Positions 1 to 36,838 of a stretch of DNA of 36,838 nt are shown piece by piece. The notes below the pieces were generated by a model. That model was not told the DNA's origin and ran no database searches. It worked only from the letters and a program-made list of their open reading frames with translations. The translations under genes and the position numbers were made by a program. Source of the stretch: Acidobacteriota bacterium (GTDB taxonomy: Bacteria > Acidobacteriota > Terriglobia > Terriglobales > Acidobacteriaceae); the NCBI GenBank assembly GCA_021828835.1, contig JAJZCY010000004.1, positions 7,916 through 44,753 on the forward strand, in the 5' to 3' direction. The stretch's first letter is position 1, and every line of letters begins with the position of its first letter.

Positions 1-2
1 GC

Positions 3-1001
3 CCCGGCAAGCTCGCCCGGGCCATGCTGCTCGACATCCCCCTGGTGCTGGGCCGCCGCACGGACGGCCAGGTCTTTGCCATGCGCGACAGTTGTCCGCA
101 CCGCGGCATCCCGCTCAGCCACGGCTGGTTCGATGGCAACCGCCTCACCTGCCGCTACCACGGTTGGGAGTTCGAGCCGTGCAGCGGGCAATGCGCGCAT
201 ATCCCCTCGCTCACCACGCACGACCGGCTCGACGCCACCCGCATCTACGCCACCGCGTTTCCCTGCGAGGAGCGCGACGGGCATGCTTGGGTCTTCATCC
301 CCAGCCCCGGCCGGGGAAGAGTTACGCTGGCCGCGCAGGTTCCGGAGCTGGCGAAGTTCGGGTCCCGCTACCGTACCGCGCATCTCTCCGCCGACCTGCC
401 CTGCAACGTGGACCACGGCATCATCGGCCTGATGGATCCGGCGCACGGTCCGTTTGTGCACCAGGCCTGGTGGTGGCGCACGCGAGGGAGCATCCGCGAG
501 AAAACCAAGCGCTTCGAGCCCATTCCCGAGGGCTTCCGCATGAGCGCCCACGCCCCCAGCGCCAATTCGGCGCCGTATAAATTACTCGGCGTCTACGGCC
601 AGCCGGTGGAGACCACCATCGACTTCGTGCTGCCCAACCGCCGCACCGAGACCATACGCTGCGGGGACAAGTGGTTCTCCAGCCTGACCACGGTGACGCC
701 GGTGACCAGCTTCACCTGCCGCATCGACGTGATCGCGGCGTGGAATGTGTTCTATTGGCTGCCCCTGGTCACGCCGATCGCGAAGTTCTTCGGCGCGAAG
801 TTTGTGCGCCAGGACCAGGTGACCATGATCCAGCAGGCCGAGGGGCTGCGCCACAATCCCAGCCTGATGCTGATTGACGACGCCGACAAGCCGGCCAAGT
901 GGTACTTTGCGCTCAAGCAGGCGCGGCTGGAGGCGGCCGCGGGCGGCGCGCCCCCTCCTCATCCGATGGACGGGCCGGTAGAGCTGCACTGGCGCAGCTA
1001 G
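3..1001 (+). CDS. Rieske 2Fe-2S ring-hydroxylating oxygenase, alpha-subunit type (5' end outside window)
   Basis: Partial gene: the reading frame is open from the first bases, and the first ATG at 24 lies inside the Rieske domain, so the true start is upstream of the window. Numbering from that ATG, the Rieske cluster ligands are C24-x-H26 and C43-x2-H46 (CPHR and CRYHGW), which bind a [2Fe-2S] cluster. The mononuclear iron site is seen as N128 then D138-x2-H141-x4-H146, the usual D-x2-H-x4-H arrangement that follows the Rieske domain. The family uses electrons from a reductase to activate O2 for hydroxylation or demethylation of aromatic or other ring substrates. No reductase or ferredoxin gene is visible next to it, so the substrate cannot be predicted. 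The family call is firm; the substrate is unknown. Confidence 0.88.
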   Translation, partial: PGKLARAMLLDIPLVLGRRTDGQVFAMRDSCPHRGIPLSHGWFDGNRLTCRYHGWEFEPCSGQCAHIPSLTTHDRLDATRIYATAFPCEERDGHAWVFIPSPGRGRVTLAAQVPELAKFGSRYRTAHLSADLPCNVDHGIIGLMDPAHGPFVHQAWWWRTRGSIREKTKRFEPIPEGFRMSAHAPSANSAPYKLLGVYGQPVETTIDFVLPNRRTETIRCGDKWFSSLTTVTPVTSFTCRIDVIAAWNVFYWLPLVTPIAKFFGAKFVRQDQVTMIQQAEGLRHNPSLMLIDDADKPAKWYFALKQARLEAAAGGAPPPHPMDGPVELHWRS

Positions 1002-1061
1002 CGGCGCAAGCACCAAACCGCGCTGTGCTTTCTCGCATAGCACAGTGCGAAATAAACAGCC

Positions 1062-1067
1062 TATAAT
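1062..1067 (+). promoter_or_regulatory. Possible -10 element upstream of the cytochrome c gene
   Basis: A perfect TATAAT lies 69 bases before the cytochrome c start codon, in the 134-bp gap after the Rieske gene. No convincing -35 hexamer is seen 16-18 bp upstream, so this is a weak prediction. A small inverted repeat (GTGCT at 1025-1029, AGCAC at 1039-1043) lies just upstream and could be an operator. Confidence 0.3.
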
Positions 1068-1135
1068 GCGTGCCAGATTTCCGAATCGACAAAGATGCCT
1101 GTTTGTTGACATCTGCCGTTCTAGGAGGGCTGTTT

Positions 1136-1654
1136 ATGTCGAAGTCGATTTTGCTCCTGCTCGGGGGCGCTTTGGTTCTGGCGCCCCTGGCAATTGCCGG
1201 ACGCGCGCCGCAACAAGATGCGGCGGCTCCTCCCGCCGCCTCACAGACCCCGCAGCCTGCCCCCGCGCCGGCGGCTGGAGGCATTCCGGCGGACACCAAG
1301 AACCCGGTAAGGCCCACCGCCGCCGGCATGGCCAAGGCCAAGGAACTGTACGCCATCGACTGCGCCATGTGCCACGGCGATAACGGCAACGGCAAAACCG
1401 ATCTGGCCACCAGCATGGCCATAACGCCGGCGGACTTCTCCGACATCAAGATGATGAACGCCATCCCGGACGGCGAGATGTTCAACATTATTCGCGTGGG
1501 CAAGGGCAAGATGCCCGGGGAAGATCCGGCGCGCGCCAAGGACGCCGAGGTGTGGAACCTGGTGACCTATGTGCGCAGCTTCTCGAATCCTGCTGTGGCC
1601 GTCCCCGTCCCGGAGAAGGCTGCCGCCCACTCCACCGGCAGGCGAAGCAGATAA
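1136..1654 (+). CDS. Secreted monohaem c-type cytochrome
   Basis: 172-residue protein. The start at 1136 is chosen because AGGAGG (1123-1128) sits 7 bases upstream; a GTG at 1070 in the same frame would add 22 residues before the signal peptide and lacks such a site. Residues 1-21 are a signal peptide, followed by an Ala/Pro/Gln-rich linker (about 24-50) that probably spaces the domain from the membrane. The haem site is C76-A-M-C79-H80, and M126 in the KGKMPGE segment is the likely sixth ligand. The C-terminal helix (VWNLVTYVRSF) is typical of class I cytochrome c. It should act in the periplasm as an electron carrier. It follows an oxygenase gene, but nothing shows that they work together. 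Confidence 0.9.
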   Translation: MSKSILLLLGGALVLAPLAIAGRAPQQDAAAPPAASQTPQPAPAPAAGGIPADTKNPVRPTAAGMAKAKELYAIDCAMCHGDNGNGKTDLATSMAITPADFSDIKMMNAIPDGEMFNIIRVGKGKMPGEDPARAKDAEVWNLVTYVRSFSNPAVAVPVPEKAAAHSTGRRSR

Positions 1655-1670
1655 CACGGCCGAACCGGCC

Positions 1671-1727
1671 ACACAGCGGGGGAACTGCCGCAGCCGCCAG
1701 CCGGCCGCGGCAGTTCCCCCGCCGTGT
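1671..1727 (+). terminator. Very stable hairpin downstream of the cytochrome c gene
   Basis: The arms 1676-1691 and 1707-1722 are perfectly complementary over 16 bp around a 15-base loop. After one mismatch (1675/1723) a further 4 bp pair (1671-1674 with 1724-1727). It starts 16 bases after the cytochrome stop codon. There is no T-run after it, so it may stabilise the mRNA 3' end or act as a terminator of unusual form. Confidence 0.55.
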
Positions 1728-1753
1728 CTGGGAACCGGGAACAGCGCACAATG

Positions 1754-1785
1754 AAAACGCCAGAGGCCGAAGCCCCTGGCGTCTT
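1754..1785 (-). terminator. Hairpin with CGAA loop, terminator-like
   Basis: Arms 1757-1767 and 1772-1782 pair over 11 bp with one mismatch around a CGAA tetraloop. On the minus strand the stem is followed by TTTT (complement of 1754-1757), as in an intrinsic terminator. On the plus strand only a weak CTTC follows. No minus-strand gene is recognised immediately upstream, so it may instead be a second structure in the cytochrome 3' region or the edge of the adjacent repeat array. Confidence 0.4.
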
Positions 1786-2426
1786 CACATCGTGATCATC
1801 CGCAGGTTGCCCGAGATTGAGCCCCTGGCTTGCGCCGGCGGTCAACCTCCAGGCTCTCGGCGAAGATCCGTCCTCAGGCAGAGCCTTTGGAGGCTTCTCC
1901 GCTTCCCATCGCATCCGAATCCTTTCAGCTCGCTCCAGAGCTGTGCATCCGGCTTGCGCCAAACGCCATTGCTCCAGAACGACCGGCTGGCAACCCTGCG
2001 GCTCGCGCCGCGGGGTCCATCTTCCGGCTGGGCCTGTCTGAGCGGCTCCCTGGCTTGCGCCGGGGGGCCGATCCTTCGGCTCCCGATGCGGCGGCGAACG
2101 CGGGCTTGCGCCTCTGTTCCACCCTCCGTCATCGGCCGGCTGGCACTCTTCGGCTTGCGTCGAAGATCCATCTTCCGGCCAGGCCTGTGACGAGCTTCCG
2201 GCCTCTCCCGGACTTCTGCCGCCGGCTTGCGCCAACGGTGAGTATCCGCGATCCGCCTTCCCCTCGCCTCCGGAACTGCGCCCAAGGCTCGAATACTCCG
2301 GCTCGCGCCGGTCTCGTTTCCTCAGGCCGTGCCAGTGTTCTCAACCTCCGGCTCGCGCCTTCGGTTGCACTGTCTGGCTGAGCTGATGGCTGCATCTCCG
2401 GCCTTCACCGGCCGTCATACCCCTCA
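1778..2426. repeat. Degenerate 25-bp tandem repeat with 150-bp higher-order period
   Basis: About 25 units of 23-28 bp run head to tail. Most start with GGC and end in TCC or TCA; the best-kept unit start is GGCTTGCGCC. Unit starts can be read at 1827, 1852, 1877, 1951, 2000, 2026, 2052, 2078, 2103, 2152, 2177, 2200, 2224, 2248, 2272, 2300, 2325, 2350, 2376 and 2400. A longer period is also visible: a segment related to CGAAGATCCATCTTCCGGCC recurs at about 1861, 2011, 2161 and 2309, that is every 148-150 bp (six units). The unit length is not a multiple of three and no frame looks protein-like, so the array is treated as non-coding. The units have diverged, so the array is old rather than a recent expansion. 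From 2427 to 2875 only a small palindrome (CACCAG/CTGGTG near 2536-2550) is seen. Confidence 0.75.
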
Positions 2427-2875
2427 GCCCATCCGGCGATCCAGTGCGCATCCCTGCTGGATCATCAGTTGGAGAGACACTACCCCCGTTCGATCTGTGA
2501 ATACAAGTGCAAAACCGAACTTAATTTGTGGATTTCACCAGCACTGGTGCAAGTAAGTCCAATTTGGGCCGCAACGGCAAGGAGAAGAACGTATCCCAGG
2601 AGCAGAAGGCGAAGCGAATGCGACTAGCGGACCACTCCTCGGAATGGAATTCCTGCGCTCATCGGCAAAGGTGCTGGTCCTAAGTAGAAACGGAGTGCTG
2701 CTGGTAGATGAGCCTCCCGTCCCTCCCGCTCCCACTCCTCCCGCCGAACCGCCTAATCCATCTCAAGGGCCCGTGGATTCAAATTGCCCCACTACCGCCC
2801 ACGTCTCTCTCGCTGACAACTTCGCTGCCCCAGCGTACACTCGAGAACGGCTTACCGAAGCATCGGAGAAGACGC

Positions 2876-4027
2876 TTGAGCGGCATCGATCGTTATGCCG
2901 GCGACGCGGCGTGCGTGCTGGCCATCAATCCGGGCACTACCTCCACCAAATTTGGCATCTACACCCGCTCCGCCGAGGTCTTTGCAAAGACCATCCGCCA
3001 CGGCGACGACGAGCTGCTGCGCTTCAAAGGACGGCCGATGATCGACCGGCTCGAATACCGCGCAGGACTGATGGAAGCGGCCCTCGCCGAAGCAGGATTC
3101 CATCCCCACGATTGCGGCCTGCAAGGCGTAGCCGGACGCGGGGGGTTTCTGGGGCCGATGGAATGCGGCACCTATCTGGTTGACGAGGTCATGCTCGCGG
3201 AGCTGCGCCACGCGCGCGGCGGCGACCACGCCTCCAACCTCGGCGCGCCCCTGGCGCTGCGCTTCGCACGCGCGGCCGGCGTCTGCGCGTATGTCGTCGA
3301 TCCCGTCACCGTGGACGAGTGGCAGCTCTGCGCGCGCCTCACCGGCTCGCCGCTGGTGGAACGCACCTCGATCGGCCATTGGCTTAACACCAAAGCAGTC
3401 GCCAAGCGCTACGCGCGCGAGCAGCGCCGCGCCTACAAGGAGCTGCGCCTCATCGTGGCGCACATGGGCAGCGGCATCACCGTCTCCGCGCACTGCGGCG
3501 GCCGCGTGCTCGACAGCAACTCCATCGAAGAGGGTCCCTTCGGCCCCGATCGTACCGGCTCGCTGCCGGCGCGGGCGCTGGCCCGGCTCTGCGGCAGCGG
3601 CAAGATGAGCGCCGCCGAGCTCGACCGCCATCTCTTCGGCGACGGCGGCCTCTTCGCCTACCTGGGCACGCGCGAACTGACCGAGGTCGAGCGCCGCATG
3701 GATGCAGGCGATGCGCGCGCCACCGCGGTTTACCAGGCCATGATCTACCAGATCGCCAAGGAGGCAGGCGCCATGACCGCCGTGCTGCATGGGCAGGTGG
3801 ACGCGGTGCTGCTGACCGGCGGCATGGCCTACTCCGCGCGGCTGCTGAGCTTGCTGCGCCCGCAGATCGAGTGGATCGCGCCCCTCACCGTCTATCCCGG
3901 AGAAGACGAACTGCGCGCCTTGGCGGACGGCGTCTTCCGCGTGCTCGACGGCGAAGAAGCAGCAAGGCGCTATGCCCCGCGTGCGGAGGCGCGTCCGCAG
4001 CACCCCGCAGCCACAAAGCGGGAATAG
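2876..4027 (+). CDS. buk: Butyrate kinase (acetokinase family)
   Basis: 383-residue protein with the proposed TTG start. GGAG at 2865-2868 lies 7 bases before it and the length then fits butyrate kinases (about 355-385). An ATG at 2708 would add a Pro/Leu-rich, unlikely N-terminus. Family motifs are clear: NPGTTSTK (residues 18-25) in the N-terminal phosphate-binding strand, VAGRGGFL, HMGSGITVSAH, GPFGPDRTGSLP and the LLTGGMAYS segment near the C-terminus. The family interconverts butyryl phosphate plus ADP and butyrate plus ATP in the cytosol; branched-chain acyl phosphates are also used by relatives. No phosphotransbutyrylase gene is adjacent, so the physiological substrate is open. The last 20 or so residues are Arg/Ala/Pro-rich and probably disordered. 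Confidence 0.85.
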   Translation: MSGIDRYAGDAACVLAINPGTTSTKFGIYTRSAEVFAKTIRHGDDELLRFKGRPMIDRLEYRAGLMEAALAEAGFHPHDCGLQGVAGRGGFLGPMECGTYLVDEVMLAELRHARGGDHASNLGAPLALRFARAAGVCAYVVDPVTVDEWQLCARLTGSPLVERTSIGHWLNTKAVAKRYAREQRRAYKELRLIVAHMGSGITVSAHCGGRVLDSNSIEEGPFGPDRTGSLPARALARLCGSGKMSAAELDRHLFGDGGLFAYLGTRELTEVERRMDAGDARATAVYQAMIYQIAKEAGAMTAVLHGQVDAVLLTGGMAYSARLLSLLRPQIEWIAPLTVYPGEDELRALADGVFRVLDGEEAARRYAPRAEARPQHPAATKRE

Positions 4028-4407
4028 CCGCTGCCCCGGGTGCCGGCCTGCGCAGAGCTGCGAGCCCACTCGCTCCGCACCGCAACACGCTCACGGAGGA
4101 AGGCGCACTCCCGCCCCGACAGCCCAGCCATCCAACCAACCCCTCCACCTTTGCGAGCAATTACCGGAAAAGCTTCATACTGTGCCTGGCGTTCACCAAC
4201 CCGGCAGATCCAGATCGCGCGTACTCCACCCTCTTCTCGCCCCCCTTGGATGGATCGCGTTCCCACCCGTAAGCCATTGACGATGGCTAACTTGCACGCA
4301 AGCCCTTGCGGAACAGGAAGTTACAGCGATAGACCGCCACAACCTGCTGAAAGCAACGAACTTCCCCGCAGACGTAGGGGAGGGGGGCTGGAGCAAAAAA
4401 GCCAAAA
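4028..4407. other. Gene-free stretch between convergent genes
   Basis: No protein-like frame is seen in these 380 bases, which separate the convergent butyrate kinase and M1 peptidase genes. The only structure noticed is a small inverted repeat, AGCCAT (4272-4277) with ATGGCT (4283-4288). On the minus strand a TTTTTT run near 4396-4401 follows the peptidase stop codon but has no clear stem before it. Confidence 0.5.
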
Positions 4408-6117
4408 TCACTGCTTGTTCACATCCACGTAGTAGAGATCGGTTGCTACCTGGAACTGGTCCTTCGTCAGCGGCGTCTGCATCCACTGCCATCTGGTCGT
4501 CGGATGGATGATCTGCCAGTGATCGGGCGTGCCCACGCGCACCGGCATCGCGAAGTCGTCCTCCGCGGCGTCCCACTTGTACATCACCATACCGGGCGCC
4601 TCGCCGAAGAGCAGCTCCAGCCGCGGCGGGGTGCGGTGGCGCAGATACTGGTCAAAGATCGGCGTCAGGTTCATGCCGGTGTGCTCGTTGAACCAGGTGA
4701 CGACATCTTCGGTCATGATGTTGCGGTACTTGAACTGCTGGTAGAAGTCGTAGATCAGCTCGAACCACTTCGGATCGTCATTGACCACGCTGCGTAGCGT
4801 GTTGAGCATCAGCGCGCCCTTGAAGTACTGGTCCTCAGTGGGATCTGCGTTCACGCCGCGCTCGGCCACGATCGGCCGCCGGTTGTAGAGCTTGGGCTTG
4901 AGGCCGTTGAGATAGCGAATGGCGTCGGCCTTGCCCCAGCGGTACTCCACGTACAGGCTCTCCATATACGTGGTCCAGCCCTCGTGGATCCACATATCCG
5001 AGGGATCGGCGGCGGTGATGCTGTTGCCGAACCACTCGTGCCCGCTCTCGTGGATGATGATGAAGTCGAAGCGCAGGCTGATGCCGGTGCCGGTCCAGTC
5101 GCGGCCCAGATAGCCGTTCTCGAAGTGGTTGCCATAGCCGACCGCGCTCTGGTGCTCCATGCCGAGATAGGGCACCTCGATCAGCTTGTATCCGTCCCGC
5201 AGGAACGGATAAGGACCGAAGTAATGGGTGAAGGCCTCGATCATCCCGGGGGCCTGCGCGAATTGTTGTTTGGCCTTTGCCAGATCCTCGGGCAGCACAT
5301 AATAGTCCATCGCCAGATCGCCGAGCTTCTGGCCCCAGTGAACGTAGTTGCCGATGTTCACGGCCACGTCGTAGTTGTTGATCGGGTAGCTCACGTGCCA
5401 GTTCCAGCGCGTATAGCCGTCGCCCAAGTCCTTCTTGCCGGCGAACCGGCCGTTCGACACGTCCATCAGGCCATTCGGCGCCTCGATGCTGATGTCCATG
5501 CTGTCGGGCTCGTCGCGCCACTGGTCCTTGTTGGGCCACCAGGTGCTGGCCCCGGTGCCCTCGCAGGCGGTATTGATCCAGGGATGGCCGCTGGCGTCCT
5601 GCTTGAAGGTGAAGCAGCCGAAGCGGCCCTCCTCGGGCGGATGGCCGGAGTAGTAGAAGTCGATGGAGTAGACCTGCCCGGACTTGAGCGTCTCCGGAAA
5701 ATCGATAAACACGGCGCGCTCGTCGCGGGTGTACTTGAGCTCGGTTGCTCCGTAGACGATTTTGTCGATGTGCAATTGCCGGGTGAGATCGAGCTGAATG
5801 CGGCTGCCGTCGGCGAGCATGCGGAAGCGGATCGTGTTCTTGCCGCGGATCAGGTGCGTCACGGGATCGACGCGCACGGTCAGATGGTAGTAGAGCAAGT
5901 CGTTGTTGGCGCGGAAGGGTCCATAGGCGCCGCGCAGCATCTCGGCGCGCGTGGGCACCGGCGAGCTCACATCGTTGGGATCGGGTGGCCGCTGCGGATG
6001 GGCCTTGGCCGCTGCCGGCGCGGGCTTCTGCCCGGTTTGTTGCGCATGCAGCGGCGCGGCCAGGGAAAGATTCAGGCCGAGAAAGATCGATGCAGGAATC
6101 CGAATCGATGGGCGCAT
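4408..6117 (-). CDS. Secreted M1-family metallopeptidase
   Basis: 569-residue protein with a signal peptide (residues 1-25, cut near HAQ) and a Pro/Ala-rich linker. The zinc site is complete: H356-E357-x2-H360, and E379 lies 18 residues after H360 (HEGWTTYMESLY), the gluzincin HExxH-x18-E pattern. G319-M320-E321 (LGMEHQ) corresponds to the exopeptidase motif that in aminopeptidases binds the substrate N-terminus. The order is beta-sandwich domain (about 70-270), then the thermolysin-like catalytic domain (270-500). The large C-terminal helical domain of PepN-type enzymes is missing, as in the short secreted M1 proteins of Acidobacteria and Bacteroidota. It probably trims peptides in the periplasm or outside the cell. 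It is divergent from the next gene, with only 54 bases between them. Confidence 0.9.
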   Translation of the reverse strand: MRPSIRIPASIFLGLNLSLAAPLHAQQTGQKPAPAAAKAHPQRPPDPNDVSSPVPTRAEMLRGAYGPFRANNDLLYYHLTVRVDPVTHLIRGKNTIRFRMLADGSRIQLDLTRQLHIDKIVYGATELKYTRDERAVFIDFPETLKSGQVYSIDFYYSGHPPEEGRFGCFTFKQDASGHPWINTACEGTGASTWWPNKDQWRDEPDSMDISIEAPNGLMDVSNGRFAGKKDLGDGYTRWNWHVSYPINNYDVAVNIGNYVHWGQKLGDLAMDYYVLPEDLAKAKQQFAQAPGMIEAFTHYFGPYPFLRDGYKLIEVPYLGMEHQSAVGYGNHFENGYLGRDWTGTGISLRFDFIIIHESGHEWFGNSITAADPSDMWIHEGWTTYMESLYVEYRWGKADAIRYLNGLKPKLYNRRPIVAERGVNADPTEDQYFKGALMLNTLRSVVNDDPKWFELIYDFYQQFKYRNIMTEDVVTWFNEHTGMNLTPIFDQYLRHRTPPRLELLFGEAPGMVMYKWDAAEDDFAMPVRVGTPDHWQIIHPTTRWQWMQTPLTKDQFQVATDLYYVDVNKQ

Positions 6118-6171
6118 TGGGCCATCCTACTGCGCGAGCCCCGCGGGCCACAAAGCCGCGGAGTAATCTGA

Positions 6172-6924
6172 ATGCGGCCGCCTGCTGTGCCGCGGCGTTC
6201 CCTAGCCATGGGTCTCCTGCTCCTTGCCAGCCCGTCTCCCAATCTGCCGCTGCTGGGCGCGGCCCACCTTGCCATCCTCGGCGGCGTGGTGGTGCTGGGC
6301 GCCCTGCTGGCGGTTGCGCAGCGCGCCTGGGCGCGCTGTTCGCAAGCGTTGCGTGTGGGCGTTGGGCTGGTGCTGCTGGCCGACACCGCTGCCTGGTACG
6401 CGTACCAGATCTGGATTCATCAACCGATCTTCCCGCGCAACCTGCCGCTGGAGCTCTGCGATATCACCCTGTTCCTCACCATCGCCGTGCTTCTGCGGGG
6501 AAGCGCGTTGCTCTTCGATCTGGTGTATTACTGGGCGCTGGCCGGCACCTCCATGGCGCTGCTCACGCCCGACCTGTGGGAGCAGTTCCCTTCCCTCGCC
6601 ACCTGCCAGTTCTTCTTTGCCCACGGCCTGGTGGTGGCGGCAGTGCTCTATCTGGTTTGGTCGGGCGAGATGCGGCCGCGGCCCGGTTCGGTGCGGCGGG
6701 CGATGATCGGCGTAAATGTCTGCGCGGTCTTCGACGGCGCGTTCAACGCGATCTTCCACACCAACTACATGTATCTGGCCCAGAAGCCGCAGAATGCCTC
6801 GCTGCTGAGCGTTCTCGGCCGCTGGCCGTGGTACATTGCCGCCACCGAGCTGGTGGCGCTGGCGCTGTTCCTGCTGTTGTATCTGCCGTTTCGGCGGGGA
6901 AAGAATGCGCGAGCGGTGCAATGA
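6172..6924 (+). CDS. YwaF/TIGR02206-type integral membrane protein
   Basis: 250 residues with six to seven hydrophobic segments. The start at 6172 has GGAG (6160-6163) 8 bases upstream; the ATG at 6208 is an alternative. The segment NLPLELCDITLFLTI is the characteristic conserved stretch of the YwaF family (TIGR02206), and the helices containing HTNYMYL and the C-terminal LLYLPFRRGK also fit. The function of this family is not established. A short intergenic gap separates it from cutA on the same strand, so the two could be co-transcribed. Confidence 0.75.
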   Translation: MRPPAVPRRSLAMGLLLLASPSPNLPLLGAAHLAILGGVVVLGALLAVAQRAWARCSQALRVGVGLVLLADTAAWYAYQIWIHQPIFPRNLPLELCDITLFLTIAVLLRGSALLFDLVYYWALAGTSMALLTPDLWEQFPSLATCQFFFAHGLVVAAVLYLVWSGEMRPRPGSVRRAMIGVNVCAVFDGAFNAIFHTNYMYLAQKPQNASLLSVLGRWPWYIAATELVALALFLLLYLPFRRGKNARAVQ

Positions 6925-7006
6925 CCCGCGAACTGTGATGGCGAGCCATGCGCTCCGGGCCGCCGCGCGGTACAGTGAGTGCATCCTCGCTTCCCGGAGG
7001 TGTTCT

Positions 7007-7348
7007 ATGTCCGAGTCCACGCTGACCGCCCGCATCGCTCTCTCCGCCGCCGCCAGCCCGGAGGAGGCGGCGCGCATCTGCCGCACCCTGGTGGAGGAGC
7101 AATTAGCCGCCTGCGCCACGCTGCTTCCCGGCGCGCACTCCATCTTCCATTGGAAGGGCGTGGTCGAAGAGTCAGCCGAGACGCTGATGCTGCTCAAGAC
7201 CGCTCCCGATAAGATCGACGCGCTCCAGGCCCGGTTGCAGGAGCTGCACAGCTACGAGGTTCCGGAGTTCCTGGTGCTGGATGTGGAGTCCGGCAGCCGC
7301 CGCTACCTGGACTGGCTGCACGAGTCTCTGCACACCGCGCAGGTGTAG
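7007..7348 (+). CDS. cutA: CutA1-like divalent-ion tolerance protein
   Basis: 113 residues, the usual CutA length. The start has GGAGG at 6996-7000, 6 bases upstream. Family features are the SPEEAARICRTLVEEQLAAC helix, FHWKGVVEESAE (the conserved W and E of the trimer core), LMLLKT and the YEVPEFLVLDVESGSRRYLDWL C-terminal part. CutA forms ferredoxin-like trimers. It was linked to copper tolerance in E. coli, but its true role is uncertain. It ends 4 bases before the convergent tldD stop codon. Confidence 0.92.
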   Translation: MSESTLTARIALSAAASPEEAARICRTLVEEQLAACATLLPGAHSIFHWKGVVEESAETLMLLKTAPDKIDALQARLQELHSYEVPEFLVLDVESGSRRYLDWLHESLHTAQV

Positions 7349-7352
7349 CGGG

Positions 7353-8810
7353 TCAGCGCCCGGTTCCGCCCACAGTCATGCGGTCGAGCTTGACGGTGGG
7401 CATGCCCACGCCCACAGGCACGCTCTGGCCGTCTTTGCCGCAGGTTCCGATACCCTCATCGAGCTTGAGGTCGTTCCCGACCATCGACACGTACTTGAGC
7501 GCCTCGGGGCCGTTGCCGATCAGCGTTGCGTCGCGCACCGGCGCGGTGATCTTGCCGTCCTCGATGAGATAGGCTTCCGAGGCCGAAAAGACGAATTTGC
7601 CGTTGGTGATGTCCACCTGTCCGCCGCCGAAGTTGACGGCGTAGAGGCCCTTCTTCACGCTGCGCAGGATGTCTTCGGGGTTGTCGTCGCCAGCCAGCAT
7701 GTAGGTGTTGGTCATGCGCGGCATGGGGATAGCCTGGTAGCTTTCGCGGCGGCCGGAGCCGGTGTTGGGCATGCCCATCAGGCGCGCCGAGAGCTTGTCA
7801 GAGAGGTAACCCTTGAGCACTCCGCCTTCGATGAGCACCGTCTCCTGGGTGGGCGAGCCTTCGTCGTCCACGTTGAGCGAGCCGCGGCGGCCGGCGATAG
7901 TGCCGTTATCCACGACCGTCACCTTGGCGCTGGCGACCTGCTGGCCGATGCGGCCGCTGAAGGCCGAGGTCTTCTTGCGGTTGAAGTCGGCTTCGAGGCC
8001 ATGGCCGACGGCTTCGTGCAGCAGAATGCCGGGCCAGCCGGGGCCGAGCACCACTTCCATTTCGCCGGCCGGGGCGGGAACGGCTCCCAGTTGCAGGATG
8101 GCGCCGCGCGCCGCCTCCTGCGCCAAGGCTTCCGGACTCTTGCTGCCGATGAATTGCTCCAATCCGGCTCTGCCGCCGCCGCCGGCTCCTCCCTTGGTGG
8201 TCACATCGCCGTCTTTGGCGAGGACGAAGACGTTGAGCCGGCAGAGCGGCTGGGTATCGCTGGCGAAGGCGCCGTCGGAGCCGGCGATGAGGATGCGTCG
8301 CAGTTCCTCGGCATAGCTGGCGCGCACCTGGACGATGCGGGAGTCGAAGGCGCGGGCGGCGCGATCGGCGCGCAGGATCAGCTCCATGCGGGCGGCAAGG
8401 TCGAGATCGTAGCCGCCCAGCGGGACGGGATAGAGATCGGCGGAGCGGGCCTCGGTGAAGCCCTGCACCGGCTGCTTCGCGGGGCCGGACGCGATGAGCG
8501 CGGCGGTGCGCGCGGCGTGGAGCAGGCGCTCGGGACTGAGATTGTCGGTGTAGGCGTAGCCGGTGCGCTCGCCGCTGAGAACGCGGATGCCGCAGCCGGC
8601 GCTGACGCCCTGGCTGGCGGATTTGACGATCTGCTCGTCGACGCCGAGAGCGGTGGCCGTAACCGACTCGAAGTAGAGGTCGGCGTAGTCGCCGCCGGCG
8701 GAGAGCGCCTCGCCCAGGCAGCGCTCCAGCAGCCGCTCGGTGATGCCGAACTTCTCGAAAAAATACCGTTTGTGGCCGTTGGCCGGGGAAGTGGCTGCTT
8801 CGCTCATCAT
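7353..8810 (-). CDS. tldD: TldD metalloprotease
   Basis: 485-residue protein of normal TldD length. The zinc-binding segment is H265-E266-A-V-G-H269 (HExxxH), and the third ligand is expected from C457 in GTCGKDGQSVPVG, as in the TldD/TldE structure. The C-terminal half has the glycine-rich TldD core (VNFGGGQVDITNGKFVFSASE). TldD normally pairs with TldE (PmbA) to cut unfolded peptides and process modified peptides such as microcin B17. A TldE gene is not adjacent in the window on the downstream side; the upstream neighbour is divergent. Two adjacent ATG codons (8810 and 8807) could both serve as the start. Confidence 0.95.
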   Translation of the reverse strand: MMSEAATSPANGHKRYFFEKFGITERLLERCLGEALSAGGDYADLYFESVTATALGVDEQIVKSASQGVSAGCGIRVLSGERTGYAYTDNLSPERLLHAARTAALIASGPAKQPVQGFTEARSADLYPVPLGGYDLDLAARMELILRADRAARAFDSRIVQVRASYAEELRRILIAGSDGAFASDTQPLCRLNVFVLAKDGDVTTKGGAGGGGRAGLEQFIGSKSPEALAQEAARGAILQLGAVPAPAGEMEVVLGPGWPGILLHEAVGHGLEADFNRKKTSAFSGRIGQQVASAKVTVVDNGTIAGRRGSLNVDDEGSPTQETVLIEGGVLKGYLSDKLSARLMGMPNTGSGRRESYQAIPMPRMTNTYMLAGDDNPEDILRSVKKGLYAVNFGGGQVDITNGKFVFSASEAYLIEDGKITAPVRDATLIGNGPEALKYVSMVGNDLKLDEGIGTCGKDGQSVPVGVGMPTVKLDRMTVGGTGR

Positions 8811-8953
8811 GTGTCCAGTCTACGCTGGGCGGGATTTTGCGCCGGAATCGCCGGGCATCGTTTCCTGTTTAGATTCCCGAGGGCGCGGGACGATTCCCGG
8901 GCGGATCGCGGGTCTCTCGGAGGTTTTCCCCGGCGCGTGGTAGGATTCCGGCC

Positions 8954-9166
8954 ATGAGGAAAATTCTGGCTTGCGCACTGCTAATGCTGGTGTGCTCCGC
9001 GCCCGGCTGGGCGAGCAAACATCACGCGCGCCAGCACAGCGCCTCTGCGCGGCAGTTGCACCTGAAGCTGGCGCAGCACAGGCAGCTTCACCGTCCGCGG
9101 CAACGGCACTTGCCCGCCCACAACTCCCGGCCGCATCGCGCGCATCCTCGCCATCACCTTCTTTAG
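8954..9166 (+). CDS. Small His-rich secreted protein
   Basis: 70 residues: a good signal peptide (MRKILACALLMLVCSAPGWA) followed by about 49 residues that contain 12 histidines and many Arg, Gln and Leu, with no acidic residues. The family is not recognised. The composition suggests a periplasmic metal-binding or polyanion-binding peptide, but this is inference. The upstream Shine-Dalgarno match is weak, so coding status is moderately supported, mainly by the signal peptide. It lies 17 bases before the DinB-type gene on the same strand and could be co-transcribed with it. Confidence 0.55.
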   Translation: MRKILACALLMLVCSAPGWASKHHARQHSASARQLHLKLAQHRQLHRPRQRHLPAHNSRPHRAHPRHHLL

Positions 9167-9183
9167 GTGCGGAGAGAACGTCT

Positions 9184-9714
9184 ATGTCCGAACTCGAAGA
9201 ACTTCGCTTTCCAGTGGGGCACTTTACAGCGCCTGCCATCAGCACGCCTGAGTTACGCGCAGAGCAGATCGAGACGATTCGGCAACTGCCGGCGCATTTG
9301 CGCAGGGCCATTGCCGGCCTGAACGAGAAGCAGTTCGACACGCCCTACCGCGAGGGCGGCTGGACGGTGCGCCAGGTGGTGCATCACCTGGCCGATAGCC
9401 ACGCGAACTCGTACGTCCGCTGCAAGCTGGCGCTGACCGAGGAGTGGCCGACGATCAAGCCGTACGATGAAGGCGCGTGGGCGCGGCTGCCCGACAACGC
9501 CCTGCCGGCGCAGGTCTCCGTGCAGTTTCTGGAGGGGCTGCACGCGCGCTGGACGGCACTGCTGGAGTCTCTGACAGAAGCGGAGTTTCAGCGCGGCTAC
9601 CGCCATCCTGACTCCGGCCCTCTGCCGCTGTCTACAGTTGTTGCCCTGTACGCCTGGCACTCACGCCACCATACCGCGCACATTACGCACCTGCGGCACA
9701 GGATGGGCTGGTAG
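9184..9714 (+). CDS. DinB-fold YfiT-like protein (putative bacillithiol transferase)
   Basis: 176 residues. The start at 9184 has GGAGAG (9171-9176) 7 bases upstream. The N-terminus (FPVGHFTAP), GGWTVRQVVHHLADSH and the C-terminal YAWHSRHHTAHI are typical of the YfiT branch of the DinB superfamily, in which three histidines hold a nickel or zinc ion. Relatives are named bacillithiol S-transferases and are thought to conjugate low-molecular-weight thiols to electrophiles. Activity here is inferred from the family only. The next gene starts two bases after the stop codon, so translation of the two is probably coupled. Confidence 0.85.
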   Translation: MSELEELRFPVGHFTAPAISTPELRAEQIETIRQLPAHLRRAIAGLNEKQFDTPYREGGWTVRQVVHHLADSHANSYVRCKLALTEEWPTIKPYDEGAWARLPDNALPAQVSVQFLEGLHARWTALLESLTEAEFQRGYRHPDSGPLPLSTVVALYAWHSRHHTAHITHLRHRMGW

Positions 9715-9716
9715 AC

Positions 9717-11309
9717 ATGCCGGCGACGGCTGAAGCTCCCTCCGCCGCGGAGCTGGCCGAAAGTGTCGAAGCGTATCTCGCCGATAACCCGGAGGCAGCG
9801 CTGCTCGAAGACGGGCGCGTGCTCTTCGACCTGCGCCGCGCCCATTACGCGGTGAGCGAGTCGCACGGGCGCTGCCTGGTGGAGTTCTGGGGCGAGGAGG
9901 GCAACCTGGTGCGCACCGTGATTGGCGTGCAGCAGAAGGGGCAGATTCTTCGCCTGAGCACGCGGCGCATGGGCGCGCCGCGGCCGCAACTGCTGGAGCT
10001 TGTGCCCAACAAGGACCGGCGCACGCCGAGCAGCCGAGAGACCGCGCGGCGCAATTACCAGCGGCTGCTGGAGCGGGTGCTGACGCGAAACTTCCTCGGC
10101 GCCAGGGTGGAGGGCTTTCGCTCGGCAATGGACTTGGAGCACAGCTTCGGACCTGCGTATGTTCGCGGGCGGCTGCTGCGCGGCGTGGCGGCCGAGGCGG
10201 TGATCGGGATCAGCCAGGCCGAGTCGGGCGCGATGGTGGACGGCATTCTTACGCTGGGGATTCTGTGGCTGGATCTGTGCCGGCAGCGCAGCGACGCGCG
10301 CCGCCACTTCGAGGGGCTCAAGGTGATCGTTCCGGCCGGCGCGTGGCGGACCACCGCGGAGCGCATGGCATGGCTCAATCACGGCACTGCCCGCTTTGAG
10401 CTGTACACGCTCGATGAGCGGAGCGAAGAGCTGGAGGCGGTGGAGTTCCGCGACACCGGCAATCTGGACGCACGGCTGGTACACGCCTTCTCGGCCGAGG
10501 CCGCGCTGGAACGCTGTCAGGACGGCGTTGCCCGGCTGGTGTCGCTAACCCCGCCAGACGCGCGCCAGCGGATCGAGGTCTGCGCCCGCTCGGCGACCGA
10601 AGTGGCGCTGCTGGTGCACGGGCTGGAGTTCGCGCGGGTCCGGCAGACGGCCAGTGCTCAGTCTTTCAGCCGGCAGGAGGAGATCACCTTTGGCGCGGGC
10701 CGCAATGAGACGCCGCTGACGGTTGAAAACGAGGAGCTGTGCCGCGAGTTGCTGAGGCGGCTCCTGCGCAGCCGGCATCCGGACGGGCTGCACACCGACC
10801 CGCTGTTTCGCATGCAGCCGGAACGGTGGCTGGAGTCGGAGCTGCGCGTCCACATTGCGGAGGTCTTTCCCGGATTGCGCGGGGAGATGCTCTACTCGCA
10901 GGTGCCGGCGCTCTCCAACGGCGACCGCGGGATGCTGGACCTGCTGGCGCTCGACCGCAGCGGCCGGCTCGCAGTGCTGGAAGTGAAAGCCGACGAGGAT
11001 CTGCATCTGCCGCTGCAGGCGCTCGATTACTGGATCCGGGTGCGCGCCCTCAACGCCGACCGGCAGATGCACAATGGTAGATTGCAGTCCGCGTTTGAGC
11101 GGCAAGGGTACTTTGCGGGAGCCGAGGTTGCACTGCTCGAGCCGCGCCTGCTGCTGGCGGCGCCGGCGCTGCGTATCCATCCGGCCAACGAACCGGTGCT
11201 GCGGCACCTTGCACCCCAGGTCGAGTGGGAGCTGATCGCGCTGGGCGAGCAGTGGCGGAGGGAGTTGAAGCCGGTCTTCCGCAAGCACAGCAACGATTTG
11301 CGTTGTTGA
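9717..11309 (+). CDS. Unknown large protein with C-terminal PD-(D/E)XK nuclease-like motif
   Basis: 530 residues. The first 300 or so are not recognised; they include a mixed alpha/beta region (60-240) with Arg-rich stretches. The C-terminal part (about 360-520) carries D408 (GMLDLLALD), then E422-V-K424 (LAVLEVK) and Q434 (LPLQALDYW), the spacing and hydrophobic pattern of a PD-(D/E)XK phosphodiesterase core as in NucS/DUF91-type nucleases. Basic residues are common, in line with nucleic acid binding. It starts two bases after the YfiT-like stop codon. The nuclease role is an inference from the motif alone; the protein could instead be a degenerate fold member. Confidence 0.7.
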   Translation: MPATAEAPSAAELAESVEAYLADNPEAALLEDGRVLFDLRRAHYAVSESHGRCLVEFWGEEGNLVRTVIGVQQKGQILRLSTRRMGAPRPQLLELVPNKDRRTPSSRETARRNYQRLLERVLTRNFLGARVEGFRSAMDLEHSFGPAYVRGRLLRGVAAEAVIGISQAESGAMVDGILTLGILWLDLCRQRSDARRHFEGLKVIVPAGAWRTTAERMAWLNHGTARFELYTLDERSEELEAVEFRDTGNLDARLVHAFSAEAALERCQDGVARLVSLTPPDARQRIEVCARSATEVALLVHGLEFARVRQTASAQSFSRQEEITFGAGRNETPLTVENEELCRELLRRLLRSRHPDGLHTDPLFRMQPERWLESELRVHIAEVFPGLRGEMLYSQVPALSNGDRGMLDLLALDRSGRLAVLEVKADEDLHLPLQALDYWIRVRALNADRQMHNGRLQSAFERQGYFAGAEVALLEPRLLLAAPALRIHPANEPVLRHLAPQVEWELIALGEQWRRELKPVFRKHSNDLRC

Positions 11310-11372
11310 CCCGCCCCGGAGCGCCCCGCTATCCTACGCTTGCGTCGGATTCCGTTGAGCGGGAGGCAGAGC

Positions 11373-11783
11373 ATGGCGTCGCCTCAGGCGAAGGTACTCG
11401 TCGTGGACGACGATCCCGCACACCTGGAGATCTACGGGCTTTTGATCCGGCAGGCCCCGCTGGAGCCGGTTCGGGCGCTGGTTCGTTTCGCGGGGCTCGA
11501 GGTTCCGAAAGACGAGCCGATCGGGCTGGTCCTGCTCGACTACCGCCTGAACTCCCTCAAAACTTCGGCGGAACTGGCAAAGGAGATTCGCGAGGCCTAT
11601 CCCGCAGCTCCCATCATCCTGCTCTCGGATGTCTGGTCTCTCCCCGATGACATGGAGCCCTATGCTGCGGAGTTTGTGCGCAAGGGGCACCCGTCGAAAT
11701 TGCTCGAGGTGCTGCGCCGGTATCTGCTCCGTCCAGAGGACAGGGATTCGGGCGGACGCGAGGACGTCGAGCCCTCCCGGTGA
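11373..11783 (+). CDS. Single-domain response regulator (receiver only)
   Basis: 136 residues. The start has GGGAGG (11361-11366) 6 bases upstream; an earlier in-frame start near 11340 lacks one. Receiver features are the acidic pair D12-D13 (VVDDDP), the phospho-acceptor D56 (LVLLDYRL), the serine in IILLSD and the lysine in FVRKGHPSKLLEVL. No output domain follows, so it should act by protein contact or as a phosphorelay carrier. It precedes a TonB receptor, a YfiR protein and a histidine kinase on the same strand; the kinase is of the FSYTVAHDL class, which often pairs with such stand-alone receivers. Pairing with that kinase is inference. Confidence 0.88.
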   Translation: MASPQAKVLVVDDDPAHLEIYGLLIRQAPLEPVRALVRFAGLEVPKDEPIGLVLLDYRLNSLKTSAELAKEIREAYPAAPIILLSDVWSLPDDMEPYAAEFVRKGHPSKLLEVLRRYLLRPEDRDSGGREDVEPSR

Positions 11784-11922
11784 AGGGTCATTCTCCGGCC
11801 CGTGGCGAAGCGGGGTAATTTTCTGAAATTTCCACAGACACTCAGGCAACCAAATTGGGGAGAGTTGCCTTCTTAACAAAGACCCCAGATTTTCGCCGTC
11901 CCCAGCGGCTTTGACTTTCCCC

Positions 11923-13941
11923 ATGGCCCCTGTTCGTTTTCTGGTAATCGCGGGTAGTTTGCTACTTTGCGCTGCGGGAGTTCCCAGCTCGTGGGGAGAG
12001 CCTCCTTCCACCGCTCCCCAGGATCTGAAGTCGCTCAGCCTGGAACAACTCGGCAACGTGAAGGTCACCACCGTCTCGAAAGAACCGGAGGAAGTGTGGC
12101 AGACCCCGGCGGCGATTTACGTTCTGACGCAGGATGACATCCGCCGCTCCGGCGCGACCACGCTGCCCGACCTGCTGCGCATGGTGCCCGGCGTCGAGGT
12201 AGCGGAGATGCAGAGCAACCAGTGGGCGGTGGGGATTCGCGGCTTCGGCAGCCAGTTCTCGCGCGGCGTGCTGCTGCTCATCGACGGCCGCAGCGCTTAC
12301 ACCGAGCTGTTTGAAGGCGTGTACTGGGACGTGCAGGATTTTCCGCTCTACGACATCGATCGCATCGAGGTCATCCGCGGCCCGGGCGGCACCATCTGGG
12401 GCGCGAACGCCGTGAATGGCGTCATCAACATCATTACCAAAAACAGCAGCAAGACGCAGGGTGTGCTGGCCAGCGCGTTATCAGGCCGTGTGGACCGCTT
12501 CAACGGCACGCTGCGCGCGGGCTGGCGGCACGGCGATCATCTCACCTACAACCTGTTCGCGCATGGGCTGGTGCGGGAGCCGGAGTTGGACCCGCATTCG
12601 GACGGGTACGATCACTGGGATCTGTCGCACGGCGGCTTCCGCGCCGACTGGACGCCCGCCTTGAACAACCAGGTCACGGTGCAGGGCGATCTGTACATGG
12701 GCCACTCCGGCCAGCAGGTAGGAGTGGGCTACTACCACCCGCTGATGCAGGCCTCGGTGGACGGAACCCAGGCAGTGTCTGGCGGGGACGTGCTGCTGCA
12801 TTGGAACCATCAGTTCGAGAATCGCTCGGATTTTCGGTTTCAGGCGTACTTCGACCGGACCAACCGGCAGGGGCCGCAGTTCGGCGAAACGCGGGACACC
12901 ATCGATTTCGATTTCATTCATCACATCGCCGCGCGCCGTCAGGACTTGATCTGGGGCGCGGGGGCGCGTCTGAGCCCCAGCTACTTCATCATGACGCAGC
13001 CCACGGTGGACTTCCTGCCCCACCAACAGACGGACTACATCTACAGCCTGTTTGGGCAGGACACCATCCACCTGATCCCAAGCACGCTGAGCCTGGAGCT
13101 GGGAACCAAGCTGGAGTACAACAACTTCAGCCGCTTCGAGTACCAGCCCGATGTGCGGCTGTTGTGGAATCCGGCGGCGCACGCCACCTTGTGGGCCGGC
13201 ATCCAGCGCGCGGTGCGCACGCCGGGGCGTCTGGACCAGGATCTGAAGCTCACTGGGGTGGGATCGTCCAATCCGCCGCTGCTGGTGCGGATCGAAGGCG
13301 ATCCCTTCTTCCAGTCGGAGGTGCTGATCGGCGAGGAGGCGGGCTACAGACAACTGCTTACCGATAAGCTGTTCGTCGACGTGGCGGCGTTTCACAACCG
13401 CTACGAGAAGCTGGAGGGCTACGGCAACCCCTCGGTTGCGGCGATCACCACTCCGGTGCCGGCGCTGCTGATCACGGTGCCGTACGCCAACGCGATCGAC
13501 GGCAACACGGACGGCGTGGAGATTGCCCCGGACTGGAAGCCCACCTCCTGGTGGGACCTGAAGGGCAACTACTCGTATCTACACCTCAAGACCCAGCCGC
13601 GGCCGGCGTATGCCGGGGCGGTGGACAACAGCTACGCCGCCACCTACAACGGCTCCAGTCCGCATCGCGAGTCGGCGCTGCAATCCTATTTCGGGCTGGC
13701 CCGCAATCTGGAGCTGGACCTGGATGTGCGCTACGTAAGCCGGCTGCCGGCGCAGTCGGTGCGCGACTACACGACCGCCGACGCGCATGTGAGCTGGGAA
13801 CCGCACAAGCACTGGCGGATCTTCGTCGCGGGACGGAACCTGCTGCAACCGGCCCATCAGGAGTTCACCGGCAATAATGGCAATCCGGTGGGGATTCGCC
13901 GCGAGGTGTTTGGCGGCGTGACCTGGATGCCGTCGAAATAA
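11923..13941 (+). CDS. TonB-dependent outer-membrane receptor
   Basis: 672 residues. The ATG at 11923 gives a clean signal peptide (about 1-28); a TTG at 11911 would add four residues. The start of the mature protein (LKSLSLEQLGNVKVTTVSK) matches the group whose plug is preceded by a SLEQL-type segment. The plug domain follows, with PAAIYVLTQDDIRRSG, LPDLLRMVPGVEV and IDRIEVIRGPGG-WGANAVNGVINIITK (about 55-175), then a 500-residue beta-barrel. It would import a ligand across the outer membrane with TonB energy or act as a sensor. The ligand cannot be told from the sequence. It precedes yfiR-like and kinase genes in what looks like one transcription unit. Confidence 0.92.
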   Translation: MAPVRFLVIAGSLLLCAAGVPSSWGEPPSTAPQDLKSLSLEQLGNVKVTTVSKEPEEVWQTPAAIYVLTQDDIRRSGATTLPDLLRMVPGVEVAEMQSNQWAVGIRGFGSQFSRGVLLLIDGRSAYTELFEGVYWDVQDFPLYDIDRIEVIRGPGGTIWGANAVNGVINIITKNSSKTQGVLASALSGRVDRFNGTLRAGWRHGDHLTYNLFAHGLVREPELDPHSDGYDHWDLSHGGFRADWTPALNNQVTVQGDLYMGHSGQQVGVGYYHPLMQASVDGTQAVSGGDVLLHWNHQFENRSDFRFQAYFDRTNRQGPQFGETRDTIDFDFIHHIAARRQDLIWGAGARLSPSYFIMTQPTVDFLPHQQTDYIYSLFGQDTIHLIPSTLSLELGTKLEYNNFSRFEYQPDVRLLWNPAAHATLWAGIQRAVRTPGRLDQDLKLTGVGSSNPPLLVRIEGDPFFQSEVLIGEEAGYRQLLTDKLFVDVAAFHNRYEKLEGYGNPSVAAITTPVPALLITVPYANAIDGNTDGVEIAPDWKPTSWWDLKGNYSYLHLKTQPRPAYAGAVDNSYAATYNGSSPHRESALQSYFGLARNLELDLDVRYVSRLPAQSVRDYTTADAHVSWEPHKHWRIFVAGRNLLQPAHQEFTGNNGNPVGIRREVFGGVTWMPSK

Positions 13942-13988
13942 CGCGGTCGTACGGGAGAATAAGAGAGGAGCGGGTTTTCCGGAGGGCC

Positions 13989-14600
13989 ATGGCGTCAGCA
14001 ATTTCCAACGCGGACCATTGCCTTGCCCGTCGCGGGCGGATTTACGCCTGGGCGCGCTGGATGGTCGCGGCATGGCTCTGCCTGCTGACCGGCAGCGCCT
14101 GGGCGCAGGCGGCCAAGCCCTCCGAGTATGACGTAAAGGCTGCCTACCTGCTGAACTTTGGCAAGTTCATGCGCTTTGCTGGGCCGGGGCAGGCGGGGAG
14201 CGGGACGTTCAATATCTGCATTCTAGGGCGCGATCTGCTGGGGCGCAGCATGGACCAGATCGCGGCCAATGAAACCGTGGACGGCCGCCCGGTTCACGTG
14301 CAACGGCTGGGCGACGCCACCCAGGGCCGGAGCTGCCAGGTCGTCTACATCAGCCCCTTCGAGGCTCCGCGGCTTCGCGAGGACCTGGCGATCCTGGAAG
14401 GCAGCAACGCGCTCACGGTAGGCGATACGCCCGACTTTCTCGAACGCGGAGGCATGATCCAGTTTGTCTTGCAGGCGGACCATGTGCGGTTCAGCGTCAA
14501 CCTGAACGCCGTGGATCGCACGCACATTGTGCTGAGCTCGGAGCTGCTGCGGGTGGCCGTCTCGGTGGAAGGCAAACCGAACCGGGGAGGCGCGCGATGA
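13989..14600 (+). CDS. YfiR-type periplasmic protein (DUF4154)
   Basis: 203 residues with an N-terminal export signal (hydrophobic part around 26-38, ending SAWAQA). The start is uncertain: GGAGGG at 13981-13986 is only 2 bases from ATG 13989, and ATG 14061 would give a shorter signal. The mature part has the family hallmarks: SEYDVKAAYLLNFGKFMRF at the start, FNICILGRDLLG, a central CQVVYISPFE strand, LTVGDTPDFLERGGMIQFV and VRFSVNLNAVDR. In Pseudomonas, YfiR restrains the membrane diguanylate cyclase YfiN by binding its periplasmic domain. Here the stop codon overlaps the start of a CHASE/HAMP histidine kinase by four bases (ATGA), so the likely partner is that kinase. Confidence 0.88.
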   Translation: MASAISNADHCLARRGRIYAWARWMVAAWLCLLTGSAWAQAAKPSEYDVKAAYLLNFGKFMRFAGPGQAGSGTFNICILGRDLLGRSMDQIAANETVDGRPVHVQRLGDATQGRSCQVVYISPFEAPRLREDLAILEGSNALTVGDTPDFLERGGMIQFVLQADHVRFSVNLNAVDRTHIVLSSELLRVAVSVEGKPNRGGAR

Positions 14601-16060
14601 GGTTCTGGAACTCGCAGTCGATCGCCGGCAAGCTCACCCGCATGAACCTCATGGTCAGCGCCACGGCCCTGTTGTTTGCCTATGTGGCGTTCTTTGCCTA
14701 TGACCTGTACACCCTGAGGAGCGACTTGCTCAGCTCACTGGGGACTGAAGCTTCGATTGTGGGAGCGAATAGCGTTTCGGCGATCGTGTTCGACGATCAG
14801 CAGGCAGCCGAAAGCACGCTCAGCGCGCTCAAAGAGACGCCCCAGGTAGAGTGGGCGATCGTTGTGGGGCAGGACGGGAGTCCGTTCGCCTGGTATGCGC
14901 GCGACGCCTCAGCCAAGCCGGTGTTGCAGCAGTTGCTGAAGCCCGGCGAGAGCCGGCACTTCTGGAGGATCGGCACCAAATTCCTGATTGGCAGCCGCAT
15001 CTTTTTACAAGGCAAGGCGGTGGGCGCAGTGTATCTGCTGGCCGAGACCACCGCTCTGAAAGAGAGCGCGCTGCAATTCGGCTGGCTTTCGGCGGGCATC
15101 CTGCTGCTGTGCTACGTGATCGCGCTGCTGGTGACCGTGGCCACCCGCAACCTGGTGACCGCGCCGCTGAGCGGACTCGCCGAGACCGCACAGATTGTCA
15201 GCCGCGATAAGGACTACTCCGTACGCGCCGCAGTGCCGCGCACCAGCGATGAGCTCGCGCTGCTGGTGCGGTCGTTCAACGAGATGCTGGAGCAGATCCA
15301 GTTGCGCGACCACGAAGTGGCTGAGGCGCGCGCGGTTCTGGAGCAGCGCGTGCAGGAGCGCACCGCAGAGTTGAGCGCGGCCAACAAGGAGCTGGAGGCC
15401 TTCTCCTACACCGTGGCCCACGACCTGCGCGGCCCCTTGCAGCACATCAGCAACATCGCCTTCCTGCTGCAGGGCATGAGCGCCGCCTCGAACCCGGAGG
15501 AGCGGGAACTGGTCGATAAGCTCTTCGAGGGCAGCCAGCGAATGTCGGTGCTGATCGAAGATCTGCTCAATCTGTCGCGCGCCACCAGCACGCCGCTGCG
15601 CCGGATTGCGGTCGACCTGGGGCACACCGCGGAAGAGATTGCGGGCACGCTGAAAGCGGAAGATCCAGGGCGGCGCGTGCAGTTCAAGATCGCCAAACCG
15701 ACGCGCGCGTTCGCCGATGAGGGCCTGCTGCGGATCGTGCTGCAAAACCTGCTCGGCAATGCCTGGAAGTACACGTCCAAGAAGGACCCGGCGGTGATCG
15801 AATTCAGCTCGAAAGATGGAGCCGAAGGCACGGTGTTCTTCGTGCGCGACAACGGCGCGGGCTTCGATACCCGCTACGCGGACCGGCTCTTCCGGCCCTT
15901 CCAGCGGCTGCACTCGCAGAGCGAGTTTCCCGGCACCGGTATCGGCTTAGCTACCGCCTCACGCATCGTGGAGCGGCACGGCGGCAGGATCTGGGCGGAG
16001 AGCACTGTGGACCAGGGCTCGACCTTCTTCTTCACGTTGCCCTACGGCGCCAGCAACTGA
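14597..16060 (+). CDS. Membrane sensor histidine kinase with CHASE8-like sensor and HAMP
   Basis: 487 residues. Order: TM1 (about 18-38), periplasmic sensor (39-155) resembling the CHASE8 domain of YfiN-type proteins (GTEASIVGANSVSAIVFDD), TM2 (162-182), HAMP (183-236), a coiled coil, and the dimerisation and phosphotransfer domain with H275 in FSYTVAHDLRGPL. The ATP-binding domain has an N box (N384-LLGN388), D418-NGAGF and G446-TGIGLA. All catalytic elements are present. The YfiN-like sensor is thus joined to a kinase rather than to a GGDEF domain. The four-base overlap with the YfiR gene suggests that YfiR controls this kinase from the periplasm. The stand-alone receiver at 11373 is a candidate phosphate acceptor. 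Confidence 0.92.
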   Translation: MRFWNSQSIAGKLTRMNLMVSATALLFAYVAFFAYDLYTLRSDLLSSLGTEASIVGANSVSAIVFDDQQAAESTLSALKETPQVEWAIVVGQDGSPFAWYARDASAKPVLQQLLKPGESRHFWRIGTKFLIGSRIFLQGKAVGAVYLLAETTALKESALQFGWLSAGILLLCYVIALLVTVATRNLVTAPLSGLAETAQIVSRDKDYSVRAAVPRTSDELALLVRSFNEMLEQIQLRDHEVAEARAVLEQRVQERTAELSAANKELEAFSYTVAHDLRGPLQHISNIAFLLQGMSAASNPEERELVDKLFEGSQRMSVLIEDLLNLSRATSTPLRRIAVDLGHTAEEIAGTLKAEDPGRRVQFKIAKPTRAFADEGLLRIVLQNLLGNAWKYTSKKDPAVIEFSSKDGAEGTVFFVRDNGAGFDTRYADRLFRPFQRLHSQSEFPGTGIGLATASRIVERHGGRIWAESTVDQGSTFFFTLPYGASN

Positions 16061-16240
16061 ATCCCCTCTGAATCCGCTGCGGGGGACCGCCGCATCACGA
16101 AAAGCCTGTGCGACTGCGACACCGCGGCAGTAAAATCGCGGGCGAAAGGATTTCTGCCGGAATCCCCCGCCGGTGATGCTGCGCGCACGCAGGATGCTGC
16201 GTGCTTCAGATTCTGCACGTCTCAGGAAAGGGGCACAACC

Positions 16241-16999
16241 ATGAGTGAAGCTCAAGCTACCCCCATCTACTCGCCACCTCTCAGCCAATGGCAGCGGGCC
16301 ATCGACATCTTCACCGCGCCCTCCCGGACCTTCCACGACATCCAGCGCGGCAACCGAAGCTGGTGGCTGCCGCTGATCGTGCTGACCCTGGTCGCCTATC
16401 TTTTCTCTGTTGTGGTGATGACCCGCGTTGGAATCGACCAGGTGATCGACAACCAGATGCGCATGAATCCCGGCGCCATGGACCGCATCGCGCAAATGAC
16501 GCCGGAGCAGCAGATCACGAGCCGCAGGATCAGCACCGAGATCACCAAGGGGGTGTTCTGGGGCTATCCGCTGCTGAGCATGGCGGGCTTTGCGCTGCTG
16601 TCGCTGGGGCTGCTGGGCACCATGAACTTTGGCTTTGGGGGAAGAGCCAGCTTTGGCAGCATGTTCGCGGTGTGGTTCTATGCCTGGCTGCCCGGCATCG
16701 TCAAACCGCTGCTGGGCATCATCGTGCTCTACGCGGGCGTTCCGCCCGAGGCCTTCAACATCAACAATTTTTCGCCCACCAATATCGGAGCGTTTCTCGA
16801 TCCAGTGGAGACCAGCAGGGCACTCTACGCGCTGGCCAGCGCGGTGGACATCGTCACTATCTGGTGCCTGGTGCTGCTGGGCATGGGTGCGGCGATCGTG
16901 GCCGGCGTGAAGCGCAGCTACGGCTACGCGGCCGTGTTTGGATGGTGGGCGTTGTTCGTGGTGGTGCGGGTAGTGTGGGCGGCGGCGGTGGGGCAGTAA
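16241..16999 (+). CDS. Yip1-family integral membrane protein
   Basis: 252 residues with five hydrophobic helices (about 43-63, 104-127, 137-160, 195-222, 228-248). The cytosolic N-terminus has the typical IDIFTAPSRTFHDIQ and RSWWLPLIV segments that mark bacterial Yip1-domain proteins (PF04893). AGGAAAGGGG precedes the ATG. The function is not known; bacterial members often sit in operons with transport or signalling genes. A 180-base gap separates it from the kinase gene, so co-transcription is possible but not shown. Confidence 0.78.
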   Translation: MSEAQATPIYSPPLSQWQRAIDIFTAPSRTFHDIQRGNRSWWLPLIVLTLVAYLFSVVVMTRVGIDQVIDNQMRMNPGAMDRIAQMTPEQQITSRRISTEITKGVFWGYPLLSMAGFALLSLGLLGTMNFGFGGRASFGSMFAVWFYAWLPGIVKPLLGIIVLYAGVPPEAFNINNFSPTNIGAFLDPVETSRALYALASAVDIVTIWCLVLLGMGAAIVAGVKRSYGYAAVFGWWALFVVVRVVWAAAVGQ

Positions 17000-17006
17000 A
17001 CAGCTT

Positions 17007-17033
17007 GCCCAGGCCTCAGCAGGCGACCTGGGC
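17007..17033. terminator. Hairpin between convergent genes
   Basis: GCCCAGG (17007-17013) pairs with CCTGGGC (17027-17033) around a 13-base loop, in the 54-base gap between the stop codons of the Yip1-family gene and fabF. It lacks a T-run; the position is the main support for a bidirectional terminator role. Confidence 0.35.
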
Positions 17034-17053
17034 GTCAGAATTGGATGCTGGAG

Positions 17054-18325
17054 TTATTCCGTCCAGCGCCGGAAGAGCAGGCTGGCGTTGATGCCGCCGA
17101 AGCCGAAGGAGTTCGACAGCGCCACATCAAAGCTGTGCGGAATGGCCTTGTGCGGCACGTAATCCAGGCGACACTCCGGATCGGGATTGTCGAGGTTGAT
17201 GGTAGGCGGCAGAATCTGGTGCTGGAGGGCCAGCACTGTGATGCCCGCCTCCAGGCCGCCGGCGCCGCCCAGCAGGTGGCCGGTCATGGACTTGGTAGCC
17301 GAGATCTTGAGCTTGCCGCTCAGCGCGTGCTCGCCGAAGACACCCTCGATGGCCTGCGACTCGTTGGCGTCGCCGGCGGGAGTCGAAGTGGCGTGGGCGT
17401 TCACGTAGCCGACACCTTGCGGCTCGACGCCCGCATCCTTAAGCGCCGCGCGCATGCTGCGCTGCGCGCCCTGGCCCTCGGGGGCGATGCCGGTCATGTG
17501 GTAGGCATCGGCGCTCATGCCGTAGCCGACGACCTCAGCGAGAATCCTGGCGCCGCGCTTCTTCGCGAACTCCAGCTCCTCAAGAATGAGGATGCCGGCG
17601 CCCTCGCCGATGACGAAGCCATCGCGGTCCTTGTCAAAGGGCCGGCTGGCCTTGGCGGGCTCGTGGTTACGGGTGGAAAGCGCGCGCATGGCGGCGAATC
17701 CGCCGACCGACATGGGCGTGACCGCAGCTTCGCTGCCGCCCGCGATCATCACATCCGCGTCGCCGTGCAGGATCATGCGCACGGAATCGCCGATGGAGTT
17801 GGCGCTGGTGGCGCAGGCGGTCGCGGTGGCCGAGATGGGCCCTTTGGCCCCGTAACGGATGCTGATCTGGCCGGCCGCCATGTTCACGATCGTCGCGGGA
17901 ATGAAGAAGGGTGACATCTTGCGCGGGCCGCCCTGGAGCAGGTTGGAGTGCTCGCGCTCGATAATCTCGAAGCCTCCGATGCCGGAGCCGATGAAAACAC
18001 CGACGCGGTCGGCGTTCTCGTCGTTGATCTGCAGCCCCGACTGGGTCATCGCCTCCTGCACGGCGGCGAAGGCGAAGTGGATGAAGCGGCCCATCTTGCG
18101 GGCCTCCTTCTTGTCCACGAAGTTGAGGGGGTCGAAGTTCTTCACTTCCGCCGCGAACGTCACCGGGAACCCGGTGGCGTCGAAGCCGTGAATCGGGCCC
18201 ATGCCGCTGGCCCCGGCGAGCAGCTGCTGCCACACCTCGGGCGCGGTATTGCCCACTCCGCACAGTAAACCGAGGCCTGTGACGACGACTCTCCGGTTTT
18301 TTGCCTGGGTCGATGCCTGGGTCAA
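17054..18325 (-). CDS. fabF: Beta-ketoacyl-ACP synthase II
   Basis: 423 residues with the TTG start at 18325, four bases after the acpP stop codon. An upstream ATG (18406) would overlap acpP and give an Arg/Ser-rich nonsense N-terminus. There is AAGG just before TTG. The catalytic triad is C171 (ATACATSANS), H311 (NAHATST) and H350 (KSMTGHLLGG). FNFG-type GFGG residues are present near the C-terminus (SNSFGFGGINASL). The enzyme condenses malonyl-ACP with acyl-ACP in fatty acid elongation and helps adjust membrane unsaturation. Its place directly behind acpP is the common bacterial arrangement. Other fab genes are not in the window. Confidence 0.95.
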   Translation of the reverse strand: MTQASTQAKNRRVVVTGLGLLCGVGNTAPEVWQQLLAGASGMGPIHGFDATGFPVTFAAEVKNFDPLNFVDKKEARKMGRFIHFAFAAVQEAMTQSGLQINDENADRVGVFIGSGIGGFEIIEREHSNLLQGGPRKMSPFFIPATIVNMAAGQISIRYGAKGPISATATACATSANSIGDSVRMILHGDADVMIAGGSEAAVTPMSVGGFAAMRALSTRNHEPAKASRPFDKDRDGFVIGEGAGILILEELEFAKKRGARILAEVVGYGMSADAYHMTGIAPEGQGAQRSMRAALKDAGVEPQGVGYVNAHATSTPAGDANESQAIEGVFGEHALSGKLKISATKSMTGHLLGGAGGLEAGITVLALQHQILPPTINLDNPDPECRLDYVPHKAIPHSFDVALSNSFGFGGINASLLFRRWTE

Positions 18326-18329
18326 AACC

Positions 18330-18572
18330 TTACTTGCCGCCTTTCGCGTTCTTCTCGATGTAGTCGATCGCGTCCTTGACGGTCTTGATCTTCTCGGCAT
18401 CCTCATCCGGAATCTCGAGATCGAAGGCTTCTTCGAACTGCATCACCAACTCGACCACGTCGAGCGAATCCGCGCCCAGATCTTCCTGGAAGCTGGCGCC
18501 GGGGGTCACTTCCGCTTCGTCCACCTGAAGCTGCTCGACGATAATCTGCTTCACCTTTTCTTCAACGGCCAT
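18330..18572 (-). CDS. acpP: Acyl carrier protein
   Basis: 80-residue acidic protein, normal for AcpP. The phosphopantetheine attachment serine is S36 in [12 protein letters not shown], followed by the acidic recognition helix. GAGGAG lies upstream of the ATG at the usual distance. The protein carries growing acyl chains for fatty acid synthesis, and fabF follows four bases downstream, so the two are surely one transcription unit. The C-terminal Lys/Gly tail (KNAKGGK) is a small variation. Confidence 0.97.
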
Positions 18573-18656
18573 GCGTACATCTCCTCAAAAAATACGGTTC
18601 CCAACAGCAGGAAAAGCCTTCGGGCACAAGCCTCTTTTCCCGAGCCCGCGAGCCTT

Positions 18657-18686
18657 ACAATACCTGCTCTGACCGGACGCCGACAA
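18657..18686 (-). promoter_or_regulatory. Candidate sigma-70-like promoter for acpP-fabF
   Basis: On the minus strand TTGTCG (18686-18681) and TATTGT (18662-18657) are 18 bp apart, about 85 bases before the acpP start. They lie in the 327-bp divergent region between acpP and rmuC (18573-18899). No other clear element was seen in that region. The spacing and -10 match are fair; the -35 matches four of six consensus bases. Confidence 0.4.
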
Positions 18687-18899
18687 CCATCGCGCCGCAA
18701 AAAATGCGCATGGCCCCGAAATTTCAAGTCTACCGGGCGGGGAGGGGTGTGTAAAGGCATCCGTCCGGGAGGGAAACGCCTGAAGAAACAGGATATAGGG
18801 TGAGACCGGGCGGAGGGAAAGCCAGAAGCTGCCCGGCGGGCGGTTGGGGAGGTGAAATGCACAGCCCGAAAGCGTACATTGGGCGAAGAGGATCATGGA

Positions 18900-20303
18900 A
18901 TGGAAGGCTCAGTTGTTGTGCTGGCGCTGCTTGGTTTAGGCGTGTTTCTGGGCGGGCTGTGGATGGGCCGGCGGCTGGGCCAATCGGCGATGGGCGCCGC
19001 GCTTGCCGCGGAGGGCCGAACCGGCGAGGCACGGGAAGCCGCGCTGCGCGAACAGTTGGAGGCGGCCCGCGCGGAGATCGGCGACCTGCGGCCCAAGGCT
19101 GAAGCACTGGCAGCCGTGCGCCAGCAACTCGCCGATGAGCAGCAGAAATACGCGCAGATGAAGGCGGACCTGGACGCGGCCTTCAAGGGTGCGGCCGCTG
19201 AGGCGCTGCGCGCCAACACGCAGTCTTTCCTCGCGCTCGCCAAGCAGGAGCTGGGCGGACAGGCGCAGGCGGCCAAGCTGACCCTCGAGCAGAAAGAAGC
19301 CGCCATCAAAAATCTGGTTGACCCGCTCGACAAGGCGCTCAAGAGCCTGGATGAGCAGACGCGGGCGATGGAAAAGGAGCGCTCGGGAGCCTACGGCGAG
19401 ATCAAGGCGATGGTGGAGGGGATCGGGAAAGAAATTCCCGAATCGCTGCGCTCGCTGCGGACCGAGACGGCCCAGCTGATCACGGCCCTGCGTGCACCCA
19501 AGACACGCGGCAACTGGGGAGAGCTTCAACTCCGGCGCTGCGTGGAATACGCGGGCATGGTGCAGTACTGCTCGTTCGCCGAGCAGATCTCGGCGCGCAC
19601 GGAAGACGATCGCCTGCTGCGGCCGGACATGACGATACAGCTTCCCAACGGCCGCACCATCATCGTGGATGCCAAGACCCCGCTGGACGCGTTTCTCGAC
19701 TCGGAGAGCAACGGGGATGTCGCGGCGCAGGCGCTGCGCTTTACCGCCCATGCGGAACGCGTCAAAGCGCATCTGCGCGAGCTCGCCGGCAAGGCTTACT
19801 GGAAACAGTTTGAAGACACACCAGAGTTTGTGGTGTGCTTCCTGCCCAGCGAGGCCCTGTTTAGCGCGGCACTGGAGGCCGATCCCTCGCTCATCGAGTT
19901 CGGCTCACAGGCCAATGTGGTGATGGCCACACCGACCACGCTCATCGCTCTACTGAAGGCGGTGGCGTATGGCTGGAAGCAGTCGGAGGTGACGAAGAAT
20001 GCGAAGGCAATCCAGGACGCCGGCCGCGATCTCTACACCAAGCTGGTGAACGCGCACGAGTACTTCAGCAAGCTGGGGAATGCACTGGGCAGCGCGGTGG
20101 GCCAATACAACAAGTTTCTGGGCGCGGTGGAAGGGCGCGGCGGCGCCTTCTTCCAGGCGCGCAAACTGGGAGCGCTGGTGCACGAGAGCGAGGAGCTGGA
20201 CGCGCTCGAGAATCTGCCCGCGGATCCGCGGCTCCTGACCGCCGAGGATTGGCCGCAACAGGAACAACTCACGCTGGCAGCCGAGGCGGAGGATGCCGGG
20301 TAG
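18900..20303 (+). CDS. rmuC: RmuC-family DNA recombination protein
   Basis: 467 residues. The ATG at 18900 is preferred because AAGAGGA (18886-18892) lies 7 bases before it and the protein then begins with a membrane anchor (about 4-22); a GTG at 18852 would add 16 residues. A long Ala/Glu/Gln-rich coiled coil follows (about 35-170), then the RmuC core with KTRGNWGELQLRR (G204 region), TIIVDAKTPLDAFLD and KAVAYGWKQ. The core is related to endonuclease folds (the DAK motif). RmuC limits inverted-repeat recombination in E. coli. A hairpin follows the stop codon. Confidence 0.93.
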   Translation: MEGSVVVLALLGLGVFLGGLWMGRRLGQSAMGAALAAEGRTGEAREAALREQLEAARAEIGDLRPKAEALAAVRQQLADEQQKYAQMKADLDAAFKGAAAEALRANTQSFLALAKQELGGQAQAAKLTLEQKEAAIKNLVDPLDKALKSLDEQTRAMEKERSGAYGEIKAMVEGIGKEIPESLRSLRTETAQLITALRAPKTRGNWGELQLRRCVEYAGMVQYCSFAEQISARTEDDRLLRPDMTIQLPNGRTIIVDAKTPLDAFLDSESNGDVAAQALRFTAHAERVKAHLRELAGKAYWKQFEDTPEFVVCFLPSEALFSAALEADPSLIEFGSQANVVMATPTTLIALLKAVAYGWKQSEVTKNAKAIQDAGRDLYTKLVNAHEYFSKLGNALGSAVGQYNKFLGAVEGRGGAFFQARKLGALVHESEELDALENLPADPRLLTAEDWPQQEQLTLAAEAEDAG

Positions 20304-20353
20304 GCGGCCTCCAGGACCACCTAAGGGAGCGTCCGTTGGGGGCGGCAGAAGCA

Positions 20354-20381
20354 GGGGGGCGACGAGGGTCGCCCCCCTTCT
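20354..20381 (+). terminator. Intrinsic terminator after rmuC
   Basis: A perfect 10-bp stem (20354-20363 with 20368-20377, G6/C6-rich) with a GAGG loop is followed by TTCTT. It lies 50 bases after the rmuC stop codon and between convergent genes. Confidence 0.65.
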
Positions 20382-20465
20382 TGCAGCGTGGAGTGCGCGG
20401 GGCCTGTAAGCCGCCCGTCCGCCGTTTTGGCCTGATCCTCTACAGGCGACGGGGGTGAAGCAGAG

Positions 20466-20996
20466 CTAGCACTTGGGATGGGGGTTCTTGAAGACGATGA
20501 CCGTCGGCAGCCAGTCGGAGACGCGCTTGGCTTCGACCTGGGCATTGGTGGCGGGCGTCATGAGCGTTGAGCTGGCTAGGGCGATCTGGATCTTGATCTT
20601 GCCTTTCAGGCAGTAGGAGCCGAGCATCTGCGCCAGATTCTGGCTGGCCGCCTCCATATAGTCGGCGGGGAGCGCGCCCTCTGTGCCCGTAATGTCGACG
20701 GGAGCCATGATCATCTCGTTGGCCATGTCCGGGGTAGCCCCTTTCACGCCGGAGGTGTCGAACTGGACGACCAGGTCGACTCTTCTTTCGAGCGCTTCGG
20801 GGTTAGCCGTGTACTTGATCTCCGGCAGCGTGATACCGGCCCGGTTCAGCTTGGCCGGGGTTGCGCCCAGCGCGAGGTGGTAGGCAGGGCCCTGCCACTT
20901 GGGCTTGGCGGGAGCCTGAGACGTCTGGTTGCTCTGGCTCTTACACCCGGCCAGCAACGTTACGGCCGCAAGCGCGCACACGATAGTTTTTCTCAC
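20466..20996 (-). CDS. Predicted lipoprotein of unknown function
   Basis: 176 residues starting at GTG 20996, with AGGAGG 5 bases upstream. The signal peptide ends in a lipobox, LLAG|C18, so the mature protein should be lipid-anchored. The mature part has a Ser/Gln/Lys linker (19-35), then an alternating alpha/beta pattern with segments such as RRVDLVVQFDTSG and GKIKIQIALASST. Two further cysteines (in GSYCLKG and at the C-terminus, PKC) might form a disulfide. No family was recognised. It is convergent with rmuC. Confidence 0.75.
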   Translation of the reverse strand: MRKTIVCALAAVTLLAGCKSQSNQTSQAPAKPKWQGPAYHLALGATPAKLNRAGITLPEIKYTANPEALERRVDLVVQFDTSGVKGATPDMANEMIMAPVDITGTEGALPADYMEAASQNLAQMLGSYCLKGKIKIQIALASSTLMTPATNAQVEAKRVSDWLPTVIVFKNPHPKC

Positions 20997-21036
20997 AGCA
21001 TCCTCCTCATTGTTTTCCGATGACGCGCCAGAATAT

Positions 21037-21078
21037 CAGAGAACAGAGAGCAGGGGTCAGAGAACAGAGATCAGGGGA
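21037..21078. repeat. Two tandem copies of a 21-bp unit
   Basis: CAGAGAACAGAGAGCAGGGGT (21037-21057) is followed directly by a second 21-base copy (21058-21078) that differs at two positions, and then by CAGGG. It lies in the 99-bp gap between two minus-strand genes, upstream of the lipoprotein gene. Confidence 0.75.
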
Positions 21079-21095
21079 CAGGGTTTGGGGCCCGG

Positions 21096-21653
21096 TCAGG
21101 GATGGGGGTGGGTGCCCAAGGATTTCGCCATCTGCTTCGCCGCTTGAGCGGCCTGCTGGACCGGAGTCACTTCCCTTTGGGCGTAGCTGCCGACCTGCGG
21201 GTCTTTTGCGGAATGGGTTTCATCCTGGACGGCGATGAGGTCTTCGGCCTGCTGCTTGCCCTCATAGCGCGCATAGGCGCGGTCGAAGTCGTTTCCGGAA
21301 AGGTTGGAGAGGTTGGCGTACTCCGCCTTCTGCACCTGGTTGGGGCTGGAGGAGATGGCGGTATGGTACTGCGTGGCGAGCTGCGCGGCTCCCTGCTTCA
21401 TGGCGGGATCGGCTGCCAGGATCTTGCTCCTGGCATACTGCTGAACCTGCGGGTTGCTGGATTTGTGCAACGCCAGGTTGGCGAGGTCGATCTCCGACTG
21501 GTCCTCGCTGGCCAGGGTGTGCAGGAAGAGCCGGTCGTAGGACGAAAGGAGCGCGGAGTTGCTCGAGACGGGATTGTTCTTTGGCGGCTGTGGCGTCTGG
21601 CCCGCCAGAGCCACGGGAACCGCCAGCGCCGCGCTGACCAGGAATACCTGCAT
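21096..21653 (-). CDS. DUF4142-type exported protein
   Basis: 185 residues with a signal peptide (about 1-18, ending ALAGQ). The ATG at 21653 is chosen; GTG at 21659, two codons upstream, is 5 bases after GGGAGG and is about equally likely. The mature protein is all-helical and fits DUF4142: FLHTLASEDQSEIDLANLAL, SSNPQVQQYARSKILAAD, and a C-terminal Gln/Ala-rich helix (VTPVQQAAQAAKQMA). The family is periplasmic, ferritin-like in helix pattern, and of unknown role. The upstream region holds palindromic repeats, so regulation was not readable. Confidence 0.82.
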   Translation of the reverse strand: MQVFLVSAALAVPVALAGQTPQPPKNNPVSSNSALLSSYDRLFLHTLASEDQSEIDLANLALHKSSNPQVQQYARSKILAADPAMKQGAAQLATQYHTAISSSPNQVQKAEYANLSNLSGNDFDRAYARYEGKQQAEDLIAVQDETHSAKDPQVGSYAQREVTPVQQAAQAAKQMAKSLGTHPHP

Positions 21654-21806
21654 CTTCACACATACCTCCCGCGCCCGGAGAGGATAGCGAAGCCCCGTGC
21701 TTCCCGGGCGAACCCTCGTAAGGCAGGGATGCGCGGGCAGCACGGGGCGATGCCTTGGGGTGGGCGGCGCACCCTTTTCTCTCATGCTTCTTCTGCCGCG
21801 ATGCGG

Positions 21807-21854
21807 GTGCCCCATCCTTCGCGCAGCCTCATCGCGCGGAGGGTGGGTGAGCAC
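21807..21854. repeat. Palindromic repeat, copy A
   Basis: Imperfect hairpin bounded by GTGC (21807-21810) and GCAC (21851-21854) with GCGC/GCGC inside. Its first 16 bases, GTGCCCCATCCTTCGC, are the exact reverse complement of the last 16 bases of copy B. It lies in the 449-bp gene-free stretch 21654-22102, which otherwise shows no gene. Confidence 0.65.
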
Positions 21855-21950
21855 GAAAGTCAGCCGTCCTTGTTCGCCTGGCGAAGAGGCTCCCGTATGG
21901 AGTTCTGAGATCACGCCGGAATTCTATCCTCGGTTCGATGGTCGAGGTTT

Positions 21951-21992
21951 GTGCCCTCCCACCCTTCGCAAACAACGCGAAGGATGGGGCAC
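21951..21992. repeat. Palindromic repeat, copy B
   Basis: Imperfect hairpin: GTGC (21951-21954) with GCAC (21989-21992), and CCTTCGC (21963-21969) with GCGAAGG (21977-21983), loop AAACAAC. Its right arm is the perfect 16-bp inverse of the start of copy A. A further small palindrome GGGTGCGCCACCC follows at 22027-22039. Together A and B resemble a pair of REP-like elements in opposite orientation. Confidence 0.65.
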
Positions 21993-22102
21993 ACCCGGTT
22001 GTGGCGCTCGATGATTTCGAAAAATTGGGTGCGCCACCCGGCCTGCCGTAGGTTACATTGATTGAGCGAACGAAGTGGCAAAGCTGTTCCTGGAGTTCTA
22101 CC

Positions 22103-22768
22103 GTGCCTGCGAGTAAGCTCGTCCAGAAGCGATTCGACGAACTGACAGAAGCCGCTAAGAAGGTCAACGAAAGTGCGCATAGCGAGCCTGGAATATACGG
22201 GAAAGTCGATCTTTATGTTGATCAGCAAATATTCTTAAAGTGGACCGTACAAGTAAAGGATCTCATCTCTCGTACCTGTGGCACGGATTCAGTCCATTAT
22301 CAAGAATTCATTGAGGCCGAAAAGCCCCAAATGATGGATTCTAGTCACAAGATCTTCAGAAGGTTGAATTCGGTATTTGATGCAGTCAAAGAAGATTTTG
22401 AGGCAGGGTATTTGATCTCCACTCGGAACTTGATTCAGGCAGAAGTATTTGACACGGAGCTTGAACAGGCTCAAGAGTTCCTGAGATTGAACTACAAGGT
22501 TCCCGCCGCGGTGATCGCTGGAGTCGTGCTCGAGACAACGATTCGCGAGCTGTGCACGAAGAACAGCATCGCCCATGGAAAGCTGGACACGATGAATGCT
22601 GACTTGGTCAAGGCGGGGGTCTATAACGGAATCGTTCAGAAGCGGATAACTCATCTCGCCGCTGTTCGAAACAGTGCCGCTCACGGAAATGATGTGGAGT
22701 TCAAGACGTACGATGTCAAAGCCATGATTGATGAAGTCGAGCAATTCATAGCAGCGCATTTGTCATAA
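22103..22768 (+). CDS. DUF4145/HEPN-like protein
   Basis: 221 residues with the GTG start at 22103; GGAG (22092-22095) is 7 bases upstream, whereas the TTG at 22058 has no such site. The C-terminal third (about 130-220) resembles DUF4145: a hydrophobic helix VPAAVIAGVVLETTIRELC, a linker, then ITHLAAVRNSAAHG. R189-N-S-A-A-H194 matches the R-x4-H motif of HEPN domains, many of which act as RNases or bind toxin-antitoxin and defence partners. The N-terminal part is helical and unrecognised. The gene is visibly richer in A and T than its neighbours and is surrounded by palindromic repeats, which suggests transfer. No antitoxin-like neighbour was found. Confidence 0.72.
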   Translation: MPASKLVQKRFDELTEAAKKVNESAHSEPGIYGKVDLYVDQQIFLKWTVQVKDLISRTCGTDSVHYQEFIEAEKPQMMDSSHKIFRRLNSVFDAVKEDFEAGYLISTRNLIQAEVFDTELEQAQEFLRLNYKVPAAVIAGVVLETTIRELCTKNSIAHGKLDTMNADLVKAGVYNGIVQKRITHLAAVRNSAAHGNDVEFKTYDVKAMIDEVEQFIAAHLS

Positions 22769-22832
22769 GCGCCAAGCCGCAATTGAACTTCTCGTCCGGA
22801 TTTTTTCGCGTAGGCTGGTTCTCCGAGGCCGC

Positions 22833-22858
22833 CCCAGGTCTCGATTGTGAGACCTGGG
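22833..22858. repeat. Palindromic repeat, copy C (possible bidirectional terminator)
   Basis: Perfect 10-bp stem CCCAGGTCTC (22833-22842) with GAGACCTGGG (22849-22858), loop GATTGT. It lies between the convergent DUF4145 and EF-G-like genes and shares its arms with copy D on the other side of the EF-G-like gene. Confidence 0.7.
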
Positions 22859-22910
22859 AACCACGAAACCCATGCGAGTGGATAGCGAGCTTCTGCCCCA
22901 CCGCAGGTGG

Positions 22911-25055
22911 TTATTCTTCTTCCTCCTCCACCGGGCGCTTGGCGTTGGCGAGGATTTTTTCGGCCACAGGCTGGGGCACGACGTCGTAGTGGTCCATCTC
23001 CATGTGGTAGCTGCCCTTGCCCTGGGTCATGGAGGTGAGCTGGGTTCCGTAGGTCAGCATCTCGGACATGGGGACTTCGGCGTTGATGATGGTGGTTCGG
23101 CCCTTGGTTTCCATGCCTTGCACGCGGCCGCGGCGGCCGTTGAGGTCGCCCATGAGGGTGCCGGCAAAGTCGTCGGGCGCCTCCACAGCCACCTTCATGA
23201 CCGGCTCCAGCAGACAGGGCTTGGCCTGCTCCATGGCTTTCTTGAAGGCGATGCGGCCGGCGGTCTTGAAGGAGAGCTCGTTCGAGTCGACCTCGTGGTA
23301 GCTGCCGTCGTAGAGCGTCACCTTGAAGTCGACCACCGGATAGCCGGCCAGATAGCCGCGCGCCGCCGCTTCCTGAATACCTTTTTCGACGGCGGGGATG
23401 AAGTTCTTGGGGATGGCGCCGCCGAAGATGTCATTCTCGAACTCGAAGCCGCCGCCGCGGGGCAAGGGCTCCATCTTGATTTTGCAGTCGCCGAACTGGC
23501 CGTGGCCGCCGGACTGCTTCTTGTGGCGGCCCTGCACGTCGGCGCGGCCGCGGATGGTCTCGCGATAGGGCACCTTGGGCGCCTTGAGGGTGACCTCGGC
23601 GTGGTAGCGCTTCTTGAGCCGGTTGACGATGGCCTCGATGTGCTGCTGTCCGGCGCCGGCGATGAGGAACTCGTTGGTCTGCGGATCGCGGAAGAAACGG
23701 ATGAGCAGATCCTCTTCCATGAGCTTGTGGATGGCGGGCGCGAGCTTGTCCTCGTCGGCGCGGCTCTTGGGCTCGATGGCGTAGGTCATGGCTGGCTCGG
23801 GCATGGCTGCGAGTTCGACCTGAACCTCCGCGCCCTTGACGCCCAGCGTGTCGCCGGTGAGGGTGTCGCGCAGCTTGGCGACGGCGCCCAGGTCGCCGGC
23901 GTGCAGTTCCGCCACCTCGACGGCTTTGCGGCCCTGCATCACGCTCAGGTGCGAGAGCTTCTCCTGCCCGCGGCGGGTGTAGTTTTCGAGGGTGGCGTCA
24001 TTCTTGACGCAGCCGCTGACCACTTTGAAGAAGCTGATTCTTCCGGCAAAGGGGTCAGCCATGGTTTTGAAGACGATGACCGCGGCGGGTTCGTTGTCGT
24101 CGACTTTGCGTGTGGCGGGGGCGGAGTCTTCGGCTTCAGCGCCGTTGGCGCTGACGGCCTGCGCGGCTACAGCCTTGACCGGGAAGGGCTCGCGCTCGAT
24201 CGGCGCCGGGGCGTAGACCTTGATGAAGTCGAGCAGATGATCGAGGGCCATGTTGGCCAGGCCGCTTGCAAAGAGCACCGGGAAGATGCGGTCTTCGCGG
24301 ATGGCCTCGTGGAGGGCGGCGATGAGGTGGTCTTCGGGGATGGTGCCCTTCTCGAAGAACTCCTCCATCAATTCGTCCTTGCCTTCGGCGACCAGTTCAA
24401 CGAGGGCTTCGTGGCGGGCCTTGGCGTCCGCGGCCAAAGCTGCGGGAATCTCATGCGAGACCTTGCCGTGGCCGTCGCCGCCGGGCGTATAGGTATAGGC
24501 CTCCATGGTGACGAGATCGACGACACCGTGAAAGCCCTGCGCATCCACGATGGGAATCTGGACGGGAACACAGTTGCGGCCCCAGCGTTCGTGGAGATCC
24601 TCGAGCATGGCGCTCAGGCCGCCTCCGCCGCCGGCCTTGGGGTGATCCATCTGGTTGACCAGGACGATGCGCGGGACGTTGGCTTCTTCGGCGTATTTCC
24701 AGACGCGCTCGGTGACCGGTTCGACGCCGTTCTGCGCGTTGACGACGACGATGGCGGATTCAACCGGCAGGAGCGCGGCGCGGGCTTCGTGGGTAAACAT
24801 ATGGAAGCCGGGCGAGTCGACGAAGTTGATCTTGACGCCCTGCCACTCGGCAAAGGCAACGGCGTTCTGCATGGTAATGCCGCGGGCGACCTCTTCCTCG
24901 TCGTAGGCTGTGGCGGCCGAGCCATCTTCGACGCGGCCCTGAGCGGGCGTCATGTTAGCGGCATGCAGCAAGGCGGCGATGAGCGTGGTTTTGCCGCTGT
25001 GCGCATGCCCAACTACAGCTACGTTGCGGATCTCACTTCCCTGGTACGTTTTCAT
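22911..25055 (-). CDS. Elongation factor G-like GTPase (EF-G paralogue)
   Basis: 714 residues. The ATG at 25055 has GAGGAG about 8-9 bases upstream. The five-domain EF-G layout is complete: G domain (1-280), domain II (about 320-400), III, IV (GGHGQFGDCKIKMEPL) and V (RRGRVQGME-KGRTTIINAEVPMSEM), then an acidic EEEEE tail. The G motifs deviate: G1 is G16HAHSGKT23, G3 is D80SPGF84 where canonical EF-G has DTPGH with the catalytic histidine, and G4 is N134QMD137 instead of NKxD. Such changes fit the EF-G2-type paralogues, some of which have little GTPase activity. It is probably not the main translocase; a canonical fusA should exist elsewhere. Flanked by related palindromes C and D. Confidence 0.88.
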   Translation of the reverse strand: MKTYQGSEIRNVAVVGHAHSGKTTLIAALLHAANMTPAQGRVEDGSAATAYDEEEVARGITMQNAVAFAEWQGVKINFVDSPGFHMFTHEARAALLPVESAIVVVNAQNGVEPVTERVWKYAEEANVPRIVLVNQMDHPKAGGGGGLSAMLEDLHERWGRNCVPVQIPIVDAQGFHGVVDLVTMEAYTYTPGGDGHGKVSHEIPAALAADAKARHEALVELVAEGKDELMEEFFEKGTIPEDHLIAALHEAIREDRIFPVLFASGLANMALDHLLDFIKVYAPAPIEREPFPVKAVAAQAVSANGAEAEDSAPATRKVDDNEPAAVIVFKTMADPFAGRISFFKVVSGCVKNDATLENYTRRGQEKLSHLSVMQGRKAVEVAELHAGDLGAVAKLRDTLTGDTLGVKGAEVQVELAAMPEPAMTYAIEPKSRADEDKLAPAIHKLMEEDLLIRFFRDPQTNEFLIAGAGQQHIEAIVNRLKKRYHAEVTLKAPKVPYRETIRGRADVQGRHKKQSGGHGQFGDCKIKMEPLPRGGGFEFENDIFGGAIPKNFIPAVEKGIQEAAARGYLAGYPVVDFKVTLYDGSYHEVDSNELSFKTAGRIAFKKAMEQAKPCLLEPVMKVAVEAPDDFAGTLMGDLNGRRGRVQGMETKGRTTIINAEVPMSEMLTYGTQLTSMTQGKGSYHMEMDHYDVVPQPVAEKILANAKRPVEEEEE

Positions 25056-25093
25056 GGCTGCTTCTCCTCGATGACTGTGAGGGGTCGATTCCG

Positions 25094-25123
25094 AGGTCTC
25101 AAAGGCGAGACCTGGGGCACCCG
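25094..25123. repeat. Palindromic repeat, copy D
   Basis: AGGTCTC (25094-25100) pairs with GAGACCT (25107-25113), loop AAAGGC, followed by GGGGCACCCG. The arms equal those of copy C, and the TGGGGCAC tail is also found in copies A and B, so all four belong to one mosaic repeat family. Confidence 0.65.
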
Positions 25124-25230
25124 ATCTGCGACGGCAATGCGGTAGGAGCTTCCCACAGCAGCGACAACGACAGTGACGTCGCGAAGGTGGGTACCCCGGG
25201 GCTTCTGAGGCCAAGATGCGGTGTGGTTCT

Positions 25231-25267
25231 CCCCTCCATTCCGCGATGAAACCGCGGAATCGAGGGG
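25231..25267. repeat. Strong hairpin in the EF-G/VWFA gap
   Basis: Arms 25231-25244 and 25254-25267 pair over 14 bp with one mismatch (CCCCTC-ATTCCGC type), around the loop GATGAAACC. No T-run follows on either strand. It lies upstream of the EF-G-like gene and downstream of the VWFA gene. Confidence 0.6.
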
Positions 25268-25617
25268 GTACGGAAGGTATGCGGGGGCAGCTTGTGGCGG
25301 GCACAGGGACTGCGGGAGGACGCCGGGGCTGGCGCTCGATCGGCCGGATTTCCGGACGCGTGGGCCCGGTCTGGCGTCTTCCTCATCCATCGAGTGGACT
25401 CGCGGAGGGACTCGCGGGGGCGGACGACGGCAGTGCGGAGAAGCGCCGCCGCGCGCCCGGGCTCGAAAAGCGGATGCTATCACAGCGGGAGAGGCGGCGT
25501 CGTGTGATTGCGCGCACGCGAACGCTTCTCTTCAAGCAGCGAGGAGACGCCGCGATCTTCGTCCCCGCCAGCTATGGACAACCACCAAGACGCGACGCCG
25601 GCGCGATGCCGAAAAGA

Positions 25618-26862
25618 TCAATTGCTTCCGCCGGGGGCGTAGTAGCCCTCGCGCATGATCACGCGGAAGTCCTTGTTCTTGGGCTTGAGGACCACCTTGT
25701 GGTAGCCGCCCTCGTCATCGGCCTGATCCGGGGTGTAGACGAGGATGTACTGGGCGTGCAGATCCTTGGCCACCTGGCTGTAGATCTCGCCGAAGCTGGA
25801 GGCGCGCTTGGCTTCGTAGAACTGGCCGCCGGTGCGCTGGGCGATGTCCTGCATGACCTTTTTGCCGTCGATGGGAGCTTCGGCGGTTTTGCCGCCTGGC
25901 TGCTGGCCGGGGTAGCCCGGGCCACCGGGATACCCGCCGCCGGGATACCCGCCGGGGCCCCCGGGACCGCCAGGATAGCCGCCTGGACCACCCGGGTAGC
26001 CGCCCGGACCACCGCCGGGATACCCGCCGGGGCGACGGCCCATGCCGGGAAAGTCGCTGCGCTTGAGCGAGCCGCCGCGGAAATAGATGGTATAGACCTG
26101 AGTGCCGGCGCGCTCGGCCGCGTCGATGGCTTCGCTCTGCGTCTCTTTGCTGCTGCGGTCCACGCCGTCGGAGAAGACCACCAGCGTCTTGAGTCCCTGT
26201 TTCTTCTGCATCAATTGCTTGGAGGCGAGATAGATGGCGTCGAAGATCTGGGTACCGCCGTGCGCGGGCTTGGGCCGGTTCCACTCGCCGCTGTTGTCGG
26301 TGGTCTCGGGTCCCTGGTCGCGCATGGGCTGCGCGGTGGTCGGCTCAAGATGCGCCAGCTCGGCATCCAATTTTTTCTGCGAGTTGGTGAAGTCGCGCAG
26401 CAGTTCGACCTCGTTGTCGAAATGGAGAACGAAGGCCTGGTCTTTTGTGCTCGCCTGCTTGGGGTCGGCCGGGAGCATGGCGGCGACGAATTGCTGGGCC
26501 GCCTTCCCTTCCAGGCTCATGGCCGGCATGACCGGCTCGCTGGTGTCGACCATGATGCCCAGGAAGTGGGGCTGGTCGGTTTGCTGGGAGAAGCTCTGGA
26601 TGGTCTGCGCCCGCCCGTCCTGGGTGAGGGTGAAGTCGCTGGCGGTCAAACCCGGCACCAGCTTGCCATGCTTGTCGCGGACCGTCACCGCCAGAATGAC
26701 CTGCTGGGCGGCGTCTTTGGCGGGCTTATGCATGGAGGGCTGCTGGCTGGCGGGGCTTGAGGCCGGCTTCTGGGGCGTGGAGTGAAAGGAGGGCTGCTGG
26801 GCGGCGGCCGTTCCGGCGATAAGCAGAGAGGCGGAAAGGCAGAGGAAAGCTTGGATTCGCAT
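25618..26862 (-). CDS. VWFA-related acidobacterial exported protein (TIGR03436 type)
   Basis: 414 residues; the ATG at 26862 has AAGGTG just upstream. A signal peptide (about 1-22, ending TAAAQ) is followed by a Ser/Gln/Pro linker (25-50), a small beta domain with VRDKHGKLVPGLTASDFTLTQDG, and a von Willebrand A domain from about residue 100. The metal site is degenerate: D106-T-S108-E-P110 in place of DxSxS. Around residues 276-320 the vWA domain is interrupted by a Gly/Pro/Tyr-rich segment built from GGYPG units. The domain resumes with DIAQRTGGQFYEA and ends with YHKVVLKPKNKDFRVIMREGYYAP. This architecture is widespread in Acidobacteria and of unknown function, probably in adhesion or complex assembly outside the inner membrane. 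Confidence 0.88.
   Translation of the reverse strand: MRIQAFLCLSASLLIAGTAAAQQPSFHSTPQKPASSPASQQPSMHKPAKDAAQQVILAVTVRDKHGKLVPGLTASDFTLTQDGRAQTIQSFSQQTDQPHFLGIMVDTSEPVMPAMSLEGKAAQQFVAAMLPADPKQASTKDQAFVLHFDNEVELLRDFTNSQKKLDAELAHLEPTTAQPMRDQGPETTDNSGEWNRPKPAHGGTQIFDAIYLASKQLMQKKQGLKTLVVFSDGVDRSSKETQSEAIDAAERAGTQVYTIYFRGGSLKRSDFPGMGRRPGGYPGGGPGGYPGGPGGYPGGPGGPGGYPGGGYPGGPGYPGQQPGGKTAEAPIDGKKVMQDIAQRTGGQFYEAKRASSFGEIYSQVAKDLHAQYILVYTPDQADDEGGYHKVVLKPKNKDFRVIMREGYYAPGGSN
25910..26037 (-). repeat. Coding repeat: GGYPG-type low-complexity segment
   Basis: About 130 bases encode repeated Gly-Gly-Tyr-Pro-Gly and Gly-Gly-Pro units inside the VWFA-related gene. At the DNA level units such as CCGGGATACCCGCC recur imperfectly. 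Such tracts change length by slippage or recombination. Confidence 0.75.
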
Positions 26863-26930
26863 AGGCACCTTCGCGCGCGATTTCAGCATTTTACGGCAAA
26901 AGCAGGGTGGATGTGGGGCTTCGGGACTTG

Positions 26931-26969
26931 GGCAAGGACGCCGCGCTCTGAGGCCGCGGCGACTTTGCC
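26931..26969 (-). terminator. Hairpin downstream of smpB
   Basis: Arms 26931-26945 and 26955-26969 pair over 15 bp with two mismatches around a 9-base loop, in the 210-bp gap between smpB and the VWFA gene (both minus strand). No T-run follows, so terminator function is tentative. Confidence 0.35.
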
Positions 26970-27072
26970 TCCCTGGCTCCGGGATTCAGCGACTCCGGTC
27001 TTGTTTTAGACGGGCGGCGGCTCGATCGGTTGAAGATGGCCCCAAAGCTGTGTGCCGAAGAAGGGAGGCGTG

Positions 27073-27624
27073 CTACCTGCCGCGGCGGTGCTTGCTGGCG
27101 TTGATGGCGGCGCGGGCCTCGCGATCGGCCTCGCGGCGGCGTTCGGTTTCGCGCTTGTCCCAATCCTGCTTGCCCTTGGCCAGGGCGAGTTCGCACTTGA
27201 GGCGTCCGTGCTTGAAGTAAAGCCGGGTGGGGATGAGCGTATGGCCCTTGATCTGCGTCTTGGAGAGTAGTTTGCGAACTTCTTCCTTGTGCAAGAGCAG
27301 CTTACGGGTGCGGGTTTCGTCGTGATTGGCAAGATTGCCGTGAGAATAGGGGCCGATATGCATATTGAGCAGGAAGGCCTCGCCATCCTTGATCAAGCCA
27401 TAGGCGTCGCGCAGGTTCGCCTTGCCTTCGCGGATGGATTTGACCTCGGTTCCGCGCAGGGCCACGCCGGCCTCGTAGCGTTCGAGCAGGAAGTAGTTGT
27501 GCCCGGCGGCCCGGTTCTGGGCGGCATCGCGCTCACCGGAGGCGACGGGATCGCGGGGCCTGGCGGGCTTTTTGGTGCCGGAGGCGGCCTGAGGGGCGAT
27601 CACATGACTGGTTTGCCGGGCCAC
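27073..27624 (-). CDS. smpB: SsrA-binding protein SmpB
   Basis: 183 residues with the GTG start at 27624. AGGAGG lies 7 bases before it, and this site is itself inside the frame that begins at ATG 27648, so the ATG is unlikely; GTG 27627 is also possible. Recognised segments are NYFLLERYEAGVALRGTEVKSIREGKANLRDAYG, FLLNMHIGPYSHG, RTRKLLLHKEEVRKL, LIPTRLYFKHGRLKCELALAKGK and the basic C-terminal tail that enters the ribosomal A site. The extra 30 or so residues at the N-terminus are Ala/Pro/Arg-rich. SmpB works with tmRNA to rescue stalled ribosomes. The tmRNA gene was not seen in the window. Confidence 0.94.
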   Translation of the reverse strand: MARQTSHVIAPQAASGTKKPARPRDPVASGERDAAQNRAAGHNYFLLERYEAGVALRGTEVKSIREGKANLRDAYGLIKDGEAFLLNMHIGPYSHGNLANHDETRTRKLLLHKEEVRKLLSKTQIKGHTLIPTRLYFKHGRLKCELALAKGKQDWDKRETERRREADREARAAINASKHRRGR

Positions 27625-27844
27625 CACCGCACCTCCTCGAATTCTCATCGTAGCATTGGGGTGGTTGTGCAACCTGGGGAAGAAGTTAGGATTCAGGCGG
27701 GAAGCCCGCGTGCACAGATTGAGCTTTGCTAAAATGAGGGATTGTTCGCCGGTCAACGGCTGCAAAAACTGCATTCCGGGCCGCTGCGATGGTCCGCTGG
27801 AGTCTGGCGGAACTACCGAGCCAGCCAACTTTTCTGGGAGCAGG

Positions 27845-30322
27845 ATGAAACTCACGACTCATGTCTCAGCCGCCGGACTCCTGCGCCGCACGTCCTTTGT
27901 TATTTGCGCAGGGCTAATGGTTCCTTTTTTCCTGGCTCTTGGGGGTCAGCGCGCGTGGGGCCAGTCCGCCAAAACCGACTACAAGCGGGGCCAGGCAGCG
28001 GAGGCGCGTCAGGACATCGACACCGCCTACGCCGAATACCTGAAGGCGTACCAGAAGAATCCGAGCGATTTGCGCTATCGCACCGCGGTGGAGCGGGTCC
28101 GCACCACCGATTCGAACTATCACCTCACGCAGGGCCGGCAGTTGTTCCAGGCCGGCAATCTGCAGGGCGCGCTGGCCGAGTTTCTGCACGCGGCTGAGGT
28201 CGATCCCGGCAACCAGGCCGCCCAGCAGGAGATCGCCCGGGTGCGCCAGGCGCAGAGCGGAGTTGCGCAGCCCTCTGGGAAGAGCGGAACCCCGGCGGCG
28301 GCCGGCGAGCAAGCCGAATTGGGCCAGATGGGTTCGCCGGTGCAGCTTCAGCCGGTCTCGAACGAGCCGCTCACGCTGCACATGAACGAGGACGCCAAGG
28401 TGGTGTATCAGGCCATTGGCAAGGCAGCGGGCATCAACGTTCTCTTCGATCCCGATTACACGTCGCGCCGTATCCAGGTGGATCTCAACAACGTCTCCCT
28501 GATGGACGCGCTGCGCATCGTGGGGGCGATGTCGAACACGTTCTGGCGGCCGGTGACCAAGAACACCATCTTCGTGGCGCAGAACACCCGGATCAAGCGC
28601 ACCGAGCTGGACGAGCAGGCGGTACAGACCTTCTACCTGACGAATGCCTGGCAGCAGAACGACCTGAACGATATCCAGACCGCGCTGCGCAACGTGCTGC
28701 CCAACGCCAAGGTGTACGGTGTGGCCAGCCAGAACGCGATCGTAATGCGCGGCACCCCGGACGAACTGCTGCTGGCTGAGAAGCTGATCGATGATCTGGA
28801 CAAGCCGCGCTCGGAGGTAGTGGTCGACTTCGGCGTGCTGGAGGTGAGCAAGAACTGGGAGCGGACGCTGGGCATCGCCTGGCCGAACAGCATCGGCGTG
28901 CAGTTGCAGTCGCCGCAGGCCAACGCGGCCGCGAACTCCTCCACGCTCACCGGCACCACCACGGGGATCTCGCCCACGATTTACGATCTGGCTCACCTGA
29001 AGGGCTCGGATTTCGCGGTGAACGTAGGCGCGGCCCAGCTCAACCTGCTGCTGACGAACAGCAACACGCAGATTTTGCAGGATCCCCGGGTGCGGGCCAC
29101 CGACGGGCAGAAGGCCACGCTGACCATCGGTTCCAAGATTCCCATCGCGACCGGTTCGTACTCCGCGCCGGGCATCACGCCGACCGCAGCCATCGGCTAC
29201 GCGCAGACCCAGTTCCAGTACATCGACGTGGGCGTGAAGATCGAGATGACGCCGACCATCCACTACGATGGCGACGTCACGCTGAAGATTCACGTGGAGA
29301 CCAGCGCTCAGACGAGCCAGGTGACCATCGAGGGGGTGACCGAACCGATCATCAGCCAGCGGGTGGCCGACCAGGTGATCCGCCTGCGCGACGGACAGGC
29401 CAGCATTCTCGGCGGCATCCAAAGCAACACGAACCAGGAGACCTGGACGGGGCTTCCGGGGCTGAGCTCGATTCCCATCCTGAGGTATCTCTTCGGGTCC
29501 AAGGACCACACCATCAACAACGACGACATCGTGTTCGTGGTGGTGCCGCACATCGTGCGCGAGCAGGCCCTGACCCAGGCCAACCTGCGCCCGATCGATA
29601 CGGGCTCGGGGCAGTCGATCGATCTGCGGCTGTTGCAGCACACGGCTGCCTCGGCTCAGGGATCGGCAGCGCCGGCGGCTTACGTGCAGCGCAATTATGG
29701 GACCCTGCCGGCGGCCAGCGTTTCTGCGGCTGCCATGCAGGCCATGAGCCAGTTGCAGTCGAAGGGGGAAAACATGCAGATGCCCCCGCCGATTTCGCAT
29801 CCGGAGAAGCCGCTGCCGCCCGTGAATACACCCCCTGGTACCCCGCCGCCGAACGGCACCCCGCTGCCGCCGGCCAAGCCTGCGGCTCAGCCGGGAGCAG
29901 CGCCACAGGGGGCGGCCAGCTTCCTGTTCCAGGCTCCGCCGGGGCAGGTGCAGAACGGCTCGACCTTCCAGGTGCCCATCGCGCTGAACAACGGGACGGA
30001 TGTCACGTCGGTGCCTCTCCAGTTCACCTACGATCCGTCTAAACTTACGCTGGTGAATGTGACGGGCGGCAACCTGCTGAGCAAGGACGGGCAGGCCATG
30101 GCCCTGATCCACCGCGACGACGGCCCGGGCGATGTGACGGTGGTGGCTTCGCGGCCGCCGGGCACGCAGGGCGTGAGCGGATCGGGGGTTGTCTGCGTCC
30201 TTACATTCCAGGCCAAGACGCCGGGGGCGACGACGCTGACCATGACCCGTGCGGGGGTGGTGAACAGCAGTCAGCAGCAGACGCCGGCGCAGGCGACAAC
30301 AGCGAACATCGTGGTGAAGTAG
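27845..30322 (+). CDS. Secretin (GspD/PilQ type) with TPR-like N-terminus and C-terminal cohesin-like domain
   Basis: 825 residues. ATG 27845 has GGGAG just upstream. Order: signal peptide (about 1-40), TPR-like helices (45-135), a secretin/TonB short N-terminal domain (175-250), an N1-type domain with the NAIVMRGTPDEL strand (260-330), the secretin pore (345-570; QILQDPRVRATDGQKATLTIGSKIP, ILGGIQSNTNQETWTGLPGLSSIPILRYLFGS, VFVVVPHIVRE), a Pro-rich linker (640-690) and a cohesin-like beta-sandwich (692-825; STFQVPIALNNGTDVTSVPLQFTYDPSKL). Secretins form outer-membrane channels for type II secretion or type IV pili. The fused cohesin domain is characteristic of Acidobacteria. Two pseudopilin genes follow directly, so the protein belongs to a secretion or pilus machine. 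Confidence 0.92.
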   Translation: MKLTTHVSAAGLLRRTSFVICAGLMVPFFLALGGQRAWGQSAKTDYKRGQAAEARQDIDTAYAEYLKAYQKNPSDLRYRTAVERVRTTDSNYHLTQGRQLFQAGNLQGALAEFLHAAEVDPGNQAAQQEIARVRQAQSGVAQPSGKSGTPAAAGEQAELGQMGSPVQLQPVSNEPLTLHMNEDAKVVYQAIGKAAGINVLFDPDYTSRRIQVDLNNVSLMDALRIVGAMSNTFWRPVTKNTIFVAQNTRIKRTELDEQAVQTFYLTNAWQQNDLNDIQTALRNVLPNAKVYGVASQNAIVMRGTPDELLLAEKLIDDLDKPRSEVVVDFGVLEVSKNWERTLGIAWPNSIGVQLQSPQANAAANSSTLTGTTTGISPTIYDLAHLKGSDFAVNVGAAQLNLLLTNSNTQILQDPRVRATDGQKATLTIGSKIPIATGSYSAPGITPTAAIGYAQTQFQYIDVGVKIEMTPTIHYDGDVTLKIHVETSAQTSQVTIEGVTEPIISQRVADQVIRLRDGQASILGGIQSNTNQETWTGLPGLSSIPILRYLFGSKDHTINNDDIVFVVVPHIVREQALTQANLRPIDTGSGQSIDLRLLQHTAASAQGSAAPAAYVQRNYGTLPAASVSAAAMQAMSQLQSKGENMQMPPPISHPEKPLPPVNTPPGTPPPNGTPLPPAKPAAQPGAAPQGAASFLFQAPPGQVQNGSTFQVPIALNNGTDVTSVPLQFTYDPSKLTLVNVTGGNLLSKDGQAMALIHRDDGPGDVTVVASRPPGTQGVSGSGVVCVLTFQAKTPGATTLTMTRAGVVNSSQQQTPAQATTANIVVK

Positions 30323-30324
30323 TA

Positions 30325-30819
30325 GTGCAGAATGGTTTTACAACGGACAGGCGCAAGACTCCGGCCGCGGCGCGGCCAGGCGAACGCGGCCTGACCCTGA
30401 TCGAACTGATCGTGACGGTTTCGATTCTCGCGATCCTGGCCACGGCAGCCATCCCGGTGGCGCGCTTTCAGATCCAGCGCGAGAAGGAGCGCGAGCTCCA
30501 TTTCGATCTGTGGATGATGCGCGACGCCATCGACAAGTACAAGGACGCGGCCGATCGCGGCGCCTTCCAGACCAAGGTGGACAGCCAGAACTATCCGCCC
30601 GATCTGCAAACGCTGGTGAACGGGGTGGAGGTGCAGGGCAAGAAACTGAAGTTCCTGCGCAAGATCCCGGTGGATCCGATGACCGGGCAGACCAACTGGG
30701 GCTTGCGCTCCATGCAGGATGAGCCGGACTCCGACTCCTGGGGCGGGCAGAATGTCTTCGACGTGTACTCGAAGTCGCAGGGCACGGCGCTGGATGGGAC
30801 GAAGTATTCGACGTGGTGA
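30325..30819 (+). CDS. Type II secretion/type IV pilus prepilin-like protein (pseudopilin 1)
   Basis: 164 residues. The GTG start at 30325 follows the secretin stop codon by two bases, without a clear Shine-Dalgarno sequence, so translation is probably coupled. The prepilin peptidase site is G22|L23-T-L-I-E27, with the conserved glutamate at +5 and a hydrophobic helix (LTLIELIVTVSILAILATAAIP). The globular part ends in FDVYSKSQGTALDGTKYSTW, a GspG-like C-terminus, although the usual calcium-binding aspartates are only partly present. It should assemble into a pseudopilus that works with the secretin. Confidence 0.88.
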   Translation: MQNGFTTDRRKTPAAARPGERGLTLIELIVTVSILAILATAAIPVARFQIQREKERELHFDLWMMRDAIDKYKDAADRGAFQTKVDSQNYPPDLQTLVNGVEVQGKKLKFLRKIPVDPMTGQTNWGLRSMQDEPDSDSWGGQNVFDVYSKSQGTALDGTKYSTW

Positions 30820-30922
30820 GAAAGGCAGCTTCCAGCCTCCAGCTTCTGGCTCGAGGTTAGATGGCAGGGATCTTCGCGGAGAAAGGCCTGGAAGCGAACG
30901 GCTGAGAACGAAGGAAACGCAT

Positions 30923-31324
30923 TTGCGCAGACGCAGCACACAATCCGAGGGGTTCACGCTCGTCGAACTGATGATCGTCATGTCGATCATCGGCATTCTG
31001 ATGATGCTGGCCGTGCCCAGCTATGTGACCGCCATCAAGCACGCGCGCGAAGCCGTGCTCAAGGAAGACCTGCACACCATGCGCGCCGCGATCGAGTCCT
31101 ACACCATGGACAAGCAGAAGGGGCCGCAGTCGCTGGACGACCTGGTGCAGAGCGGCTACCTCCGCCAGATTCCGGAAGACCCCATGACCCACAGCAGCGA
31201 CACCTGGGTGACCGATCAGAGCCAGGACATGTACTCGCTCGACGAGACCGATCCGGGCATTGATGACGTCCACTCCGGCTCGGATGAGACGGGGTCCAAC
31301 GGGCAGGCCTACAACACCTGGTAG
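30923..31324 (+). CDS. GspG-like major pseudopilin (pseudopilin 2)
   Basis: 133 residues with TTG start 30923; AAGGA (30911-30915) lies 7 bases before it, and no ATG or GTG fits before the cleavage site. The leader is short: G10|F11-T-L-V-E15, followed by the hydrophobic helix. The C-terminus DDVHSGSDETGSNGQAYNTW resembles the calcium-binding loop of GspG (SxGxDG...W). It is separated from pseudopilin 1 by 103 bases containing a 14-base sequence (30820-30833) repeated near lon. Two GspG-like genes in tandem suggest distinct major subunits or one specialised paralogue. Confidence 0.88.
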   Translation: MRRRSTQSEGFTLVELMIVMSIIGILMMLAVPSYVTAIKHAREAVLKEDLHTMRAAIESYTMDKQKGPQSLDDLVQSGYLRQIPEDPMTHSSDTWVTDQSQDMYSLDETDPGIDDVHSGSDETGSNGQAYNTW

Positions 31325-31330
31325 GAGCAG

Positions 31331-31351
31331 GCCGTCCGCTCGAGCGGCGGC
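31331..31351. terminator. Hairpin between pseudopilin 2 and ysxC
   Basis: GCCG(T)CCGC pairs with GCGGCGGC around a TCGA loop, with one bulged T, in the 32-base gap between convergent stop codons. There is no T-run. Confidence 0.4.
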
Positions 31352-31356
31352 CCGAG

Positions 31357-31944
31357 CTACTGGCTGCCGGCCTCCATAATCCTCGCCCACAACTCGCGAA
31401 CGCCGGCGTTGGTCTTTGCCGAGACGGGCAGAATCTCCTCCACATCCAGCCCCTTGCGCAGCGCGGCCAGATTGCGCGTGCGCTGGTTGCCGCTGAGGCG
31501 GTCGATCTTGGTGGCGACGACGAGGAACTCGCGATCCTCGGCGCGCAGCCAGTCGAGCAGTTGCCGGTCGCGCGCCTGCGGAGGAATGTTGGAATCCACC
31601 AGGCACACACAGAGCGCCAGCGTGGCGCGTTCGGCCAGGTAGGGCTCGATGAACTTGGGCCACTCGGCAGAGATGGACTTCGAGATTTTGGCGTAGCCGT
31701 AGCCGGGCAGATCGGCCAGGACGCATCTCTGCCGGCCGCTCTCATCGGAAAGCGAGAAAAAGTTGATGGCGCGGGTGCGGCCCGGCGTCGAGGATACTTT
31801 GGCCGCCTTCTCGCCGACCAGCGCGTTCAGCAGGCTGGATTTGCCCACGTTGGAGCGGCCGAGAAACGCGATCTCTGGTGCGGCGGGCTTGGGAAACTGG
31901 GCCGCAGAGAGCGCGGAGAGCAGAAATTGTGTTGTGTAGCGCAT
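31357..31944 (-). CDS. ysxC: Ribosome-biogenesis GTPase YsxC/EngB
   Basis: 195 residues, normal for the family, using ATG 31944; an ATG at 31995 would add 17 residues with no family likeness. AGAAGG abuts the chosen ATG, closer than usual, so the start is not fully certain. G motifs: G1 is G29-R-S-N-V-G-K-S36, G2/switch I is STPGRTRAINFF, G3 is DLPGYGYA, and G4 is ATKID. The GYGYA sequence after G3 is typical of EngB. The protein is a cytosolic GTPase needed for large ribosomal subunit assembly. It is convergent with the pseudopilin genes. Confidence 0.94.
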   Translation of the reverse strand: MRYTTQFLLSALSAAQFPKPAAPEIAFLGRSNVGKSSLLNALVGEKAAKVSSTPGRTRAINFFSLSDESGRQRCVLADLPGYGYAKISKSISAEWPKFIEPYLAERATLALCVCLVDSNIPPQARDRQLLDWLRAEDREFLVVATKIDRLSGNQRTRNLAALRKGLDVEEILPVSAKTNAGVRELWARIMEAGSQ

Positions 31945-32153
31945 CCTTCTCAGGATACCGGGCGACACACAGCCCCGCAGCCGTAGACAGCGCATATCGC
32001 AGTTAACTCGGCCATACTTCCAGAAAATCAGGTTGAAGCGCTGGAAGCTGTGCCGTGTTCATCGCGTTCTTTGCGATGAGCGGGCGGGGGCGTGCGCGCG
32101 AGAAGTGATTCCGGGGAGCACGCGGTTGAAGGTAGGCGCCGGAGCTCTTCCGC

Positions 32154-32192
32154 AGAAAAATGACCGGGCTCGCCGCGATGGGCGAGCCCGGT
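32154..32192 (-). terminator. Intrinsic terminator of lon
   Basis: A perfect 12-bp stem (32163-32174 with 32181-32192, loop of 6) is followed on the minus strand by CATTTTTCT. It begins 22 bases after the lon stop codon. This is the best terminator in the window. Confidence 0.82.
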
Positions 32193-32213
32193 CTGATGGA
32201 GTGACTTGGAGAA

Positions 32214-34625
<2,412 letters not shown>

Positions 34626-34933
34626 AGAAACACCTGATGAGTATTCGACGTGCGACAGCGGGTTTTCGATTCATGCACTTGAGGATGCGCATCTGGTGCG
34701 CGCAGCTCTCTCCTTGAGGAAAGATTCGCGTTTCACAATGCGGACTCGAGTGCGGACCGAAAGCGGTCGGAAAGGCAGCTTCCGGCTCGGAGGCCGGCTG
34801 GGGCCTTTTGGAGATTGTACAGCGGATGAGGGGAAAGCAGGGCAAACGGACCAGCAGGGCGGAGAGCAAGGAGACAGAAAAGCTGAGGCAAATCATTCCG
34901 TGATGCTTTATGATCCGCAGCCGAGGGGAAACG
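34626..34933. other. Divergent intergenic region between lon and the CDGSH gene
   Basis: 308 bases without a gene. GAAAGGCAGCTTCC at 34770-34783 is an exact copy of 30820-30833. A short inverted repeat CCGGC/GCCGG follows at about 34783-34798. TATGAT at 34909-34914 may be a -10 element for the CDGSH gene, but no good -35 was found. Confidence 0.4.
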
Positions 34934-35173
34934 ATGGCGGATCCGGTGATTGCGCAGAAGATGCCGTACGAGAAGCAAGTGGAGGCGGGCAAAAGTTACT
35001 TTTGGTGCGCGTGCGGCCGCAGCGCCAGCCAGCCGTTCTGCGATGGCAGCCATAAGGGCACCGGAATCACGCCGGTGAAGTATGAGTGCCGGGAGTCGGG
35101 CACCGTCTTCTTCTGCGGCTGCAAACGCACCGCCGACCGGCCCTTTTGCGACGGCACCCATGACACGCTGTAG
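34934..35173 (+). CDS. Dual CDGSH iron-sulfur domain protein
   Basis: 79 residues. ATG 34934 has GAGGGG at 34923-34928, 5 bases upstream. Two CDGSH motifs are complete: C25-x-C27, C36, H40 (FCDGSH) and C61-x-C63, C72, H76 (FCDGTH). Each would bind one redox-active [2Fe-2S] cluster through three cysteines and one histidine, so one chain carries what mitoNEET makes as a dimer. Bacterial members are cytosolic with a suspected role in iron-sulfur or redox handling. It is divergent from lon and 25 bases before the next gene on the same strand. Confidence 0.93.
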   Translation: MADPVIAQKMPYEKQVEAGKSYFWCACGRSASQPFCDGSHKGTGITPVKYECRESGTVFFCGCKRTADRPFCDGTHDTL

Positions 35174-35198
35174 GCGCGTGCGGTTCCAGTGAGCGCCG

Positions 35199-36527
35199 AT
35201 GGCTGAAGAGACGAAGCACCATGCCGCGCGGATCGACGGCCTGAGCCTGCTGGTGGTCGGCAGCGCGCTGTTCCTTCTTACCGGGATCGTCTGGGCGGTG
35301 ATTGCGCCGCGGGCGCTGATGGACTTCCGCCCCGCCTATTTCACTGCCCGCTGCCTGCTGGAGCATCGGGACCCCTACAATCCTGCCGAAATGCAGCGCA
35401 CCTATGCGGAGGCGGGGCAGGCGCGGCCGCATGAATCGGCCGGCGACCGGATGCTGGAGACGCGGAACGAATACCTGCCCAGTGAGCTGCCCTGGACGGT
35501 TCCGCTTGCGCTGCTGCCGTTCACGGCGGCCCAGGCGCTGTGGGTGGCGCTGATCGGAGCGGCATTCACGCTGGGTGCATTCCTCATATGGCAGCAATCC
35601 TCCGCGACCCCGCGGCTTGCTGGCGCGCTGCTCTGCGTTCTGCTGGTGAGCAGCCCATCTCTGATGGCCTTCGGCAATCCTTCGGCGCTGGCGGTGAGCC
35701 TGTGCGTGATCGCTGCGTGGTGTTTTGTCAGCGAACGCTGGCCCAGGGCGGGCATCTTCTGCCTGGCTGCGGCTCTGTGCATCAAGCCGCACACGGTGGG
35801 TTTCGTGTGGCTCTATTTTCTTCTGGCCGGCGGGCAGTTCCGCCGGCGCGCGCTGCAAACACTGGCGGTTACGGCTGTCGTCGGCGTGGCTGGCCTGCTC
35901 TGGGTCAGCGTCGTCGCTCCCCACTGGCTCGCGGAGTTGCGAACGAACCTCGCCGCCTTTACAGCGCACGGCGCCATGAACGATCCCGGCCCGGCCACCG
36001 GCGGCGGTCGCGGCATTCACATGATCACGGATTTGCAGGTGGTCTTCAGTTTTCTGTGGGACGATCCGCGCTTCTATAACCTCGCCAGCTTCATCGTCTG
36101 CGCGCCGCTGTTCGCAGTCTGGGTTTGGGGCGCCCTGCGCGCCCGGGCTTCGCACCGTCATGCCTGGCTCGGTTTAGCTGCGGTGTCGGCGTTGACCATG
36201 CTGCCGCTCTATCACCGTCAGTACGACGCCAAGCTGATCCTGCTTACCGTTCCCGCCTGCGCCCTGCTGGCGGCCGAGGGCGGACACAGGGGCCGCTGGG
36301 CGGTGGCGCTCACCACCCTCGCCTTCATTCTGAATGGCGACTGGATCTGGGCCGCTCTTGATGGGCTGCTACCGCGGTATCACCTGGATTCGCTTGGGCC
36401 GCACGTGAGTCTGATCGCGTTTCCGGTGCCGCTCAGCCTGCTCGCGCTCGGCGGCTTCTATCTGGTTGTCTTTGCCAGGCGCGTCCGGCAGCCGGAGCCT
36501 GCGCGGAGCCATGTGCTGGAATCATAG
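35199..36527 (+). CDS. GT87-type (DUF2029) polytopic membrane glycosyltransferase
   Basis: 442 residues with about ten to twelve hydrophobic helices. The GT-C layout of the GT87 family is visible: an N-terminal helix followed by ALMDFRPAYFTARCLLEHRDPYNP, where the DF and the following YF, together with the DPY, are the conserved loop-1 residues, and later CIKPHTVGFVWLYFLL. Relatives are polyprenol-phosphate-mannose-dependent mannosyltransferases of actinobacteria; the acceptor here is unknown. The Shine-Dalgarno sequence is weak. The gene follows the CDGSH gene by 25 bases and may be co-transcribed, though no functional link is obvious. Confidence 0.82.
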   Translation: MAEETKHHAARIDGLSLLVVGSALFLLTGIVWAVIAPRALMDFRPAYFTARCLLEHRDPYNPAEMQRTYAEAGQARPHESAGDRMLETRNEYLPSELPWTVPLALLPFTAAQALWVALIGAAFTLGAFLIWQQSSATPRLAGALLCVLLVSSPSLMAFGNPSALAVSLCVIAAWCFVSERWPRAGIFCLAAALCIKPHTVGFVWLYFLLAGGQFRRRALQTLAVTAVVGVAGLLWVSVVAPHWLAELRTNLAAFTAHGAMNDPGPATGGGRGIHMITDLQVVFSFLWDDPRFYNLASFIVCAPLFAVWVWGALRARASHRHAWLGLAAVSALTMLPLYHRQYDAKLILLTVPACALLAAEGGHRGRWAVALTTLAFILNGDWIWAALDGLLPRYHLDSLGPHVSLIAFPVPLSLLALGGFYLVVFARRVRQPEPARSHVLES

Positions 36528-36537
36528 CCGCCGATGC

Positions 36538-36567
36538 AAAAAGCCCCCACGCGGGGCGTGAGGGCTT
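36538..36567 (-). terminator. Intrinsic terminator of clpX
   Basis: Arms 36541-36552 and 36556-36567 pair over 12 positions with one mismatch (C36547/A36561) and a GGG loop; on the minus strand TTTTT (complement of 36538-36542) ends the stem. It lies 22 bases after the clpX stop codon, between convergent genes. Confidence 0.78.
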
Positions 36568-36588
36568 CGTGGTTCAGTGAGAAGAGCT

Positions 36589-36838
36589 CTACCCGGCCTT
36601 CTCCAGCAGGCAGAGCGACAGGTCGCGGCGCTCCACCATCTCGCGCGTGATCTCCAGATCGCGGACCCGCTTGTTGCTGGGCAGGTGGTACATGAGGTCG
36701 AGCATCAACTCTTCGAGAATCATCCGCAGACCGCGCGCGCCGACCTTGCGGGCCAGGGCCTCGCGCGCGATAGCGATCACGGCGTCTTGGGTGAAGTGCA
36801 GGCGGACATTCTCGTACTCGAACAGCCGCTGGTATTGC
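36589..36838 (-). CDS. clpX: ATP-dependent Clp protease ATP-binding subunit ClpX (C-terminal part)
   Basis: Partial gene; the frame is open to the window edge, so the N-terminal zinc-binding and AAA+ core lie outside. The visible 82 residues read through QYQRLFEYENV, then DAVIAIAREALARKVGARGLR, then ILEELMLDLMYHLPSN and the end of the chain. GARGLR contains the sensor-2 arginine of ClpX, and the segment LDLMYHLPS is the family-typical C-terminal helix. ClpX unfolds substrates for the ClpP peptidase. clpP and the other genes usually found near it would be expected upstream, beyond the window. lon is about 2 kb away on the same strand. Confidence 0.93.
   Translation of the reverse strand, partial: QYQRLFEYENVRLHFTQDAVIAIAREALARKVGARGLRMILEELMLDLMYHLPSNKRVRDLEITREMVERRDLSLCLLEKAG

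Follow-up and report, generated by a model that had tools for sequence, protein, structure and literature searches.

A predicted modular noncoding RNA gene in Acidobacteriaceae, quantised in units of 49 nt and with a probable mirror-tRNA origin

The window analyzed in this work is a 36,838-nt stretch of an Acidobacteriota genome of the family Acidobacteriaceae (assembly GCA_021828835.1, contig JAJZCY010000004.1, positions 7,916 to 44,753 of the forward strand). Within it, a degenerate repeat lies between two plus-strand genes identified with Pfam, a cytochrome c gene (1139-1654) and a gene of the acetate kinase family (within 2708-4027). Read on the minus strand, the repeat region is almost certainly a noncoding RNA gene, as predicted by comparison with homologs, and we refer to its product as the array RNA. 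Transcription is predicted to start near 2470 and to end near 1750, and the whole feature, with its promoter and terminator, spans about 1748 to 2552, beyond the 1778-2426 delimited in the preliminary description of this DNA (Table 1). The next gene past the terminator, encoding the cytochrome c, is convergent. Directly past that gene, positions 1671-1727 hold a 26-nt inverted repeat, 92% complementary and with a 5-nt loop, which is probably the cytochrome c gene's own terminator or stabiliser.

Table 1. Features of the predicted array RNA gene in the window, and mirror elements by locus.
Feature	Position	Strand	Basis
Predicted noncoding RNA gene, about 720 nt	1748..2474	-	fold, held-out module model, homologs
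Promoter block	2477..2552	-	61-row alignment with 23 invariant columns
Palindrome TGCACCAnnnnTGGTG in promoter block	2536-2551	-	
WTNCACA site 1 (CACA)	2527-2530	-	
-35 TTGTAT	2501-2506	-	
WTNCACA site 2 (CACA), within spacer	2496-2499	-	
-10 TAGTGT	2477-2482	-	
Predicted P1 closing stem, 5' strand UGAUGAUCC..GCAGG	2453..2467	-	RNAalifold
Predicted P1 closing stem, 3' strand CCUGC GGAUGAUCA	1793..1806	-	sequence
Array of 12 modules, 47-53 nt each	1825..2423	-	Viterbi path, cyclic 49-state model trained without window clade
GNRA hairpin GGC-GCAA-GCC	1827..1836	-	
GNRA hairpin GGC-GCAA-GCC	1951..1960	-	
GNRA hairpin GGC-GCGA-GCC	2000..2009	-	
GNRA hairpin GGC-GCAA-GCC	2052..2061	-	
GNRA hairpin GGC-GCAA-GCC	2103..2112	-	
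GNRA hairpin GAC-GCAA-GCC inside CTTCGACGCAAGCCGAAG, one mismatch	2152..2161	-	
GNRA hairpin GGC-GCAA-GCC	2224..2233	-	
GNRA hairpin GGC-GCGA-GCC	2300..2309	-	
GNRA hairpin GGC-GCGA-GCC	2350..2359	-	
By-eye counterpart of other members' internal core GAnaCUCAUCG-hairpin-GAUGCAAaGUUCGG	2208..2247	-	consensus scan, 56 RNAs
Terminator hairpin TGAAGACGCCAGGGGC-UUCG-GCCTCTGGCGTTTTCA	1752..1787	-	homologous hairpins at row ends
Mirror elements	L272 1758-1833; L273 2233-2308; L274 147-222; L077 8374-8449; L283		

The repeat is real. Single-base autocorrelation over 1778-2426, compared with 500 dinucleotide-preserving shuffles, peaks at lags 152 (z 4.4) and 25 (z 4.2), the 99% level of the shuffle maximum being 3.95, with further raised values at lags 49, 102, 272, 297 and 300 (z 3.3-3.7). 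Pairs of repeated 8-mers at most 320 nt apart number 75, while 300 shuffles average 8.8 and never exceed 24. Eight exact copies of the core GGCTYGCGCC are present (1827, 1951, 2000, 2052, 2103, 2224, 2300 and 2350), at spacings of 124, 49, 52, 51, 121, 76 and 50 that fall near multiples of 25, and a near-copy (GGCTTGCGTC) at 2152 divides the spacing of 121 into 49 + 72. Pooling 56 homologous RNAs, a set that includes two with a misplaced end (the first copy of L121, and L124), yields a dominant period of 49 (z 25.5) accompanied by 98, 147, 196 and 24-25. The basic repeat unit is thus 49 nt, or 2 x 24.5, corresponding to two hairpins. The preliminary description had proposed 25-bp units nested within a 150-bp period; two levels do exist, but they are 24.5 and 49, and 150 merely amounts to about three units. 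Lag 25 rises above the shuffles as that description anticipated and a peak is found near 150, at lag 152, but lag 150 itself is flat (z -0.5), and of the CGAAGATCCATCTTCC-like segments listed at regular intervals, the one at 2161 is exact and that at 1861 good, while the match at 2011 is partial and that at 2309 weak. Tandem Repeats Finder, named there as a further check, detects no array near 25, 49 or 150 over the repeat, returning only a two-copy 10-nt row at 2398-2417, because the copies are too diverged. A protein-coding reading was rejected: open frames exist on both strands, but four of them, lying across the region, have no Pfam match and the 25-nt step breaks the frame, in agreement with the earlier view that a decayed protein repeat is improbable.

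On the minus strand, the units GGCTTGCGCC and GGCTCGCGCC read GGC-GCAA-GCC and GGC-GCGA-GCC, respectively, each a hairpin capped by a GNRA tetraloop, and several lines of evidence assign the pattern to that strand. The predicted fold of 1748-2500 reaches -381.7 kcal/mol on the minus strand (z -7.9) versus -332.9 on the plus strand (z -3.25; 20 shuffles each). Under a module model trained without the window clade, the score of the window RNA is +109 nats, that of its complement -89, and none of 200 shuffles exceeds -35; when both strands of the whole window are scored in 600-nt stretches at a step of 100, each of the six highest scores belongs to a minus-strand stretch overlapping the array, and all other stretches fall below zero. 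Across 54 homologous RNAs (41,057 nt), GNRA hairpins of at least 4 pairs number 423 in sense and 5 in antisense, with 35 in mononucleotide shuffles, and the sense fold is more stable than the antisense fold in 53 of the 54. RNAalifold on a 10-member alignment gives -269 for sense, -183 for antisense and -149 +/- 8 for 20 column shuffles, and 42 of 235 pairs in this alignment carry a compensatory change, against a shuffle mean of 11.45 and maximum of 21. Among the functions floated in the preliminary description, that of a structured RNA is therefore strongly supported on the minus strand by fold, homologs and GNRA strand bias, whereas a protein-binding array is conceivable as a function of the RNA but not as a DNA array, since the pattern is strand-specific as RNA. 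A plus-strand DNA-binding array was rejected on these same folds and GNRA counts.

Each module was modelled as a short GNRA hairpin, A, followed by a second hairpin, B, with consensus AgGAtGcaagatnCGGnGcAAgcCGgAgattcAtCgcCGGCnnaGCCGG (cyclic 49-state model, 54 RNAs, 873 modules including partial ones). Since the unpermuted covariation signal is partly shared by neighbouring modules of one RNA, pairing partners were permuted within each RNA. Under this permutation, hairpin A, a 5-bp GNRA hairpin, is well supported at pairs 12-25, 14-23, 15-22 and 16-21 (z 7.6, 8.4, 9.3 and 9.0), with z 2.0 at pair 13-24; 576 of its 800 loops are GNRA, and the N position is free, with all four letters found. Hairpin B agrees with the consensus but finds little support in covariation, with just two of the seven pairs tested covarying (38-46, z 3.6; 31-5, z 4.1) and the remaining five giving z -1.0 to 1.6. 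The long-range stem P1, predicted by RNAalifold, shows modest covariation across clades, with one convincing column pair that alternates between A-U and G-C in a MAFFT alignment of the ends. An internal core that recurs in many other members is poor in the window clade, the best match in the window having 10 mismatches out of 23 and lying at another place than the by-eye counterpart in Table 1.

The promoter block aligns over 61 rows of the genus with 23 invariant columns. These include the -35 letters TTG and T, the -10 letters A and T (TAnnnT) and the two CACA motifs. The -10 sits 18 nt past the -35; the CACA motifs lie at a distance of 31 nt from each other, and one falls within the spacer. 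When rows of other genera join the alignment, 16 columns are still invariant; the TTG, the -10 A and T and the upstream CACA are among these, and the second CACA shows some variation. We interpret this block as a putative regulated promoter of the sigma-70 type, a reading that rests on the invariant columns because a mechanical scan for E. coli-type promoters reported none at the window block. The two WTNCACA sites are reminiscent of DnaA boxes, and DnaA is a candidate regulator. Partial matches to the block at G060:C1:3389637-3389675 and G088:C716:4159-4199, both weak and with no RNA identified beside either, may be other targets of the same regulator or chance. At the opposite end, 59 of the 61 rows finish in a terminator hairpin whose usual form is CGCCAG..CTGGCG with a T-rich tail behind it; 54 were located by script and five by eye (L078, L086, L088, L092 and L093, which stand outside the 54-RNA statistics). 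The remaining two rows, L124 and the first copy of L121, were excluded from these statistics because a wrong terminator had been chosen, and L126 and L127 were dropped for having no usable promoter block. In the window, the T run of the terminator pairs into the stem, and the mechanical terminator scan did not report the hairpin at 1752-1787.

A DNA search with the upstream end (2440-2590) found matches in 60 of 80 genomes of the genus, and a sequence model of the promoter block built from the 61 rows (R1) matched 66 of the 80, mostly with one copy each. Two of these 66 (G010 and G017) are matched only through the mirror elements described below, and close to a contig end G030, one of the 14 genomes with no R1 match, matches the window's terminator end (G030:C202:773-819). 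Family-wide, a second model found the block in 56 of 398 genomes, spread over 5 of 79 genera; two of these matches are marginal (G118 and G563), and the corresponding loci (L270 and L271) hold no array. Over 399 genomes of the class, R1 gave 20 matches, 18 of them inside the family (one marginal), and those outside comprise a marginal one in G057 and one on a short contig of the fragmented genome G243. In the latter (L137 and L219), the block lies on a 4,430-base contig (JARLGN010000321.1) of a genome of another family and is perhaps contamination. Under a module model trained on the window genus alone, the loci from other genera (L259-L263, L265, L266 and L269) score +0.08 to +0.19 nats/nt when read on the strand of the RNA, against -0.14 to -0.26 for its complement, and all eight carry a terminator hairpin of the array-RNA type; L264, L267 and L268, mislocated or mis-ended, were left out of this result. 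L142, L144 and L145 come from the same genomes as L268, L266 and L267, and the L142 sequence shows both promoter block and terminator.

Outside these sets, 2 of 53 genome places with a promoter-block match, titled Bacteroidales and Alicyclobacillus, have no array. L201 (JANXWZ010000058.1), titled Rhodanobacteraceae, holds the same element as L259 (G704), which is placed in the window family, and the title looks wrong. A viral origin was also considered and rejected: the promoter-block pattern occurs at 5 places on viral contigs, and the four examined have neither terminator nor array, the fifth (L230) matching at the very end of its stretch. Three loci (L116, L123 and L121, in G014, G097 and G034) each hold two array-RNA copies that point the same way, at distances of about 0.9 to 3.4 kb. 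The shortest array RNAs, at about 327 nt, are those of G014 and G097.

The 54 RNAs are 326 to 1159 nt long, and their lengths group around multiples of 49.0 nt (n=54, Rayleigh R 0.534), the strongest of the periods 30-80. None of 1000 random sets reached this periodicity, the p value being only a guide because homologs are not independent, and the 47 distinct lengths yield the same 49.0 period. Module number, estimated from RNA length, lies between about 4 and 21. Within one clade, six RNAs were compared module by module: identity is 82% between species for modules that share a position (165 pairs) and 52.5% inside a single RNA (786 pairs); the modules are therefore old and kept individually. 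The suggestion that the repeat is the relic of a replication-slippage expansion finds no support in this comparison, insofar as a recent event is meant. Tandem-repeat DNA in the form of a minisatellite of near-identical recent copies was rejected, with within-RNA identity of just 52.5% and no Tandem Repeats Finder array. The broader notion of neutral decay, under which the locus would be a functionless expanded tRNA pseudogene or minisatellite, could draw on the fast drift between species, the variable length and the 14 of 80 genus genomes with no match, but it appears very improbable in view of the invariant promoter columns in 61 rows, the recurring terminator, the compensatory changes, the strand-specific GNRA preference and the 82% identity of orthologous modules. 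What comparison among homologs establishes is the predicted gene and the strand it lies on, along with hairpin A, quantisation at 49 nt and the spread within Acidobacteriaceae, a family of soil bacteria.

The genomic context of the array varies by clade, with cytochrome c, MFS transporter, aminotransferase and thioredoxin-like families as neighbours (one representative examined for each). Away from the window, the neighbour that recurs in many loci is an MFS transporter gene oriented towards the RNA; one clade has about ten loci where the terminator is followed by two genes on the RNA's own strand. The first of these encodes a protein that is about 160 aa long and bears a YCGCCPWxRCPNVGPA motif (L104, L079, L120 and similar), rhodanese-like by eye and with no Pfam match in the one locus tested (L104); the second is thioredoxin/AhpC-like in L104. 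The largest cluster of flanking genes covers 29 loci and none is universal, the clusters including frames read on the wrong strand. Given that no neighbour is common to all loci, a local, cis-acting role is unlikely. The array RNA is most likely trans-acting and multivalent.

This context bears on one of the known systems with which the gene can be compared. Type III toxin-antitoxin RNA loci carry a promoter, tandem RNA repeats and a terminator in order, and their antitoxin repeats are nearly identical. The array gene shares the promoter-repeats-terminator order with ToxI, CptI and TenpI, and the pair of same-strand genes downstream in about ten loci of one clade would fit an antitoxin RNA followed by an endoribonuclease gene. 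The array gene differs, however, in having no same-strand toxin in the window, where the next gene is the convergent cytochrome c, and in its degenerate modules, just 52.5% alike, with GNRA hairpins in place of pseudoknots. Moreover, the same-strand genes at L104 give no known type III toxin family and many loci instead adjoin the MFS transporter gene facing the RNA, leaving this the least credible of the explanations considered.

Searches against known RNA families returned no matches in the window at the gathering thresholds of Rfam 15; at a relaxed threshold, 17 sub-threshold matches with E up to 5 were taken as chance. In 13 further loci, only tRNA was found, on the opposite strand of three mirror elements. 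The array RNA is undescribed in the literature searched, most subscription journals and preprints lying beyond that search. Acido-1 (RF01686) and Acido-Lenti-1 (RF01687), listed with those Rfam numbers in PMC2864571, are noncoding RNA motifs of Acidobacteria; they resemble the array RNA in being acidobacterial noncoding RNAs, but remain below threshold in the window and the 13 loci.

CsrB, RsmY and RsmZ are strings of hairpins with repeated GGA and variable repeat number, three properties they have in common with the array RNA. The module consensus holds CCGGA and GGAtG, and repeated GGA on a hairpin string of variable repeat number could in principle titrate a CsrA-type translational repressor. 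In the array RNA, though, the GGA overlaps the 3' stem strand of a hairpin or the linker, not the loop as in CsrB-type sponges, and the consensus loops are GNRA. The CsrA family (PF02599) was found in none of the 80 genus genomes, in a search that was positive in 3 of 14 control genomes, E. coli included. With CsrA, the partner best known for RNAs of this sort, missing from all 80 genomes, the array RNA is therefore not a CsrB-type sponge, an explanation to which we assign very little probability.

The large ornate bacterial RNAs, to which HEARO belongs, offer another comparison. GOLLD, ROOL, OLE and HEARO are, like the array RNA, long, highly structured and lineage-restricted. None of these finds a match at gathering scores, nor at the relaxed threshold in the window, and the array RNA differs from large ornate RNAs in its modular body, its length quantised at 49 nt and its tRNA-like ends. 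OLE, ROOL and GOLLD assemble into homo-oligomers that A-minor contacts help to hold together (PMC12286853). By analogy, the GNRA loops of the array RNA might dock into receptors, on other modules or on further copies of the RNA, and form a cage, tile or filament made of RNA only. The dense, evenly spaced loops, the conservation of GNRA identity while the letters vary, and the large size would suit such an assembly, but a range of about 4 to 21 modules fits a closed symmetric cage badly, and we consider RNA-only assembly unlikely, if less so than the sponge and antitoxin explanations.

The ends of the array RNA point to its possible source. Additional weak matches to the promoter model, in five genomes of the genus (G010, G017, G071, G072 and G096), pointed to elements in which the same promoter block and a like terminator flank the reverse complement of a tRNA-like gene (mirror elements, Table 1). 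Their reverse complement is a tRNA by ARAGORN, as in tRNA genes, but promoter and terminator lie on the strand opposite to that call; the three mirror elements tested against Rfam score 52-56 bits as tRNA on that opposite strand. The anticodons are Thr CGU, Ser GCU twice (without the long serine arm), Ala CGC and one unassigned, and five of the six mirror-type sequences have a C at T-loop position 55. The odd anticodons and the C at 55 suggest that the mirror tRNA-like genes do not serve as tRNAs, although the tRNA strand of three of them might still be a tRNA, given their 52-56 bits. An exact-pattern search of 398 sampled family genomes, a sample that need not hold other carriers, recovered mirror elements in G017 and G072 only, with none outside the genus. 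By eye, the closest real tRNA is tRNA-Arg(CCU), whose acceptor letters equal those of one mirror element.

In by-eye consensus comparison, the array RNA resembles the mirror body at its 5' end (CAGTTGGTGACCCTGTAGGGAATTGGAA versus CAGTTGGTGACCCCGGAAGGGATTGGAC) and at its 3' end (GATCCGATGAGCTACGAGATCACC versus TATCCAATTGAGCTACGGGGTCACC), and in other members the P1 5' strand resembles the 3' end of a tRNA backwards and the P1 3' strand the 5' half of a tRNA backwards. Taken one at a time, such comparisons give a weak likeness. With a D-arm matrix from 16 real tRNAs, 10 of 54 array RNAs have their best hit inside the 30-nt zone predicted for it, where chance would give 2.5. Searching the 54 RNAs with a profile built from the six mirror bodies produced 39 hits (E up to 10), which fall in 24 RNAs; 12 of the hits, in 12 RNAs, start at most 12 nt from the 5' end and in the right register (E 0.005 to 5.7), including the two best (E 0.0054 and 0.0097), found in the second G014 and G097 copies. 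The remaining 27 hits map to other parts of the array RNAs, 12 of them to the opposite strand, and 162 shuffled RNAs give five hits, all on the opposite strand. The window clade (window, L069 and L070), where the likeness is faint, has no 5' profile hit; its D-arm zones rank 3rd, 5th and 1st, the window's being third of 668, with a low score. There is no tRNA gene in the window, nor in 26 other loci (array loci in 24 cases), the tRNA in L077 being counted with its separate mirror element and not with the array. The promoter and terminator shared by the mirror elements, together with the likeness of the array ends, indicate that the array RNA probably originated from a tRNA gene transcribed backwards.

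The same elements raise the possibility that the RNA regulates tRNA as an antisense, pairing with a cellular tRNA while the array modifies the pairing. Mirror elements are reverse complements of tRNA-like genes, with tRNA-Arg(CCU) closest by eye, but the tRNA likeness is largely eroded in the array RNAs while the modules expanded, and we regard such a function as improbable. A paper on antisense tRNA transcripts in Aquificales (PMC4227106) concerns those transcripts, not the array RNA.

In place of antisense regulation, we favor a platform model for the array RNA. Minus-strand transcription would run from the regulated sigma-70-type promoter (2477-2552), controlled there through the two CACA sites, to the terminator hairpin (1752-1787), yielding a transcript of about 720 nt that would close on itself through P1. 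In its descent, duplicated modules would have replaced the mirrored anticodon region of the backwards-read tRNA gene. The 49-nt modules (GNRA hairpin A, hairpin B and short linkers) would present repeated hairpins and linkers, each module offering one binding place, either for a protein or, via the GNRA loops, for another copy of the RNA. Platform capacity would rise with module number, whole modules being gained or lost while promoter and ends stay fixed, and the variable module number between fixed ends fits a platform in which capacity outweighs exact shape. That the RNA acts as a multivalent binding platform has less support than the gene itself, and we hold it to be evenly balanced between true and false. 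The account as a whole, combining noncoding RNA gene, mirror-tRNA descent and modular platform, seems to us rather likely, and its strongest form, a new large RNA class born from a backwards tRNA whose mirrored anticodon arm was multiplied into 49-nt modules of a platform, has about an even chance of being correct.

As to kind, the array RNA would be a large structured bacterial RNA, set apart by its quantised modular body and probable mirror-tRNA origin. Few large bacterial RNAs are known, most of them with no function on record, and the array RNA adds one with a readable internal grammar. Its 49-nt modules, GNRA loops, quantised length, mostly single copy and conserved promoter make function testable by counting or swapping modules. 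If true, the mirror-tRNA origin would constitute a documented path from antisense tRNA transcription to a new structured RNA class, with apparent intermediates surviving in the same genus.

Downstream of a different region that lacks the shared promoter block, Occallatibacter savannae (G009, locus L284) carries a mirror-type body with a GATGAAGGTCC T-arm and the anticodon Ser CGA, again without the long arm.
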